From positions 682,001-746,000 of the forward strand of contig WIAF01000001.1 in assembly GCA_014055465.1 (NCBI GenBank): a DNA stretch of 64,000 bases, given 5' to 3'. The position numbers and the translations under genes are program-made. This document shows, in pieces, positions 1-64,000 of the stretch. How positions within the stretch are numbered: the first letter of the stretch is position 1; each line of letters begins with the position of its first letter. The notes under the pieces are model-generated. The model saw only the letters and a list, made by a program, of their open reading frames with translations, was not told the origin of the DNA and made no database searches. This DNA comes from Nitrospira sp. CR1.1 (GTDB lineage: Bacteria > Nitrospirota > Nitrospiria > Nitrospirales > Nitrospiraceae).

Positions 1-939
1 CTCGGCGGCCAGCTGATCCTGCTTCTGATTGACCAGTTCTTCGTAGCGATTGAGGCGCGCCTTGCCCTTCGATTGGCGAGCCTTCGGCGACATCCTGATC
101 CACTCCAGCTCATGTTCCAGCGTCTTCTTGCGTTTGGATTCGGCCTTCTCTTCCTTCTCCAGCCGCTCCTGTTTCTGCTCCAACCAGGACGTGTAGTTGC
201 CTTGAAACGGAATGCCGTGCCCGCGATCCAGTTCCAGAATCCAGCCCGCCACGTTGTCGAGGAAGTACCGGTCGTGGGTGACAGCAATGACCGTCCCCTT
301 GTACTGTTGCAGATGCTGCTCCAACCATTGCACGGATTCAGCATCAAGGTGGTTGGTCGGCTCATCGAGCAGCAAAATGTCGGGCTCTTGGATCATCAGT
401 CGGCACAGCGCCACGCGGCGTTTTTCGCCTCCTGACAACACGCTCACCTTCTGATCGGCGGGCGGACAACGCAGCGCGTCCATGGCGATCTCCAACTCGC
501 TTTCCAACTCCCACCCGTTCGCCGCTTCGATCTTCTCCTGCAACTGCGCCTGCTTGTCGATGAGTTTTTCCATCTCATCAGGGCTTGCGTCGCCCATGCT
601 GTTGCTGACCGCTTCATATTCGTGCAGCAAAGCCACCAGTTCCTTTTTGCCTTCCTCCACGACCTCCTTCACGGTCTTGTTCGGATCAAGCTGCGGTTCC
701 TGCTCCAGCAGGCCGACGCTGTAACCCTTGGAGCGTGTGATCTCTCCCACATAGTTCGGATCCACGCCGGCGATGATTTTCAGCAACGAGCTTTTCCCGG
801 ACCCGTTCAACCCTAAGACACCGATCTTGGCGCCGTAATAAAACCCCAGGTAGATATCGCGCAGCACCTGCTTCTTCGGTGGATAGACCTTGCCTACCCC
901 GACCAGTGAAAAAATAACTTGTTTATCGTTCGTCGCCAT
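1..939 (-). CDS. ettA: Energy-dependent translational throttle protein EttA (ABC-F ATPase), N-terminal part
   Basis: ABC-F proteins bind the ribosomal E site and couple ATP hydrolysis to translation; they lack membrane domains. The visible 313 codons run off the left edge without a stop and are a little over half of the usual ~555 residues. The reverse strand shows a Walker A (GLNGSGKSS), the signature LSGGEKRR, Walker B (DILLLDEPTNHLD) and then the charged inter-domain linker rich in Lys and Glu typical of ABC-F. The ATG at 939 was chosen because GAGG lies about six bases upstream; a second ATG six bases earlier would put GAGG directly against the start. EttA is favoured over other ABC-F types by the overall sequence, which I recognise but did not align. 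Confidence 0.9.
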   Translation of the reverse strand, partial: MATNDKQVIFSLVGVGKVYPPKKQVLRDIYLGFYYGAKIGVLGLNGSGKSSLLKIIAGVDPNYVGEITRSKGYSVGLLEQEPQLDPNKTVKEVVEEGKKELVALLHEYEAVSNSMGDASPDEMEKLIDKQAQLQEKIEAANGWELESELEIAMDALRCPPADQKVSVLSGGEKRRVALCRLMIQEPDILLLDEPTNHLDAESVQWLEQHLQQYKGTVIAVTHDRYFLDNVAGWILELDRGHGIPFQGNYTSWLEQKQERLEKEEKAESKRKKTLEHELEWIRMSPKARQSKGKARLNRYEELVNQKQDQLAAE

Positions 940-1037
940 AGCCATCCTCGGTAGAGTGTGAGTCGTCTGTTCGTTCGTGCAATCGATGACCATAACAAAG
1001 CGCGGTGGGATTCACAACCGCGCGGGGTGGCCGGCTC

Positions 1038-1757
1038 ATGATTCCAAACGCATGGATTAACAGAACGTCCTGCCGCATCATCCTGGCGCTGCTCCTGCCA
1101 CTACTCGCCTGGACGGGAGCCGCCTCCGCCCTTGCAGACGACCGCGAGCAGCGCGATCTGGTCGATCAAGCGCGCATGACCCTGACCAACTTTGTGGCCG
1201 ATTCCAACATGTCCTGGTTTCGCGACCACCTCAAGGACGCCAAGGGCCTGTTCATCGTGCCGCAATACATGAAGGGCGCATTGATCTATGGCGCAGCCGG
1301 CGGCAGCGGCGTGTTTGTGGCCAGGGACGAGAAGGCCGGTGAATGGAGCGAACCGGCGTTCTTCACCATGGGTGCCGCCAGTTTCGGCTTTCAGTTCGGC
1401 GCCCAGATGTCGGAAGTCGTATTGCTGGTTCTGACGCAACGCGGCGTCGATTCGCTGCTGCTGGGCAATTTCAAACTGGGCGCGGATGGTTCGGTCGCCG
1501 TCGGGCCAGTCGGAGCCGGTGTTTCCGGCGCGACCACACCCAACCTCAGCGCGGATCTCTTGTCGTTCGTGCGGGCCAAGGGCCTGTTCGCGGGGGTGTC
1601 GCTGGAAGGAGCGGCGCTGATCTCGCGAGACGAATGGAGCCGCGCCTACTATGGGAAGGCCGTCACTCCGACTGACATCGTGATTCGCCGCGAGGTGAAG
1701 AATCCCCACTCGGACGTGCTACGCGCGGAGATTAGGAAGGCAATCGAGGGGAAGTAA
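1038..1757 (+). CDS. SYLF (Ysc84-type) lipid-binding domain protein, secreted
   Basis: About 239 residues. The N-terminus has basic residues, a hydrophobic stretch (ILALLLPLLAW) and an Ala-rich cleavage region ending near SALADD, so export is likely. The rest matches the bacterial SYLF/Ysc84 pattern: a helical start, then a glycine-rich repeat-like region (AKGLFIVPQ, GAAGGSGVF, GPVGAGVSG) and a final Lys/Glu-rich helix. Family members bind lipids; the bacterial role is not established. An earlier in-frame start at 1005 would add 11 residues before the signal peptide and is less likely. It is convergent with the operon on its right. Confidence 0.8.
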   Translation: MIPNAWINRTSCRIILALLLPLLAWTGAASALADDREQRDLVDQARMTLTNFVADSNMSWFRDHLKDAKGLFIVPQYMKGALIYGAAGGSGVFVARDEKAGEWSEPAFFTMGAASFGFQFGAQMSEVVLLVLTQRGVDSLLLGNFKLGADGSVAVGPVGAGVSGATTPNLSADLLSFVRAKGLFAGVSLEGAALISRDEWSRAYYGKAVTPTDIVIRREVKNPHSDVLRAEIRKAIEGK

Positions 1758-1813
1758 TCCCGGCAGACCCCATTGCGACCCACCAAGCGAAGCCCCGAGA
1801 TTTCCATCGGCAA

Positions 1814-2623
1814 TTAGAGAGAGTGCAGCACTTGCGCCCCAGCCTTCGCCTTCGTTGCCAGATCGGCAAGACCGGCGCGAGCTTCCTGTACATTGTGCAC
1901 CGGGTCCGTAAAGGCGAATCGTCCTCCCTGCATGCGGTCCGGCGTTTTGACGCGCAGGTGAAATCCCAGTCGGTCCATTGTCGTGATACCCGCTTGCTGC
2001 GCATCGAGATTGCCGCAGACACGGGCGAGCAGCAACAGCGTCTCCTGCTGTGCGGTATTGATCTCGCGGATAAGTTCCGAGGCGCTGTCCGCCAATGGAT
2101 CCACGCTAGCCGCCATATAGTCAGCAGAGGCCACCCATCCCATTGATCCGAACCCGCCGACAAAATAAATATCCGCCAAGGCCATACGGAAAAAAGCGAA
2201 GTCGTCGAAGTCGACCCAATAGGCCGCGTTCGCATGACGGGCGAGGTACCGTTCGCGCACCGGTGCGACCTCGCCCTTCGGCACCTTCGTCACCGACCCC
2301 ATTAGGGTCACTCTGGCTGCGCCCAGCGGATCACGCTGACTCTCCGGCGGCGTGACGAGCAGGCTTGCGCGAGAATCTCCGAGGAGGTTCTGCGTGTGCA
2401 TCGCCATGGAACTGATCAGAAAACTCGGCTGTCCCTGCTCGTCCAACCCGTAGGGCATCACCGACCCGAAGGGCCAGCCTGGTTGCTTGCGCGAGAGAGT
2501 CGAGAGGCCGCCCGTCTGCTGCAGATGCACCAACGTCCTGGCTTTTTCGGCATGAGACGGTTCGGGAACGTCAGGGCCTTCCGAGTCCGGGCCGCTGTTA
2601 TGTGCTCCTAATGATGACGACAC
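1814..2623 (-). CDS. HugZ-like / pyridoxamine 5'-phosphate oxidase-fold haem utilisation protein
   Basis: The protein has a split-barrel FMN-binding-type domain (motifs such as GWPFGSVMPY, SLLVTPPE and AARVTLMG) followed by a C-terminal domain of the DUF2470 kind (AGITTMDRLGFHLRV, HNVQEARAGL). This combination is typical of HugZ-type haem-degrading or haem-binding proteins; actual haem oxygenase activity is inference. I place the start at the GTG at 2623 (269 aa): AAGGGGG lies just upstream, and the reading frame further upstream is occupied by a different small gene that ends 25 bases before. The open frame continues to 2791, but that part has no family resemblance. It is the last gene of a four-gene minus-strand operon. 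Confidence 0.75.
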   Translation of the reverse strand: MSSSLGAHNSGPDSEGPDVPEPSHAEKARTLVHLQQTGGLSTLSRKQPGWPFGSVMPYGLDEQGQPSFLISSMAMHTQNLLGDSRASLLVTPPESQRDPLGAARVTLMGSVTKVPKGEVAPVRERYLARHANAAYWVDFDDFAFFRMALADIYFVGGFGSMGWVASADYMAASVDPLADSASELIREINTAQQETLLLLARVCGNLDAQQAGITTMDRLGFHLRVKTPDRMQGGRFAFTDPVHNVQEARAGLADLATKAKAGAQVLHSL

Positions 2624-2648
2624 GAAACCCCCTTCTTTCTCGGCCACA

Positions 2649-2816
2649 TCAAATACCCAAGTCCTGGGTGAGCCGTAATTCTGATTCGTCCACAATTTCT
2701 TCCAGACAGGTGAAACAGGGAAACGGAAACCGATCGACCGGAACCGCGCACACTTCCCCGACCGGAGATTCCTCCAGCGCCGGGCCACCACATTCTTTAT
2801 GGACGAGGACCAACAT
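2649..2816 (-). CDS. Small cysteine-rich protein, 55 aa, possible metal-binding knuckle
   Basis: This gene is short but well supported. The ATG at 2816 is two bases after the stop of the upstream hydrolase and is preceded by AAAGGA at good spacing. The product has four cysteines (residues 9, 23, 34 and 37): Lys-Glu-Cys-Gly-Gly near the start and Cys-Phe-Thr-Cys in the middle, then an acidic tail. The pattern resembles a small zinc- or iron-binding ribbon. It sits between two genes of the same strand with tight spacing, so it is probably translated as part of the operon. Function unknown. Confidence 0.65.
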   Translation of the reverse strand: MLVLVHKECGGPALEESPVGEVCAVPVDRFPFPCFTCLEEIVDESELRLTQDLGI

Positions 2817-2818
2817 GG

Positions 2819-3565
2819 TTATTCCTTTACAACCAGCCGCCGGAACGTGTCCACATGCTCCGGACTGCTCAGTCGATGGTCGCCTGTTTTCAGCAGCAGT
2901 TCGATGGGAAATTCAGGATCCTGCGACAGCACATGTTGCACGAAGGCCCAACTGCCTTCCGGTTTGATCACGGTATCTTGCAGTCCGTGTAGAATGGTCG
3001 TCTTCACGCGACGCGGCATGGTGAGGCGACGTCTCCAAAGCGCCTGGCTGTCCTCGACCCAATGCCAGGGAATCGGCGCCTCCCGATGCAAGGGCTCGTC
3101 ATCCCAGGGCATGGAGCCAGCCGACTGCCACTGTTCACGCCGCTCTGCGGAAATTTGCGCCGCGCGCAGATCCATCATATTAAAAGCCGGGGCAATCAGA
3201 ATCAGTTCCTCGACGGCCGGTTGCTCCTGCGCGACCAGCCAGGCCAGCCACCCACCCAACGAATTGCCCACGATCGTGATCGGCGGACCATCGGCCAGCA
3301 GATTCGTGACGGCTTCCGCGTCCTCCAACCAGTGAAGCAGGCGATAGTCTCCCCACTGTCCTTCCGAATCGCCCCACCCCCGAAAATCGAAACAGCAGAA
3401 TCCCCATCCTCGCTCCTGGCACCATTGCACGAGCGCCTTGCTTTTGTTGCCCCAGCGCTTGGAGAGAAACCCGGTGACGAACAGCATCTGCCGATCCTTG
3501 CCTTCAAGGCGATCGCCTCGAAGGACTGCGCCGTCGGCACCGGTCAGAGTAACGGGCTTTATCAT
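2819..3565 (-). CDS. Alpha/beta hydrolase
   Basis: A 248-residue hydrolase-fold protein. The nucleophile elbow is GNSLGG with Ser102; the oxyanion region is around FVTGFLS (residues 29-35); an Asp in HGLQDTVI and a His in KTGDHRLSS are the likely remaining triad members. No signal peptide, so it should be cytoplasmic. The substrate cannot be told. Its start lies four bases after the stop of the next hydrolase (3570), which indicates co-transcription and perhaps translational coupling. Confidence 0.85.
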   Translation of the reverse strand: MIKPVTLTGADGAVLRGDRLEGKDRQMLFVTGFLSKRWGNKSKALVQWCQERGWGFCCFDFRGWGDSEGQWGDYRLLHWLEDAEAVTNLLADGPPITIVGNSLGGWLAWLVAQEQPAVEELILIAPAFNMMDLRAAQISAERREQWQSAGSMPWDDEPLHREAPIPWHWVEDSQALWRRRLTMPRRVKTTILHGLQDTVIKPEGSWAFVQHVLSQDPEFPIELLLKTGDHRLSSPEHVDTFRRLVVKE

Positions 3566-3569
3566 GCGT

Positions 3570-4283
3570 CTACCGTATTGTCCTTACGAGAAAGCTGCCC
3601 AGCTTGCGCAAGACCGGTTCCGGAATCTCATGGCCGCCCCGAAACGGCTGCCACTCGACCATCACGCCGGCTTGAACACATTCATCGCGCAACCGCTCGG
3701 CCATGCTGAACGGCAGGATCGGATCGTGCGTACCATGGCTTTGAAAAAGCGGCAACCCCTTCCGCTTCGTCAGCAGCGGCGCCCATTCTTGCCTGGCAAC
3801 CAGCGTGCTCGACAGCTGGACAAGCCCGGCGTACGGCTGCGTACTATGCAGCAACGCATCACAGGACAACATCGCGCCTTGCGAAAAGCCTCCCAGCACG
3901 GTCCGGGCTGGATCAGCCCCGAGTATCTTGTGCACATCCCCCAACAAGGCCTTCACACGCTCACGCGCTTCCAGCAATCCTCGCGGGATTTCGCCGGACA
4001 GATCCCGGGCCTTCCCCGCCGCCCGATCGGCCTGGATGCGGGCCATGTCAATCATCCACCAGGCGCGGGAATCCCCGAAGCCCATGGGGATCTGAATCGG
4101 CGCTTCAGGAAACAGATACCGTGTGCCTGCAGGCGCGTCCAGATATTCGCTGAGCGGCACAAGGTCGTCCCCCGGCGCGCCGAATCCATGGAGCAGCAAC
4201 ACCCACGGACCATTGCCGCCGCCCTTGCCGTCGGTCCCGCCGGTCAGGCGAACCGTGAGGCCGCCGAGTTTTTCAAAACGCAT
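3570..4283 (-). CDS. Phospholipase/carboxylesterase-family alpha/beta hydrolase (YpfH-like)
   Basis: A 237-residue serine esterase. It has the early HGFGAPGDDL oxyanion motif, the nucleophile motif GGFSQGAM, the Asp of HGTHDPILP and the His of GGHEIP. The size and motif order fit the PF02230 phospholipase/carboxylesterase group. No export signal. It is the first gene of the minus-strand operon of hydrolase, hydrolase, small Cys-rich protein and HugZ-like protein. GGAGC precedes the ATG. Confidence 0.85.
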   Translation of the reverse strand: MRFEKLGGLTVRLTGGTDGKGGGNGPWVLLLHGFGAPGDDLVPLSEYLDAPAGTRYLFPEAPIQIPMGFGDSRAWWMIDMARIQADRAAGKARDLSGEIPRGLLEARERVKALLGDVHKILGADPARTVLGGFSQGAMLSCDALLHSTQPYAGLVQLSSTLVARQEWAPLLTKRKGLPLFQSHGTHDPILPFSMAERLRDECVQAGVMVEWQPFRGGHEIPEPVLRKLGSFLVRTIR

Positions 4284-4372
4284 GTGCTTACAGCTCCTCC
4301 GTCACACTGGTCGCGGGGGCAATGCCCACGAAGTCCTTTCACATGACAGGTATGGCGCCCAGTGTAATGGGA

Positions 4373-7300
4373 TTATTGGCCAAGATACCAGTATTGCAGG
4401 AAGGCCAATGCAGCGACAAGAGTGGCCTGAACCACCGGCTGTTGGTAGAGGGGCACGAAGGCTCCCTGCTGCACGGCCTCGATGTCGGCGATGATCTGGC
4501 GAAGCCCTTCATTCGACGACCCGGTACGGTCGATGGAACCCAGTCGGGTAGAAGATAGAGCGGTCCGGTCGAGACGTTCTTCAAGCGGCGCAAGAATCCG
4601 CCGTTTGGCTTGCACCGCCGCTAGATATAATATGCTGGCACTGGCAATAGCCACCAGGCTGTTGACCGTAAGGACCAGAATCAGCGCGGGCGGGAAGTCC
4701 CAGTTGTCAAAGTAGTGACTGCGCGCGGCGATGAGAAGAAATAGCGAAAAAAAGGGGTAGAGGATCCGGCGATTGACGATTCTCGTCCGCTCCATGATGA
4801 GGCGAACCCGCTTCATGGGATTGAGCCCGGCTGTTAAGGGCATTTCTTGTATCCACTTGGTGCACAGAATCACCGCGTCCAAGACGGCGAGATTCAGGAT
4901 GATCAGCGAAAACGCGCTCAGAGAGGTAAGGATCGCATCGGCGCGGCAACTGAACCTTCCCCGACAGGGAACATACAACCGCCATTCACCGTCGTTCATC
5001 AATCCCCACACGGGAAGGATCATCAGCAGATACAGGATCAGCCACAGCACAATCCTTGCCACTCGTTGGGGGCACGTGTGGGCGCGGCAGTAGCGGGTCC
5101 ACAGCGTTCTCGCCTCGCCTGGATAGTCTCGCGTGGAACCGTGAAACATCCAGTCCAGGTCGGCCCAGAAACTTTTCAGACTTCTCCGCCACCCGGTTTC
5201 TATCTGGATGGAATCTCCCGGCGCAAAGAATTTTAAGGTGAGCGCTGCGGTGTTCGCCGCCAAGTCCGCCCAAGCTTTGATGAGAAAGAACATGGATAAG
5301 AGGGTGGTGAACAGCCGTACCACCTCGGTGGGCCAGATGCTGACCCCATCAAACCAGGAAAAGGGCTCATCTTCAGCATAGTTGAAATATCGGATCTGGT
5401 ACCACAGAAGCACCGCCCCAACAATTACCAGGGGCACCCAGGCCGAACGCACTACGCGCTGGAAAGTTTGCAAGTCACTGTCCTGTTCATTCCGCGCAGT
5501 CAGCCAATTCCAGTAACGTCCGTACCCCCACAGAGCCAAGAAACCTAGGACCAAGCCGACGATCCAGAGTGATCCGATTCTCGGCGGCAGGCTGACTCTT
5601 CCGGTGCGAGCATCCGCATCGATTCGCGCCGGATGGATATTGTTTAGGCCCTCGGCAAACGTATCCACGCTTAGATCAACGGCTCCACGTCGTCCAATCT
5701 CGAACAGGCGAGGCGGTATTGCCATACTGTATTCAATTTCTTTTTCATTACCGAGCCGCAACGTATAGGAAGGTTTCTTTCCTTCCTTCATACCCCGGAC
5801 GTCAGGGGCGGTGATATGGCCGATCGCGCTCAAGACAGCGAGGAACACAGAGGATTGATAACTCGTTCGGAAGGGAGAAATACTCTGTTGGAGTTCAGGC
5901 GCCAACTGCAAACCGAAATGAGAGACGACAAGGACATTGCGAGCCCACTTCTGCTCGCTTTCATGGAAATAGCGCGCGTCCATATCGGTCGTGAAGAATA
6001 AGACCGTCGGAAATTGCTCCCGCACCGCCTGAAGAATAAGCAGCGCATCATACGTGTCTGACCCTAGAATTCCGATTGCTCTGACTCTTTTCTCGTGGTC
6101 CTCGGATTTAATGCGGGTGACGAGTCTCCGAATATAATCAAGCTGCGACGGCCCTTCAGGCTTTTCATAGGACGTAATGTCGCGAAGCTTTGCCTTACCG
6201 CCCTCCTCCGTCTCTTTGTTCTCGTTCTGAGACATGGGCTTGCTCGCTCGATTCTCCAACACCTCTCCGTCCAGCCCGCTCAAATAGCTGTATTGCCTGA
6301 TTCGCAAGGCACGCGGCGAGACCACTCCCGCCTTAATTTGATCGATGCCGTCTTCCGTCGTTGCACACTTTCCCTCCAATTGCTTCCTGACGGCATCTGA
6401 TGGCACATGGGCCTTCGGAATGGTAGTATCAGCAATATACGTACAGGCCACCGCGCTAAACGTGAGGGGGAGAGCCCGAGCATAGAAGGAATCCCATTCT
6501 CCGATCAGTACGATCGGGTCCTCCCCAACCGTCACCTGCCTGCGGTTCAGTTCGTGAAACAATGATTCGAACAGCACTCGATCGCTGTCGATCTGATATC
6601 GAAGATCCAGGCCCACATCAGAGAGCAGTTGGTAAAACATGCCGCTGCACTCCGCGTAGGAGTGACATTCAGCCCCTCCCTTCAGCCTAGGACTCTTTAA
6701 CCGGTAAGAGAGCAGCCCTGGCATGGCTGTAGCCCAGGGCGAATAGATCTCCATATGACCACCCTGCTCATTTTGCCAAAAGAAGGATGCCGCGTGAGTG
6801 TCGGCTCTTTCCTCTTGTGTGTGGCCTCGTTCGTGGATTTCCTTGAGCATGTCTCGAAACTCGGATGAGCTGCGAGGTCCGATGATTTTTGTTGTAACGT
6901 TCTGGTGATTCTTGAACTTTGAAAACAGCTCGTTTAGCCGTTGCAGAATCGATGGCCCCAACTCATCCGCGGCCACCCACAGCACAAGCACCTGCTGATC
7001 CTTTGCCTCGCCCGCGGCATCGCCCGGCGTCCGACATGCGGCAATCTTGCTACGTCGATACCATTCATAGGGAATGGCGACAACACGGGCGCCGGGGCCC
7101 GATTGGAAATGGCCTATGAAATACGACAAATATTGCGTCTTCACCGCTTTGAAACACCCGACTTCCAGTGCTGCCTCGACGGCATACCGATCGCGGATGC
7201 GCGACTCGCTATCTTCCACATAGGCGCCTCCCCTGGTCATGACTATCAGCGCCGTAACCTGCTCGCCTCGTTTGGCGGAATTGCTGATTGTGTCCTCCAG

Positions 7301-7654
7301 GACCTCCGACCCGTTGCCCTCGTCCTCAGTCGTCCGAGATTGAATCTTGACCTCCCCCATGACTTGCCTGGCCGTAGAAGACCCCGCATCGGAAAGTGTC
7401 ACATCACCCTTCCCAATAAGCACCAGGCCGTCCCGTTTTCTGGATGCTAGATCCTTTTGAACCGCGGCAAATGGATCCTCCCACAGCCTGGCATGGGCAT
7501 TCAGTTCGCTGGCCGCCCGATTCCGATCGATCCCACTTCCCGAGGGCCTTGAACTCTTGAGCGGCTCCTTCACGAACACCATGGCAGCCACGGCGAGAGC
7601 CAGGGTGACCGTCGTGGCCAAAGATAAGGTGGAATCGTCTCCCTTGAAAGCCAT
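4373..7654 (-). CDS. Large multi-pass membrane protein of unknown function
   Basis: 1093 residues from the ATG at 7654, which has AAAGGA seven bases upstream; an upstream TTG would add two residues. There is one hydrophobic segment near residues 13-31, then a soluble domain of about 650 residues, presumably periplasmic. About eight membrane segments follow in the C-terminal third (near 696-715, 740-760, 780-800, 868-888, 910-935, 965-980, 988-1015 and 1078-1092). Within the soluble part, a stretch around residues 526-615 (GILGSDTYDAL, FFTTDMDARYF, SHFGLQL) resembles the alternating strand/helix pattern of a periplasmic-binding-type fold, and residues 58-66 carry RLWEDPFAA. I do not recognise a named family. 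No close operon partner; selO lies 230 bp away on the same strand. Confidence 0.85.
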   Translation of the reverse strand: MAFKGDDSTLSLATTVTLALAVAAMVFVKEPLKSSRPSGSGIDRNRAASELNAHARLWEDPFAAVQKDLASRKRDGLVLIGKGDVTLSDAGSSTARQVMGEVKIQSRTTEDEGNGSEVLEDTISNSAKRGEQVTALIVMTRGGAYVEDSESRIRDRYAVEAALEVGCFKAVKTQYLSYFIGHFQSGPGARVVAIPYEWYRRSKIAACRTPGDAAGEAKDQQVLVLWVAADELGPSILQRLNELFSKFKNHQNVTTKIIGPRSSSEFRDMLKEIHERGHTQEERADTHAASFFWQNEQGGHMEIYSPWATAMPGLLSYRLKSPRLKGGAECHSYAECSGMFYQLLSDVGLDLRYQIDSDRVLFESLFHELNRRQVTVGEDPIVLIGEWDSFYARALPLTFSAVACTYIADTTIPKAHVPSDAVRKQLEGKCATTEDGIDQIKAGVVSPRALRIRQYSYLSGLDGEVLENRASKPMSQNENKETEEGGKAKLRDITSYEKPEGPSQLDYIRRLVTRIKSEDHEKRVRAIGILGSDTYDALLILQAVREQFPTVLFFTTDMDARYFHESEQKWARNVLVVSHFGLQLAPELQQSISPFRTSYQSSVFLAVLSAIGHITAPDVRGMKEGKKPSYTLRLGNEKEIEYSMAIPPRLFEIGRRGAVDLSVDTFAEGLNNIHPARIDADARTGRVSLPPRIGSLWIVGLVLGFLALWGYGRYWNWLTARNEQDSDLQTFQRVVRSAWVPLVIVGAVLLWYQIRYFNYAEDEPFSWFDGVSIWPTEVVRLFTTLLSMFFLIKAWADLAANTAALTLKFFAPGDSIQIETGWRRSLKSFWADLDWMFHGSTRDYPGEARTLWTRYCRAHTCPQRVARIVLWLILYLLMILPVWGLMNDGEWRLYVPCRGRFSCRADAILTSLSAFSLIILNLAVLDAVILCTKWIQEMPLTAGLNPMKRVRLIMERTRIVNRRILYPFFSLFLLIAARSHYFDNWDFPPALILVLTVNSLVAIASASILYLAAVQAKRRILAPLEERLDRTALSSTRLGSIDRTGSSNEGLRQIIADIEAVQQGAFVPLYQQPVVQATLVAALAFLQYWYLGQ

Positions 7655-7789
7655 GTGCAATCCTTTGCTTCCAGTGGCTCAAGGCTGAAGGTGTCTCGTT
7701 GACTCTACGTAAGGCAGCATCTCCTGTGCCAACTACGTAGCACGGGGAACGGCGGGACAAATTTGTGGATTCTACGCGCGAACTGAGAC

Positions 7790-7845
7790 CGATACGGGCC
7801 TTGTCGTATCGCCGAGGATACAGAGACCGTATCCGATTGGATACG
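7790..7845. repeat. Array of five alternating GATAC/GTATC motifs
   Basis: Five copies lie in about 54 bp: GATAC at 7791, 7817 and 7840, and GTATC at 7806 and 7829. Neighbouring copies are inverted, so successive pairs form perfect six-base arms (CGATAC with GTATCG, GGATAC with GTATCC, GTATCC with GGATAC). No U-tract follows in either direction, so a simple terminator is unlikely. It lies between selO and the large membrane protein gene, about 135-190 bases upstream of the latter on its coding strand, where an operator or an mRNA structure would be plausible. Confidence 0.55.
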
Positions 7846-7887
7846 TAGAACCGATTGGTGCGAATAACGGCGGGCGAGCGTGAACCG

Positions 7888-9363
7888 CTAGGACGAGCAG
7901 CTCACACTGAGATGTTTGCCCCAGTTCGGCGGCGCGGCCGCGTAGGAATTCATGCCGGGGTGGTCTGTGTAGGGATCGCGCAGCAGGTTCAGCAGGCGGT
8001 CGATCTCGGAATAATCTTTCTGCTGCGCTTTCTCGATGGCCGATTGAGCGAGATAGTTACGGAGGACGTATTTGGGATTGATGCGATCCATTCCTGCGCG
8101 TCGCTCGTCATCCCGACTCTGTTCGCTCCGCAGCCGGTCGCGATACTGCCCGGCCCAGACATCGAAGCGGTCAGGATTCAGGAAATGCTCCCGCAATGCT
8201 TCGTTCTTTGCGGCAGGGTCTGATGAAAAGGTGCTGAGTTTGCGCCAGAACATCGTGTAGTCGACCCGGCTGCCGACCATGAGCGACTTCAGTTCTTGGA
8301 GCAGCGCCTCATCCTCGCCGCCATCTTCTCGCAGGCCGAGCTTCCTTCGCAGGTGATCCCGGTAATATCGATCGATCGTGCCTTGATAGCTATCCAAGAC
8401 GGCCTTGAGCTCCTCTTTGGGCGCGAGGGGCAACAGGGTTTGCGCTAAACAACTCAGGTTCCACAGGCCGATGTAGGGCTGTTGATTGAACGCATAGCGT
8501 CCGTTGTAGTCGGAATGGTTGCAGATGAATCCCGGGTCGTAGTCGTCCATGAACCCATAAGGACCATAGTCCAGCGTCAACCCGAGAATCGACATGTTGT
8601 CGGTGTTCAACACGCCGTGGGACCACCCCACCGCTTGCCACTGCGCAATGAGTGCCGCTGTGCGCTCGACCACCTCGGCAAAGAACCGGAGATACCTGTC
8701 GGCGGCCGTCGCCAGGTGGGGGAAATGCGACTCGATCACGTAATCGGCCAGTCGCTGCAGGTGCTCATGCTGCTTCCGGTAGTAAAAAATCTCGAAGCTG
8801 CCGAACCGCACGTGCGAGGGCGCCATGCGGACGATGGTGGCGCCGGTTTCCACCTGTTCGCGATAGACCTTGTCGTCGCTGCCGACCAGGCAGAGAGCGC
8901 GGGTCGTCGGGATGCCGAGTCCGTGCATGGCTTCGCAGCACAGATATTCACGGATGGCGGAGCGAAGGACGGAACGTCCGTCCCCGTCGCGGGAAAACGG
9001 GGTCATGCCCGCGCCTTTCAAATGCAGGTCCCAACGCTCTCCGCGCCCGTTGACAATTTCTCCCAGAAGGATCGTCCGTCCATCTCCGAGCTGGGGGACG
9101 TACACGCCGAACTGATGGCCCGAATACAACATGGCCAGCGGCTCCATCCCCGGCACCAGCAGACTGCCGCCGAAGACCCCGGCAAACTCTGGTCGCGCCG
9201 CCTCTTGAGGGTCGAGGTCGAGCAGCTCCATCGCCGCGTCATTCGCACTGATCAGAAACGGCGCGGCGCCAAACGGCGTGGGATTCACCTTGGCGTAGAA
9301 CACCTCCGGCAGGCGCGCGTAGCTGTTATCAAATGTGAGGGTTTCCAACGTGTGACGCGTCAT
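7888..9363 (-). CDS. selO: Protein adenylyltransferase SelO (YdiU/UPF0061 family)
   Basis: A 491-residue pseudokinase-fold enzyme. Family members transfer AMP to Ser/Thr/Tyr of redox-related proteins. Seen here: the N-terminal LPEVFYAKVNPTPF, the Gly-rich YSGHQFGVYVPQLGDGR, the conserved LKGAGMTPFSRDGDGR and SVLRSAIREYLCCEAM stretches, GWSHGVLNTDNMS as catalytic loop, and DYGPYGFMDDYDPGF as metal-binding region. The C-terminus ends Cys-Ser-Ser, the position where animal homologues carry Sec-Ser-Ser; the codon here is TGC. Length is normal. It stands alone with no tight operon. Confidence 0.95.
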   Translation of the reverse strand: MTRHTLETLTFDNSYARLPEVFYAKVNPTPFGAAPFLISANDAAMELLDLDPQEAARPEFAGVFGGSLLVPGMEPLAMLYSGHQFGVYVPQLGDGRTILLGEIVNGRGERWDLHLKGAGMTPFSRDGDGRSVLRSAIREYLCCEAMHGLGIPTTRALCLVGSDDKVYREQVETGATIVRMAPSHVRFGSFEIFYYRKQHEHLQRLADYVIESHFPHLATAADRYLRFFAEVVERTAALIAQWQAVGWSHGVLNTDNMSILGLTLDYGPYGFMDDYDPGFICNHSDYNGRYAFNQQPYIGLWNLSCLAQTLLPLAPKEELKAVLDSYQGTIDRYYRDHLRRKLGLREDGGEDEALLQELKSLMVGSRVDYTMFWRKLSTFSSDPAAKNEALREHFLNPDRFDVWAGQYRDRLRSEQSRDDERRAGMDRINPKYVLRNYLAQSAIEKAQQKDYSEIDRLLNLLRDPYTDHPGMNSYAAAPPNWGKHLSVSCSS

Positions 9364-9390
9364 AGATTGCTCAACCGGCCTCTCCTCACC

Positions 9391-9765
9391 TTACCGGAAA
9401 TTGGCTTCCAGATCGGATTCCAGGGTGAAGACGAAAATGCGCTCGCCGACCACGGTATCAATGTCGGTGAACAGCGCCGTGATCCTCGCGCCGATCAGAT
9501 CTGCCACCTGTTCACAGAGGCGTTCGCGGCCCTGGGCGATGAGGTTTTGACGCAGCCGCTTCACCATATCGATGCCTTCGGCCGTTTTGGCCAGTTGCCG
9601 CTCCGCCGGCGTGAGCACCCCTTTCAGTCGCACCACCAGCATGTCGCGCACAATGAACACGCGGACCTCGTCCGGGCCGCGGCCCAGAAATTCCTGTTCG
9701 AATTTGATGATCGCCGTGCGAACGGCGGCTTCCTTTTCTCCTTTGCTGGGCACAGGCACGGTCAT
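9391..9765 (-). CDS. DUF2294 domain protein
   Basis: 124 residues. The start at 9765 (Met-Thr-Val-Pro) has AGGGAG five bases upstream; longer in-frame starts at 9789 and 9942 have no comparable site. The conserved pattern KFEQEFLGRGPDEVRVFIV, the central RLKGVLTPAE and the end TDIDTVVGERIFVFTLE fit DUF2294, whose biochemical role is unknown. It is transcribed away from the inorganic-carbon operon and shares the intergenic control region with it, so a link to carbon uptake is possible but only inferred. Confidence 0.75.
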   Translation of the reverse strand: MTVPVPSKGEKEAAVRTAIIKFEQEFLGRGPDEVRVFIVRDMLVVRLKGVLTPAERQLAKTAEGIDMVKRLRQNLIAQGRERLCEQVADLIGARITALFTDIDTVVGERIFVFTLESDLEANFR

Positions 9766-9799
9766 CTTGCTCCCTGATGATACAGACATGGACGACCGG

Positions 9800-9828
9800 A
9801 TTATAGTCACGGCCGCCTCAGGACTCCA
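9800..9828 (-). promoter_or_regulatory. Probable promoter of the DUF2294 gene
   Basis: On the minus strand a perfect -10 hexamer TATAAT (9805 to 9800) lies about 30 bases before the chosen start at 9765. The -35 at 17-bp spacing is weak (TGGAGT). A sigma-70-type site is inferred from the sequence only. Confidence 0.45.
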
Positions 9829-9843
9829 CCCCCAAGGACGCCG

Positions 9844-10156
9844 GTGCCGAAACCCGGCAACCCCGGTTCGCGAGTGAGCTTCGCGCGCTTGTTCGTCAGC
9901 CCGAACGCCCGGACTTTTCGCTTGCAATTTCGTGGGTTCCACAGATACATCTTACCCAGTTTTTCGGTGGTGCCGACGACAGGCCGTGATCGTGCGCGGC
10001 CCGGACCCACTCCATTGATGTCATCAGACAGGCAGTAGGGTCTTGCCGGTGTTTCCTTCCAGGGAAAAGCCGGGGACAGTGCAGGCCAGTCGTTGGTTCC
10101 TTGTTTCAAGGACCGTCGGCTGGCCTTTTTCTTTTCATGGCCAGCATGGGGTTCGC
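9844..10156 (+). promoter_or_regulatory. Leader of the DAB operon with mutually exclusive hairpins (candidate attenuator or riboswitch)
   Basis: No gene is visible between 9766 and 10156. On the plus strand the last 110 bases before dabB can form three competing helices. P1 pairs CCGG-TTTCC (10046-10056) with GGAAA-CCGG (10063-10073). An antiterminator pairs CAGGGAA (10060-10066) with TTCCTTG (10097-10103). An intrinsic terminator (10084-10136) uses that same TTCCTTG in its own stem. Since no plus-strand gene lies upstream, the terminator can only act on transcripts started in this leader. A possible start signal is TTGCAA (9922) with TACATC (9946), weak. I do not recognise a named riboswitch class. 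Confidence 0.5.
10084..10136 (+). terminator. Rho-independent terminator inside the DAB leader
   Basis: The outer stem GGCCAG (10084) pairs with CTGGCC (10120-10125). The inner stem GGT-CCTTG (10095-10103) pairs with CAAGGACC (10107-10114) across a TTT loop. A T-rich tail follows directly (10126-10136). It ends 20 bases before the dabB start, so transcription must read through it for the operon to be expressed. Confidence 0.75.
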
Positions 10157-11851
10157 ATGTCCTTTTTAGCCATCGTCCCGCTGTTGCCGTTACTCACGGC
10201 CTTCATCGTGATGACCGGCGATCGAGCGGACCAGGAACAGAACGCCCGATCCGGCCTCTTCCCGATCGCGGCGTCCTTCCTCGGCTCCCTCATCATTCTG
10301 GTCATGGTGACTTCGGAAGGCCCGATCATGTTCCAATTGTATGATCCGGCCGCCATTGCCAATCTCGCCTTCCCGATCGGCGTCTACATCGACCGGCTCA
10401 GCGCCGTCATGATGGTCCTGATCACGGGTGTGACCACCCTCATCTACCGGTATTCGATGGGCTACCTATATCAGGACCGCGGGTATCGCCGGTATCTGGG
10501 CATGCTTGGCATCACGACGACCATCCTGCTCTGCATGGTCTCCAGCGCCAATCTGGTGATGCTGTTCATTTTCTGGCAGATTCTCTCTTGGCTGTTGTTT
10601 CTCTTGGCGCACAATCACGGGCACGCGGCAACGCTGTCCGGCGCGTCCAATACGTTTACGACCTTACGGCTCAGCGATGCCGCCTTCCTCGCGGGCATTG
10701 TCCTGGCCTATTCGCTGTACGGGACGTTCGAGTTTCAGACGCTGTTCACACGCGCCGCGGAGACGCCGGTGACCTTGTCGATCTGGCCGGCGCTCGGTTG
10801 GGACATGAACGGCGTCACCGCGGTGACCCTGCTCATTTTCGGCGGCGCAATGGGAAAATCGGCACAATTCCCGATCCACACCTGGCTTCCGCGATCGCTG
10901 TACGCGCCGACCCCGATCCATGCGCTGCTGCATGCCGGGATCATCAACGCCGGAGGGTTCCTGCTGAACCGGCTCGCCCCGTTATACGGCCTGAGCCCGA
11001 CGACACTGCATGTCGTCTTCGTCATCGGCATGCTCACGGCGATCCTCGGCGCCACCATGATGCTGACGCAGAACGACATCAAGAAGACCCTGGGGTTTTC
11101 CACTATCGGGCAGATGGGCTACATGATCATGGAGTGCGGGCTCGGCGCGTTTTCCCTCGCCGTCTTCCATCTCATCGCGCACGGCCTGTTCAAGGGGACG
11201 GTGTTCCTGAACTGCGGCAACGTGATCCATAAGGCCCGCCAGGAACCTTCGTTCCCGCCGGTCGACCGCGAGACGGAAGAACGCGAATTCTCCAACCTGA
11301 CCTGGTCCACCGGGTTTTTGACGACCTTGCTGCTGCCCTTGGTCATTCTATTGGTCACACACGGCGTGCTGCGCATTCCGTTGCTCGAATCACAAGGCAC
11401 GGTGATCTTCCTGTTCTTCATCTGGGTCACCTCTTCGCAGGCCATCCTCTCGTTGACGCGCATTCGCGCGGTGGCCTCCTGGAAGGTGTCCGCCGCCATG
11501 CTGGTGACGCTGGTCATCGTCGTCTTCACCTATCTCTTCGCAGTCGAAAGCTTCACCCATTTTCTGTACCCGCATCCTGAAGAGGTGGCCTCATACTTCA
11601 AGGCCGCCGCGCTGCCGGGACGGCTGTTCGACAGTCTGGTCATCGGCACGACGTTGTTGACGATTCTGAGTTGGGTCTATTTGTATGCCCATGCCCACGG
11701 ACGCACCATCACCATTCCCGGGTGGATCGAGGCCTTCCTCGTGCGCCTGTATGTCTTGTTCATGAACCGGCTCTACCTGGATCAGCTCTATCTCAACATC
11801 GGCCGCGTCGTGACACAGGTCGCGCATCACCTGGAGAAACGGCTCTCGTGA
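10157..11851 (+). CDS. dabB: DabB-type proton-conducting membrane subunit (NuoL/MrpA family)
   Basis: 564 residues from the ATG at 10157 (MSFLAIVP); the frame is open further upstream, but that part lies in the leader and terminator. A polytopic protein with the antiporter core: GAMGKSAQFPIHTWLP (Lys and His of the proton path), HALLHAGIINAGGF, and STIGQMGYMIMECGLGAF. In DAB systems the NuoL-like subunit energises DabA with the proton-motive force, moving CO2 towards bicarbonate in the cytoplasm. No complex I genes surround it, and DabA follows two genes later, so a DAB role is far more likely than respiration. The first gene of a four-gene operon. Confidence 0.88.
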   Translation: MSFLAIVPLLPLLTAFIVMTGDRADQEQNARSGLFPIAASFLGSLIILVMVTSEGPIMFQLYDPAAIANLAFPIGVYIDRLSAVMMVLITGVTTLIYRYSMGYLYQDRGYRRYLGMLGITTTILLCMVSSANLVMLFIFWQILSWLLFLLAHNHGHAATLSGASNTFTTLRLSDAAFLAGIVLAYSLYGTFEFQTLFTRAAETPVTLSIWPALGWDMNGVTAVTLLIFGGAMGKSAQFPIHTWLPRSLYAPTPIHALLHAGIINAGGFLLNRLAPLYGLSPTTLHVVFVIGMLTAILGATMMLTQNDIKKTLGFSTIGQMGYMIMECGLGAFSLAVFHLIAHGLFKGTVFLNCGNVIHKARQEPSFPPVDRETEEREFSNLTWSTGFLTTLLLPLVILLVTHGVLRIPLLESQGTVIFLFFIWVTSSQAILSLTRIRAVASWKVSAAMLVTLVIVVFTYLFAVESFTHFLYPHPEEVASYFKAAALPGRLFDSLVIGTTLLTILSWVYLYAHAHGRTITIPGWIEAFLVRLYVLFMNRLYLDQLYLNIGRVVTQVAHHLEKRLS

Positions 11852-11909
11852 CGAAACTCAGGCAGTCCATCTCTCGCCGCGTTTCTGCGGCCGTCATCGG
11901 AGTCCGGTT

Positions 11910-13217
11910 GTGACAGCAGCCTGGATGACACCCTGGCTCCTTCTGGCCATTCCTGTGTTGGGCGCGAGCCTCGGCCTGCTGATGAGGGCCTCCCTCCAGC
12001 GGATGAAAACGGCAGCCCTGATGACGACGGGAGCGAGCCTGCTCTCCGTCATGGGCACATCTCTCGTGCAGAGTGAACCGGCGGCGGCGATGTCCTGGCT
12101 GTGTCTGCTTCCGGCCACAGCGTTCCTCACGCTGCTCGGGCAGCCGCTGCACCGGGATCACAGTTCAGCCTGGCTCATGACCCTGATCCTGCTCGGTGTG
12201 GCGCTGGGCATGCTCACGAGTCACGCGGCCCCGCACGACCTCTTGCTTGTCCTGTTCCTCGGTATCCTCTGCGGCTTACTCTATCGTCATCAACCGGCCT
12301 CCGCCCCGGCGACGTGGCGAGGCCTGTCCTCGTTCGGTCTGGGCATCATCTCCACCCTGATGGCGTTCGTGCTGCCGACCCCGGCTTCGACGATCGCGTC
12401 GCTGGTCACCTGCGCGACGCTTCTGCCTCTGTTGCCCCTGCACAGCGGATTCGTGGCGGCACTGAGCGGATTGCCGGGCAATCTTCCCGCATTCCTGGCC
12501 CTGTTACTGCCAACGGTCGGATTCCATACTCTGTATCTGCTGCTCCCATCTCTCTCGACGACGGCGCTCCACACGGTGGCCATTCTGGCGCTGGCGGGCG
12601 CCCTGTATGGTTCGCTGCGGGCCTTGATTCAGCCGCATCCGCTGCCTCGACTCGGCTATGCCGCGTTGGCCTTCTTTTGTATGCTCTGGTGGTACATTGC
12701 CGACACGGGAACCGCGCCGGTCCAAGCCATGGTCTATCTCAGCGCCGTGGGACTCACCACCAGCGGACTCCTGATGGCCTGGTACGCCATCCGCGCGCGG
12801 TATGGGGACATCGATTTCCGGGCACTCGGCGGCCTCGCCTATCCCATGCCCCGTTTCAGCACCTTGCTGGCGCTGCTGGCGCTTGCCGCTCTGGGCATGC
12901 CGCCGTTCGGCGTGTTTTCCGGCTTCTTGGGAATGTTCCTCACGCCCGCATTTACGCCGTCCGGACCGTTCGCCGTTATCATGCTCGTCTGGCTCACCGC
13001 GTCCTGGTACTACACCGATCTCATTCAACAGGTCGTGTTCGGCCAGCCGCGCCTGGACGTGCGGCACGAGGATTTGCGGCACACGGAATTTGTCTCCCTG
13101 CTCCTGCTGTTGCTGTTGCTCCTGATCCTGGGGACGGCCCCGTCCCGGCTGTTCGAGTCTCCTGCGGCCAGTCCTCCGGCTGCCGTCGCCATGAAAGGTG
13201 CGTCATGGACCCGATGA
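11910..13217 (+). CDS. Second proton-channel-like membrane subunit of the DAB operon (NuoM/NuoN-like)
   Basis: 435 residues beginning with GTG (11910); an ATG 15 bases later is an alternative. Almost entirely hydrophobic, with roughly a dozen membrane segments and a poly-Leu stretch near the end. The motif region TLLALLALAALGMPPFGVFSGFLGM (in parts) is the conserved hydrophobic end of NuoM/N-type antiporter subunits, but the Lys/His signature of DabB is less evident, so it may be a degenerate partner. It lies between dabB and dabA and overlaps dabA by 13 bases. The best-studied DAB complexes have one membrane subunit; this operon has two. Confidence 0.8.
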   Translation: MTAAWMTPWLLLAIPVLGASLGLLMRASLQRMKTAALMTTGASLLSVMGTSLVQSEPAAAMSWLCLLPATAFLTLLGQPLHRDHSSAWLMTLILLGVALGMLTSHAAPHDLLLVLFLGILCGLLYRHQPASAPATWRGLSSFGLGIISTLMAFVLPTPASTIASLVTCATLLPLLPLHSGFVAALSGLPGNLPAFLALLLPTVGFHTLYLLLPSLSTTALHTVAILALAGALYGSLRALIQPHPLPRLGYAALAFFCMLWWYIADTGTAPVQAMVYLSAVGLTTSGLLMAWYAIRARYGDIDFRALGGLAYPMPRFSTLLALLALAALGMPPFGVFSGFLGMFLTPAFTPSGPFAVIMLVWLTASWYYTDLIQQVVFGQPRLDVRHEDLRHTEFVSLLLLLLLLLILGTAPSRLFESPAASPPAAVAMKGASWTR

Positions 13218-16200
13218 TGCGCCCCGGCGACTCGACCGATCTCGAAACCCGCCGCATGGAATTGCGGGGCATGATTCGGCTCGCCAGCGAAGTCATCGCG
13301 CAGTATTGGCCCATGCGAACCTTCGTGCACCACAATCCCCTGCACAGCCTCGAGTATCTGCCGTTTACCGAGACGGTCCGCCGCGGCCAGCAGTTCTTGG
13401 GAGGGAATGGATATCTTCCCGGCGACCTGTATCGGCGATACGTCAAGACCGGTCGGATTCTGGTCCGCCACATCGATGACGCGTTGGCGTTGCTCGCGAA
13501 GGATGAAGAAGTCGACCTGGGCTCCTGCCGCATTTCACGGCGTGAGGTCATGCGTGCCTGCCTGACCCATGGCCTGTCCCGGACGGCCGAGGAACCGATT
13601 GACCGGCTCATGGAACGTGAACCGAACGAGGAACAGGTGGACGTCCTGGCCGAACGCCTGGTCGCCTTTGCCATGCCAACCGTGCAGGAACAGATGGCCG
13701 CGACGGTTCGCGACGATGTAGCCGCGTTAGGACGGGACCTCACCTTATCGACCTGGTGCGACCGGACAGTGGGCGCCAGGATCGGTGATCAGATCAACAG
13801 CGAACTGATCAAATGGTGCGAAGCCTTTCTGGACGAAGGCCACGCCACCTGGTCGATGCCGGGACGACGCCAGGGGTTGTATGCAGCCTGGAAGCAGGTG
13901 GCCGCCAATGAATGGACGACCTGCGGCATTGCCGACAGCCGCCGCAAAATTGCGGCGCTGCCCGAACATCCGGAAGACGTGGTCCTGGATTGTCTCGAGG
14001 CCTTGGCAATTCCCGCAGAGTTCCGGCAGGACTATCTCGGCCTTCAGCTGGCAGCGCTTCCCGGTTGGACGGGCTTCATCAAATGGAGGGCCGAAGAAAA
14101 CGACTATGCCTGGCAGCAGGCGTACCCCGTCGGCCTGGTGAAATTTCTCGCCGTGCGTCTCTGGTATGTGCGCGAACTCGTCGAGAAAGTGTGCCGGGAG
14201 GAATTGGGCATCGAGGGAAACTATCGCGCGGTGTTGCGATTTATGGACCAGCAGCCTTCCGCGTATTTCATGCGGAAGGAATGGGTCGCCGGCCGCCTGC
14301 CGGCTCCCTATGCCGACCGGGTCGCGCGCCTGCATGCGCAATTGGCTGATCAACAGAACAGGGCCACTCAGTCCCGCGCATGGGAGCGACTGACCCACCA
14401 CTATCAGATAGACTTCGGCCCGCGCCGGGAACGGGCCGCGCAGCGGGCGATGGCCCGACGCCTGCTCGCGCTCGCCCAAGCGCTTGAGATCGTGCCGACC
14501 CTGCTGATGGACGCGCCACCGGCCCCCCTTCGCCAGCTTCTGGACTGGATGGCCGCGTTTCCCGAATCGGCGCATGGCCCGGTCTGGCTGAAAGCGTTTG
14601 AGGCGGGCTATCAGGAGCATCTGTTCGGCATGCTGCGGCGCGCGCCGACCAAACCGCAACCCGCGGCGCCCGACGGTCAACCGCCAGTCCGCCCCCATTC
14701 GCAATCGGTCTTTTGCATCGATGTGCGATCCGAGCCGTTCCGCCGTCATTTGGAATCGACGGGCGCCAACGAGACCTACGGCTTCGCGGGATTTTTCGCC
14801 GCCCTCATTCGATATCGCGCATGGGGCAAGGAGCATGAAACCGAACAGTTTCCGGTGATCATGCGCGCCAAGAACGAAGTCCGCGAAATCCCCCGCAGCT
14901 ACCTGGACCATTACGTGTCCAAACACCAGTCCCGGGCCAAACTGGTCCACGCCGGTCACACGCTGCTGCACGACTTGAAAGAAAACGTCGTCACACCGTA
15001 TGTGATGGTCGAATCGCTCGGCTGGTTTTACGTCCTTCCCATGATGGGCAAGACCTTCCTGCCGGCTCTGTACAAACGCCTGACCGGCTGGATCCGCCGG
15101 CTGTTTGTCCCGCCGATCGCCACTATTTTAACCGTCGACAAGCTGGCGCCGGCTGAAACCGAAGAAATGGTGGTCTCCGAACAACGCGCGCTGATCTGGA
15201 AAGCCCTGCGCGATCGGCTCGGCCTGCATGGCTCGCGAGTGGAGGCCGAATTTGTCGAAGCGCTGCGGCGGCGGGCCCTCGACGAGGATGCGCCCGTCGA
15301 ACCGTTCCTCAGCGAAGCCGCCCGGGCGGTCGATGTGTCGAGCGAACAATTGACCACCTTTTTGGACGAACTGCGTCGGCACTACCGGATCAACCGGCGC
15401 GCGGCGTCGCGCCAGAAAGAACGCATCACCCGCACCGGGTTTACCCTCGAGGAGCAGGTCCTGACCCTCGAAACGGCCTTGCGCATGATGGGCTTGGTGC
15501 GCAATTTTGCCCGGCTCGTGCTCTTCTGCGCGCACGGCAGCACGACGGAAAACAATCCGTTCGAGTCGGCGTTGGACTGCGGCGCCTGCGGCGGAAACGA
15601 AGGCAAACCGAATGCGCGGGTCCTGGCGGCCATGGCCAATCGCGCCCCGGTGCGCGAACGGCTGGCGAAACGCGGCATTATCATTCCGCCGGATACGCAC
15701 TTCCTTGCCGGACAGGTCGATACCACAACCGATGAGGTGCAGCTGTTCGATCTCGAAGACGCGCCCCCGACCCACCGTAAAGATGTGGCCCGCCTCTATG
15801 ATGATTTGCGGGAAGCGGCCCAGCTCACCAGCCAGGAGCGCTGTGCAAGATTTCCCGAGGTCGGCGCCGTCCTGCCCTTCGACAAGGCGTCGGGGCACGT
15901 GGCTGCGCGAAGCGCGGACTGGAGTCAGGTGCGGCCCGAATGGGGCCTGTCCGGCAACACCGCCTTCATCATCGGCCGGCGGGAGTTGACGAAGGGGCTG
16001 AATCTTTCCGGGCGCATTTTTCTGCAATCCTACGACCATCGGGAAGACCCGACGGATCGCTGGCTCGAAGTGCTCCTCACCGCCCCGCAAGTGGTGGCGC
16101 AATGGATCAACATGGAGCATTATTTCTCAGCGGTGGATAATGATGTGTACGGAAGCGGGAGCAAGATCTATCACAACGTCGTCGGCCGCGTCGGGATCAT

Positions 16201-16483
16201 GTCCGGCCCCTGGAGCGATCTTCGCCTCGGCCTGGCCTGGCAAACCGTCATGAACGGTGAGCTGCCCTACCATGAGCCGATGCGCTTGATGACGCTGGTG
16301 GAAGCCTCGCGCTCGCGGATCGAAAAACTTATCGCGCGGCATGAAATCCTGCAACATTTCTATCACAACGAGTGGGTCCATCTGGCCGCGTTGGACCCTG
16401 AGGACGGCACCTGGTACCGCTACATGCCGTCCGGCGTATGGCGAAGGGTCCAGCATCCCAGCGAGACCTCACAGGCTGGGTAA
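13205..16483 (+). CDS. dabA: DabA, zinc-dependent inorganic carbon accumulation subunit (DUF2309/UPF0753)
   Basis: 1092 residues. DabA is a beta-carbonic-anhydrase-like protein that, with DabB, drives one-way CO2 hydration. The zinc and catalytic residues are recognisable: Cys504 and Asp506 in VFCIDVRSE, His777 in CAHGSTTENN and Cys792 in LDCGACGG. The 15-residue spacing of the last two equals that of the characterised enzyme. The start at 13205 overlaps the previous gene and has AAAGGTG upstream; the open frame runs back to 12101 only because of high GC. N-terminal motif TFVHHNPLHSLEYLPF is typical. It is soluble and would sit on the inner membrane with its partners. Confidence 0.95.
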   Translation: MDPMMRPGDSTDLETRRMELRGMIRLASEVIAQYWPMRTFVHHNPLHSLEYLPFTETVRRGQQFLGGNGYLPGDLYRRYVKTGRILVRHIDDALALLAKDEEVDLGSCRISRREVMRACLTHGLSRTAEEPIDRLMEREPNEEQVDVLAERLVAFAMPTVQEQMAATVRDDVAALGRDLTLSTWCDRTVGARIGDQINSELIKWCEAFLDEGHATWSMPGRRQGLYAAWKQVAANEWTTCGIADSRRKIAALPEHPEDVVLDCLEALAIPAEFRQDYLGLQLAALPGWTGFIKWRAEENDYAWQQAYPVGLVKFLAVRLWYVRELVEKVCREELGIEGNYRAVLRFMDQQPSAYFMRKEWVAGRLPAPYADRVARLHAQLADQQNRATQSRAWERLTHHYQIDFGPRRERAAQRAMARRLLALAQALEIVPTLLMDAPPAPLRQLLDWMAAFPESAHGPVWLKAFEAGYQEHLFGMLRRAPTKPQPAAPDGQPPVRPHSQSVFCIDVRSEPFRRHLESTGANETYGFAGFFAALIRYRAWGKEHETEQFPVIMRAKNEVREIPRSYLDHYVSKHQSRAKLVHAGHTLLHDLKENVVTPYVMVESLGWFYVLPMMGKTFLPALYKRLTGWIRRLFVPPIATILTVDKLAPAETEEMVVSEQRALIWKALRDRLGLHGSRVEAEFVEALRRRALDEDAPVEPFLSEAARAVDVSSEQLTTFLDELRRHYRINRRAASRQKERITRTGFTLEEQVLTLETALRMMGLVRNFARLVLFCAHGSTTENNPFESALDCGACGGNEGKPNARVLAAMANRAPVRERLAKRGIIIPPDTHFLAGQVDTTTDEVQLFDLEDAPPTHRKDVARLYDDLREAAQLTSQERCARFPEVGAVLPFDKASGHVAARSADWSQVRPEWGLSGNTAFIIGRRELTKGLNLSGRIFLQSYDHREDPTDRWLEVLLTAPQVVAQWINMEHYFSAVDNDVYGSGSKIYHNVVGRVGIMSGPWSDLRLGLAWQTVMNGELPYHEPMRLMTLVEASRSRIEKLIARHEILQHFYHNEWVHLAALDPEDGTWYRYMPSGVWRRVQHPSETSQAG

Positions 16484-16528
16484 ACGCTCGATGTCGCAAG
16501 CGACGATCACTATCAAAGGAGTCGAGAC

Positions 16529-16870
16529 ATGGCCGCACTCACGTTGCATCCCATGAAAGAAATCCGCGTCATCGTGTCCGGAGAACACCGGCCGTTCGTG
16601 ACGGAATTGTTGGACAAGGTCGAGGCGACCGGGTACACGATCATCGGCAACATCTCCGGGAAAGGGCACCATGGCGTCCGCGAAGCGCACTTCATGTTCA
16701 GCGAGCAGGAAAGCCTGGTGATGATCATGGCGGTGGTGCCGGAAGAAAAGGTGGAACCGGTATTGGCCGGATTACGCCCGTTGTTCGACCGCCACTCAGG
16801 GGTCATGTTCGTGTCTGATGTGTCCGTCAGCCGGCGTGACTATTTCGGAAAGAAGAGCGCCAAACCCTGA
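16529..16870 (+). CDS. P-II-like signalling protein of the DAB operon
   Basis: 113 residues with the ferredoxin-like P-II fold pattern: two beta-alpha-beta units (MKEIRVIVSGEHRPFVTELL and EEKVEPVLAGLRPLF, in parts) joined by a loop with GKGHHGVREAHFMF where P-II proteins carry the T-loop. It lacks the canonical Tyr uridylylation site, so it belongs with the P-II-like proteins found next to carbon transporters (SbtB-like group) rather than GlnB. Ligand (nucleotide, bicarbonate) unknown. It follows dabA by 45 bases, preceded by AAAGGAG, and probably regulates the complex. Confidence 0.8.
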   Translation: MAALTLHPMKEIRVIVSGEHRPFVTELLDKVEATGYTIIGNISGKGHHGVREAHFMFSEQESLVMIMAVVPEEKVEPVLAGLRPLFDRHSGVMFVSDVSVSRRDYFGKKSAKP

Positions 16871-16922
16871 CCGGATCACCGGGAACCCGCGACTGGTGAG
16901 CCCGCAAAGGCCGAGACCGACC

Positions 16923-16951
16923 TTGTCTTCTCACCGGTGATTGTCTACAAT
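16923..16951 (+). promoter_or_regulatory. Probable promoter of the 89-aa gene
   Basis: TTGTCT (16923) and TACAAT (16946) with 17-bp spacing, about 35 bases before the GTG start at 16987. It fits the sigma-70 consensus well. Confidence 0.5.
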
Positions 16952-16986
16952 ATGCCCCCGTTGGCTTGTAAGAGGAAGGACGGCGC

Positions 16987-17256
16987 GTGAAGGGATTACG
17001 GTTTGAACGGCTCGGGCGCGATCGCCACTACAACATCATTTTCCATATCGGCACCAGCTATGTGCCGGTGAGCGACGAGACCCTCGACGAGCTCAAGGCG
17101 CAAAGCCTGTTGTCCTCCGAACGTTTTCTCGACTTGCTCATCGACAAGATCGGCTATACCAACTACCTTAAAGAACAGATCCGCACGGAACTCCAAGCCT
17201 CCGGCGACCCCATGACTCAGATGACCGTCCTGCAGGGCGCGATTCGAGAGCTCTAA
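16987..17256 (+). CDS. Conserved-looking hypothetical protein, 89 aa
   Basis: GTG start with AGGAAGGA immediately upstream and a good promoter. A soluble, charged protein without signal peptide or cysteine motifs; the second half is predicted helical (SLLSSERFLDLLIDKI, NYLKEQIRTEL). I do not recognise the family. It lies 116 bases after the P-II-like gene, with its own promoter, so it need not belong to the DAB operon. A 119-bp dispersed repeat begins directly after its stop. Confidence 0.65.
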   Translation: MKGLRFERLGRDRHYNIIFHIGTSYVPVSDETLDELKAQSLLSSERFLDLLIDKIGYTNYLKEQIRTELQASGDPMTQMTVLQGAIREL

Positions 17257-17259
17257 ACC

Positions 17260-17378
17260 GGTTGCTGAAACAGGCGACCACCTTCGTTCTCGGCTCGAAA
17301 AATCCTCACCGTACCAAGAGGGTACACCTCCGGTGTTTTCCTCGCCTGCGGCCTCGCTGGGCACCTGTTTGAGCAATC
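17260..17378 (-). repeat. 119-bp dispersed palindromic repeat, copy 1
   Basis: Homologous in inverted orientation to the element at 29975-30093 and of the same length. Ends GTTGCTGAAACAGGCG and CACCTGTTTGAGCAATC are imperfectly complementary, and a central GTACC-AAGAG-GGTAC hairpin is present. Shared core blocks with copy 2 include GCCGCAGGCGAG, ACCGGAGG and TCGAGCCGAGAACGAAG (read on the minus strand). It has no coding capacity. Confidence 0.75.
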
Positions 17379-17411
17379 GGGGAGTCCAGAAAATATCCAT
17401 GCTGGTAAAGT

Positions 17412-17440
17412 TTGACGCTAGAGAGGATTGTCGTTAGACT
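17412..17440 (+). promoter_or_regulatory. Possible promoter of the restriction endonuclease gene
   Basis: TTGACG (17412) and TAGACT (17435) with 17-bp spacing, ending 24 bases before the ATG at 17465. No clear ribosome-binding site precedes that ATG, which would fit weak expression of a nuclease. Confidence 0.4.
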
Positions 17441-17464
17441 TTCGACACCGTCAGATCTTCCCCC

Positions 17465-18073
17465 ATGCCTTTACGTCGCAATCAGATCAATCCCGAGTTC
17501 TTTAACCGTAACGCAACGCTTCCATTTGAGCTTCGCCTCAAGGACTTTGATTTGGCGATGCAGGATATCTATGATTTCTTCTACGATATTAATCAAGGCT
17601 TGGTGGAGCGGGGGCTCCTACGGTTGGACGATATGCTGCGGCCAGCCATTATGTCCGGTCTTCTCTCGGATATGTTGACCGCCACTCTCGCGAAACATTC
17701 TCGCACTCTCACCGTGAATCTCTTTCATAACGGCCATCCTGATCTGGTGGTGAATGGGGTATATGCGGGGAACAAGGTAAAGGCCGGGACAGAGGGAGTG
17801 GAGATAAAGACCACCCGCAAATCGGGCGGCGCCGTGGACACCCACGGTGCGCGCAATCAATGGATGTGTGTGTTCGTCTATGCGGTCGATTGTGAGACCG
17901 AGCCTGCGAGGGATAGGAGACCGATGACCTTTACTGAATTATATTTGGGAAAGGTTACTCTAAACGATTTCAGAAAAAACTCGCGTGGGGAGCTGGGAAC
18001 TCGGACCGCCACCCTCCATAAAAACGGAATCGAAAAGTTGAGACAAAACTGGATCTACAAACTCAAGGAATAG
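17465..18073 (+). CDS. Putative type II restriction endonuclease (PD-(D/E)XK type)
   Basis: 202 residues. A catalytic pattern of the PD-(D/E)XK superfamily is visible: Asp93 in HPDLVV, then Glu113 and Lys115 in GVEIKTT, 20 residues apart. The C-terminal part (DFRKNSRGELGTRTATLHKNGIEKL) is basic and could contact DNA. It is convergent with, and overlaps by 19 bases, the methyltransferase gene, which is the strongest reason for calling it a restriction enzyme. Composition is more AT-rich than the neighbours, suggesting transfer. The recognition sequence is unknown; I cannot place it in a named endonuclease family. Confidence 0.75.
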   Translation: MPLRRNQINPEFFNRNATLPFELRLKDFDLAMQDIYDFFYDINQGLVERGLLRLDDMLRPAIMSGLLSDMLTATLAKHSRTLTVNLFHNGHPDLVVNGVYAGNKVKAGTEGVEIKTTRKSGGAVDTHGARNQWMCVFVYAVDCETEPARDRRPMTFTELYLGKVTLNDFRKNSRGELGTRTATLHKNGIEKLRQNWIYKLKE

Positions 18074-19212
18074 TTGGCGTCATTTTTGAACGCAACCAGT
18101 TTGGGTAGAGACTTGCGGGCCATTTCAAAATAGAGCAGATCCTTCTCGATCCCCACACTTTCATATCCCACCGTTTCAGCCGCCGCGATGGTGGACGCCG
18201 CACCACAGAAAGGGTCGAGTATGACGCCTTTACCCAAAGGCAGGACTCCTCTAACCAAGGTGCGAAGGAACTGCTGAGGTTTTAAGCTTGGGTGGGGAGC
18301 CAGCACTCGCTCTAATTTGTTCGTAGGCGATGAAGGGATGACATCTCCAAATGGCTTGTCTTGGGAGGGACGACGGAATCCTCCTGTTCCCCATTTTCTG
18401 AGGTTATCCTGAACTCGCCCTTCCAGCGGCTTTCGAAACAGAAGCCAGGGCTCCCACATGGATCGCGGCATGACACTGATATCTGAAAACTCCTCGTGAG
18501 CAGCTTTTGGTCTGTCCCCTCCGCGCATTGTCATCACTAATCGAACGATCTCACCTCGGCGTTCCAAACCAGCCCGCGCCAGAGCCCCCGATACCAAGTA
18601 GGATAGTAGAGGATTCGAAGCAACAATCACATTTGCCCCTGGTACAAGGACCGGTATTAGTACCTTGGCCCAGTCAAAGAAAAATGACTCGAGATTACGC
18701 AGGTCGTGAGTCGAGAGAACCGTAAAACGGGGGAGAGGGGAACGCTGAGTTCCGTCAAAGGACGGAGGGATACGCCACACCCCCCCCTTTCTAGCCCTTA
18801 GTTTATTCTGCTGGTCAATGCTGTATTCGAACAGGCCATACGGGGGATCAGTAACCACGGCATGGACCGAGTTCGGCTGCTGCTGCTTGAGCCAATCTAG
18901 ACAGTCAGCATGAACGACGCTTGATCGACCGAATGTATAACTGCGATGTGTTTGGTATAGGGCTGGCGCTTCACGAGAGATTTGATGTCCGTGAGTCGAT
19001 CTGAGAGCATAATGTGCACGCGCTGTGCGAACGAAAACGGTCGGCGTATTCAAACGCAAATACGACCGCACGCTAGAACCGGCTGCAGACCCTATCAGCT
19101 CCATGACCTGGCGCTCGATAGTCTGAACAGAAGCGCCACCTGGCGAGGCAGAAAGGACAGAAAAGATCGCGTCTCGCACTTCACCTGGTCGTCGCCTGGT
19201 TAGCATTGTCAT
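18055..19212 (-). CDS. Beta-class DNA methyltransferase with N-terminal winged-helix-like region
   Basis: About 385 residues. Motif IV DPPY (in VVTDPPYGLF) precedes motif I (ILDPFCGAAST, near the C-terminus), which is the order of beta-class amino-methyltransferases; DPPY favours N6-adenine. The first ~85 residues (VRDAIFSVLSASPG, VQTIERQVMELIG, SVRSYLRLN) look like a winged helix and are not needed for catalysis. A strong promoter with an internal palindrome lies directly upstream, and its predicted start site falls after the ATG at 19224. I therefore prefer the ATG at 19212 (19206 also possible), giving a nearly leaderless mRNA. Partner of the convergent endonuclease. Confidence 0.88.
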   Translation of the reverse strand: MTMLTRRRPGEVRDAIFSVLSASPGGASVQTIERQVMELIGSAAGSSVRSYLRLNTPTVFVRTARAHYALRSTHGHQISREAPALYQTHRSYTFGRSSVVHADCLDWLKQQQPNSVHAVVTDPPYGLFEYSIDQQNKLRARKGGVWRIPPSFDGTQRSPLPRFTVLSTHDLRNLESFFFDWAKVLIPVLVPGANVIVASNPLLSYLVSGALARAGLERRGEIVRLVMTMRGGDRPKAAHEEFSDISVMPRSMWEPWLLFRKPLEGRVQDNLRKWGTGGFRRPSQDKPFGDVIPSSPTNKLERVLAPHPSLKPQQFLRTLVRGVLPLGKGVILDPFCGAASTIAAAETVGYESVGIEKDLLYFEMARKSLPKLVAFKNDANYSLSL

Positions 19213-19224
19213 AGGGAGGTGCAT

Positions 19225-19253
19225 ACGATATGACGTCTAGACGTCTTTGTCAA
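19225..19253 (-). promoter_or_regulatory. Methyltransferase promoter with embedded perfect palindrome (candidate operator)
   Basis: On the minus strand TTGACA (19253 to 19248) and TATCGT (19230 to 19225) are 17 bp apart. The 14-bp perfect palindrome GACGTCTAGACGTC (19232-19245) fills the spacer. A protein bound there would block RNA polymerase. The helix-turn-helix-like N-terminus of the methyltransferase makes autoregulation the simplest explanation. Confidence 0.6.
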
Positions 19254-19293
19254 TGCGTACCGCTAACTCTCTGGGAACTTCTCCACTGGGTCC

Positions 19294-20331
19294 TCAATCC
19301 CCCGTCTGACCGCTGGCGAAGAGGGCGTTCATGATGGCGTTCTTCTTGGCAGGATCTTTTTCGAAGCGGATGGCTTTGGAGAAGTTTTCGGCGGCACTTT
19401 CCCGTTTCCCCTTGGCAGCATAGATTCTGCCGATGCCGTAGAGCGCCTGCGCTTCCTCGGGATTGGCTTTCACGGCGCGGTTGAAGGCATCCATCGCCTC
19501 GGTGGGGCGGGATTGCTCCATCAACAACCAGCCAAGCGCGGTGTGAGCCGGAGCGAGTTCCGGGTTCGCTTCCGTGGCCGCGCGATACTCTTTGACGGCG
19601 AGATCCATGCGGCCTTTGGTTTCGTAGACCCCTCCCAACGCGAAGTGAATTTCCGCATCGTTCGGATTGAGACGCAGCGCTTCCTTGTAGGCCTGGAGCG
19701 CCGGTTCGAACTTTCCCTGCTCCGCCAGCGCGCAGCCGAGATTGGCATGGGCCACGCCATCGTTCGGATTCAGCTTAATCACTTCGCGATATTGAGGGAT
19801 GGCCATTTCGAGCCGGCCCTGTTCCTGATAGGCGACGCCGAGGTTTGTCCGGGCCGCGGCGAAGGTCGGATCGAGTTTCACCGCCTCCCGATATTCCTTG
19901 ATCGCCATTTCCAGATGCTCCGCCCGCTCGTGGATCTGGGCCAGAAAATAATGGGGATAGGCGGATTGCGGGGCAAGCCGGACAGCTTCTTTGTAGAACA
20001 CGACTGATTGTTCCGACTGGCCGGACTGCGCTAGAAACATCCCCTGCACCAGGTTCAGGTACGCATTGTCAGGATGCTGCTTCAGGAGGGTGTGCACCCA
20101 TTCCCCCACCCGTTCGATGTCATCCGCTTCCTGCATGGCATGGGCATGGACCCGCCAGGCGTCGGCAAATTCACCGCGAATCAGGTGTGTCACATTCAAC
20201 GCGAAATAGGGCCGAGGGTCTTTTTCGTCGGCCGCTTCGATCGCACGGATCCAGGCCCCGGCTTCATACCCCAACCGGTCCCAGTCGCCCGCAAGGAGGG
20301 CCGTTTCGATCTGATTGATAGGCTGATTCAT
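19294..20331 (-). CDS. TPR-repeat protein
   Basis: 345 residues, about seven consecutive tetratricopeptide repeats between residues ~90 and 330 (for example AAARTNLGVAYQEQGRLEMA, GVAHANLGCALAEQGKFEPA), each ending in a P-N/D type turn. No signal peptide or membrane segment, so a cytosolic protein-interaction scaffold is likely. The N-terminal ~85 residues are not repeats. It follows the ThyX-like gene by 18 bases on the same strand and is probably co-transcribed; a functional link is not evident. Confidence 0.85.
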   Translation of the reverse strand: MNQPINQIETALLAGDWDRLGYEAGAWIRAIEAADEKDPRPYFALNVTHLIRGEFADAWRVHAHAMQEADDIERVGEWVHTLLKQHPDNAYLNLVQGMFLAQSGQSEQSVVFYKEAVRLAPQSAYPHYFLAQIHERAEHLEMAIKEYREAVKLDPTFAAARTNLGVAYQEQGRLEMAIPQYREVIKLNPNDGVAHANLGCALAEQGKFEPALQAYKEALRLNPNDAEIHFALGGVYETKGRMDLAVKEYRAATEANPELAPAHTALGWLLMEQSRPTEAMDAFNRAVKANPEEAQALYGIGRIYAAKGKRESAAENFSKAIRFEKDPAKKNAIMNALFASGQTGD

Positions 20332-20349
20332 GGGATGGCTCGATACCGG

Positions 20350-21831
20350 TCAGCGCGTCAACGCATCCTGCACATCCGGCGGAGTCGCCTGCATGCGTGC
20401 GCCGAGGATTGGATACCGGGCGGCGATTTTTTCTTTCATCAGCCAGGCGATGGTGCGATAGGACCAGTGCCCCTTCACCCCGGATCGTAATTTCGCGATG
20501 TATTCCGCTTCGGCATAGTCCATCTTGAACAGGCAGCGTACGGAGAATCCGAACGGAATGGCGTAGAGCGCGGCTTCCTGGCTGGCCTTCTTCAACCTTT
20601 CGATGTCCGATTTCACATGCCCCATCGCCTCTCGATATTCCTGTTCGAGCCCGGCTTCAGCCAGGATAGGCGGCGTGTCGAATCCATGCACCGTGGTGAA
20701 ATTCTGTTGCACCTGCTGGCAGCGGCGGTGCCGGTGCATGTCGCGCCACCCGCCGATATCCATCATAACGTCAAAGATAAAGGCATATCCGCTGCGGAAT
20801 TCCTTGATCAATTCATCGTACGGTCCGCGTTTCTGAAATGCGACTTCCAGCGTGTCCTGCTTTTGTTTTTCGGTCCAGTCCCGGACGACGGCGAGAATGT
20901 TTCGATACGGGGCCTGGGATGCTCGATAGAGCAGCGTCGTCACCACTTCATCCAGCGGGTCGTGAGGCTCAATCAAATCCACTGGCTCCGCGGCTCCATA
21001 CGCGGCGGGTTGATCCAACCCTGTGCCCTTCAGCACCTCCTTCGCGTAGCGGGCCAGGTCACTGTACACTTCGGCTTGATAGACATTCGGTTTCGCATAC
21101 CGCGCCAGAGTGGGAGCCATCGGCTCGCCTAACCCGGCCGCCTGACCGCACAGTTCACCCCACAGATTCACCGGCGGCTTTCGACAGGCGTCCTGCAACT
21201 CTTCTCCCACTTGGCGCAATTCCGGTATCTGCGAGGACAAGAGGCGCGTGATCTGCTTTTCGAGCGTCCGAATGCTGACAACCTGCCCCACATTCGTCTG
21301 CGCCGCCAGCGGCAGGAGGTAACGGGTGACATCGAAGGCTCGCGCGGTGATGGCCCGTTGATAGGCGGCGGGGGTCATGCTCTCCGGTCGAGGCTCACGT
21401 TCGGTGAGGAATTGCCTCAAGGGGTCGTGCAGGGCGCGATAGACCGTCTGAAGCCCTCGCAAAATGCCTAGATAGCTTCCCTCCGTCTCCTGTCCGCTGA
21501 TCGTGCCAGGGACATACCAACTGGTCGAGGCGAAATTCTGATACCGGCTCGACTTGGCCTGCCCGTCCCACACCGGTTCGTCTTCCAGACGAATGGCGGC
21601 GAGTTCGGAAATCTGTTCGAAGCAAATAATGACATGGCCCAGGTCCGCAATCGAACCATGCCCGTAATCGAAATAAAACTGTTCCCAGAATTTCTCGGAG
21701 GAATGGCCGTGCACCCACTTGATGCTGTCTTCGATTGAGTCCGGAGACCGGCTATACCGGGCCAGGGCATAGGCGGACTTCTCCGGTGGCATCGGAGCCA
21801 GGGCGATGACGCGGCGGGCTGGAGTCGTCAT
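20350..21831 (-). CDS. Double-domain ThyX-like flavin-dependent thymidylate synthase family protein
   Basis: 493 residues, about twice the normal ThyX length. The N-terminal half has CFEQISELAAIRLEDEP and QAKSSRYQNF, where the S-x-R-Y part of the ThyX signature is kept but Arg-His-Arg is not. The C-terminal half has MHRHRRCQQVQQNF, with Arg-His-Arg kept and the rest changed. ThyX makes dTMP from dUMP using FAD and methylene-tetrahydrofolate; this protein may be a pseudo-dimer with one composite site, or a divergent paralogue with another role. No thyA or second thyX is in the window. Confidence 0.75.
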   Translation of the reverse strand: MTTPARRVIALAPMPPEKSAYALARYSRSPDSIEDSIKWVHGHSSEKFWEQFYFDYGHGSIADLGHVIICFEQISELAAIRLEDEPVWDGQAKSSRYQNFASTSWYVPGTISGQETEGSYLGILRGLQTVYRALHDPLRQFLTEREPRPESMTPAAYQRAITARAFDVTRYLLPLAAQTNVGQVVSIRTLEKQITRLLSSQIPELRQVGEELQDACRKPPVNLWGELCGQAAGLGEPMAPTLARYAKPNVYQAEVYSDLARYAKEVLKGTGLDQPAAYGAAEPVDLIEPHDPLDEVVTTLLYRASQAPYRNILAVVRDWTEKQKQDTLEVAFQKRGPYDELIKEFRSGYAFIFDVMMDIGGWRDMHRHRRCQQVQQNFTTVHGFDTPPILAEAGLEQEYREAMGHVKSDIERLKKASQEAALYAIPFGFSVRCLFKMDYAEAEYIAKLRSGVKGHWSYRTIAWLMKEKIAARYPILGARMQATPPDVQDALTR

Positions 21832-21914
21832 AGGCTTGAACTATCGGACTGAGCGGCTTCTGAATCGAACGCGCGAAATCTCGGCGGCGCACCGCCGTTT
21901 TAAACAAGGAGGGC

Positions 21915-21943
21915 ACTATACGCCCGCGGCGGAAACGGTGCAA
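21915..21943 (-). promoter_or_regulatory. Possible promoter of the ThyX-like gene
   Basis: Minus strand TTGCAC (21943 to 21938), 17 bp, TATAGT (21920 to 21915). The leader to the start at 21831 is about 75 bases and contains a GC-rich stem (21882-21897). Confidence 0.4.
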
Positions 21944-22092
21944 CCGCGTCGTCTCTCATCACAACGGTTCCTGTTTTCGGACGAGGAGCGGTTATTCACC
22001 AATGGCCTCCGCCATCGATGACCGATTGCTGTGACGACCCATTTCTGAGCCCGATACTCATCACGCATCACGCGATTGAGCCGCCGGCCGCG

Positions 22093-22122
22093 TTGACTTG
22101 CCCGCGAGCCCGCCGTTATAGT
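22093..22122 (+). promoter_or_regulatory. Probable hisS promoter
   Basis: TTGACT (22093) and TATAGT (22117) with 18-bp spacing, about 35 bases before the hisS ATG. Confidence 0.55.
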
Positions 22123-22157
22123 CCCGCTCGAATAACCGCGAGCCCACTACCAGAGCC

Positions 22158-23435
22158 ATGATTAAGGCCATCAAAGGCGTTAAAGATCTCCTTCCGGAAG
22201 AGTCCCCTCGTTGGCGATTCATTGAGGATACCGCGCGGCGCTGGGCGTTCAATTACGGATTTCAGGAAATTCGCGTCCCGATCTTCGAGACCACGACGTT
22301 GTTTGCGCGCAGCATCGGGGCAACGACGGACATCGTCGAAAAAGAAATGTACACCTTCGCGGATCGGGACGGTTCCTCCCTGACCTTACGGCCGGAAGGA
22401 ACGGCCGGGACGGTTCGCGCATTCATCGAACATAACCGGGCGGCCGATCCCAGGCCGCAAAAATATTGTTATGCCGGTCCCATGTTCCGCCACGAGCGGC
22501 CACAGGCCGGGCGGCTGCGGCAGTTCCATCAGTTCGGGGTGGAATCCTTCGGGGTGTCCGATCCGCGGGCCGATGTCGAAGTCCTGTCGCTTCTGTGGAG
22601 ATTTCTTTCAGACCTCACGCTGCCGGGGTTGACCCTGGAAATCAATAACCTCGGGTATGCCGAGGACCGGACCCGCTATAAACCGTTGCTCGTGGCGTTT
22701 CTGAAGGGTGTGGAAAGCCGTCTCTGCGGGAACTGCCAACGCCGGATCGAGGCGAATCCGTTGCGGGTGTTGGACTGCAAGGTACCCGAATGCCGCGCTG
22801 CCACGGAGGAAGCGCCACAGCTGGCCGATTCCCTGTCACCGGAGGCGCGCGATCATTTTGAACGGGTGACGGCTGGCCTCCAGGCCGTGGGTATTCCCTT
22901 TCATGTAAACGCTCGCCTCGTCCGTGGCCTCGATTATTATTGCCTCACGGCGTTCGAGGTCACCTGTTCGCATTTAGGGGCGCAAAACGCGGTTGGTGCT
23001 GGCGGTCGATATGATGGTCTTGTCGAACAGCTCGGGGGTGCCGCGGTGCCGGCGGTCGGGTTTGCCGTCGGCCTTGAACGGATTGCATTGATGTTGCCCG
23101 AGACGTTCGTCGTACCCGCCATCCCGCGAGTCTATGTCGCGGCCTTCGGCACCCAGGCTGCAGATGCCGGCTTCGTACTTCTGGATGAGCTGCGCCGGGC
23201 GGGTCTGTCGGCAGACATGGATTTTCGCTCCGCTTCACTCAAGGCTCATCTCAGGCAAGCTGATCGCCTGGGAGCTCGCTACACCATTCTCCTCGGCGAT
23301 GACGAGGTGGCAAAAGGCACGGCTACTGTGCGCAATATGCAGACGAAAGCCCAGGAAGATGTCTCCATCCCAGACCTTGTTGCCGTGTTTCGAGAGCGGC
23401 TTCTCAACGGTCATTCCACTCCTTTTTCCAGTTGA
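22158..23435 (+). CDS. hisS: Histidyl-tRNA synthetase
   Basis: 425 residues, normal for bacterial HisRS. Class II motifs are present: motif 2 as MFRHERPQAGRLRQFHQFGVE (in parts), the histidine-specific stretches LVRGLDYYCLTAFEV and GGRYDGLVEQLGG, and motif 3 as GFAVGLERI. The C-terminal ~90 residues form the anticodon-binding domain (VYVAAFGTQAADAGFVLL). It charges tRNA-His in the cytoplasm. The next 97 bases contain the left origin element, so transcripts of hisS run towards it. Confidence 0.97.
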   Translation: MIKAIKGVKDLLPEESPRWRFIEDTARRWAFNYGFQEIRVPIFETTTLFARSIGATTDIVEKEMYTFADRDGSSLTLRPEGTAGTVRAFIEHNRAADPRPQKYCYAGPMFRHERPQAGRLRQFHQFGVESFGVSDPRADVEVLSLLWRFLSDLTLPGLTLEINNLGYAEDRTRYKPLLVAFLKGVESRLCGNCQRRIEANPLRVLDCKVPECRAATEEAPQLADSLSPEARDHFERVTAGLQAVGIPFHVNARLVRGLDYYCLTAFEVTCSHLGAQNAVGAGGRYDGLVEQLGGAAVPAVGFAVGLERIALMLPETFVVPAIPRVYVAAFGTQAADAGFVLLDELRRAGLSADMDFRSASLKAHLRQADRLGARYTILLGDDEVAKGTATVRNMQTKAQEDVSIPDLVAVFRERLLNGHSTPFSS

Positions 23436-23469
23436 CTTTCCTTCCCAAAATTCGTACGCTCCGCTTGCA

Positions 23470-23568
23470 AGTTTAAATATATAAACTATTGATTATTAAG
23501 CACTACTAAAGTTTTTCCACAGGCAAGTCTTTATGGGCGCCTTGAAGGTCGGTTTCCTCTTATCCACA
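23470..23568 (-). other. Candidate oriC unwinding region: DnaA boxes, TAG trios and AT-rich element
   Basis: Read on the minus strand: a perfect DnaA box TGTGGATAA (23568 to 23560, inside the first dsrE-like gene), then TGTGGAAAA (23521 to 23513, one mismatch) in the same direction. Directly after it comes CTTTAGTAGTGC with two TAG trios, followed by a ~30-bp AT-rich stretch (TTAATAATCAATAGTTTATA). Box, trio and AT-rich DUE in this order is the arrangement known for the bacterial basal unwinding system. The dnaA gene lies 1.3 kb away. Confidence 0.6.
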
Positions 23569-23853
23569 CCCCCATCACATCCCAGCGTCGTGACGGTGGC
23601 CGCGTTATCGTCCGAAGCGATCAGCCAGGGTGCCGATGTCTATCTGTATTGCATCGATCACGGGGTGAAAAATCTTCGCGACCCCCGCTATGCCGAACTC
23701 GTCGGTCGCGGCATGAAGCTGTTCGTCTGCGCCTACGGGTGTCAGCAACATGGAGTGTCGACGGATCAGCTCGATCCACGGATCTCCCTCTGCGGGTTAG
23801 TCGTACTCTCGAACATCGTCAACGGCTGCGACCGATTCCTGGCCTTCACCTGA
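23533..23853 (+). CDS. DsrE/F-like sulfur-relay-family protein 1
   Basis: 106 residues. The DsrE/TusD-like fold pattern is visible: a first strand (KVGFLLSTPPSHPSVVT), then EAISQGADVYLYCID and GMKLFVCAYGCQQHG. Cys residues in VCAYGC are candidates for sulfur carrying or ligand binding. First of three adjacent small genes of this superfamily, which together recall the TusDCB/DsrEFH arrangement. No strong ribosome-binding site. The gene's 5' end contains the perfect DnaA box described for the origin. Confidence 0.75.
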   Translation: MGALKVGFLLSTPPSHPSVVTVAALSSEAISQGADVYLYCIDHGVKNLRDPRYAELVGRGMKLFVCAYGCQQHGVSTDQLDPRISLCGLVVLSNIVNGCDRFLAFT

Positions 23854-23875
23854 TAGTTCCTCAAAGGATTCAATT

Positions 23876-24226
23876 GTGGCCGCGACTGCTTCCATCGTGC
23901 TGATGATTCGTGAGGATCCCCTGACATCCGCTGTTCCGGTCGAGGCCCTTCGCATTGCCTTGGGATTGGCTGCGGGTGAAAATCCGATCACGGTCATTCT
24001 GATGGGATCTGCGGTTCATCTCTTAGCTGAAGAGTCAGATGAGATTGTGGATCTGGAAATCCTCGAAAAATATCTCCCCTCGTTTGAGCATCTCCAGATT
24101 CCATTTATGCTGGTCTACTCTTCAGGACCGCGGCCTGACATTCAGAAGGGATTTGCCGTTACCGTTGGAACATTGGAATCCGCCCGACAGGCCATGGCGT
24201 CTGCGGACCGGGTCTTAGTGTTTTAA
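23876..24226 (+). CDS. DsrE/F-like protein 2
   Basis: 116 residues from a GTG start with AAAGGA upstream. Alternating strand/helix pattern of the DsrE family (ASIVLMIREDPLTS, PITVILMGSAVHLL, PFMLVYSSG), but no cysteine, so it cannot itself carry persulfide in the DsrE manner. Follows the first gene by 22 bases. Confidence 0.65.
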   Translation: MAATASIVLMIREDPLTSAVPVEALRIALGLAAGENPITVILMGSAVHLLAEESDEIVDLEILEKYLPSFEHLQIPFMLVYSSGPRPDIQKGFAVTVGTLESARQAMASADRVLVF

Positions 24227-24241
24227 CAATAGTGAGTTTGT

Positions 24242-24514
24242 ATGCCTGAGCATAAGACACTGTATCTCCTTCGTCGGCCGATTTCGGACCCGGCCGAGTC
24301 ACTGTTACCCTCAGCCGCCGAGACTCAGCTTTCCGATCGGGTTTCTCTCGTTCTGTTGGAAGCTGCTGTATCGACGCCACCGCCATTTCCCGGTCCTGTC
24401 TATATTCTCCATCAGCAATCCGGTGCGCCGATTCAAGAGGGTTCCGGAAAAAATATTTCCTATCGGGAACTTGTTGCGTTGATTGCCGAGCATCACTCGA
24501 CCATTGTGCTGTAA
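24242..24514 (+). CDS. DsrH/TusB-like small protein
   Basis: 90 residues, the third gene of the cluster, 15 bases after the second. It has the short TusB/DsrH-type layout (TLYLLRRPISDPAESL at the start, VSLVLLEAAVS, then PVYILHQQSG and YRELVALIAEHHSTIVL), but the family assignment is weak and rests on position and size. No cysteine. Confidence 0.55.
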   Translation: MPEHKTLYLLRRPISDPAESLLPSAAETQLSDRVSLVLLEAAVSTPPPFPGPVYILHQQSGAPIQEGSGKNISYRELVALIAEHHSTIVL

Positions 24515-24589
24515 TCCGGAAGCTCTTCTCTTATATATCTTTCAAGTAAAGAGAAGATCAGGAGGCGTCGGAGTCGGAGTAGGAGATGT

Positions 24590-24840
24590 GGGTTCTGTGG
24601 ATGAACGTGGGGAGGGGCGCGGGTAGTGACGATGGAAGATCCTGGCCCATGTTGATGAGATGGTGTATAAGGCAGGGGGCTTTCAGGGATAACGTGAGGG
24701 GACCTGTGCATGAGGCGGCGCGATGAAAGTGGCGATGGGTGGATGTCCACAGGAATGCCGGAAACATTCTCAGCGCAGCATCAATAAAATCGCGCGGGAC
24801 TATGTATTTGTCCACACCTGTGCATAAGCCTGTGAACATT
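24590..24840. other. DnaA-box cluster upstream of dnaA
   Basis: The 348-base gap between the DsrH-like gene and dnaA holds one-mismatch DnaA boxes TGTGGATGA (24596), TTGTCCACA (24808) and TGTGCATAA (24819), plus weaker two-mismatch sites near 24705 and 24743. Three of the sites are within 30 bases of the dnaA start region. It may serve as part of the origin, as a dnaA autoregulatory region, or both. Confidence 0.55.
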
Positions 24841-24862
24841 CGTAAGTGATTGAATTACTAAG

Positions 24863-26206
24863 ATGAATCAGATGTGGAATGACGCGTTGGTGTATATTCA
24901 AGAGAAGGTGCCGAAACAGGTGTATGAAACCTGGTTCACTCCGGTCGTGCTTGATCGGATTGAAGAAACGACGGCCTATCTCGCCGTTCCAAACAAGTTT
25001 TTTGGCGACTGGTTGGGAGAGCATTATCACGATCTGCTGGCGGAAGCGGTGTCGGCCGCCCAGGGCGGCGGACGGATGGATGTCTCGTTCGTGGTCAACC
25101 ATAAGCAAGTCCCCGCCCAGGCACAGCCCGATCAGTCTGCGCCGGATACAGCCGGGCGCGGGTTCGTAGCCTCGCGATCGAAGCGCGGCATTCAGCTGAA
25201 TCCGAAATATACGTTCAAGAGTTTTGTCGTCGGCGCCGGAAACCAGTTTGCCCATGCAGCTTGTATGGCCGTGGCCGAGCAACCGGCGAAAGCCTACAAC
25301 CCGTTATTTCTGTACGGCGGCGTGGGATTGGGGAAAACCCACCTCCTGAATGCCATCGGGAACTATTTGGCCGAACGCAGTGATTTGCGGATCGCCTACC
25401 TGACGACGGAACAGTTTACCAATGAGGTCATCAATTCCATCCGGTACGACAAGATGGTCGACCTGCGGAAGCGGTACCGCAACGTCGATATGTTAATGAT
25501 CGACGACATTCAGTTTTTGGCGGGCAAGGAACGGACGCAGGAAGAATTTTTTCACACCTTCAACACGCTCTATGAAGCTCATAAACAGATCGTCCTCTCC
25601 AGTGATCGTTTTCCGAAGGACATGCCGGATATTGAAGAGCGGCTTCGTTCGCGGTTTGAATGGGGGCTCATCGCCGATCTGCAGCCGCCGGACGTCGAGA
25701 CGCGGATCGCCATCTTGCGCAAAAAATCCGAGGATGAGCGGATTACCCTGCCTGAAGACGTGATCCATTTTCTGGCGACCACGATGAAGAACAACATCCG
25801 TGAGTTGGAGGGCTCTCTGGTGCGAGTCGGCGCCTATTCCTCGCTCACAGGGCAGGCGATCACGCTGGAGATGGCGAAGAACGTCTTGCGCGATCTCATC
25901 GGCGACAAGAAGAAGATCGTCTCCATCGAGGATATCCAGGAGGCAGTGGGATCGAAATATCATGTGAAAATTGCCGACTTGAAATCGCGCCGGCGGAGTA
26001 AAACGCTGGTGCATCCCCGCCAGATCGCCATGTATCTCTGCCGGGAACTCACCGATGCCTCATTTCCGGAGATCGGCCGCCAGTTCGGAGGGAAGGATCA
26101 CACGACGATCATTCACGCCTGCCGGCAGATCACGAAAGCCAGAGAGGCCGACGGCGCCTTGCACACGACGCTGGAAGGCTTGAAAGAAAAGATCTTGAGG
26201 GCGTGA
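24863..26206 (+). CDS. dnaA: Chromosomal replication initiator protein DnaA
   Basis: 447 residues. Domain I at the N-terminus ([20 protein letters not shown]), a short linker (about 83-105), the AAA+ domain with Walker [10 protein letters not shown] (152-160) and Walker [11 protein letters not shown], and the C-terminal DNA-binding domain with the signature [15 protein letters not shown]. Binds TTATCCACA boxes and opens the origin. First gene of dnaA-dnaN-gyrB-gyrA. Confidence 0.98.
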
Positions 26207-26228
26207 GCGCCCTCTGAGGAGACCGACC

Positions 26229-27359
26229 ATGAAGGTACGCATCGCACGAGAGGAATTGTTGACGGGACTGCAGCGCGTGCAGGGTGTCGTGGAAAAACGG
26301 AACACCATGCCGATCCTCTCGAACATTCTGCTGGAAGCGAAGCACGACGGGGCCGAGATCGTCGCGACCGATCTCGAGATCGGCATGCGCGGGTTGTACA
26401 AAGCCACGGTGCTGGAGGCCGGAGGCGTGACCATTTCGGCGCGCAAGTTGTACGAGATCATCAAGGAACTGCCGAGCGGCGAGATTGAGCTCACTTCAGG
26501 AGACAACAATTGGACGACAATCCAATTCGGTAAAAGCCAATTCAAGGTGGTCGGTCTTCCGAGCGGCGATTATCCCGCGCTGCCCTCGATCGAACGGGAG
26601 GGACTGACGCCGCTGGCCGGGGCAGGCCTGCTGGAGTTGATTCGCAAAACCCTGTTTGCCGCCGGCGACAACGACGCCCGCTATATCCTGAACGGCCTGC
26701 TCGTCAGTTTGACGACCACCGAAAAGAAGACGACGCTGTTGCGCCTCGTCGGCACCGACGGTCATCGTCTGGCCGTGGCGGAGCGGGAAGTCGGGAGCCC
26801 GAATGCGAAGCCGCTGGCGCAGGACATCAAGGCGATCATCCCCAAGAAAGCGGCTCAGGAAATGCGGCGCCTCCTCGAAGAAGGCGGCGACGAAGAGCCG
26901 CTGATCGGGTTCACCAAGAATCTTATGATTTTCCGCAAGAGCGGCCTGCTTCTGACGTCCCGCCTCATGGAGGGGAATTATCCCAATTACCAGCAGGTGG
27001 TGCCGAAGGAAAGCGGCAAGCGCATTGCGGTCAATCGAGGCCTGTTGGAGAGCGCCTTGCGGCGCGTGTCGGTGTTGTCCAAGGACAAGGCCAACGCGGT
27101 CAAGGTGTCATTCGCCCCGGGCGGCATGACGCTGTTCTCCAGTAACCCGGATTATGGGGAAGCCACGGAGGAATTGGCGGCTCGTTACGAGGGTGAGGCG
27201 CTTCATACCGGCTTTAACGCCCGATACCTGTTGGACGCCCTCAGCGTCATGGACGGAGAATCGGTCTCGTTGCAGATGGACACGGCCTTGAGCCCCTGCC
27301 TGATTCAGGAGGCCGAGAGCCCGGGATTCAAATGCGTCGTGATGCCGATCAAGATCTGA
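26229..27359 (+). CDS. dnaN: DNA polymerase III sliding clamp (beta subunit)
   Basis: 376 residues, three tandem clamp domains. Typical features: N-terminal MKVRIAREELLTGLQRVQGVVEKR (in parts), TNTMPILSNILLEA-like first domain, TDGHRLAVAER in the second, and the hydrophobic-cleft C-terminus KCVVMPIKI. Forms the ring that tethers replicative polymerase. AGGAG precedes the start, 22 bases after dnaA. Confidence 0.97.
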   Translation: MKVRIAREELLTGLQRVQGVVEKRNTMPILSNILLEAKHDGAEIVATDLEIGMRGLYKATVLEAGGVTISARKLYEIIKELPSGEIELTSGDNNWTTIQFGKSQFKVVGLPSGDYPALPSIEREGLTPLAGAGLLELIRKTLFAAGDNDARYILNGLLVSLTTTEKKTTLLRLVGTDGHRLAVAEREVGSPNAKPLAQDIKAIIPKKAAQEMRRLLEEGGDEEPLIGFTKNLMIFRKSGLLLTSRLMEGNYPNYQQVVPKESGKRIAVNRGLLESALRRVSVLSKDKANAVKVSFAPGGMTLFSSNPDYGEATEELAARYEGEALHTGFNARYLLDALSVMDGESVSLQMDTALSPCLIQEAESPGFKCVVMPIKI

Positions 27360-27366
27360 AACGAGC

Positions 27367-27425
27367 GATCAGCAGTCAGCGTGCCGCGATCGGCAGATCG
27401 TCCCATGCTGTGAGCTGATGGCTGA
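27367..27425. repeat. Imperfect inverted repeat between dnaN and gyrB
   Basis: TCAGCAGTCAGC (27369-27380) and GCTGATGGCTGA (27414-27425) are complementary except for two central bases (TCAGC-NN-TCAGC). A smaller CGATCGGCAGATCG palindrome lies between. No U-tract. The position is where many bacteria carry recF. Confidence 0.5.
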
Positions 27426-27453
27426 AGACTGAACGCATCGACCAAGGAGCTGA

Positions 27454-29928
<2,475 letters not shown>

Positions 29929-29974
29929 CCGGTCCTGATCGCGAAGACGACAACTTGGTTCTGTGAATTCGTAG

Positions 29975-30093
29975 GATGCTTAAAATGGCGCTTCGGCAAG
30001 GCCGCAGGCGAGAGAGGACCGGAGGCGTACCCTCAGGGGTACGTTGAGGACCTTCTCGAGCCGAGAACGAAGCCGAGGGACATTTTCAGCATC
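29975..30093 (+). repeat. 119-bp dispersed palindromic repeat, copy 2
   Basis: Lies between gyrB and gyrA. The ends GGATGCTTAAAATG and CATTTTCAGCATCC are complementary with one mismatch; the centre is GTACCC-TCAG-GGGTAC. The element shares its core blocks with the inverted copy at 17260-17378 while the terminal arms differ in sequence but stay self-complementary. No open reading frame. Confidence 0.75.
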
Positions 30094-30105
30094 CATGGAG
30101 GGTAG

Positions 30106-32568
30106 ATGCCGCCAGATGAACGCTTAGGTCAAATTGCGATCGAAGACGAGATGCGTTCGTCGTATCTCGACTACGCGATGAGCGTGATCGTCGGACGCGC
30201 GCTGCCCGACGTGCGGGACGGCTTGAAGCCGGTCCACCGTCGCATTTTGCACGGTATGAACGAGATGGGGCTGGCCGCCAATCGGCCCTACCGCAAGTCG
30301 GCGAAAATCGTGGGCGAGATCATGGGTAATTACCATCCCCATGGCGACTCGGCGATTTACGACACCCTGGTGCGCATGGCGCAGAACTTCAACATGCGCT
30401 ACATGCTGGTGGACGGCCAGGGCAACTACGGGTCGATGGACGGCGACGCGGCGGCGGCCATGCGGTACACCGAAGCCCGATTGACCAAGCTGGCCGAAGA
30501 GTTGCTGGCGGATATTGAAAAGGAAACGGTCGATTTCGGTCCCAACTACGACGAGTCGCGTGTCGAGCCGCTGGTCTTGCCCTCCCGGGTGCCGAATCTG
30601 CTGGTCAACGGAGCGGGCGGCATTGCCGTCGGCTATGCGACGAACATTCCGACGCATAATCTGGGCGAAGTCATCGAAGGATTGCTCTTGCTGTTGGAGA
30701 ATCCCGACGTGACGATTGCGCAGCTGATGAAAAAAATCCCCGGGCCGGATTTTCCCACCGCCGGATTCATCTACGGCACGTCCGGCATTAAGGATGCCTA
30801 TGAAACGGGGCGCGGGCTGCTCACGGTCCGGGCCAAGGTCGCCATCGAGACGGACGAACGCACCGATCGCGAGCGGTTGATCATTACCGAAATTCCGTAC
30901 CAGGTGAACAAGTCGAAGCTGATCGAGAAAATTGCCGACCTGGCGCAGGAAGACCGCGTGACGGGCATTTCCGATATCCGGGACGAGTCCGATCGCGAAG
31001 GAGTCCGGGTGGTCATCGAGCTGAAGCGCAATGAGATTCCGCTCGTGGTGTTGAACAATTTGTATAAACACAGTCAGCTGCAGACGACCTTTGGCGTCAA
31101 CATGCTGGCGCTCGTCAACAACCGGCCCGAGGTGCTGAACCTCAAGCGGATTCTGGAGGCTTTTGTCGAGCACCGGCGCGAAGTGGTCGTGCGGCGCACG
31201 GCGTACGATTTGCGCAAGGCAGAGGAACGCGCCCATATCCTCGAAGGGCTCAAGATCGCCCTGGACAATCTGGATGCCGTCATTGCCCTCATCCGGCGTT
31301 CGCAATCGCCAGACGTGGCGCGCGCGGGCCTGATGCAGCAGTTCCGATTGTCTGAAATCCAGGCCAATGCCATTCTCGACATGCGTCTCCAGCGGCTCAC
31401 GCAACTGGAGCGCGACAAGTTGGTGGAAGAGTATCGTGAAGTGCTGAAGACGATTGAATACCTGCGCTCAGTCCTCGGCAGTGAAGCGTTGGTGCGCAAG
31501 ATCATCCGCGATGAACTGACGGAGATCAAAGAGAAGTATCAGGACGAACGCCGCACGAAGATTGTCAAAGAAGAAGCGGAGTTGACGCTCGAAGACCTGA
31601 TTGCCGAAGAGGAAGTCGTCGTGACGATCTCCCATGCCGGGTACATCAAGCGGAACGCGGTCACGCTCTATCGCGCGCAACGGCGGGGCGGCAAAGGCAA
31701 GATTGCCATGGGGATCAAGGAAGAGGATTTTGTCGAAACCCTCTTCACGGCCTCCACGCACGACGCCCTGCTGTTCTTTACCGACGCGGGCAAGGTCTAT
31801 TGGCTCAAGGTGCACGAAATTCCCGAAGCAAGCCGGGCCGCCAAAGGCAAGGCGCTGGTCAATCTGTTGGCCCTCTCCAAAGACGAAAAGGTCACGGCAA
31901 CCCTGCCGGTGAAAGAGTATCGCGCCGATCGGTTTGTCATCATGGGCACGAAGCAGGGCGTCATCAAGAAGACGGAACTATCGGCCTACAGCAATCCGCG
32001 CCAGGGCGGCATCATCGCACTGTCGCTCGATGCGGGTGATAAATTGATCGGCGTGGATCTCACCGACGGCCAGCGCGAGATTCTGTTAGGCACGAAGCAG
32101 GGCATCACCATCCGCTTCAAGGAGGAAGATGTGCGTGCCATGGGGCGCACGGCTCACGGCGTGCGCGGGATTACCCTCGAGCCAGGCGATGAAGTCATCG
32201 GCATGGAAACCATCACACCCGATTCCACCACGGCGATTCTCACCGTCACCGAAGGCGGTTACGGGAAGCGCACGCCGGTGAACGAGTATCGCGTGCAGGG
32301 CCGCGGTGGCAAAGGCATCATCAGCGTCAAGACCACGGAGCGGAACGGCGCGGCCGTCGGATTCCTCCAGGTTCGGGACGAAGATGAAATCATGCTGATG
32401 GCGGCGCAGGGCAAAGTGCTGCGCTGCAAGGTGGACGACATCCGTGAAATCGGGCGCAACACGCAAGGGGTGCGTCTGCTGGATATGGATGGTGATGAGG
32501 ATCGCGTGGTCGCCGTGGTGCGGTTGGTCGAACGCGAAGAAGGGGTGCCCGAAGAGGGCGAGTCGTGA
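30106..32568 (+). CDS. gyrA: DNA gyrase subunit A
   Basis: 820 residues. Catalytic Tyr121 in [11 protein letters not shown]; the quinolone-determining region has Ser and Asp at the usual positions (HGDSAIYDT), i.e. the wild-type state. The C-terminal beta-pinwheel contains the GyrA box QRRGGKG, which distinguishes it from ParC, and repeated TxxGYGKRT-like blades. Ends in an acidic tail ([12 protein letters not shown]). GGAGG precedes the ATG, 12 bases after the end of the dispersed repeat. Confidence 0.98.
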
Positions 32569-32604
32569 TTCCGTGACCGGCGGGGGAATCAGGCGGCCCT
32601 CACC

Positions 32605-33216
32605 ATGGTTATGAACCACCAGAATCCGCCGCCGGGCGGGGTTCCCGCGAGGCCTTCCGGTAAGCGTCCGCTGGATACGGTTGTGAAATTGGCGCTGGGC
32701 GTCCTGTTCAGCTCTTTTGCCCTGATCTGGGGCGGCATGTTTCTCAGCCGGCCGGATCGGTCCATTCCTCCTTACAGCATCGGGTCTCAGGAGCGCGCGA
32801 TCGTCGCGGTGCACGTACCCTCCTGGACCAGCGATACTGAGATCGAAACGTTGATCGAGCGATTCCGGAAGGTTGCGGCGGAAACCCGGAATTTCGGCAG
32901 CATGAAAATCCAGCCGACGACTCCGGACGATCCCAAAGGCCGCTACCAGCACATTGCGATTTATATCTTCACCGACGAGGGGTGGACGGAACCGGAAATC
33001 CTGCACAGGTATGTGACGGGCGAGGACCCGGCGGTGCGGGACGGATTTGAGGGATCGGTACGTGGCTCCTACCGGCTGGACGAGCAGGAGGAGGAAGGCC
33101 GTATCGGGCCGGTTCCGAAAGGCAAAGACAGCGCGGCCACCGCAGCGTATTCGCGGCAGTTGTTCAAGGGATCCGTCGCGAAGCGTCAGGCGTCACAGAC
33201 AACGCCTGCACCATGA
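32605..33216 (+). CDS. Hypothetical membrane-anchored protein, 203 aa
   Basis: A Pro-rich N-terminus, one membrane segment near residues 27-46 (VKLALGVLFSSFALIWGGMF), then a soluble domain of about 150 residues (AIVAVHVPSWTSDTEIETLIERF, GRYQHIAIYIFTDEGW, in parts) that presumably lies outside the membrane. A second ATG two codons later is equally possible. I do not recognise the family. It follows gyrA by 36 bases and overlaps the dciA gene by 53 bases tail to tail. Confidence 0.7.
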   Translation: MVMNHQNPPPGGVPARPSGKRPLDTVVKLALGVLFSSFALIWGGMFLSRPDRSIPPYSIGSQERAIVAVHVPSWTSDTEIETLIERFRKVAAETRNFGSMKIQPTTPDDPKGRYQHIAIYIFTDEGWTEPEILHRYVTGEDPAVRDGFEGSVRGSYRLDEQEEEGRIGPVPKGKDSAATAAYSRQLFKGSVAKRQASQTTPAP

Positions 33217-33658
33217 CGGCCGCGAGTTGTTCCCGGAGGGCCGGATCCTGAATGGCCTGCGTGTGGAGCGTGGCTTCCCGCACCAATTCGGCGCTCGGCT
33301 GGGATGGAGTGGCTTCGAGGGCTCCGGCCGGCGGGCTTGTTACCCGCTCCGCAGAAAACTCCCCAATGCGCAGCACGATGTCAGTCACCAGCGTGTCCCC
33401 GGCCATCCCGTTCACCTTGTCCAGCAGCACCGGCTTAAGAAAAGTCAGTTGCTGCAGCCACACGGAGTTCTGGACATAGACGTGGAGTTTTTTGAATCGG
33501 ATTTGGTCGGGGCGCGTGTGGGTCGCGATCGGTTCGCCCACGATGTCGGGCCAATGGCGTCGCAGGCGTGCCTCAAAGAGTTTGCTCTCCAGGCCCAACC
33601 GATGGGCGACACCTGCTAGAATGGTGCCGAAGGAATCAAGCCGGCTGTGTCCTCGCAT
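33164..33658 (-). CDS. dciA: DUF721/DciA-family replicative helicase operator
   Basis: 164 residues. The N-terminal DUF721 domain shows LGLESKLFEARLRRHWPDIVGEPIA (in parts) and VWLQQLTFLKPVLLDKVN, followed by a variable Pro-rich tail. DciA proteins load or operate the replicative helicase in bacteria without DnaC. Its place 8-10 kb from the origin fits. It is oppositely oriented to the surrounding genes and overlaps its left neighbour at the 3' end. Confidence 0.8.
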   Translation of the reverse strand: MRGHSRLDSFGTILAGVAHRLGLESKLFEARLRRHWPDIVGEPIATHTRPDQIRFKKLHVYVQNSVWLQQLTFLKPVLLDKVNGMAGDTLVTDIVLRIGEFSAERVTSPPAGALEATPSQPSAELVREATLHTQAIQDPALREQLAAVMVQALSVTPDASRRIP

Positions 33659-33710
33659 GGCGGCATCATATCAAAATGCGGGTGGGTGAAACAGCAGTCG
33701 CCGCTTCAAC

Positions 33711-34190
33711 ATGACCAAGACGCAGGATAAAGACGATCAGTACCAAGTGGTGGCCACCAACCGGAAGGCCTACCATGACTACTTTATCGAGGAGAAGTTC
33801 GAGGCCGGCGTCATCCTCCGTGGAACCGAGGTGAAGTCGCTGCGCGAGGGCCGTGTGAACCTCCAGGACAGTTATGCGTCGGTCGATGACGGTGAGGTGT
33901 ACCTGAATCACTGCCACATTAGCCCCTACTCGCACGGCAACCTGATGAACCATGATCCGCTCCGAAAGCGGAAGCTCCTGCTGCATCGCAAGGAAATCAA
34001 CAAACTGATCGGGAAAACCCAGCTCAAGGGTCTGACCCTCGTCCCTCTGCGCATCTACTTTTCCAAACGCGGCCACGCGAAGGTGGAGCTGGCCCTCGCC
34101 AAAGGGAAAAAGCAGTACGATCGCCGCGAGTCCATCAAGGCTCGTGAGGCTGGCCGCGAAGTCGAACGGGCGATCAAGAGCCGGAAATAG
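33711..34190 (+). CDS. smpB: SsrA-binding protein SmpB
   Basis: 159 residues with the OB-fold core: [45 protein letters not shown], and the basic C-terminal tail ([24 protein letters not shown]). It delivers tmRNA to stalled ribosomes. No tmRNA gene was found in the adjacent 315 bases. Confidence 0.96.
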
Positions 34191-34505
34191 CGGATTCCCA
34201 CTTCCTGATTGGCCGGTGCGCCGTCTCTTCCTGCCGAGTTGAATCTCGTGAGAGGCCTTGCCCCCTGGTTCGGCCAGATGCCCCTTCTTGCTGGCAGGGT
34301 GTTCCTTCGGGGAGGCTTCTCTTGCGCTCGCGTAACGTAAAGGTTGGTCCATGGACAAACCCCGGAGAGGTATGCGCGAGGGAGATATTTGCTCTTGACT
34401 TTGTCCTAACTAGAACTATTATAGTGGGGTGCAGGCAGCCTGGGGGCCGCCGCGTCCCCGAGTTGAAATCGAGGACGTTTGGTGACTTCAACCAGGAGGG
34501 GTTCC
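34191..34505 (+). promoter_or_regulatory. Intergenic region with probable promoter of the DoxX operon
   Basis: 315 bases without a gene. TTGACT (34395) and TATTAT (34417) with 16-bp spacing lie about 85 bases before the DoxX ATG. An ACTA-N9-TAGT inverted motif (34409-34425) overlaps the -10 and could be an operator. Nothing else recognised. Confidence 0.45.
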
Positions 34506-34952
34506 ATGAAGGCGCTTTTTTCGACTGATGATAGCTGGGCCGGTGCGATTTTGCGGCTGACCCTGGGGCTGGTGATGCTTCCCCATGGCGCTCAAAAGTT
34601 GCTGGGAATGTTCGGCGGGGTCGGATTCGATGGCACCATGGGATATTTTACTCAAAAAATGGGACTACCCTGGATCATCGGGTTTCTCGTCATCATGGGG
34701 GAGTTTTTCGGCAGCTTGGGGTTATTGGCCGGTCTATTGACGAGATTCACGGCTGCCAGCTTCATCGTGAGCATGCTTGGGGCTATTGTGACGGTGCACC
34801 TGCCGGTCGGCTTTTTTATGAATTGGTCCGGACAGCAGCAGGGCGAAGGATACGAGTATCACCTGCTGGTGATCGGATTGGCCGCAGCCTTGCTGGTGAC
34901 GGGAGCCGGTCGAGGGTCAGCGGATAAGCTCATCGCGGAACGGCTCGCCTAA
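34506..34952 (+). CDS. DoxX family membrane protein, paralogue 1
   Basis: 148 residues, four membrane segments, typical DoxX motifs GAQKLLGMF, FTQKMGLPWII, GLLAGLLTRFTAASF and GEGYEYHLLVIG. The ATG at 34506 is preceded by AGGAGGGG; an earlier in-frame GTG is not supported. DoxX proteins have been linked to quinone-related or oxidative-stress functions, but no reaction is certain. It opens a run of redox genes and is a close paralogue of the gene at 49449. Confidence 0.88.
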   Translation: MKALFSTDDSWAGAILRLTLGLVMLPHGAQKLLGMFGGVGFDGTMGYFTQKMGLPWIIGFLVIMGEFFGSLGLLAGLLTRFTAASFIVSMLGAIVTVHLPVGFFMNWSGQQQGEGYEYHLLVIGLAAALLVTGAGRGSADKLIAERLA

Positions 34953-34973
34953 GGCAGAAAGGGTACTACAGCG

Positions 34974-35831
34974 ATGTTGGTTGTACTGGGCGCCACAGGA
35001 CATACGGGATCGGTCGTTGCGGAGAGGGTGCTGGAACGAAAACAGCCATTGCGGATCGTGGTGCGCTCGGCTGAGAGAGGGACGAGCTGGGCAGCCAGGG
35101 GAGTGGAAGTGGCCGTTGCCTCGCTGGATGACCAGGCTGCTCTGACGAAGGCGTTGCAAGGAGCATCGAGCGTGTATCTGCTGATCCCGCCGAACTATGG
35201 CGCGACGTCGTGGCTTGCCGAACAGCGGCGGCGGATAGACCGGATCGCGGAAGCCGTGAAGGCGAGCGGGATTGCCCAGGTGGTGTTGTTATCGTCGATC
35301 GGCGGACAGCTTCCGGAAGGAACGGGGCCGATTCGCGCTGCTCGGTATGGCGAGCAAGCACTGACCGCGGTGGCGCGTCATGTAACGATTCTGCGGCCCG
35401 GTTACTTTATGGATAACTGGGCGTCTGGCATCGGGTTGGCAAAGGAACAGGGCCTGCTGCCCTCCTTCATTCCGTCCCGGCTGAAGATGCCGATGATATC
35501 CACGGAGGACATCGGTCGTGTGGCGGCGGATCGCTTGATGGCCGCAGGCAGGGGCCATACGATTGTAGAACTCGCGGGTCCGGAAGAGTACAGTCCTGAG
35601 CAGGCGGCCAGCGCGTTGAGCAGGATTCTCGGGCGAGCGGTCGTCGTCCAGGACGCGCCGCTGAGCGCGGTGGTCCCGACATTCACGTCATTCGGGTTCT
35701 CCACCGAAGCGGCTGGATTGTTTGAAGAGATGTACGCATCTTTTTCCAAGGGCGCCGTTGGGTATGAGCGTCCCGAGTCCCTCGTGCGGGGAACGATCTC
35801 TCTCGCAGAGGCCTTGCGGGAGATGGTGTAA
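34974..35831 (+). CDS. NmrA-like atypical short-chain dehydrogenase (NAD(P)-binding)
   Basis: 285 residues. The nucleotide-binding motif GATGHTGSVVAERVL is at the very N-terminus, followed by RIVVRSAERG; the usual Tyr-x3-Lys catalytic pair of classical SDRs is not evident, which fits the NmrA/quinone-oxidoreductase-2 group of sensors or reductases. Cytoplasmic. It starts 21 bases after DoxX and is likely co-transcribed. Confidence 0.85.
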   Translation: MLVVLGATGHTGSVVAERVLERKQPLRIVVRSAERGTSWAARGVEVAVASLDDQAALTKALQGASSVYLLIPPNYGATSWLAEQRRRIDRIAEAVKASGIAQVVLLSSIGGQLPEGTGPIRAARYGEQALTAVARHVTILRPGYFMDNWASGIGLAKEQGLLPSFIPSRLKMPMISTEDIGRVAADRLMAAGRGHTIVELAGPEEYSPEQAASALSRILGRAVVVQDAPLSAVVPTFTSFGFSTEAAGLFEEMYASFSKGAVGYERPESLVRGTISLAEALREMV

Positions 35832-35845
35832 GAAAGGAGGCCGAG

Positions 35846-36730
35846 ATGCGAACCGAGACCATCACCACCAAAGAGCTCGTGGGAGTCTATCAGGCAGGGT
35901 CTCAGCATATGGTCGGGGACGGGTTTCCGGTGCGGAACATGATTCCGGGCGCCGGGGTTGAGGAACAATTGTCTCCCTTTTTGATGCTCGATTATATGGG
36001 GCCGGAGGAATTTCCGCCGACCTCTCGCCGGCTCGGCGTGGGTGAACATCCACATCGGGGGTTCGAAACAGTGACGATCATGTATCACGGAACAGTGGCG
36101 CATCGTGACTCGACGGGCAGCGGAGGCGTCATCGGCCCCGGCGATGTGCAGTGGATGACGGCCGCATCCGGCCTCGTGCACGAGGAGCTGCATGAGAAAG
36201 AGTTTGCGAAAACAGGCGGCCTTTTGGAAGGGGTTCAACTGTGGGTGAACCTCCCGAAGGCGTTCAAGATGACGCCGCCGCGGTATCAGACCTTGCATAG
36301 CAGCGATATTCCGACGGTGGAACTCGGCGGAGGAGCTGGCCGGCTGCGCGTGATTGCCGGAGAATTTCGCGGAGTGACAGGGCCGGCGAAGACCTTCAGC
36401 CCGGTCCACCTGTATGACTTGCGCCTGGCGGCAGGTCACCGGGTGGAACTCGATTTGCCCGAGGGATTCAATTCATCCCTGTTCGTGCTCCACGGGCAGG
36501 TGGTGGTGAACGGGTCTCAGGCGGTGGAGGAGGTGGAAATTGGGCTGTTCGGACAACAGGGTGAGCGGGTGGTGCTGGAGGCAAAGCAAGAGGCCACCAT
36601 GCTTGTGCTGAGCGGAGAGCCCATTGCGGAGCCGATTGCCCGCTACGGTCCGTTTGTGATGAACACGCGCGAGGAGATCATTCAGGCCGTGCAGGATTAC
36701 CAAGCGGGAAAGATGGGACATTTGTCATGA
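35846..36730 (+). CDS. Pirin family protein (bicupin)
   Basis: 294 residues. N-terminal cupin with DYMGPEEFPP, GVGEHPHRGFETVTIMY and HRDSTGSGGVIGPGDVQWMTA, where the His residues (HPHRG) and the later Glu-Glu-Leu-His are the metal ligands; C-terminal pirin domain around residues 165-290. Some pirins are quercetinases; the role here is open. AAAGGAGG precedes the start. The stop overlaps the next gene (ATGA). Confidence 0.92.
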   Translation: MRTETITTKELVGVYQAGSQHMVGDGFPVRNMIPGAGVEEQLSPFLMLDYMGPEEFPPTSRRLGVGEHPHRGFETVTIMYHGTVAHRDSTGSGGVIGPGDVQWMTAASGLVHEELHEKEFAKTGGLLEGVQLWVNLPKAFKMTPPRYQTLHSSDIPTVELGGGAGRLRVIAGEFRGVTGPAKTFSPVHLYDLRLAAGHRVELDLPEGFNSSLFVLHGQVVVNGSQAVEEVEIGLFGQQGERVVLEAKQEATMLVLSGEPIAEPIARYGPFVMNTREEIIQAVQDYQAGKMGHLS

Positions 36731-37368
36731 CCGGGCCGGTGCTGACCATCGACATCTATTCCGACGTGGTCTGTCCCTGGTGTTATGTCGGGAAGCGACG
36801 GCTGGAGCAGGCGCTGGAGTCGACGGGCAGACAGGAGTCCGCCCTGGTGTTCTGGCGCCCGTTTCAGCTGAATCCGACCATGCCGAAGGCCGGGATGGAT
36901 CGGCGCGTGTACCTCGAAGCGAAGTTTGGCGGGCCCGGGGAACTGCAGGCGATTCAGAATCGAATTTCGGGGGCTGGCGTGAGTGCGGGCATTGAGTTCG
37001 CGTTCGAGCGTATTGCCCGCACGCCAAACACGTTTGAGGCCCATCGGTTGATCTGGTTCGCCCAGCAGCAGGACCGTCAGGATGCCGCTGCTGAAGCACT
37101 CTTTCACGGATACTTTTCCGAGGGGCTGAATATCGGAGAGCCCGGGGTGTTGGTGTCCCTTGCCGATCGGGCCGGCTTGGACGGGGCAGCGGCCGGTCGT
37201 TTCCTGGAGAGCCATGACGGGATTGAGGCGGTTCGACAGGAAGAAGCACGCGGTCGCCAGTTGGGCATCAGAGGCGTCCCCTACTTTCTGTTGAACGGAA
37301 AGACGGTGGTGTCGGGTGCGCAGCCGGTCGAGACATTTCTCGCGGCGATCGAGCAGTCAACCGGGTGA
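36727..37368 (+). CDS. DsbA family oxidoreductase (FrnE-like)
   Basis: 213 residues. Active site Cys16-Pro-Trp-Cys19 at the end of the first strand (DIYSDVVCPWCYVGKRR), a helical insert, and the cis-Pro region RGVPYFLLNGK near residue 180. No signal peptide, so it is cytoplasmic like FrnE, a thiol oxidoreductase group linked to polyketide and stress metabolism. Overlaps the pirin gene by four bases. Confidence 0.92.
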   Translation: MTGPVLTIDIYSDVVCPWCYVGKRRLEQALESTGRQESALVFWRPFQLNPTMPKAGMDRRVYLEAKFGGPGELQAIQNRISGAGVSAGIEFAFERIARTPNTFEAHRLIWFAQQQDRQDAAAEALFHGYFSEGLNIGEPGVLVSLADRAGLDGAAAGRFLESHDGIEAVRQEEARGRQLGIRGVPYFLLNGKTVVSGAQPVETFLAAIEQSTG

Positions 37369-37374
37369 GGAGAA

Positions 37375-37821
37375 ATGGACATGGCGGTTCAGGTCTACGG
37401 ATGCAACCATATCGTGATCGAGGTCACCGATGCCAAGAAGGCCGTGAAGTTCTATTCGGATGTGTTCGGCTTGCAGATGTTGCGCGGAGGGGAAGGCGCC
37501 GCCTGGTGCAAACTGGGTGAGCATCAGTTTATGGCGATTTTCGAAGTCGAGAGGTTGCAGCCGGATCGCGTAAAGCATTTCGGATTGATGGTTCGTGATG
37601 CCGATCAGATCAAAGAAGTCCGACGCAAGCTCACCAAACAGTACAAGCTGAAAATGGAGCCGCATTTCCGTTGCGATTTCCGCGACCCCTGGGGAAACCG
37701 CATTCAAGTAGGGGATCTGTCGGATGAATCGTTGGTCTGGCTTCTCCCCTATCAGGAAGTCCAGAAGGCGGGCGTCACCTTCAGGAAGCCCTCGCCTGCC
37801 CGGCGACGAACAACGAGATAG
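37375..37821 (+). CDS. VOC (glyoxalase/bleomycin-resistance) family protein
   Basis: 148 residues, with the paired beta-alpha-beta-beta-beta units: GCNHIVIEVTDAKKAVKFYSDVFGL (in parts) and VKHFGLMVRDADQIKEVRRKL, ending in the Asp-Pro-Trp-Gly-Asn of FRDPWGNRIQVGD. His in the first unit and the His/Glu positions of the second fit a metal site. Substrate unknown. GGAGAA precedes the start; an ATG two codons later is possible. Confidence 0.85.
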   Translation: MDMAVQVYGCNHIVIEVTDAKKAVKFYSDVFGLQMLRGGEGAAWCKLGEHQFMAIFEVERLQPDRVKHFGLMVRDADQIKEVRRKLTKQYKLKMEPHFRCDFRDPWGNRIQVGDLSDESLVWLLPYQEVQKAGVTFRKPSPARRRTTR

Positions 37822-37997
37822 GACGCCTCATGCCGAGAAGGCCAGGCTTGCGAAAGATCCGGTCAAGGCCTATCCTCGCAAGCCTCGTGCGCGAGCTGGT
37901 TTCTCCCGGAAGAGCTCGGCGGGGACGGTAGACATGGAGCAGGAAGCGGCTGTGACCGAGGTGCGGAGAGTCTGGTCGGATAGAGGAAGGGTCTGTC

Positions 37998-39104
37998 GTG
38001 CCGGATACAACGTGGACTGACGTAGGGTCAGTTGAAGACCTAAAGCTCACGCCACTGCAGGAAGTCGTATCCGGTGGCACGACGCTCGCCCTCAGCTACA
38101 AGGACGGCCAGTTCGCGGCGATTTCAGGAATCTGTAATCACATCGGGGGGCCCTTGGGCGAGGGGCGGCTCGAGGGCGACTATGTCGTCTGCCCCTGGCA
38201 CTACTGGAAGTTTCATCGCCGTACTGGTCTCGGAGAGCCGGGGTACGAAGACGATCAGGTCCCCTCCTATCCCCTGATCATCGAGAACGGCCGTCTCTAT
38301 GTGGATCTGACCTCGGCCACGAAACGCCGGAAGCAGGCGAAGGCCCCGCATCCCCTGGCCCGTCCGATTGTGCGCGCCGAGGGCCCCATCCGCGTACTGG
38401 GCATTGCCACTACGGTGATGACGGCGGATCAGCCGCGATATAGCGCGTCCGACGCATTGCTGGAAGCCGCCTTGGAGCATGCGCGCGAGCAACTTCGGCT
38501 CGATACTCAACTCATCCGGTTGCGGGACCTCTCGTTCCGCTCCTGTGAAGGGTTCTATTCGAAAGCGGCGGAAGCCTGCACCTGGCCCTGTTCGATTACC
38601 CAAATGGACGCGGCGGATCAAATGGACCGAGTGTATGAGGGCATCGTACATTGGGCGGATGTGATTCTCCTGTCCACGCCGATCAGATGGGGCGGGGCGA
38701 GCAGCCTGTACTACAAAATGGTCGAACGGCTGAACTGCATTCAGAATCAGGAGACGATCGCCAACCGGCATCTCCTGAGGGACAAAGTTGCCGCCTTCAT
38801 CATCATGGGCGGGCAGGATAATGTGCAGGGAGTTGCCGGACAGTTGATGACCTTCTTCGCCGAGGTTGGGTGTCAGTTTCCGCAATTTCCCTTTATCGCT
38901 CATTCGCGCGGTTGGAGTGCGGAAGACATGGAGCGGAACAATCGCGAAGTGCAGGCCAGCCGGGAGTTGCGTGAAGGGGCGGAAGCGCTTGTCACCCGCG
39001 CGGCGGACCTGGCGCGGCTCATGCTTGAGGCGCGCGTGACCACCGCTCCGCTCGCACGGGGCGGCCGCAAGGCTCATCAACTCGATAGTGAACCGACGGG
39101 ATAA
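37998..39104 (+). CDS. Rieske [2Fe-2S] domain fused to a flavodoxin-like FMN reductase
   Basis: 368 residues from GTG with AGGAAGGG upstream. Residues 1-105 are a Rieske domain of the ferredoxin type with Cys46-x-His48 (GICNHIGGPLG) and Cys65-x2-His68 (VVCPWHYWKF). Residues ~130-330 are an NADPH-dependent FMN reductase/flavodoxin-fold domain (IRVLGIATTV, DVILLSTPIRWGGASSLYYKM, AAFIIMGGQDNVQGVAGQ). An Fe-S cluster and a flavin in one polypeptide suggest short-range electron transfer for reduction of a quinone or electrophile. Substrate and partner unknown. The upstream 176 bases hold no gene. Confidence 0.85.
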   Translation: MPDTTWTDVGSVEDLKLTPLQEVVSGGTTLALSYKDGQFAAISGICNHIGGPLGEGRLEGDYVVCPWHYWKFHRRTGLGEPGYEDDQVPSYPLIIENGRLYVDLTSATKRRKQAKAPHPLARPIVRAEGPIRVLGIATTVMTADQPRYSASDALLEAALEHAREQLRLDTQLIRLRDLSFRSCEGFYSKAAEACTWPCSITQMDAADQMDRVYEGIVHWADVILLSTPIRWGGASSLYYKMVERLNCIQNQETIANRHLLRDKVAAFIIMGGQDNVQGVAGQLMTFFAEVGCQFPQFPFIAHSRGWSAEDMERNNREVQASRELREGAEALVTRAADLARLMLEARVTTAPLARGGRKAHQLDSEPTG

Positions 39105-39133
39105 TGAAGAGACATTCGCAAGGAGGCGGACGC

Positions 39134-39526
39134 ATGTCGGGTCAGGATCATGCCGCGGCACATCTGGATAACCTGTCCCGGGCGTTGTTGCGCCTGCACA
39201 AGGCGTTGCTGGACGGCGAACGAGTGTCCTATGAACGGGTGCATGGGCGCATCCCGACCAATGGCGCATTTTTTCAATTAGTTCTCGGGGATGCCTGGTT
39301 TGCGTGGTTGCGTCCCCTGTCCCAACTGATGGCGCGGTTGGATGAGTTGTCCGAAGAAAACGAAGCGTCGGATCGCAACGAGATCACCGCGGTGATCGGC
39401 TCGGTCCGGACCCTGTTGATGCCTTCTGAAGACGGCAATGGCTTCGGTCGGCACTATTACGAGGCCTTGCAACGAGAGCCTGATGTGGTGCTGGCCCACG
39501 CGGCGGTCCGGGGGCTACTTCAATAA
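39134..39526 (+). CDS. Hypothetical protein, 130 aa
   Basis: Soluble, helical; AAGGAGG precedes the ATG at 39134. Contains LRLHKALLDGERVSYERVHGRI and DAWFAWLRPLSQLMARLDEL. I do not recognise the family. It lies 29 bases after the Rieske-FMN gene and 28 bases before the next, so it is probably part of the operon. Confidence 0.7.
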   Translation: MSGQDHAAAHLDNLSRALLRLHKALLDGERVSYERVHGRIPTNGAFFQLVLGDAWFAWLRPLSQLMARLDELSEENEASDRNEITAVIGSVRTLLMPSEDGNGFGRHYYEALQREPDVVLAHAAVRGLLQ

Positions 39527-39554
39527 CGGCTACGCCGAGGAAGGAGTCACGACC

Positions 39555-40001
39555 ATGAACGCGCAATATTTGGGGCACGTCGTGTTTTATGTGAAGGAGC
39601 TGCAGCGTTCGTTGGCGTTCTACCGGGACCTATTGGGTTTCCACGAAGTCGGGCGGATCTTCAACGGCGCCGCTGCCGCGCTGACCTCCGGCCGCACGCA
39701 TCACGAGTTGTTGCTGATCCAGGTCGGTGATGCGCCTGGACCGCCGCCGGGCCGCAGGCGAGGGCTGTATCACATCGGCATCAAAGTCGGTGACAGCCTG
39801 GACGAACTTCGGACAGCCAAGCGCGAGTTGGAGCAGGCCGGGATCGCGATCGACGGCATGAGCGACCATACCGTCAGCCAGAGCCTCTACCTTCGCGATC
39901 CGGACGGCATTGAGGTGGAGCTTTACGTCGATGCGGACGAGGCGATCTGGAAGAACAATCCGGACGCGGTCGTTTCGCCGATCAAACCGTTATCATTGTA
40001 A
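39555..40001 (+). CDS. VOC family protein 2
   Basis: 148 residues with the start at 39555 supported by GAAGGAG. First unit LGHVVFYVKELQRSLAFYRDLLGF, second LYHIGIKVGDSLDELRTAKREL (in parts), ending LRDPDGIEVELYVDAD. His and Glu at the usual metal positions (GHVV, HHELLL, YHIG, EVELY). Resembles extradiol dioxygenase/glyoxalase-type VOC proteins; the reaction cannot be assigned. Confidence 0.87.
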   Translation: MNAQYLGHVVFYVKELQRSLAFYRDLLGFHEVGRIFNGAAAALTSGRTHHELLLIQVGDAPGPPPGRRRGLYHIGIKVGDSLDELRTAKRELEQAGIAIDGMSDHTVSQSLYLRDPDGIEVELYVDADEAIWKNNPDAVVSPIKPLSL

Positions 40002-40020
40002 ACAGGGAGGGAGAGTATTC

Positions 40021-40257
40021 ATGGAAGAACCAGTCATTGCAGCGAAGCAGCCGGCCGTCCTGGAGTTGGAAGCGGGCACCCACTATTGGTGTCGGTGCGG
40101 GCGCTCGAAGAAGCAGCCGTTTTGTGACGGGTCTCACAAGGGAACGGGGTTCACGCCCATGGCATTCACCACGACCGAAAAGAAAACCGTGGCGTTGTGC
40201 CAGTGTAAGCACACGAAGAATCCGCCGTTCTGCGACGGCACGCATAAGTCGCTCTAA
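40021..40257 (+). CDS. CDGSH iron-sulfur protein, double motif
   Basis: 78 residues. Two CDGSH-type [2Fe-2S] sites: CRC with CDGSH and CQC with CDGTH. The N-terminal ~20 residues are not part of the fold. Cluster ligands Cys-Cys-Cys-His are complete in both. Soluble, electron- or cluster-transfer role likely. GGGAGGGAG upstream. Confidence 0.92.
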   Translation: MEEPVIAAKQPAVLELEAGTHYWCRCGRSKKQPFCDGSHKGTGFTPMAFTTTEKKTVALCQCKHTKNPPFCDGTHKSL

Positions 40258-40313
40258 CTCCTGGGCGAAGCGCAAGTGGTTGGCTGACCCGTCAGGGCGG
40301 AACGAGAGACGAC

Positions 40314-41048
40314 ATGAGTGAGGCGTCGAAGGCCTGTACCGTGAAACTGACCGGGCGCCAGCTGGTTGCAGAGGGCACGATGGCGTTTCACTTCGACAAG
40401 CCGGCGGGGTTTGTGTTCACGCCCGGTCAGTTTGTGGACTTAACGCTGCCCGAGCCCTTCGAGACTGATGCAGCCGGCAACACCAGAGCCTTTTCCATTG
40501 CGAGTGCGCCACAGGAGTCAACCTTGATGGTGGCCACCCGGCTGCGTGACACGGCGTTCAAGCGCGAACTGCAACGTATGCCGATCGGCTCAACTGTCCG
40601 CATGGAAGGGCCGTTTGGGAAATTGGTGCTGCATGCCGACCAGACCCGCCCGGCTGTTTTTCTGGCGGGCGGGATCGGCATCACACCCGTTCGCAGCATG
40701 GTGGTGCAGGCGGCGATGCAGCAGTCGCCGCAACGCATGGTGCTGTTCTCTTCGAATCGAAGGCCTGAGGATGCGCCTTTCCTGGAAGAACTGCAGGCCT
40801 TACAAAACAAGAATCCACACTATCGTTTCGTGGGCATCATGACGGAGCCAGCGAAATCATCCCGTCCCTGGGCAGAGGAAACGGGGCACCTCGACGCAGC
40901 CCTGCTCTCGAAGTATCTTCTGAACATTGAGAAGCCGATCTATTATGTGGTCGGTCCTCCGGGCATGGTCGTGGCGTTACGGACCATGCTCAAGGATGCC
41001 CGCATCAACGACAGCGATATTCGAACTGAACAGTTCGCCGGCTACTAA
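40314..41048 (+). CDS. FAD/NAD(P)-binding ferredoxin-reductase-type oxidoreductase
   Basis: 244 residues. FAD-binding barrel with FTPGQFVDLTLPEP and RAFSIASAP; NAD(P)-binding half with FLAGGIGITPVRSMV and YYVVGPPGMVVALRTML; C-terminus TEQFAGY. No Fe-S domain of its own, so it could reduce the CDGSH protein or the Rieske-FMN fusion encoded nearby; that pairing is inference from position. Confidence 0.92.
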   Translation: MSEASKACTVKLTGRQLVAEGTMAFHFDKPAGFVFTPGQFVDLTLPEPFETDAAGNTRAFSIASAPQESTLMVATRLRDTAFKRELQRMPIGSTVRMEGPFGKLVLHADQTRPAVFLAGGIGITPVRSMVVQAAMQQSPQRMVLFSSNRRPEDAPFLEELQALQNKNPHYRFVGIMTEPAKSSRPWAEETGHLDAALLSKYLLNIEKPIYYVVGPPGMVVALRTMLKDARINDSDIRTEQFAGY

Positions 41049-41180
41049 TTCGATACACGCGCGAGTCGAAGGGGATGACGGTGGGGATGCTCAACTATCC
41101 CGGTGATTTCGCAGAGAGATCGCGTTAGGCTGGCCATGCGGTCATTGTGTACCGATTTAACAGCCGGCATACTCACGGCC

Positions 41181-43262
41181 ATGACTATCCACTCACAATT
41201 GGGGGCGACTCAAGGAGACAGTGACCGCTATCGTGCGTTGTTGCGCGTGGCGGAGGCGATCGCTAGTCACTCCGACTTGTCCGCTCTGGTGCAGGATCTT
41301 GCGCGCTTGTTGCCGTCAGTCGTGCCGGTCAATTTCGTCGGGCTTTCGCTGCACGATCATCAGCGCAAGGTCATGCGTCTCCATGTGCTCCGCGCGAATG
41401 TCCCGGCGGAAATCGTCGGCGGTCACGAAAGCGATCCGGCTGACACGCCGGCCGGCCTGGTGTGGGAGACCCAGCAGCCGCTGTTGCTCAACGATCTGGC
41501 CGCCGAGCATCGCTGGCCGAAGGTGATCGGCTTGATGCGGGAAGACGGCGTGCAGTCCTGCTGTCTGGTTCCCCTCACCTCCGCGGCTCAGCGACTGGGG
41601 TCTTTGGAATTTTCGAGCCTGGAACAGCAGGCGTACGGCGTCGCAGATAGGGAATTCATGCAGCAGGTTGGGCGTCAAGTGGCGGTGGCGGTGGAGAACG
41701 TGCTCAACCGCGAGGCGGTGGAAGCCTCCCGGAGGGACGTCGAACGGCAGCGGGATCGCTTCAGTCTGTTGTTGCGCATGACGAACACGATGGCCTCCAC
41801 GCTGGATCTGCGAGAAGTGTTTAAGGCGGTGAGTCTGTGCCTCCGCGAGATGGTCCCGCAGGAATACGCCAGCCTGATCCTCTACCAAAGCACAACCAAC
41901 CGTGTCCGCCTGGAGGCCCTGGATTTTCCTGACAACGAAGGCGCGTTGATCGAGGGGACGATGTCGGATGTCGCTGGTTCTCTGGCCAGCCTCGCGTTCG
42001 AGCGAAAGCGCCCCGCGGTAGCCAACAACCTCCTGAGCCTGAGTGCGTTTTCTCATCCCGTACCGCAGCTTCTCATTCGAAAAGGCTTCCGCTCCATGTG
42101 CTCACTGCCGCTGTTGTCGCGCGATCGTGTGATCGGCTGTCTCAATCTGGCCAGCCGTCAGGAGCATGCGTTCAGCGAACAGGACGTCGAGTTTTTGAGC
42201 CAGGTAGCCGGACAGATTACGCTCGCCGTGGACAATGCGCTGGCGTATCAGGAAATCACCGACCTCAAGGACCGGCTGACCGAGGAGAAGCAGTATCTCG
42301 AGGAGGAGATTCGCCTCGAACATGGCTTCGACGACATCATCGGTGACAGCCGGACGCTGAAGCAGGTGCTGGCGCAAGTCGAAATCGTGGCGCCGACCCA
42401 GGCAACGGTTCTGATCCAGGGCGAAACCGGCACGGGCAAGGAACTCATCGCCAGGGCAATTCACCGGCTCAGTGACCGGAATCAGCGAACCTTTGTGAAA
42501 CTGAACTGCGCGGCGATCCCTACCGGCCTGTTGGAGAGCGAATTATTCGGCCATGAGCGGGGCGCGTTTACCGGGGCGATCGCGCAGAAAGTCGGCCGGT
42601 TCGAATTGGCTCATGGCGGCACGATCTTTCTGGACGAGGTGGGGGAAATTCCACTGGAGCTCCAGTCCAAACTGCTCCGTGTTCTGCAGGAGCAGGAGTT
42701 TGAGCGGCTCGGGAGTACTCGGACCGTGCGCGTGGATATCCGGCTGGTTGCCGCGACGAATCGAGATCTGGGGAAGCTGGTTGAGCAGCAGGAGTTCCGA
42801 AGCGATCTGTACTACCGGCTGAATGTGTTTCCGATCACCCTGCCGCCACTGCGCGAGCGGAGAGAAGATATTCCGGTGCTGGTGCGCTATTTCACGCAAC
42901 ACTATGCCGCTCGCATGAACAAGCCCATCGAATCGATTCCGTCGGCGACGTTGGACGCCCTGTCCGGCTATCACTGGCCGGGCAACATCCGCGAGTTGGA
43001 GAACCTCGTTGAGCGCGCCGTGATTCTGACTCAAGGCTCTCACTTGCAGGTGCCGCTGCCGGAACTCAAACTTCAGGCGCAGCCGGCTCCCGCTCCCGCA
43101 GGGACACTTCACGATGCCGAGCGCGACCAGATCCTGCGCACCTTGCGTGACACGCGATGGGTCATCGGCGGCGCTGACGGTGCAGCGGCACGGCTGGGCC
43201 TTAAGCGCACCACCCTCACCTCGAAAATCAAGAAGCTTGGTCTTTCCCGTCCTCGGGAGTAG
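41181..43262 (+). CDS. Sigma-54-dependent activator with two GAF domains
   Basis: 693 residues from the ATG at 41181; the frame is open to 41103 with no better start. Two GAF sensor domains (about 20-165 and 190-340) precede a AAA+ domain with Walker A GETGTGKE, the sigma-54 contact loop GAFTGA and TIFLDEVGE, and a C-terminal Fis-type helix-turn-helix ([21 protein letters not shown]). FhlA/NorR-like layout. The signal may be a redox or gaseous ligand. It follows the redox operon by 132 bases and is the natural candidate to regulate it, although I found no convincing -24/-12 element. Confidence 0.93.
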
Positions 43263-43274
43263 TCGATCGCATGA

Positions 43275-43391
43275 CGAGTACCCAAGGTGACGTGGTGGCC
43301 TGCCCCCATCCGGCCGGAACAGAAGGCTGACGCCGTGGAACACATCCGCAAGGGGATGAACCGGCATGGAGATCGCCAGGTCGTAAGGTGA
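43275..43391 (+). pseudogene. 3' relic of a Spy-like gene
   Basis: The frame reads RVPKVTWWPAPIRPEQKADAV followed by EHIRKGMNRHGDR (as a continuous stretch), closely matching the C-terminus of the Spy-like protein at 50802-51242 (VLPKVTDWHATLRPEQ, EHIRKWMDRYGDH). The upstream part of the gene is absent, an in-frame stop precedes the fragment, and there is no start codon or ribosome-binding site. It lies between the sigma-54 regulator and the HlyD gene. Confidence 0.75.
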
Positions 43392-43516
43392 AGGCGGGCC
43401 GATGTGTGATGAGGGTCGTCTCTGGCAAAAAGGCTCACCATCGACTACAGTGTCGGCGCGTGCGCGACCGGGCGTTTCGATCCTGATGGCACCACGCGTC
43501 GCGACCGACTGATTGC

Positions 43517-44620
43517 ATGCCGACCCGTACTTCCATAGTGACGGCTGTCATTCTCGCCTTGGTGTTGATAGGCGGCTACGTCACCCTCGATCGGCTCGTG
43601 TGGCACAACGGATTGCCGGATGGGCTGATTCAGGCCAATGGACGGATCGAAGGCGACCATGTCACGGTGTCCAGCAAGTTTCCCGGACGCGTCGTGGACC
43701 TGACGGCACGCGAAGGGGCGGAGGTGGTCAAAGGCAGCGTCCTGATCCGGCTGGACGATGCTCAAGCGAGGGCGAAAGTCGATCAAGCTGCGCGGTTGGT
43801 GGACAGCTTGATGGCGCAGGTGGAGGCGGCCCATACGGGACTCGCGGTTCTGAACCTCGAGGTGCCCCTGAGCATTGAGGCCGCCGCCGCCAAAGTCGAC
43901 AGCGCGCGCGCCCTCATCCGGAAGGCGAAAGCTGTCGAATTCGAAGCCCGCCGGGACGCCGAGCGCGTGCGCTCCCTGCTTCCCGAGCAGGCCGTGTCAC
44001 AGCAGCATGTGGACCAGGCCGATGCGCGCTGGAAAGTCGCTGTCACGGAGATTGCGGTGGCGCAGGCCGCCTCCGACCAAGCCGGCAAGGAACACGCACA
44101 GGCCGAATTAGGGCGGGAGCGCATCCGGTCAAAAGAAGCGGAGGTGGCGGCGCTCGAACGGCAGCGCGACCAAGGGGATGCAACGCTTGCGGAAGCCCGC
44201 AGCGTGCTCGACGATCTGACGATCGTGGCTCCCACGAACGGCACGGTGACCACACGCATGGTGGACGTCGGCGAAGTCGTGGCGACCGGCGCGCCCCTGC
44301 TCGAACTGGTGGACCTTGACCGCCTGTACCTGCAGGTCTATGTCCCGGAACTCCAAATCGGCAAAGTCCGTCTGGATTTGCCGGCCCGCATTTACACGGA
44401 CGCCTTTCCCGACGACCCCTTTGAGGCGACTGTCCGGTATATCGCCTCGAAAGCGGAATTCACCCCAAAAGAAGTTCAAACCCCGGATGAACGGGTCAAG
44501 CTGATCTACGCCGTCCGGCTCTATCTCACGGCCAATCCGAATCATCGGTTGACGCCGGGTCTTCCTGCCGACGCGGTGATCCGCTGGAAGGACGACGTCG
44601 CCTGGTCGAACCCTCGATGA
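43517..44620 (+). CDS. HlyD-family membrane fusion protein
   Basis: 367 residues. An N-terminal anchor (residues ~7-25), a lipoyl-like half-motif (GRIEGDHVTVSSKFPGRVVDL, in parts), a long coiled coil of Ala/Glu-rich helices (~95-210), the second lipoyl half (LTIVAPTNGTVTTRMVDVGEVVATG) and a beta-barrel. It would link the inner-membrane ABC exporter encoded next to the outer membrane or periplasm. The stop overlaps the ATG of the ATPase gene. Confidence 0.92.
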   Translation: MPTRTSIVTAVILALVLIGGYVTLDRLVWHNGLPDGLIQANGRIEGDHVTVSSKFPGRVVDLTAREGAEVVKGSVLIRLDDAQARAKVDQAARLVDSLMAQVEAAHTGLAVLNLEVPLSIEAAAAKVDSARALIRKAKAVEFEARRDAERVRSLLPEQAVSQQHVDQADARWKVAVTEIAVAQAASDQAGKEHAQAELGRERIRSKEAEVAALERQRDQGDATLAEARSVLDDLTIVAPTNGTVTTRMVDVGEVVATGAPLLELVDLDRLYLQVYVPELQIGKVRLDLPARIYTDAFPDDPFEATVRYIASKAEFTPKEVQTPDERVKLIYAVRLYLTANPNHRLTPGLPADAVIRWKDDVAWSNPR

Positions 44621-46590
44621 TGAGCCTGGCTGCATCGGCACCGGATGCGGTCATCCGCCTGTCCGGCTTCGTCAAGCGGTACCAGAAACATCTCGCGGTC
44701 AACGGCCTGGATTTCACTGTGAACCGGGGGGAAATTTACGGCCTCATCGGTCCGGATGGTGCGGGCAAGAGCAGCGCGATGAAGGCGATTGCCGGAGTGT
44801 TGCAGTACGAAGGCGGGTCTGTCGAAGTGTTCGGGACCGTTGTGAATTCGGAACGGGCGGCCGAACAGGTGAAACGACGGATCGGGTTTCTCCCCCAAGG
44901 CTTGGGGCTCAACCTCTACCCAGAGCTCTCCGTCGAGGAGAACATCGACTTTTTCGCCAAGCTCAGGTTGGTGTCCGAGGCCAACCTTCGTGAACGTAAA
45001 TCGCGGTTGCTGGCGATCACCCGCCTGGATCGCTTCCGTGCCCGGTTGGTGAAACAGCTCTCGGGCGGCATGAAGCAGAAGCTCGGTTTGATCTGCACGC
45101 TGATTCATGAGCCGGAGCTGGCCATTCTCGACGAGCCGACGACCGGTGTCGATCCGGTCTCGCGGCGCGACTTCTGGGCCATTCTCGCGGAATGGCAGGC
45201 GGTCAAGGGCATGACCGCGCTCGTCTCGACCGCTTATATGGATGAGGCGGCCCGCTTTCACCGGCTCTCATTTTTCTCCCACGGACGCGTACTGGCATCC
45301 GGCACGCCGGCAGACGTTCAATCTCTGGTCCCTGGTCTGGTCGTCACCTTCGAATCGACTCCGCAATTGGAAGCAGTTGCTCGCCTGAAACGCCGGTACG
45401 CTCAGGTGGAATCGTTGGGTCCGTCACTGCACGTGTTCACGCCGGAACGGGAGGCGGATGCTGCGGCCGAGGGGATTCGGGATGCGCTGGGGAATCTCCC
45501 GGTGACCAATCTCCATGCGAACGAGCCGGAGCTGGAAGATGTCGTCGTCGCGCTTCTCCTGAAAGAACAGGATGGACAGCCGGGACTGTCGGGACGATCG
45601 ACTCAGGCAATCCGCCCGGGGAGCCTGTCGCAGTGTGACGGACCGGCCGTTGAGGCCAAGGCGCTCGTGCGGGACTTTGGTTCCTTTCGCGCCGTGGACC
45701 AAGTCAGTTTCGACATGAAGCAAGGCGAAATCTTCGGACTCTTGGGGGCGAACGGCGCGGGCAAGACGACCGTCATCAAGATGCTGACGGGGATCGTGCC
45801 GCCGACGGGCGGAGAAGGACGTGTGGCCGGCGCCGACATGCGGACGGCGAGCGGCGCGATCAAGGAGCGCATCGGGTACATGTCCCAGGCCTTCTCCCTC
45901 TATCTGGACCTGACCGTGATCGAGAATATCCGGCTCTTTGCCGGAATTTATGGGTTGGCTCGTCGCCAGGCGCAGCAACGGATGGAGTGGATCGTCGAGA
46001 TGGCCGGCCTCAACGGCTATGAGCATGATCGGACCGGGCGTCTTCCCATGGGGGTGCGGCAACGTCTGGCGTTGGGTTGCGCATTGGTCCACGGTCCGCG
46101 CGTGTTATTTCTCGATGAACCGACGTCCGGCGTGGACCCCATCGGCCGCCGGCGATTCTGGGAGTTGTTGTCGCGGTTGGCTCGCGAGGAGGGCGTCGCG
46201 ATCCTCATCACAACGCACTATCTCAGCGAAGCGGAGCATTGCGACCGGCTGGCCCTCATGTATGCCGGACGAATCGTGGCCGGAGGGACGCCGGCGGATC
46301 TCAAGACAGAGGTAGAGCGAGAAGTCGGGCAATTGCTGGAAATTACCGTGGACAAGCCGGGGGCCGCCCTCGCGCATGTGACGGCGGCCGGGTTCACCGG
46401 CGCAGCGCTCTTCGGCACCAAGATCCATGTGCTCTCGCGTGATTTCTCCCGGGACGAAACGCGCCTCCGGGAGGGATTGGCCCGCGTCGGCATTGCCGTT
46501 GCAGCGGTGCGTCCGCGGCTGCTGAGCTTGGAGGACGTGTTTGTGTCGCGAGTCATGGCGCTCGAACAGGCAGCGCGCAAGGAGGGGTAA
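44617..46590 (+). CDS. Tandem ABC-transporter ATPase (ABC-2 export system)
   Basis: 657 residues with two nucleotide-binding domains. The first has Walker A GPDGAGKSS, signature LSGGMKQKLG and Walker B LAILDEPTTGVDP. The second has GANGAGKTT and VLFLDEPTSGVDP, but its signature reads LPMGVRQRLALG, i.e. the usual Ser-Gly-Gly is replaced. A YbhF/YhiH-type fused ATPase that pairs with two ABC-2 permeases; substrate probably a drug or hydrophobic molecule. Confidence 0.93.
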   Translation: MMSLAASAPDAVIRLSGFVKRYQKHLAVNGLDFTVNRGEIYGLIGPDGAGKSSAMKAIAGVLQYEGGSVEVFGTVVNSERAAEQVKRRIGFLPQGLGLNLYPELSVEENIDFFAKLRLVSEANLRERKSRLLAITRLDRFRARLVKQLSGGMKQKLGLICTLIHEPELAILDEPTTGVDPVSRRDFWAILAEWQAVKGMTALVSTAYMDEAARFHRLSFFSHGRVLASGTPADVQSLVPGLVVTFESTPQLEAVARLKRRYAQVESLGPSLHVFTPEREADAAAEGIRDALGNLPVTNLHANEPELEDVVVALLLKEQDGQPGLSGRSTQAIRPGSLSQCDGPAVEAKALVRDFGSFRAVDQVSFDMKQGEIFGLLGANGAGKTTVIKMLTGIVPPTGGEGRVAGADMRTASGAIKERIGYMSQAFSLYLDLTVIENIRLFAGIYGLARRQAQQRMEWIVEMAGLNGYEHDRTGRLPMGVRQRLALGCALVHGPRVLFLDEPTSGVDPIGRRRFWELLSRLAREEGVAILITTHYLSEAEHCDRLALMYAGRIVAGGTPADLKTEVEREVGQLLEITVDKPGAALAHVTAAGFTGAALFGTKIHVLSRDFSRDETRLREGLARVGIAVAAVRPRLLSLEDVFVSRVMALEQAARKEG

Positions 46591-46616
46591 GCCTGAATCT
46601 CCAGCGCATCAGTGCC

Positions 46617-47747
46617 GTGGCGCTCAAGGAATGGAAAGAAACCACCAGGGACCGTCTGTTCCTGCTGTTGTCCTTCCTTCTGCCGGCTCTCTGGCTTGTG
46701 GTCTTCGGCTATGGGTTGAATCTGGACGTGGAGGACATTCCGTTTGCGGTCGTGGATCGAGATCAGAGTGAGTTCAGCCGGGAATACCTCCAGCGGTTCA
46801 TCCAGTCGCGCTATTTTTCGTTTCGGGGCTATGCCGACGATGAGCGTACCTTGGATCGGCTGCTGACCGAAACGAAGATCCGGGCGGCCATCATCATTCC
46901 CGAACGGTTTCAGGAACAATTGGCCGCAGGCGAGCCGGTCTCCGTGCAGACGTTGCTCGACGGAACGTTTCCGCTCCATACGGATATCGCCAAGGGCTAC
47001 GTGATCGCCATCAACCAGGCGTTCACTGAGGACCGCCTGATCGACTTCCTCCGCCGCTCCCGTGGTGTGACCCAGGAGCAAGCCGGCGTCCTCGTGCGTC
47101 CGCTGAGCGTAGAGGTCCGCTATCTCTACAACGAGGAAGTGCGCAGTACCTGGTCCACGGTGCCGGCGTTGGTCATGTTCACGTTGATGCTGGCGTCTCC
47201 CCTGCTGACGGCGCTCGGGGTCGTGCGGGAAAAGGAAACGGGGTCGATCTACAACATCTACAGCTCCACCGTGAGCCGCGCCGAGTTCCTCACCGGGAAG
47301 CTGTTGCCCTATATCGTCATCTCCCTCGTGAACGTCTGCGTGTTATGGCTGATGGCCGTCGGGCTTTTTCAGGTGCCGTTCAAGGGAAACTTTCTGCTGT
47401 TTTTTTCCGCGTCGGTGCTGTTCGTGTTCTGCACCACGGGGATCGGGCTGCTGATTTCGCTGCTGGTGCAGACGCAGATGGCAGCCCTGATCATTACGAT
47501 GGTCGTGGCGATGGTCCCGACCATCTTGTTTTCCGGCCTTCTCGTTCCCGTCGCCTCGTTAACGCGCGGCGCGAAGGTCCAGGCGCATCTCTTCCCCGCC
47601 ATGTACTACACCGACATTATGCGCGGCAGCTTTCTGAAAGGGGTCGGCGCCGATGTGCTGTGGATCGACCTGCTGGCGTTGGCGATTTTTGCCGCCGCGC
47701 TGAGCGCGGTCACGTATCGTCTTTTTACCAAGCGACCGGAGACATGA
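46617..47747 (+). CDS. ABC-2 type permease 1 (YbhS/YhhJ-like)
   Basis: 376 residues: one N-terminal and five C-terminal membrane segments around a large extracytoplasmic domain (~45-170), with VREKETGSIYNIYSSTVSRAEF (in parts) as the conserved ABC-2 loop. The GTG at 46617 has no ribosome-binding site; a CTG at 46593, eight codons upstream, has GGAGGGG five bases before it and would give LNLQRISAVALKEW, like the N-termini of related permeases. Both starts are possible. Confidence 0.9.
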   Translation: MALKEWKETTRDRLFLLLSFLLPALWLVVFGYGLNLDVEDIPFAVVDRDQSEFSREYLQRFIQSRYFSFRGYADDERTLDRLLTETKIRAAIIIPERFQEQLAAGEPVSVQTLLDGTFPLHTDIAKGYVIAINQAFTEDRLIDFLRRSRGVTQEQAGVLVRPLSVEVRYLYNEEVRSTWSTVPALVMFTLMLASPLLTALGVVREKETGSIYNIYSSTVSRAEFLTGKLLPYIVISLVNVCVLWLMAVGLFQVPFKGNFLLFFSASVLFVFCTTGIGLLISLLVQTQMAALIITMVVAMVPTILFSGLLVPVASLTRGAKVQAHLFPAMYYTDIMRGSFLKGVGADVLWIDLLALAIFAAALSAVTYRLFTKRPET

Positions 47748-47758
47748 GGGGGCATGGC

Positions 47759-48913
47759 ATGACGGCTCGGCAGCGGACAGCCACGTGGGGGCAACGTCTC
47801 GCGGCGCTGACATGGAAGGAAATCTTGCAACTGTCGCGCGATGTGCCGCTGTTGTTATTTTTGGTGTATTCGTTTTCGCTCTCGGTGCTAGTGAGCGGGG
47901 CCGGGATCACCATGCAGCTCACCAACGCGGAGTTGCTGGTGCATGATGCGGATCAGAGTCCTTCGTCCCGCGAGCTGATTCACCGGTTCCAGCCTCCGTA
48001 TTTTGCCCTCACCGGCGCGATCAGCGATCCTCGCCAAGGCCTCCGGCAACTGGACCAGGGCCGTGCGATGCTCTTATTGGAGATTCCCCCGCGTTTTCAT
48101 GAGGCCCTCATGAGCGGAGCACGGACGGCAGTCCAACTGCTTGTCGATACCACCAATGCTCCTCAGGGGCTCTCGGCCGCCGCGTACAGCGTGCGAATTG
48201 CCAGCCTGTTTGGGGCCGAGACGGGCCTGGCCTCCGCGGGTCTTTCCGGAGTGACGGCGACCGTGCCCGTCGTGTCCAGCGCCCATCGTGTCTGGTTCAA
48301 CCCCACCCAGGACGAACGATGGTTCCAGTCCATTTCGCACATATTGCGCATGATCACGCTCTTTGCGGTATTGCTGCCGGCTGCCGCATTGGTTCGTGAA
48401 AAGGAACGGGGCACGGTCGAGCAGTTACTCGTGTCGCCGTTGTCTCCCTTCCAGATCATGTTTTCAAAGGTTCTCGCGATGTCTGGAGTCATCCTCCTCG
48501 CGACCGCTCTGGCTCTGTATGGCGTCTTGCACCCGGTGTTTCACGTGCCGATGAAGGGGTCGGCGGGACTCTTTTTTCTGCTGACCGCGTTGCATGTCTT
48601 CACCACGGCCGGATTCGGATTGGTGGCCGCGACCCTCGCGAAGAACCAGGCCCAAGTCGCCATGATGACGCTCTTCGTCGTGGGTCCGATGCTGTTGTTG
48701 TCAGGCATCACGTCGCCGTACGAATCGATGCCCGCATGGGTACAGGCCATCATGACGTTCTCTCCATTGCGCTACTATATCGACATCACCTACGGGGTGA
48801 TGTTGAAGGGGGCGGGCTTGGAGTTGTTGTGGAGACCTGTCGGCGCCATGCTCCTGTTGGGCGGCATACTGTTCGGGAGTGGAATGTGGCGATTCCGACG
48901 GCAGTTCCAATGA
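47759..48913 (+). CDS. ABC-2 type permease 2 (YbhR-like)
   Basis: 384 residues from the ATG at 47759, chosen because GAGGGG lies about six bases upstream; an ATG at 47744 overlapping the previous stop is an alternative. Same layout as permease 1: one N-terminal membrane segment (DVPLLLFLVYSFSLSVLV), a periplasmic domain and five C-terminal segments with VREKERGTVEQLLVSPL. Probably forms the heterodimeric pore with permease 1. Confidence 0.92.
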   Translation: MTARQRTATWGQRLAALTWKEILQLSRDVPLLLFLVYSFSLSVLVSGAGITMQLTNAELLVHDADQSPSSRELIHRFQPPYFALTGAISDPRQGLRQLDQGRAMLLLEIPPRFHEALMSGARTAVQLLVDTTNAPQGLSAAAYSVRIASLFGAETGLASAGLSGVTATVPVVSSAHRVWFNPTQDERWFQSISHILRMITLFAVLLPAAALVREKERGTVEQLLVSPLSPFQIMFSKVLAMSGVILLATALALYGVLHPVFHVPMKGSAGLFFLLTALHVFTTAGFGLVAATLAKNQAQVAMMTLFVVGPMLLLSGITSPYESMPAWVQAIMTFSPLRYYIDITYGVMLKGAGLELLWRPVGAMLLLGGILFGSGMWRFRRQFQ

Positions 48914-49295
48914 GTGGACTGCCCCCGCTGGACCCCTGCCTCGTGTAACGATTGCTCATCGCGAGTCGTTCGCCACCGCTGCACCTTCAAGAAACCTCCT
49001 CCCGATATCCGGCCGTTGCTGCGGGGGACTCAAGCGGCGTCTGCAATTAACGCAGCAGCAGCTCGCTCTCACGACTGCCTGCTCCACGAGGTGACGATGC
49101 GTTTCGTCACCTGACGAGGCTTCGTCGCGAGCAGTTCGTCACTCGGAATCCGCAATGTCGCCGCCGTGCGAGATGAGCAGGATATTCTCTTGAAATATGA
49201 ATGCGTTGGACGAGTCTATTCCAGGGGAATGCCGCGAGGAACAGCCTTTGCTGATACTGGTGAACAGCAACGCATTGAAGAATGGAAGGTGATCT
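48914..49295. other. Intergenic region, no gene recognised
   Basis: 382 bases after the export operon. I saw no conserved gene, relic or terminator. A weak TTGAAA at 49190 with a TATTCC further on could be a promoter for the small membrane gene, but spacing is long. Confidence 0.4.
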
Positions 49296-49427
49296 ATGAA
49301 GAAGGCGACGATGTGGCTCTGGTGGTACGGACTGTTGGCGGGCGTTCCTCTCGTGACCATGGGGCTGTTGTTGAAGGATCGAATGGCGGCTGCGGTTCCG
49401 CAGCGGGTGCGGAGCCACCGGCGATAA
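49296..49427 (+). CDS. Small membrane protein, 43 aa
   Basis: Too short for most predictions. The ATG is preceded by AAGGTG at good spacing; the product has a basic start, a single membrane helix (WLWWYGLLAGVPLVTMGLLL) and a basic tail (VPQRVRSHRR). The stop is 21 bases before the DoxX gene, which suggests co-translation with it. Function unknown. Confidence 0.55.
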   Translation: MKKATMWLWWYGLLAGVPLVTMGLLLKDRMAAAVPQRVRSHRR

Positions 49428-49448
49428 TTCATTGTAAGGAGGTGCGGC

Positions 49449-49955
49449 ATGTACAGCTTTTTCAAAACAGATGATTCCTGGGCGGGTTTGATTCTGCGGG
49501 TGGTGCTGGGGGGCGTGATCTTCGCGCATGGAGCCCAGAAATTATTGGGCTGGTATGGAGGGGGCGGGTTTGAGGGCACCATGGGATTCTTTACTCAAAA
49601 AATGGGCCTCCCCTGGCTGGTGGCGTTTCTCGTCATCATCGGGGAATCCATCGGCAGTTTGGGGTTGCTGGCAGGCTTGTTCACCAGGTTCACGGCGGCG
49701 AGTTTCATCGTGATCATGTTGGGCGCGATTATGACCGTGCATTTGCCACAAGGGTTCTTCATGAACTGGTTCGGACAGCAGACCGGTGAAGGGTTCGAAT
49801 ATCACCTGCTCGTGATTGGAATGAGCCTGGCGTTACTGGTCGTCGGCGGGGGCAAGTGGTCGCTCGATGGGGTGATTGCCCGCTGGTTCGGCGAGCGGGC
49901 GGCCGTCCCGGTGACGAAGGCGCGGGAGGCGAGCTTCGCGTTGCGCATGTTCTGA
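49449..49955 (+). CDS. DoxX family membrane protein, paralogue 2
   Basis: 168 residues; TAAGGAGG upstream. Shares long stretches with the protein at 34506 (TDDSWAG, GAQKLLG, TQKMGLPW, GSLGLLAGL, RFTAASFIV, GFFMNW) and has a longer, charged C-terminus. Four membrane segments. The level of resemblance indicates duplication rather than distant homology. It precedes a set of small stress-type genes. Confidence 0.88.
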   Translation: MYSFFKTDDSWAGLILRVVLGGVIFAHGAQKLLGWYGGGGFEGTMGFFTQKMGLPWLVAFLVIIGESIGSLGLLAGLFTRFTAASFIVIMLGAIMTVHLPQGFFMNWFGQQTGEGFEYHLLVIGMSLALLVVGGGKWSLDGVIARWFGERAAVPVTKAREASFALRMF

Positions 49956-50015
49956 AGGCCATGGTGAGGCCGGGCACTGGCCCGGTCCCACTCGAGGACG
50001 AAAAGGTCCACGACC

Positions 50016-50303
50016 ATGTTAAAGATTACGGTGTCGAATACAAGCCGGGGAACCACCTTCGACCTCTCCGGGCGCCTGGTCGGTCCCTGGGTTCAGGAGC
50101 TCCGGCGATGTTGGCTGATGGCCGGCGTCGGCGAACCGGCCCCATGCCATGTCGATCTCCGGGAAGTGACCTTCATCGATGAGGCGGGAACCACGCTCCT
50201 GTCTCAGATGTATCGCGGAGGGGTCACCATTCACGCGTCAGGCTGTCTGACGAGGGCCATCGTGCAGAGTTTAAACACGACAGGTGTTCACAATCACAAC
50301 TAA
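50016..50303 (+). CDS. STAS-like domain protein
   Basis: 95 residues. The STAS pattern is visible: a first strand TTFDLSGRLVGPWVQEL, then CHVDLREVTFIDEAGTTLLSQM, where the Asp-Glu-Ala-Gly-Thr turn corresponds to the phosphorylatable Ser/Thr region of anti-sigma antagonists. In many STAS proteins the critical residue is Ser; here Thr is next to Gly. No partner kinase (SpoIIAB type) lies nearby. Confidence 0.7.
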   Translation: MLKITVSNTSRGTTFDLSGRLVGPWVQELRRCWLMAGVGEPAPCHVDLREVTFIDEAGTTLLSQMYRGGVTIHASGCLTRAIVQSLNTTGVHNHN

Positions 50304-50314
50304 GGAGTCATGCG

Positions 50315-50422
50315 ATGAGACGCGTAATGGTTCTCCTCGGGTCAATGGTTCTCAGCTTGTCGATGGCGGCGCCCTATGGACACGCCGCAGAAGGCGGGGG
50401 AAAGAGCCCGGCGGATGTGTAA
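50315..50422 (+). CDS. Small secreted peptide, 35 aa
   Basis: ATG with TAAGGAG upstream. The product is essentially a signal peptide (RRVMVLLGSMVLSLSMAA, cleavage probably near GHA-AE) plus about 12 residues. It may be a real small exported peptide or the remaining 5' end of a truncated secreted protein; no downstream continuation was found in other frames. Confidence 0.45.
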   Translation: MRRVMVLLGSMVLSLSMAAPYGHAAEGGGKSPADV

Positions 50423-50458
50423 ATCGGGCGGCGCCGAACAGATTGAAGGAGGTGCACC

Positions 50459-50755
50459 ATGCCGGTTACGTTGATTACTGTGTTCTCAGTCCCGATCGCC
50501 AGGGAGGAGGAATTCGTAAAATGGTGGGCCGATATCAAAGACCATATCACCAAGGAACCGGGATTCATCAGTGGAAAATTCCATAAGAGCATCCAGTCGG
50601 ACCGTAAATTCAACTATATCAACGTGGCAATCTGGCAGAACGACGATCTGTATTGGAAAGCCTATGAAAAGAGCGTTTCGCCCATGAAAATCAAGCTTGG
50701 AGAGCTAGGTGTTGAGATGACGCCTGCGCTCTATCGCGTGGCCTTCGAGTACTGA
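50459..50755 (+). CDS. Antibiotic biosynthesis monooxygenase (ABM)-domain protein
   Basis: 98 residues; AAGGAGGTG upstream. ABM-type dimeric alpha/beta barrel: LITVFSVPIAREEEFVKWW, EPGFISGKFHKSI, NYINVAIWQNDDLYWKAYEK. Members act as small cofactor-free oxygenases or as haem-degrading enzymes, but many have no known substrate. A degraded copy of this gene is at 53887-54080. Confidence 0.85.
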   Translation: MPVTLITVFSVPIAREEEFVKWWADIKDHITKEPGFISGKFHKSIQSDRKFNYINVAIWQNDDLYWKAYEKSVSPMKIKLGELGVEMTPALYRVAFEY

Positions 50756-50801
50756 GCTCACACGCACCAGGTCATTCACCAATTTCACCAGGGAGGGCAG
50801 C

Positions 50802-51242
50802 ATGAAGATGCACAAGACGGTTCGGGTCGCGATCGGGACGCTGGTTCTGGCCGGGGCGCTGGTCGGGGCCGGTTGTCATCGTCACCACACGCCGGCGGAG
50901 CGCGCGGATTGGATGACGAACAAGATCGCCAAACATTTGGATTTGGACGACCAGCAGAAGGCGAAGCTGATGGCCGTGAGGGACGAAATGGTGGCGGCTC
51001 GCGCGGAGTCTCAGCAGGAGCATAAGGCGATTATGGAGGACCTGATCGTCCAGGTGCAAAGCGACCGGCTGGACCAGGCCAAGCTGACTCAGCTGATGGA
51101 CCGGCATCAAGCCGAACAACGGCGCGTGATGCAGCGCGTTTTGCCAAAAGTGACGGATTGGCATGCGACGCTTCGGCCGGAACAGAAGGCTGAAGCCGTG
51201 GAGCATATCCGGAAATGGATGGATCGCTATGGAGACCACTAG
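50802..51242 (+). CDS. Spy/CpxP-like periplasmic lipoprotein
   Basis: 146 residues; GGGAGG upstream. N-terminal signal with lipobox LVGAGC, so lipid-anchored. The mature part is helical and charged: HLDLDDQQKAKLMAVRDEM corresponds to the LTxxQ region and LRPEQKAEAVEHI to its repeat. Spy-like proteins act as periplasmic chaperones or metal sensors; His residues (CHRHHT) after the anchor might bind metal. A 3' relic of a paralogue is at 43275. Confidence 0.8.
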   Translation: MKMHKTVRVAIGTLVLAGALVGAGCHRHHTPAERADWMTNKIAKHLDLDDQQKAKLMAVRDEMVAARAESQQEHKAIMEDLIVQVQSDRLDQAKLTQLMDRHQAEQRRVMQRVLPKVTDWHATLRPEQKAEAVEHIRKWMDRYGDH

Positions 51243-51396
51243 CCCGCGCTATTCATACCCGGTTCAATGTGCATGGATACGGCCGATGGGAAACAGAACT
51301 GTCAAGCAGTCGGGTACCACCGAAGAATGAAGTGTGCTGACCATGAACGCTGAGCGGTCGATGAACGACTCTCAGAACCTAACTAAGGAGGGTGTG

Positions 51397-51735
51397 ATGC
51401 GATACATAAAAGGATTCTGTGCCATGTTGTTCACGGCGGGGCTGGTGTTTTCGGCCGGTTCTCTGTTCGCCGAAGTTGATGATGGATCTCACATCAAAAT
51501 TACCTCGCCGAAGGATGGGGCCAAGGTGGGAGACACCTTCGAGCTGGCCTACGAACTCACGAAGGGTTCCAAAGCGGCTCATGGGCATGTGTATCTCGAC
51601 GGCGAACCGCAGAAGAAGTTTCCCGGCACATTCAAAGGGCTCAGCAAGGGCAAGCATGAGATCAAAGTTCAAGCGGCGACCCACGATCACGACCATTTGT
51701 CCGCAACCGATACTATTACGGTCGAGGTGCAGTAG
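51397..51735 (+). CDS. Secreted hypothetical protein, 112 aa
   Basis: ATG at 51397 with TAAGGAGGG upstream. A signal peptide (MRYIKGFCAMLFTAGLVFSA, cleavage near LFA-EV) precedes a small beta-rich domain: IKITSPKDGAKVGDTFEL and HGHVYLDGEPQKKF, ending HEIKVQAATHDHDHL. It looks like an Ig-like or cupredoxin-like fold with several histidines; I do not recognise a named family. Confidence 0.7.
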   Translation: MRYIKGFCAMLFTAGLVFSAGSLFAEVDDGSHIKITSPKDGAKVGDTFELAYELTKGSKAAHGHVYLDGEPQKKFPGTFKGLSKGKHEIKVQAATHDHDHLSATDTITVEVQ

Positions 51736-51813
51736 ATCAGCGCTTGCATAGACCAGAGAGACACTCTACCGTGACAAGTTAGAACACAACACGGGAATCG
51801 GCATCCCGCGTGG

Positions 51814-51829
51814 GCTAGGCCGGCCTAGC
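51814..51829. promoter_or_regulatory. 16-bp perfect palindrome upstream of the rhodanese gene
   Basis: GCTAGGCCGGCCTAGC. It lies 44 bases before the rhodanese ATG. A second hairpin (CGGGA with TCCCG, 51792-51808) precedes it. No U-tract follows, so an operator is more likely than a terminator. Confidence 0.45.
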
Positions 51830-51872
51830 AGGAAGAACGAGCGTTGTTTACATATTCATAAGGAGCAAGACC

Positions 51873-52244
51873 ATGGCGACACCAGTGGCGATCAATGACC
51901 CGGCAAAAGCGAAAGAGTTCTTCGAGGCAAAAATGGCGTTTACCACCGGTCCGGTGGAACTGGAACGGATGATGAAGAATAAGGAAGTGAATGTTGTTGA
52001 TGTCCGGGCGGCGGACGATTACGCCCAGGGGCATATTCCCGGTGCGGTGAATTTACCGAAGGATCAGTGGGCCTCTCTCAAAGGTCTGCGCAAGGACAAG
52101 CTGAACGTGCTCTACTGCTATTCACAGGTCTGCCATCTTGCCGCGACCGCTGCCGTGCAATTCGCCGCACAGGGCTATTCCATTATGGAATTGGATGGCG
52201 GCTGGCGTTGGTGGAAGGACGATGGGTTCGACGTGGAGAAGTGA
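51873..52244 (+). CDS. Rhodanese-like sulfurtransferase domain protein
   Basis: 123 residues; AAGGAG upstream. Single rhodanese domain: [23 protein letters not shown], then the active-site loop [12 protein letters not shown] with Cys at the nucleophile position, and [14 protein letters not shown] near the end. The loop differs from the common CRSGxRS type. Cytoplasmic. Sulfur transfer or redox role inferred. Confidence 0.88.
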
Positions 52245-52410
52245 GCAGGTCTTCGACCGAGTCACCAGCGCTTGCATGACATGATAGGTCGATAGCACCG
52301 GACGTGGGCGGTCTTTCCGAAAAGGATGGGCCGCGCCGCTCTCCTGTCACACACGTTCGATCCAGATGCGACGGCGGGTGGGCAGAGTATGTAGTGGCGG
52401 CGGGGAAGCC

Positions 52411-52536
52411 ATGGCCGCTCTGACGGGCGTGCGGCCGATGATCGAGCGGTTTCCCCCGGCCCATGCGCAGGAAGCCTATCAGCACATGATGGGTGGCAAA
52501 GCGCGCTTCCGCGCCGTACTGACGATGAACTCGTAA
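52411..52536 (+). pseudogene. 3' relic of a zinc-type alcohol dehydrogenase gene
   Basis: The frame reads [19 protein letters not shown] followed by [20 protein letters not shown], which is the characteristic C-terminal end of medium-chain (zinc) alcohol dehydrogenases. Everything upstream of about residue 300 of the family is missing and there is no ribosome-binding site. It accounts for most of the 305-base gap before the OsmC gene. Confidence 0.7.
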
Positions 52537-52549
52537 ATTTGGAGGTAGC

Positions 52550-52975
52550 ATGAAACGGAATGCATCGGCAAAATGGCAGGGCGATCTCAAGACAGGTAAA
52601 GGGACGGTGTCGACGGACAGCGGCGTGTTAGCCGAGACGCCATATTCATTCAGCACCAGATTCGAGAATGGAAAGGGCACGAACCCGGAAGAATTGATCG
52701 CAGCCGCCCATGCCGGTTGCTTTACCATGGCCCTTTCGGGTCAGTTGGGCGCGGCGAATCTGGTCGCTGAGCACCTGGCGACCACCGCAACCGTCACGAT
52801 GGAAAAACTGGAGGCAGGCTGGACAGTCACCGGCATCCATTTGGCCGTGAAGGGAAGAGTGCCTAAGGCCGATGCCGCCGCTTGGGACAAAGCGACCACG
52901 GCGGCGAAAACCGGCTGCCCGATTTCCCGTTTGCTGAATGCCACCATCACGATGGACGCCAGGTTGGAGAACTGA
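52550..52975 (+). CDS. OsmC family peroxiredoxin
   Basis: 141 residues; GGAGG upstream. The two redox cysteines are in [13 protein letters not shown] and [12 protein letters not shown], the arrangement of OsmC-type organic hydroperoxide reductases. Usually cytoplasmic; reduces hydroperoxides with thiols. Adjacent to a HAD hydrolase, five bases after its stop. Confidence 0.93.
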
Positions 52976-52980
52976 CACGC

Positions 52981-53670
52981 ATGACCGTTGTGCCTGATGG
53001 CGATTCGCTCGCCTTTTTATTCGACTTGGACGGCACGTTGGTCGACAGTGTGTACCAGCATGTGCTGGCCTGGCGCGAGGCGACTCAGGCGGCAGGGATT
53101 GAATTGCCGGTGTGGCGGATTCACCGGCAAATCGGGATGAGCGGCGGCCTCATGCTTCATGCGCTCTGGCGGGAAACCGGCCGACCGGTGACCAAGGACG
53201 AAGCGGAAGATATTCAACGGGTGCATGCTGAAGCCTTTGCCAGACAAGCTTCTTCACTCCGGGTGCTGCCCGGGGCACAAGAGCTCGTGGATGCTCTGAC
53301 GGCAGCCCGGGTGCCCTATGCCATTGCTACGAGTGGCCGACTGCAAAGCGCGCAACATACCTTGAAGCTGCTCAAGCTTCCTTCCGGTACTCCCGTGGTG
53401 ACTCGTGATCAAGTAAAGCGGGCGAAGCCTGACCCTGATGTGTTTCTGGCGGCTGCCGAGCAACTCCACGTCCCGATTGCCAGGTGCATTGTCGTCGGCG
53501 ACAGCGTGTGGGATCTGCTGGCCGCTCGCCGGGCATCCGCGCTGGGCGTGGGTTTGCTGTCAGGGGGATATGGCCGGGAAGAACTGGAACGGGCCGGCGC
53601 CTATCGTACGTATCACGATCCGGCAGACTTGCTGCGCCATGTAGACGAATGTGGTGTCCGGCTTGGGTAG
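52981..53670 (+). CDS. HAD-superfamily hydrolase (beta-phosphoglucomutase/phosphatase group)
   Basis: 229 residues starting at 52981. HAD motifs: I LFDLDGTLVDS (Asp nucleophile), II IATSGRLQSAQ, III the Lys of RAKPDPDVF, IV VVGDSVWDLLAA. A helical cap lies between motifs I and II (HRQIGMSGGLMLHAL), so C1-type cap. Phosphatase or mutase; substrate unknown. The ATG is five bases after the OsmC stop. Confidence 0.93.
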   Translation: MTVVPDGDSLAFLFDLDGTLVDSVYQHVLAWREATQAAGIELPVWRIHRQIGMSGGLMLHALWRETGRPVTKDEAEDIQRVHAEAFARQASSLRVLPGAQELVDALTAARVPYAIATSGRLQSAQHTLKLLKLPSGTPVVTRDQVKRAKPDPDVFLAAAEQLHVPIARCIVVGDSVWDLLAARRASALGVGLLSGGYGREELERAGAYRTYHDPADLLRHVDECGVRLG

Positions 53671-54131
53671 CGATTGATCTCGCGTGGCCACCGGCGTCAT
53701 TCGTCTCACAGTGCTGAGACGGTGTTCGAGGTTGTGTGACCTGGTAAGCGTGAAGATGTGACACCCTCAGTGATGTACCATGGCGGTGGCTTGCCTCAAG
53801 GTTTTTTCCGCGCTCCACAAGGTCAGGACGACGGGTTTGTGAGGGGATGGCAGGAGGTGAACATCGATCTTGCCGCACAACGGTGATTCATCGGCGGAAC
53901 GTTGCATCAGGGCATCAAGCCGGACAGTCAATTCACCTTCGTCAACGTGGAGGTCTGGGAAAGCTGGGATGTGGAGTGAACCGCTTAGGATCTCTGCGGC
54001 ACGTCTATCCTATGAAATCGAAGTCAGAGCAATCAGGGATCGAGATGGTCACGGCTCTCTTCGATGTGCTGTGTGAATAGTGATGCAGGCCGGTACGCCT
54101 GGTTGCGAGGATCACCTGGAGAGAGAAAGGA
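53671..54131 (+). other. Intergenic region with a gene relic
   Basis: 461 bases. The right half holds the ABM relic listed separately. The left half (53671-53880) shows no recognisable gene; an AGGAGGTG at 53851 could be the old ribosome-binding site of the relic. Confidence 0.5.
53887..54080 (+). pseudogene. Degraded ABM-domain gene
   Basis: Two reading-frame blocks match the intact protein at 50459: FIGGTLHQGIKPDSQFTFVN (then VEVWES) against FISGKFHKSIQSDRKFNYIN, and HVYPMKSKSEQSGIEM (then VTALF) against VSPMKIKLGELGVEM. A stop codon lies between the blocks and they are joined by a frame change, and no start is present, so it is a decayed paralogue. Confidence 0.75.
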
Positions 54132-54893
54132 ATGATCATGCGTCGAATGAAGAACGAGAAGAGGTCCAGCCGACTCAACACGGTACTAGTGATTGATGTG
54201 GGCGGGACTCACGTGAAAGTGCTTGCCACCGGCAAACGCACGCCGCGAAAAATTCCATCCGGTCCCACTATGACCGCGCCAGCCATGGTCGAAGCGGTAC
54301 GGCAGATCGCCGCCGATTGGTCCTATGATGTCATCGCGCTGGGCTATCCGGGCGCGGTGTTGCGAGGCCGGCCGGCTGCCGAACCCAAGAACTTGGGGGA
54401 GGGATGGGTGGCATTCGATTTCGAGAAGGCGTTCGGCTGCCCCGTCAAGGTGATCAATGACGCAGCCATGCAGGCCCTCGGCAGCTATGAAGGCGGGCGT
54501 ATGCTGTTCTTGGGCCTGGGCACGGGCCTGGGCTCAGCCCTCATCACCGATGGCGTGCTGGTACCGATGGAGTTGGCGCATCTGCGATACCGGAAAGGTC
54601 GAACCTATGAGGACTATGTCGGGTTGCGCGGGCTCAAGCGCTACGGCAAGAAGAGATGGCGCCAAGACGTCAAGGGTGTGGTGACGGCGCTCAGACATGC
54701 GCTACAAGCCGACTACGTCGTGCTCGGCGGAGGCAATGCCGAAAAACTGAAGGGCCTGCCTGAACGCGTCCGCTTGGGCGACAATGCCCATGCTTTTCTC
54801 GGCGGGTTTCGCCTCTGGGAGGAAGCGTGGCAGGATGCGCGGCCTGCCTCCGTTGTGCAAAGCCGATGTGCGGAGAACACACAACGGGCTTGA
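54132..54893 (+). CDS. ROK-type polyphosphate glucokinase-like protein
   Basis: 253 residues; later in-frame ATGs at 54138 and 54150 are possible. The ATP-binding motif IDVGGTHVKVLATG is near the N-terminus, then GYPGAVLRG, the Asp of INDAAMQALG, LGLGTGLGSALITDGVLVPMELAHL and VVLGGGNA. This is the pattern of polyphosphate/ATP glucokinases (PPGK group). It would phosphorylate glucose; here the usual ELGHL reads ELAHL. AAAGGAAT upstream. Confidence 0.82.
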   Translation: MIMRRMKNEKRSSRLNTVLVIDVGGTHVKVLATGKRTPRKIPSGPTMTAPAMVEAVRQIAADWSYDVIALGYPGAVLRGRPAAEPKNLGEGWVAFDFEKAFGCPVKVINDAAMQALGSYEGGRMLFLGLGTGLGSALITDGVLVPMELAHLRYRKGRTYEDYVGLRGLKRYGKKRWRQDVKGVVTALRHALQADYVVLGGGNAEKLKGLPERVRLGDNAHAFLGGFRLWEEAWQDARPASVVQSRCAENTQRA

Positions 54894-54935
54894 GCCTGCC
54901 GAGTGGAGTCCCGGTTACGGGTGAAGAGGTCAGCG

Positions 54936-56972
54936 ATGAACCCTCGACGAATCATCATCATCGGCGGCGGATTTGGCGGAGTCCAGTGCGCGAAGATCCT
55001 GCGCAGGAAACTGACGCCGGAGTCCTTCGAGATCGTGTTGTTCAGCCGGGAAAACAGCATGGTCTTTTATCCGTTGCTGGCTCAGGTGGCAGGAGCCACG
55101 ATCAACCCCGGAGCTGTGACGGTGCCGCTGCGCCAAATGTTGTCGGGGGTTCGGTGCCGAACGGAAGAGGTAAGGCAGATCGACGTGGCTGCTTCCGAGG
55201 TGGAGTACGAAGGATACGATGGCCGTGTGAATCGCATGTCCTTTGACCATACAGTGATTGCCTGCGGAGCGTCGGTCAATCTCACGATGGTTCCGGGGAT
55301 GGCCGACCATGCGTTTCCGCTGAAGTCGGTGGGCGACGCGATGGCCTTACGATTCCATGTGACCGACCAACTTGAGAAGGCCGAGGTCTGCGCCGATCCG
55401 GAGCGCCGACGCTGGTATTTGTCGTTCGTGGTGGTCGGCGGCGGGTTTACCGGAGTCGAAGCGGCGGGCGAAATCAACGATCTGGTGCGGGCCAGTGCCA
55501 AGTTTTATAAAAACTTCACGGCACGCGACCTCACTGTGACGCTGGTGCATAGCCGGGATCACATTCTGCCCGAGGTGAGCCTCACGCTCCGGGAATTTGC
55601 CAGGACGAAGATGGAGCAGGCCGGGATCCACATGGTGCTGAACGCGCACGCTACCCTGGCCACCGCTGAGGGCGTGGAGTTGGAAGACGGGCGGATGATC
55701 CGGGGTGGGACCATTGTCTGTACGATCGGCACGACCATGCCGCAGTTGGTGCAGCGGCTCGATGTGCCGAAGGAACGCGGCAAATTGCTCACCGATGTTG
55801 ACATGCGCCTTCGCGGCATCTCGAACGTCTGGGCGATCGGTGACTGTGCCCACATCGTGAACGCCTACGATCACGGCGTGGCTCCCCCGACGGGCCAATT
55901 CGCCGAGCGCCAAGGGAGCCAGGCGGCTCACAACATCGTGGGTGTCCTGCACGGCCAGCAGACCAAACCGTTTTCTTTCAAACCGTTGGGACAATTGTGC
56001 GGCCTCGGGGAGCGGAACGCAGTGGCGGAAATTTTGGGCGTGCGTCTGTCGGGGTTTCCTGCCTGGTGGCTCTGGCGGACCGTGTATCTGTTGAAATCTC
56101 CCTCCTGGTCGCGCCGGATTAAGATCGCGTTCGATTGGACCTGGGAGCTGTTCTTCCCGCGAGATCTGGCCTACCCCAGGGCCGGCCGGACCGAACGGAT
56201 CGGGAGGGCAACGTACCGTCCGGGGGATTACATCATGGTCGAGGGTGAGCCGGGCTTGAATTTTTACGTGGTCGAACGGGGGGAGGTCGAAATCCTGCGC
56301 GAACCACGCGGAGAGCCGACTCGGATCATGGCGGTGTTGGGACCAGGCGAGTTTTTCGGTGAAATGGCCTTGATCGACAACAGTCCGCGTATCGCGAGCG
56401 TTCGAGCACGCACGGCGGTTGAGGTGCTGGTGATGGGGAAGGAGGTCTTTTCGGACATTTCCGGGGCGCTCGCTCCGTTTCACAATCTCGTGGCCCAAGC
56501 CCTGAGATGGAGACGGCCGAGATCGAATCCCCGCCTCAGCCAGGCCTGGACGGTTCTGGAACAGCAACCGCTCTCGGTATTGATCGATGCGGTTCCGGCG
56601 CAGCGCCTCTCCCCCGACGACACATTTGAGGTCGCCGTTCGCACCTTTGATCAGCAGGCGGTCGAGTTCCTTTGCGTGCTGGATAACAATGGATGCTTGC
56701 AAGGCATTGTGACCAGAAACGAGTTGTTCGAAACCTTTGCGCAGGGGAAGTCACCGGCAACCCAGGTTCGTGATTTTATGCGAGCCCAACCCATCGCGGT
56801 CACTCCTGACCAGACGTGTCTGACAGCCGGTGATCTGATGAATAAGCATGACCTCGACTGGTTGCCGGTGATAGAGACTAAGGAAGGTCGCCGGCTCATC
56901 GGTGTCGTGCGGTCCGAAAAGCTGCTGTGTTACCTGATGCAACAGGCTCGAAGTGGCCCTGCTGTTCTGTGA
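54936..56972 (+). CDS. NDH-2-like NAD(P)H/FAD oxidoreductase fused to cNMP-binding and CBS domains
   Basis: 678 residues from the ATG at 54936 (AGAGGT upstream). Residues 1-~400 are a type II NADH dehydrogenase/sulfide-quinone-reductase-like two-dinucleotide-fold enzyme (IIIIGGGFGGVQCAKIL, VVVGGGFTGVEAAGEI, VWAIGDCAHI). Residues ~425-540 are a cyclic-nucleotide-binding domain (YRPGDYIMVEGEPG, GEFFGEMALIDNSPR). Residues ~550-678 are a CBS pair (VLDNNGCLQGIVTRNELFE, LPVIETKEGRRLIGVVRSE). Such a sensor-enzyme arrangement suggests respiratory electron entry gated by a nucleotide. Located on the membrane face. Confidence 0.9.
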   Translation: MNPRRIIIIGGGFGGVQCAKILRRKLTPESFEIVLFSRENSMVFYPLLAQVAGATINPGAVTVPLRQMLSGVRCRTEEVRQIDVAASEVEYEGYDGRVNRMSFDHTVIACGASVNLTMVPGMADHAFPLKSVGDAMALRFHVTDQLEKAEVCADPERRRWYLSFVVVGGGFTGVEAAGEINDLVRASAKFYKNFTARDLTVTLVHSRDHILPEVSLTLREFARTKMEQAGIHMVLNAHATLATAEGVELEDGRMIRGGTIVCTIGTTMPQLVQRLDVPKERGKLLTDVDMRLRGISNVWAIGDCAHIVNAYDHGVAPPTGQFAERQGSQAAHNIVGVLHGQQTKPFSFKPLGQLCGLGERNAVAEILGVRLSGFPAWWLWRTVYLLKSPSWSRRIKIAFDWTWELFFPRDLAYPRAGRTERIGRATYRPGDYIMVEGEPGLNFYVVERGEVEILREPRGEPTRIMAVLGPGEFFGEMALIDNSPRIASVRARTAVEVLVMGKEVFSDISGALAPFHNLVAQALRWRRPRSNPRLSQAWTVLEQQPLSVLIDAVPAQRLSPDDTFEVAVRTFDQQAVEFLCVLDNNGCLQGIVTRNELFETFAQGKSPATQVRDFMRAQPIAVTPDQTCLTAGDLMNKHDLDWLPVIETKEGRRLIGVVRSEKLLCYLMQQARSGPAVL

Positions 56973-57284
56973 TGCCCCAGGCGTGTTTGTGTGAGGGCCG
57001 TGTGCCATTCCGACTGCCGGTCGCTGAGTCCGCAGGCCTGTTTTCCTGCGCCAGCGGCGGCGATCTCGAAAACTTGTCTGCGGTGGCATGGGAATGTGTC
57101 GCCAAGGCGAGGCCAGACTTCCCGACCTGAGCTGCCAATACCACGTGTTGAGTCACCCCCCCCTCGCACTGAAAACGGAGTCTCAGTCATGTGAAGCAGG
57201 TTCTCGCCCGGTTGTGTCATGGCTGGTAATCGTGCTCGAATGGTGCGCACATTGGTGCCAACAACCTGGACAGAAGGATCGTTC
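56973..57284. other. Intergenic region, no gene recognised
   Basis: 312 bases. No gene, relic or strong regulatory motif was recognised; a run of eight C lies at 57162-57169. Confidence 0.4.
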
Positions 57285-57890
57285 ATGGAAAAACCGGCTG
57301 AGACGCAATATCCCATTCATGACGTGCTGCGGCGTCGCTGGAGCCCGCGGGCCTATTCGGAACGGATGGTGGAAACGGAGACATTGAAGAGTCTATTTGA
57401 AGCGGCACGCTGGGCGCCCTCTTCGAATAACGAACAGCCATGGCATTTCATTGTCGGGACGAAGGCCGATCCGTCTGCGTATGACCGGCTGTTTGCCTGT
57501 CTCAAGGATGGAAACAAGAAATGGGCGTTTCGGGCTCCGGTGCTGATGCTTTCTGTGGCGCGGCTGAACTTTGAAGATGAAGGCACGCCGAACCGGCACG
57601 CCTGGCATGATACGGGAATGGCCGCGCTCAGCGTATGTTTGCAGGCCACGTCGCTGGGATTGATCGCACACCAGATGGCGGGCTTCGACATCGAGAAGGC
57701 GCGCACCGATCTCGGAATCCCCGCCGGGTATGCGCCGGTGGCGATGATTGCGATCGGGTATCCCGGCGATGCGGCCGCACTGCCGGATGATCTGCGTGAA
57801 CGAGAAGTGAAACCGCGGGAACGGAAGCCGGTGACGGAATTCGTTTCCTTTGGGGCGTGGAATCGTCCGCCCGAGTGGCCTATCAGATGA
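57285..57890 (+). CDS. Nitroreductase family protein
   Basis: 201 residues; AAGGAT upstream of the ATG at 57285. FMN-dependent nitroreductase pattern: RRRWSPRAYSERMVE, ARWAPSSNNEQPWHFIV and MAALSVCLQATSLGLIAHQM. Lacks membrane segments. Reduces quinones or nitro compounds with NAD(P)H; natural substrate unknown. Confidence 0.93.
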   Translation: MEKPAETQYPIHDVLRRRWSPRAYSERMVETETLKSLFEAARWAPSSNNEQPWHFIVGTKADPSAYDRLFACLKDGNKKWAFRAPVLMLSVARLNFEDEGTPNRHAWHDTGMAALSVCLQATSLGLIAHQMAGFDIEKARTDLGIPAGYAPVAMIAIGYPGDAAALPDDLREREVKPRERKPVTEFVSFGAWNRPPEWPIR

Positions 57891-57900
57891 TGGTGTCAGG

Positions 57901-58584
57901 TCACCCGCGCCGGAGGCGCAACATTTCGTTCCCGCCGCGCTGAAGCTCGTAGCTGACCCGTTCGATCGAAAGATGGTGGCCGTCTCGACGGAGTTGCTCA
58001 CACACCGGCTCCACGTGCTGCGACCGCTCCGCCCGGAGCGCGAGCAATGGAAAGATCCTCACTTCCGGCGCGACCCGCAACATGGCTCGTATGGCATTGA
58101 GATGAAACGCGGCATCGAAATGGTCCGAGTACAAGAAGAGAAAGTGTGATGAGAGCGCGAGGTCGAAGCAATCTGTCTTGAACGGGAGTGCCGGCAAGAG
58201 GCCGCAGACATACCGTCTTGGGTTTCCTTTCCTGCTGTAGTCGGCCACGAATGTTTCCATCACGGTGATTCGGTTCCGTCGCAGATCCTCAGGGTCGCGA
58301 TGGTGACCCCAGACCCAATTCTGCGGCGTTGCCCGTACCTGCTCGATGACGTGATCGAGGGTGGAGCAGAATTGCCGTTGGATCTCCGCTCCGGTGAATT
58401 GATACAGTGGGTCGATCGAGCAGACGCGACCGCCGGCGGCCGTGAGTTCCGCGTTGAAGCTGGACGGCCCAGCGGCGCAGTCCAGAATGTGCCGCCGGTG
58501 GTCCGCGGCGTCGAGCGAAAACATCGACGCATATTCATGTAGGGATCGTCCGAACGGTACGGTCTGCTCCAGGCGGATGCTCAT
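57901..58584 (-). CDS. SAM-dependent methyltransferase-like protein
   Basis: 227 residues on the opposite strand. The binding-site motif ILDCAAGPSSFNAELTAAG is motif I of class I methyltransferases; CSIDPLYQF gives the acidic residue of motif II; ALPFKTDCFDLALSSHFLF corresponds to motif IV. Substrate unknown. Convergent with the nitroreductase gene, ten bases apart. Confidence 0.85.
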   Translation of the reverse strand: MSIRLEQTVPFGRSLHEYASMFSLDAADHRRHILDCAAGPSSFNAELTAAGGRVCSIDPLYQFTGAEIQRQFCSTLDHVIEQVRATPQNWVWGHHRDPEDLRRNRITVMETFVADYSRKGNPRRYVCGLLPALPFKTDCFDLALSSHFLFLYSDHFDAAFHLNAIRAMLRVAPEVRIFPLLALRAERSQHVEPVCEQLRRDGHHLSIERVSYELQRGGNEMLRLRRG

Positions 58585-58691
58585 GGGCGCACTGTATCAG
58601 ACGTGGTGTAGACGAGACCATCAGCCTGCGAAGAGCGATCTGTGGATGAGCCGTCGTTGGTGTGTCGTCGGAGACAAGTGGAGGCGCGGGC

Positions 58692-59423
58692 ATGGGGTCG
58701 TTGACGGGCAAAGTGGCCATTGTGACCGGATCGTCGAGCGGCATCGGCCGGGCGATCGCCGAACGATTGGCCCGGGATGGCGCGACCATCGTGGTCCACT
58801 ATCATGTGCATGCCGACAAGGCCGAACAGGTCGCGGGGGGGATTCAGGCCAGCGGGGGGAGAGCCCTGGTGCGGCAGGCCGACATGAGCCGGGTGGCCGA
58901 TGCGCAGCGCTTGGTGCGGGAGACGGTCAGGGAGTTGAGCCGTCTGGACATTCTGGTGAACAATGCCGGCCGGTTTCTTCCCCGGCCATTATTGGAGACG
59001 ACCGAGGAGGAGTTCGACGCCATTCTTGCCCTGAATGCGAAGGGACCATACTTCGCGATGCAGGAAGCGGCGAGGGTCCTCAGTGACGGCGGCCGCATCG
59101 TGAATATTTCGTCGGCGCTCACCCACCTGAAATTCCCCGGTGCCACCGCTCACTTGGGGAGCAAAGCGGCGCTGGAACAGTACGGCAAAGGTCTCGCGCA
59201 AGAATTGGCTTCGCGAGGGATCACGGTCAACACCGTGCTCCCTGGTTTTACGGACACTGGAGTCTTGACGGAGCCCTATCGTCTGATGGGGGCGCAGATG
59301 TCGCCTGCGCAGCGGCTTGGACAGCCCTCTGATATCGCCGATGTGGTGGCCTTTCTGGTGAGCGAGCAGGCGCGGTGGTTGACCGGACAGGTGATCCAGG
59401 CTGGCGGCGGCCTCGTCATGTAA
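58692..59423 (+). CDS. Short-chain dehydrogenase/reductase with altered active site
   Basis: 243 residues; GGAGG upstream of the ATG. Coenzyme motif TGSSSGIGRAIAERL, NNAG motif LVNNAGRF, catalytic Ser in VNISSALTHL. The position of the catalytic Tyr (four before Lys in the Y-x3-K motif) is His: TAHLGSKAALE, codon CAC. The protein ends QVIQAGGGLVM. It may be inactive as a classical reductase or use a different mechanism. Confidence 0.88.
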   Translation: MGSLTGKVAIVTGSSSGIGRAIAERLARDGATIVVHYHVHADKAEQVAGGIQASGGRALVRQADMSRVADAQRLVRETVRELSRLDILVNNAGRFLPRPLLETTEEEFDAILALNAKGPYFAMQEAARVLSDGGRIVNISSALTHLKFPGATAHLGSKAALEQYGKGLAQELASRGITVNTVLPGFTDTGVLTEPYRLMGAQMSPAQRLGQPSDIADVVAFLVSEQARWLTGQVIQAGGGLVM

Positions 59424-59510
59424 CAGGACGCGCATCTGTCGATACTGCTCCATCAGTTGAATGAGATCCGTGGTGTAACCGGAATTTTTAGCATGGGGGA
59501 AGGAGGAAAC

Positions 59511-59894
59511 ATGGCGAGGCAGAACGTTTCGACCGGGGGACCCTGGGAAGGCAAAATCGGCTATTCGCGCGCGGTGCGCGTCGGCCAATCCGTGCAGGTC
59601 TCCGGCACGACTGCGATGACGGGATCGGGACTCGTGGGAAAGGATGATCCCTATGCGCAGACCATTCAGGCCTTGAAGACGATTGAAGCGGCGCTCGTGC
59701 AGGCCGGCGCATCGATCGCGGATGTGGTGCGAACGCGCATTTATATGGCCAATATCGATCAATGGCAGGAAGTCGGCCGCGCGCATGGCGAAATCTTCGG
59801 GGCGATCAGGCCTGCGACCACCATGGTGGAGGTGAAGCGCCTGATTGATCCGGACATGCTGGTTGAAATCGAGGCCGACGCCATCGTTGCCTGA
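59511..59894 (+). CDS. RidA family protein
   Basis: 127 residues; AAGGAGG upstream. YjgF/RidA pattern: SRAVRVGQSVQVSGTTA, DPYAQTIQALKTIEAAL, VVRTRIYMANIDQWQ, and ATTMVEVKRLIDPDMLVEIEA with the Arg/Lys region that binds the 2-aminoacrylate carboxylate partly changed (Lys-Arg-Leu). Likely an enamine/imine deaminase or regulator. Confidence 0.88.
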   Translation: MARQNVSTGGPWEGKIGYSRAVRVGQSVQVSGTTAMTGSGLVGKDDPYAQTIQALKTIEAALVQAGASIADVVRTRIYMANIDQWQEVGRAHGEIFGAIRPATTMVEVKRLIDPDMLVEIEADAIVA

Positions 59895-60134
59895 CCTGGT
59901 GCGGATATGCTCCGCCAGCGGCGTGCTCGCATGGCATGAACGTTCTACGGATCGGGCAAGGATGCGTCACCTTCGGGACATGGCCGGCTCCCCGTCCCGA
60001 CGGTGTTCACAAACGCGGTGCTCATTCAGTTTCGCGCCGTGGACCTCGCTGCGGCCTTGCTGGACCGCCGTGTTGCGCATCCGGTTGGCCATGCTGACGC
60101 CGACAGCGCAGGTGGATGGCGCATGGAGGGGTGG

Positions 60135-60791
60135 ATGAGCAGAGTGTCGCCGGACATTGCCCATCTGCGCAGGATCGATCCGGTGATGAAGCGCTTGATC
60201 AGAGAGGTCGGCGCCTACGCCCTGCCGCCTCCCGCAAGACGCTCCCCGTTCGAGTCGCTGGTCCGCGCCATCGCCTACCAACAACTGCATGCGAAGGCCG
60301 CGGAGCGTATCCTCGCACGTTTCATCGCCTTGTGTCCTGGCCGTCGGTTTCCGCAGCCGGCGGATGTGCTGGCGTTAGCGCCGGAGAGCATTCGAGGAGC
60401 GGGGTTCTCCCGCGCGAAGATTGCCGCGCTGCAGGATTTGGCTGCGAAGACGGTCGACGGCACACTGCCGACCGCGGCCGTCATTCGCCGGCTCGATGAT
60501 GACGCCATTGTCGAACGGCTGGTGGCGGTGCGGGGTATCGGCCGGTGGACCGCCGAAATGTTGCTGATCTTTCAACTGGGCCGTCCTGATGTCTTGCCGG
60601 TCGATGACTTTGGCGTGCGGAACGGATTCCGGATCGCCTACAACCAACGGGCGATGCCGACGCCTCAAGAACTGTTACGATATGGAGAACGCTGGCGGCC
60701 GTATCGCACCGCCGCTGCCTGGTACCTCTGGCGAGCGGCGGAACGTGGAAAGAAACGAAGGAGCGGGAGATTACAAGAGGTGCCAGCATGA
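60135..60791 (+). CDS. AlkA-type DNA-3-methyladenine glycosylase
   Basis: 218 residues from the ATG at 60135, with GGAGGGG upstream; the ATG at 60123 is less likely. The helix-hairpin-helix is VRGIGRWTAEMLLI, followed by the catalytic Asp in LPVDDFGVRNGF. HhH-GPD superfamily; removes alkylated bases. Its last four bases overlap the DJ-1/PfpI-like gene (ATGA). Confidence 0.92.
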   Translation: MSRVSPDIAHLRRIDPVMKRLIREVGAYALPPPARRSPFESLVRAIAYQQLHAKAAERILARFIALCPGRRFPQPADVLALAPESIRGAGFSRAKIAALQDLAAKTVDGTLPTAAVIRRLDDDAIVERLVAVRGIGRWTAEMLLIFQLGRPDVLPVDDFGVRNGFRIAYNQRAMPTPQELLRYGERWRPYRTAAAWYLWRAAERGKKRRSGRLQEVPA

Positions 60792-61363
60792 GAGCGGCCC
60801 TGATCGTGTTCGACAACATGACCAGCCTGGATTTCGTCGGTTTCTACGATCCGCTCACCAGGCTCAAGTCCATGCGGATTCGGTCGGATTTCGAATGGAA
60901 CATTTGCGCCTTACAGGAATCCGTGACGGACGATCGCGGATTGCGCGTCGGAGCCGATGCGCAGAAAGAGCCGCTGGCCAGCTACGATCTTCTGTTCGTG
61001 CCGGGAGGTATCGGAACGCGGACGTTGCAGCAAGAACCCGACTTTATCGAGTGGCTGCAGACATTCGATGCGACCAGATTGAAAGTCTCGGTGTGCACGG
61101 GATCGCTGCTGCTCGGCGCAGCCGGGTATCTCAAAGGAAAACGTGCGACGACTCACCCGACCTCCCTCAAAGAATTAGAACCTTATTGTGCAGCGGTGGA
61201 AGCGGCAAGAATCGTCGATGAGGGCGATGTCATCACGGCAGGCGGAGTCTCGGCGTCCATCGATGCTGGATTGTATGTTGTCGAACGGTTGGCTGGTTCG
61301 GAGGCACGGAATCGCATTACAAGGCAGATGGATTATCCCTATCAGTGGCATCCGTGCATGTGA
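60788..61363 (+). CDS. DJ-1/PfpI family protein
   Basis: 191 residues. Nucleophile elbow VCTGSLLLGAAGYL with Cys near residue 102, and RATTHPTSL with its His. DJ-1/PfpI members are glyoxalase III, amidase or chaperone-like proteins; many are transcription-factor fragments. Overlaps the glycosylase gene by four bases. Confidence 0.88.
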   Translation: MRAALIVFDNMTSLDFVGFYDPLTRLKSMRIRSDFEWNICALQESVTDDRGLRVGADAQKEPLASYDLLFVPGGIGTRTLQQEPDFIEWLQTFDATRLKVSVCTGSLLLGAAGYLKGKRATTHPTSLKELEPYCAAVEAARIVDEGDVITAGGVSASIDAGLYVVERLAGSEARNRITRQMDYPYQWHPCM

Positions 61364-61374
61364 TCGAGGCTCCC

Positions 61375-62244
61375 ATGGCCAATAAGAGCAAACGATTGGA
61401 TGTAAACGTCGCGGGCAATTTCTATGTCGATGCCACCTGCATCAATTGCGATGCCTGCCGCCAGCTGGCCCCTTCCAGCTTCGAGGAGGTCGGAGACTAC
61501 TCTGCCGTCCTGCATCAACCGGTCAGCGACCAGGAGACCAGGGAGGCCTACCGCGCCCTCCTCGCCTGCCCGACCGGTTCGATCGGAACTGAACAGAGCG
61601 ACAACATCCTGCTACAGGCGGCCAAGGCCGACTTCCCGCTACCAGTCGAAGGTGATGTGTACTATTGCGGGTTCAATTCAGAAACGTCCTTTGGCGCGAA
61701 CAGCTTCTTTGTACAGCATCCGGAGGGGAACTGGTTGATCGATTCGCCGCGGTATCTCAAATCGCTGGTCGAGGCCTTCGACCGGATGGGAGGCGTTGCG
61801 CAGATCTTCCTGACGCATGAAGACGACGTGGCTGATGCTGCTCGATACGCGCAGCGATTCGGAGCGAAACGAATCATTCATCGCGAAGATGCGCATGCGA
61901 TGCCCGATGCAGAAGTGATCATCGATGGTGGGCATGCCCAATCCTATGGCGACCTGTTTCACATCATTCCCGTCCCCGGCCATACCGCAGGCAGCCTCTG
62001 TCTACTGTACCGGAACCGGTTCTTGTTTACGGGGGATCACCTCTGGTGGGAGCCGGAGACCAACGAGTTGGCCTCTCCGCGGCAATTGGTCTGGGACTCG
62101 GAGGCGTTGCGTCGATCCATTGAAACCCTGGCAGCCTACCCGTTCGAATGGGTGCTGGCCGGTCATGGAGGGCGGATACACTTGTCTCAACACGCGATGC
62201 GTGCAGCGCTCGACGATTTGCTCCTTCGCAGACAACGAGTTTGA
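61375..62244 (+). CDS. Ferredoxin-metallo-beta-lactamase fusion protein
   Basis: 289 residues; GAGG upstream. The N-terminal ~75 residues form a [4Fe-4S] ferredoxin domain (CINCDACRQLAPSSF, LLACPTGSIG). The MBL-fold part has HEDDVADAARYA where the HxHxDH motif is expected, then PVPGHTAGSLCLLY and LFTGDHLWW. The metal site is partly altered, as in a known subgroup reading HxxDD. An Fe-S cluster attached to a hydrolase suggests a redox-coupled function; substrate unknown. Confidence 0.85.
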   Translation: MANKSKRLDVNVAGNFYVDATCINCDACRQLAPSSFEEVGDYSAVLHQPVSDQETREAYRALLACPTGSIGTEQSDNILLQAAKADFPLPVEGDVYYCGFNSETSFGANSFFVQHPEGNWLIDSPRYLKSLVEAFDRMGGVAQIFLTHEDDVADAARYAQRFGAKRIIHREDAHAMPDAEVIIDGGHAQSYGDLFHIIPVPGHTAGSLCLLYRNRFLFTGDHLWWEPETNELASPRQLVWDSEALRRSIETLAAYPFEWVLAGHGGRIHLSQHAMRAALDDLLLRRQRV

Positions 62245-62253
62245 CGCTGACGC

Positions 62254-63168
62254 TCAGGCCGTTGCGGAGATCGGCTCCAGTCCCGGGATCTTTACCATCC
62301 CCACCGCATCCTGAATCGCCGTCATGACGGCCGGCCTCGCAAATCCTTTGCGCCAAGCCAGGGCGATGCGCCGCTCGGGCACCGGTTTCGTGAACTTCAA
62401 CACGGCCAGCCTCTTGTTCAGATGTCGGCTGGTGACGGCGCTGCAGGGCATCACAGTAATGCCGAGCCCTGACGCGACCATCTGCCGAATCGTCTCCAGC
62501 GAATTCCCCTGCAACCCTTCCGAATCCGATCGGCTTAGTTCCGGACAGGCCTCCAGCACTTGGTGCCTGAAACAATGACCTGCATGGGGCAGCAGGACGC
62601 GTTCACTGGTCATGGCCGAGGGATCGATTGTCCCCTTTTTTGCCAGCCGATGATCCGCGGGTACGACGGCCTTGAACGGTTCATCATACAGGGGCTGCAC
62701 CAGGATGCCCGGCTCCTCAAACGGCAGGGCGATCATGATGACGTCCAGTTTTCCGCTCTTCAACATGGCCGTCAGATTCACCGTTAAATTCTCCTCGATC
62801 TCCAGCGGCATCTCCGGCGCCCGCTTGTGGAGCAGGGGTACGAGGTCGGGTAGCAGATACGGGCCTACCGTCGCAATGGCGCCGAGCCGCAACGCTCCTA
62901 CCAGCTGATTCTTGCCCTGGGCCGCGAGCAGTTTGATGTGATCCACTTCCTCAAGCACCCGCTGAGCCTGGTGCACGATCTGTTCTCCCAGTGGCGTGAG
63001 CACCGCCTGATTTCTGCGCCGCTCAAAGATCGCCACGCCCAATTCACCCTCCAACTTCTTGATGGCCAGACTCAATGCCGGTTGCGTCACGAAAGTTCGC
63101 TCGGCCGCCCGGCCAAAATGCCGTTCCTGCGCAAGGGCGACAATGTATTGCAGCTCGGTGAGCGTCAT
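62254..63168 (-). CDS. oxyR: OxyR-type LysR family transcriptional regulator
   Basis: 304 residues. N-terminal winged helix ([27 protein letters not shown], in parts) and LysR substrate-binding domain. Two cysteines nine residues apart in [16 protein letters not shown] match the peroxide-sensing Cys199/Cys208 pair of OxyR. It is divergent from the lipoprotein and cytochrome c peroxidase genes, a likely target. Confidence 0.85.
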
Positions 63169-63294
63169 GGACCGGAAAGCCTCAATGATAAGCTTATCTA
63201 ATCGTCTGGTAATACACTATCAATTGGACTGATGATTCCGCAACCGGTATCGTGCCGTCAATCAGATCGTAACCATGCAACAAGGAGGCGACGT
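63169..63294. promoter_or_regulatory. OxyR/peroxidase intergenic control region with perfect palindrome
   Basis: Contains the 12-bp palindrome GATAAGCTTATC (63187-63198) near the oxyR start, resembling the ATAG-type half-sites of OxyR only partly. AAGGAGG at 63280 is the ribosome-binding site of the next gene. Confidence 0.4.
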
Positions 63295-63501
63295 ATGCGA
63301 CAGGTCGTAGCCCTCATAGGGATCGGGTGTTTCATGGTCCCGTTGCAGGGATGTGCTGCGCCGGCAAAACACGCCGGTCATGAGACGGTGACTTTTGCGG
63401 AAGACCAAGGCAGGGCTCTGCCAGATGACGCATTCGCCAAGAAGGTCGGACAACACCTAGATCGACAGGACCGGCCCGGTACGACGTTGATGTTTCGATG
63501 A
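63295..63501 (+). CDS. Small lipoprotein, 68 aa
   Basis: ATG with AAGGAGG upstream. A signal sequence ends in the lipobox LQGC (Cys20). The mature part is short and charged. Function unknown; it lies 44 bases before the cytochrome c peroxidase and is probably co-expressed with it. Confidence 0.65.
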   Translation: MRQVVALIGIGCFMVPLQGCAAPAKHAGHETVTFAEDQGRALPDDAFAKKVGQHLDRQDRPGTTLMFR

Positions 63502-63545
63502 TCACTGTGTGACTCGCATCGAAAGGGAAAGGAGAAGGAGGAGCC

Positions 63546-64000
63546 ATGGGAACGAGAAGGATGAGATGGGTCGCGGGGATGGCGGCAAGTGTCATGGTCG
63601 GGGCGATGGGCCTGGCGGCCACGAAAGTCATGGGTGATTCGTCTGCGCCGCCCCCTGGAGGTTCTATCGTGATCACGCAGACGGTGCCGCTGGGATTGGA
63701 GGATCCTGCGGCCTACATTCCTGCCGATAATCCGCAGACAGCCAAGAAGATCGAGCTGGGGCGAATTCTGTTTTTTGATAAGCGGCTGTCCAAGACCAAC
63801 ACCGTGGCCTGCGCGAACTGCCACATGCCTGGATTAGCGTTCACCGACGGACAGGCCGTCTCTATGGGAATCAATCGACTGCAGGGTGGTCGCAGCGCCC
63901 CCACAGCCATCAACCGCGTCTATAGCAAGGTGCAATTTTGGGATGGGCGCGCCCAGACTCTGGAAGAACAATCGACGGGGCCGTTTATCAATCCGGTGGA
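63546..64000 (+). CDS. Di-haem cytochrome c peroxidase (MauG/CcpA family), N-terminal part
   Basis: About 151 codons from the ATG at 63546, continuing beyond the right edge. An N-terminal membrane/signal segment is followed by LGRILFFDKRLSKTNTVACANCH, whose CANCH is the first haem c site, then NRVYSKVQFWDGRA as in bacterial cytochrome c peroxidases. Periplasmic, reduces hydrogen peroxide using two haems c. AAAGGAGAAGGAGG upstream. The second haem motif is outside the window. Confidence 0.9.
   Translation, partial: MGTRRMRWVAGMAASVMVGAMGLAATKVMGDSSAPPPGGSIVITQTVPLGLEDPAAYIPADNPQTAKKIELGRILFFDKRLSKTNTVACANCHMPGLAFTDGQAVSMGINRLQGGRSAPTAINRVYSKVQFWDGRAQTLEEQSTGPFINPV

Follow-up and report, generated by a model that had tools for sequence, protein, structure and literature searches.

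The window analysed here, a 64,000-nucleotide stretch of the Nitrospira sp. CR1.1 genome, carries on its plus strand an operon for the DAB inorganic-carbon uptake complex, preceded by a leader that forms the subject of this study. The operon opens with dabB, encoding the NuoL-like subunit (10157–11851; PF00361 and PF00662), and continues with an open reading frame for a second, NuoM-like membrane subunit of 435 aa (11910–13217; NuoM-type NCBIfam matches lie below cut-off) and dabA (DUF2309; 13205–16483; PF10070, E = 1.5e-261). It ends with a gene for a PII-like protein (16529–16870; PF00543, E = 6e-23), which is conserved with the dab operon in relatives (L048, L068, L081 and L102). On the minus strand, a divergent gene (9391–9777) encodes an MpsC family protein (PF10057), and similar proteins adjoin the leader in several other genera (L042–L045). 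Staphylococcus mpsC lies beside the DAB homologues mpsAB and is dispensable there (PMC6689103). A second DabB-like gene (G000:C3:58554–60203; 49% identity), present in nearly all genomes of the genus, is not accompanied by the leader RNA.

A conserved, structured RNA spans positions 9967–10136; the intrinsic terminator at its 3′ end lies 20 nt upstream of dabB. The terminator (10083–10136, plus strand) consists of a stem in which AGGCCAGTCG (10083–10092) pairs with CGGCTGGCCT (10117–10126), followed by a T-run. With the T-run finishing at 10136 and dabB starting at 10157, every transcript initiated upstream has to traverse the terminator. The nearest likely plus-strand gene 5′ of the leader, of the Ysc84 family, ends at 1757, in agreement with the initial annotation, which had seen none for more than 8 kb. 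Both hairpins drawn in that annotation also hold up: the terminator (10084–10136, 20 bases before dabB) folds with −28.8 kcal/mol, which none of 200 shuffled sequences equals (z = −7.5), and the hairpin at 10046–10073 with −13.8 kcal/mol (z = −3.0). The entire leader folds better than its shuffles (z = −4.5).

When genomes of the genus are compared, conservation rises sharply only from about 9912, just 5′ of a promoter-like element, and we therefore take the real unit to be about 9946–10136 rather than the 9844–10156 originally delimited. The element (9923–9951, plus strand) comprises TTGCAA (9923–9928), a 17 nt spacer and TACATC (9946–9951). It is near-invariant in 27 genomes of the genus, with variable flanks, and TTGACG...TATTAT occupies its position in other lineages. 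A generic sigma-70 scan of the upstream regions did not score above background or shuffled sequence, so it is only clade-specific conservation that marks the element as a putative promoter. Transcription would be expected to start near 9957–9960. A sigma-54 promoter was set aside by inspection (GG-N11-GC spacing, first G not conserved).

Searching the genus at the DNA level gave matches to the leader in 28 of 29 genomes, one of them spanning only 30 bases. It stands 5′ of dabB in 27 of the 29, even where the genes further upstream differ, and its identity within the genus is as high as that of the dabB coding region. An orthologue of dabB (at least 82% identity) is present in exactly these 27 RNA-bearing genomes; the two genomes without the leader before dabB also lack the orthologue. 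Loop lengths differ by 1–2 nt between sequences of the genus, which rules out a conserved reading frame. This bears on translation-coupled attenuation through a leader peptide: many of the genus sequences carry ATGAGACAGGCAG, opening a frame through the leader, but a conserved short frame is absent, the indels break the frame between species and the ATG is missing in the window, making this explanation next to impossible.

Beyond the genus, a covariance model built from the genus sequences recovered six relatives in other genera, and when about 85,000 species were scanned with a degenerate pattern, 59 loci emerged, of which 57 lie in Nitrospira-type records. The two pattern matches outside Nitrospirota, in Treponema (L049) and Chloroflexi (L058), lack both a terminator stem and a dab gene and were dismissed as chance. 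With a second covariance model, built from 62 diverse sequences, 138 of the 175 family genomes proved to carry the RNA. Applied to 396 genomes of the phylum, this model detected the RNA in 24 genomes from two other families of the order and found none outside this order of three families. A range of one order is narrower than that of most validated riboswitches.

The 5′ part of the RNA is a hairpin, P0 (9967–10010, plus strand), with an outer helix of GTGG (9967–9970) and CCAC (10007–10010), an inner helix of CCG (9973–9975) and CGG (10002–10004) and an apical part GGCCGTG...GCGCGGCC; the internal loop between outer and inner helix is UG/AC (also written UG/GA). The outer helix is compensated in relatives, where GTGG/CCAC becomes ATGGG/CCCAT or GATTG/CGATC, and the inner helix covaries in lineage II. 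A conserved core follows at 10035–10082 on the same strand. Here P1b pairs GUA (10035–10037) with UGC (10080–10082), a 2 × 2 internal loop (10038–10039 and 10078–10079) separates it from the P2 hairpin (10040–10077), and the whole is closed by P1a, whose 5′ strand GGC (10031–10033; in the genus GACAGGC, 10027–10033) pairs with GCC (10085–10087; in the genus GCCAGTC, 10085–10091).

Within the genus alone, one of 48 pairs covaries, the sequences being too conserved to inform until distant relatives are added. With 100 distinct sequences from across the three families and 24 modelled pairs, 95.4% of cells are paired and double changes occur in 18 of the 24 pairs, a level that none of 500 shuffles reaches; the other six pairs have none. 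Cells with double changes number 236, against 67.5 ± 8.4 in shuffles and 22–57 when the partner is slid. Covariation among homologous leaders, the check that the initial annotation had asked of a covariance model, is thus present. All eight pairs of P2 show both-sided changes (in 4–28 of the 100 sequences), as do seven of the ten pairs of the terminator stem among relatives, and a count made without alignment, using GTAGGG and CAGTRCA as anchors, agrees for both elements. P1b (GUA...URC) is nearly invariant. The 2 × 2 loop between P1b and P2 reads GG/AG in 92 of 102 cases and AG/AA in six, in which the opposed G·G is replaced by A·A, as would be expected of a structured loop. A variant RNA with the core GUARGGU / AAUACAAGCC and the AG/AA loop (L137, L139–L147 and L151–L153) stands before SulP or dabB genes, and may have shifted in ligand or affinity.

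The conserved exclusion in this RNA is that of the closing helix P1a (GGC 10031–10033 / GCC 10085–10087) and the terminator, whose 5′ arm includes the 3′ strand of P1a. A GGY placed 0–3 nt 5′ of GUA and able to pair with GCC is found in 91 of 95 distinct sequences; the same test on a control window located more 5′ was positive in 1 of 95. The longer form GACAGGC/GCCAGTC, with all six pairs in 26 of 27 sequences, was rejected as a universal helix, since it is confined to the genus, GGY/GCC being the universal portion; P1a is only 3 bp long in most lineages. The GCC strand is nearly invariant, as might be expected of a strand with two partners, and covariation of P1a consequently comes from wobble changes and one three-way case. 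In this case (L220), GCC has become ACC, and both the P1a partner and the 3′ arm of the terminator have changed from GGC to GGU, a three-way compensatory change.

Nascent folding of the window sequence gave P1a a probability of 0.98–1.00 at 3′ ends 10087–10122 and 0.00 at 10126, where that of the terminator was 1.00. The terminator thus takes over once 10123–10126 have been transcribed, and its state is favoured by 8.4 kcal/mol. Across the diverse set, 57 of 61 nascent RNAs likewise form P1a. The initial annotation had placed the switch elsewhere, with CAGGGAA (10060–10066) toggling between the 10046–10073 hairpin and the TTCCTTG (10097–10103) of the terminator. These three segments are indeed mutually complementary in the window, but all seven CAGGGAA/TTCCTTG pairs are present in only 12 of the 27 genus sequences, with no compensation, the segment 10055–10110 in isolation folds at chance level (z = −0.7), and in other lineages the apical portions of both P2 and the terminator bear no relation to those seen here. 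Such a toggle is hardly credible. The general idea of an attenuator or riboswitch with exclusive hairpins survives in the covariation and in the closing helix that overlaps the terminator; the exact hairpin logic was wrong.

A leader that merely terminates, with constant partial readthrough and no signal, or that serves as the source of a stand-alone small RNA, is a further alternative, as a promoter-like element and a terminator belonging to one RNA of 180 nt have the look of a small RNA gene. A constant terminator, however, needs no overlap, whereas the 5′ arm here takes part in a second conserved helix as well. The RNA moreover lies nearly always directly before inorganic-carbon genes across many syntenies, and we consider a signal-free leader very unlikely.

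Within the family, 102 matches (a tally that counts some loci twice) comprise 88 before dabB, one before dabA and ten before a SulP transporter, one of the ten (L174) being a second, divergent SulP type. The remaining matches precede a CsoSCA-like carbonic anhydrase (L181; PF20686, E = 3e-5), an LCIB-type 'limiting CO2-inducible' carbonic anhydrase (L186; PF18599, E = 6e-53; PDB 5k5w, E = 6e-44) and a 797-aa protein. The last, without a Pfam match, follows one RNA copy (443–620) at L136, where a second copy (3764–3943) precedes dabB, which suggests a carbon-related protein. The SulP proteins match the BicA model with E = 2e-36, below the model's cut-off; among solved structures their closest relative is PDB 6ki1, known as BicA, and a BicA-like substrate is likely, if not certain. 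The two sister families contribute 35 matches, before SulP (10), dabA (10), dabB (1), mnhE-led Mrp antiporter operons (13) and an unrelated gene (1). This last match (L214, 843–1005) is weak, at 28 bits, lies about 380 nt before a CDP-alcohol phosphatidyltransferase gene and is probably a chance match or a degenerate copy. Genomes G146 and G398 each have three RNA copies per cluster, ahead of SulP, dabA and Mrp units in turn (L213: 1948–2123, 4901–5081 and 8207–8379; L215: 972–1157, 8182–8251 and 12955–13139).

Judged by sequence, the downstream genes are thus nearly all inorganic-carbon genes of unrelated families. No dabB orthologue was detected, at the threshold used, in the genome carrying the CsoSCA-like case (G297), and that of the divergent SulP type (G213) is not among the genomes listed with one, so the association of RNA and gene is not merely inherited from dab. 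A ligand linked to carbon status, which had been offered as inference only, now has comparative support in the unrelated carbon genes behind homologous RNAs. The RNA might alternatively sense Na+, pH or another ion, to which Mrp antiporters and SulP transporters also answer; 13 of the 35 sister-family copies precede mnhE-led Mrp operons, and DabB itself is Mrp/Nuo-like. The LCIB-type and CsoSCA-like carbonic anhydrases, by contrast, have no obvious ion role, and the Rfam ion riboswitch families give no match, which leaves ion sensing unlikely.

We propose, with a probability of roughly 0.7, that the leader is an ON riboswitch of dabB-dabA that works by conditional termination and most likely reads inorganic-carbon status directly. 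The leader (about 9957–10136) would act in cis on dabB-dabA. During transcription the core would form, with P2 stacked through the GG/AG loop on P1b (GUA/URC) and closed by P1a (GGC/GCC), whose GCC strand doubles as part of the lower half of the terminator 5′ arm. A P1a that nothing supports would be displaced by the last four bases of the terminator 3′ arm, halting transcription 20 nt short of dabB. A ligand that stabilised the P1 region would instead keep the lower stem of the terminator, beside the U-run, from closing, and polymerase would read through into the operon. Such an architecture would be an ON switch of the direct-overlap type. It assumes ligand stabilisation of a P1a that is 3 bp long in most lineages. 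Computation establishes the conserved structure, its covariation, the mutual exclusion and the association with genes, and from these we infer the stabilisation (by a ligand or a protein), the ON polarity and the carbon-status signal.

The signal is most likely inorganic-carbon status because homologous RNAs precede unrelated inorganic-carbon genes; the Mrp operons would likewise be compatible with Na+ or pH. Uptake genes would be expected to be expressed under carbon scarcity, so a metabolite whose level goes up in that condition would suit an ON switch better than bicarbonate, which is itself an awkward ligand for an ON switch of uptake genes and would require reversed polarity or feed-forward. 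The organism uses the reductive TCA cycle, and candidate ligands are PEP, acetyl-CoA, pyruvate and succinyl-CoA. A dedicated RNA-binding protein, rather than a small molecule, might instead hold the P0/P1 core according to carbon status. The conserved part of the RNA is small, its two conserved internal loops (UG/GA in P0 and GG/AG in the core) could serve as protein sites, and the dab operon includes a PII-like gene. Yet no gene was identified that accompanies the RNA as a candidate partner, and we know of no PII-type protein that binds RNA, which also counts against a protein-controlled attenuator; we regard it as rather unlikely.

Our best reading is that the RNA represents a new class of transcription-attenuating cis-regulatory RNA for inorganic-carbon acquisition, probably an ON riboswitch. 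The wider proposal, on which we would lay about even odds, is that of a new riboswitch class that would read inorganic-carbon status directly, whether as bicarbonate/CO2 or as a metabolite that tracks it, and command unrelated carbon-uptake genes (DAB, SulP/BicA-like, carbonic anhydrases and Mrp) in Nitrospira-type nitrifiers. Sensing of CO2 or bicarbonate by autotrophs in gene control is known mainly through proteins. Most sampled genomes of the Nitrospiraceae, which are central to nitrification, carry this conserved RNA, and it stands before several unrelated inorganic-carbon uptake genes. Should it bind its signal directly, it would constitute a new riboswitch class and, to our knowledge, the first RNA sensor for inorganic carbon. 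It would then offer a way to approach carbon limitation in nitrifiers and, possibly, a genetically encoded carbon sensor, and the regulon yields a short list of ligands open to in vitro tests.

Comparison with known RNA classes bears out the initial annotation, which had recognised no named class. Searched against Rfam 15, the window gives no match at gathering score, and relaxing the limit to E = 10 adds nothing but a snoRNA match below threshold; relatives of the RNA give only sub-threshold matches located off the RNA. The NiCo riboswitch (RF02683) shares a short string likeness with the leader, CAGGCA...GGGACAGU, and was rejected, as the leader has no four-way junction and no Rfam match up to E = 10. 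A T-box leader is defined by a Stem I specifier loop, a T-box bulge in the antiterminator and an aminoacyl-tRNA-related gene; here there is only a short 5′ string likeness (GGTGGTGCCG), no Rfam match, and dabB as the downstream gene. 6S RNA (RF00013) resembles the leader in length, conservation and possession of its own terminator, and was discarded because the leader has no RF00013 match and candidates lie at other loci in genomes of the genus, G000 included. Such 6S matches occur in most of these genomes (G000:C5:145047–145211; G003, G004, G010, G018, G021, G022 and G025–G027), mostly just under the Rfam cut-off and twice in several genomes, hinting at divergent or duplicated 6S RNAs in the genus. 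Our literature search, which left out the 2017 survey of 224 motifs so that prior description is not fully excluded, found no RNA before dab genes and no bicarbonate riboswitch. The main text of three surveys (PMC11109978, PMC8632094 and PMC2864571) does not mention the leader RNA.

Like recognised riboswitches, the RNA has a covarying 5′ leader domain, an expression platform exclusive with an aptamer-like part, and an association with one pathway that includes non-homologous genes. The closest mechanistic parallels are the pbuE adenine, ZTP (pfl) and fluoride (crcB) riboswitches. There, as here, the helix that closes the aptamer has one strand in common with an intrinsic terminator and, as in our proposal, switching would proceed by strand displacement from a default OFF state. 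Direct-overlap transcriptional switches compared here are described in PMC7707468, PMC10085676 and PMC11077080. The leader differs from all three in having no sequence or Rfam relation to them, in the genes it precedes and in its core, GGY-N-GUAGGG-P2-CAGURCARGCC. With the orphan riboswitch candidates of the Breaker and Weinberg type it has in common conserved loops, covarying helices, terminator overlap, consistent gene association and no assigned ligand; it is set apart from them by its absence from Rfam 15 and by a regulon of inorganic-carbon genes.
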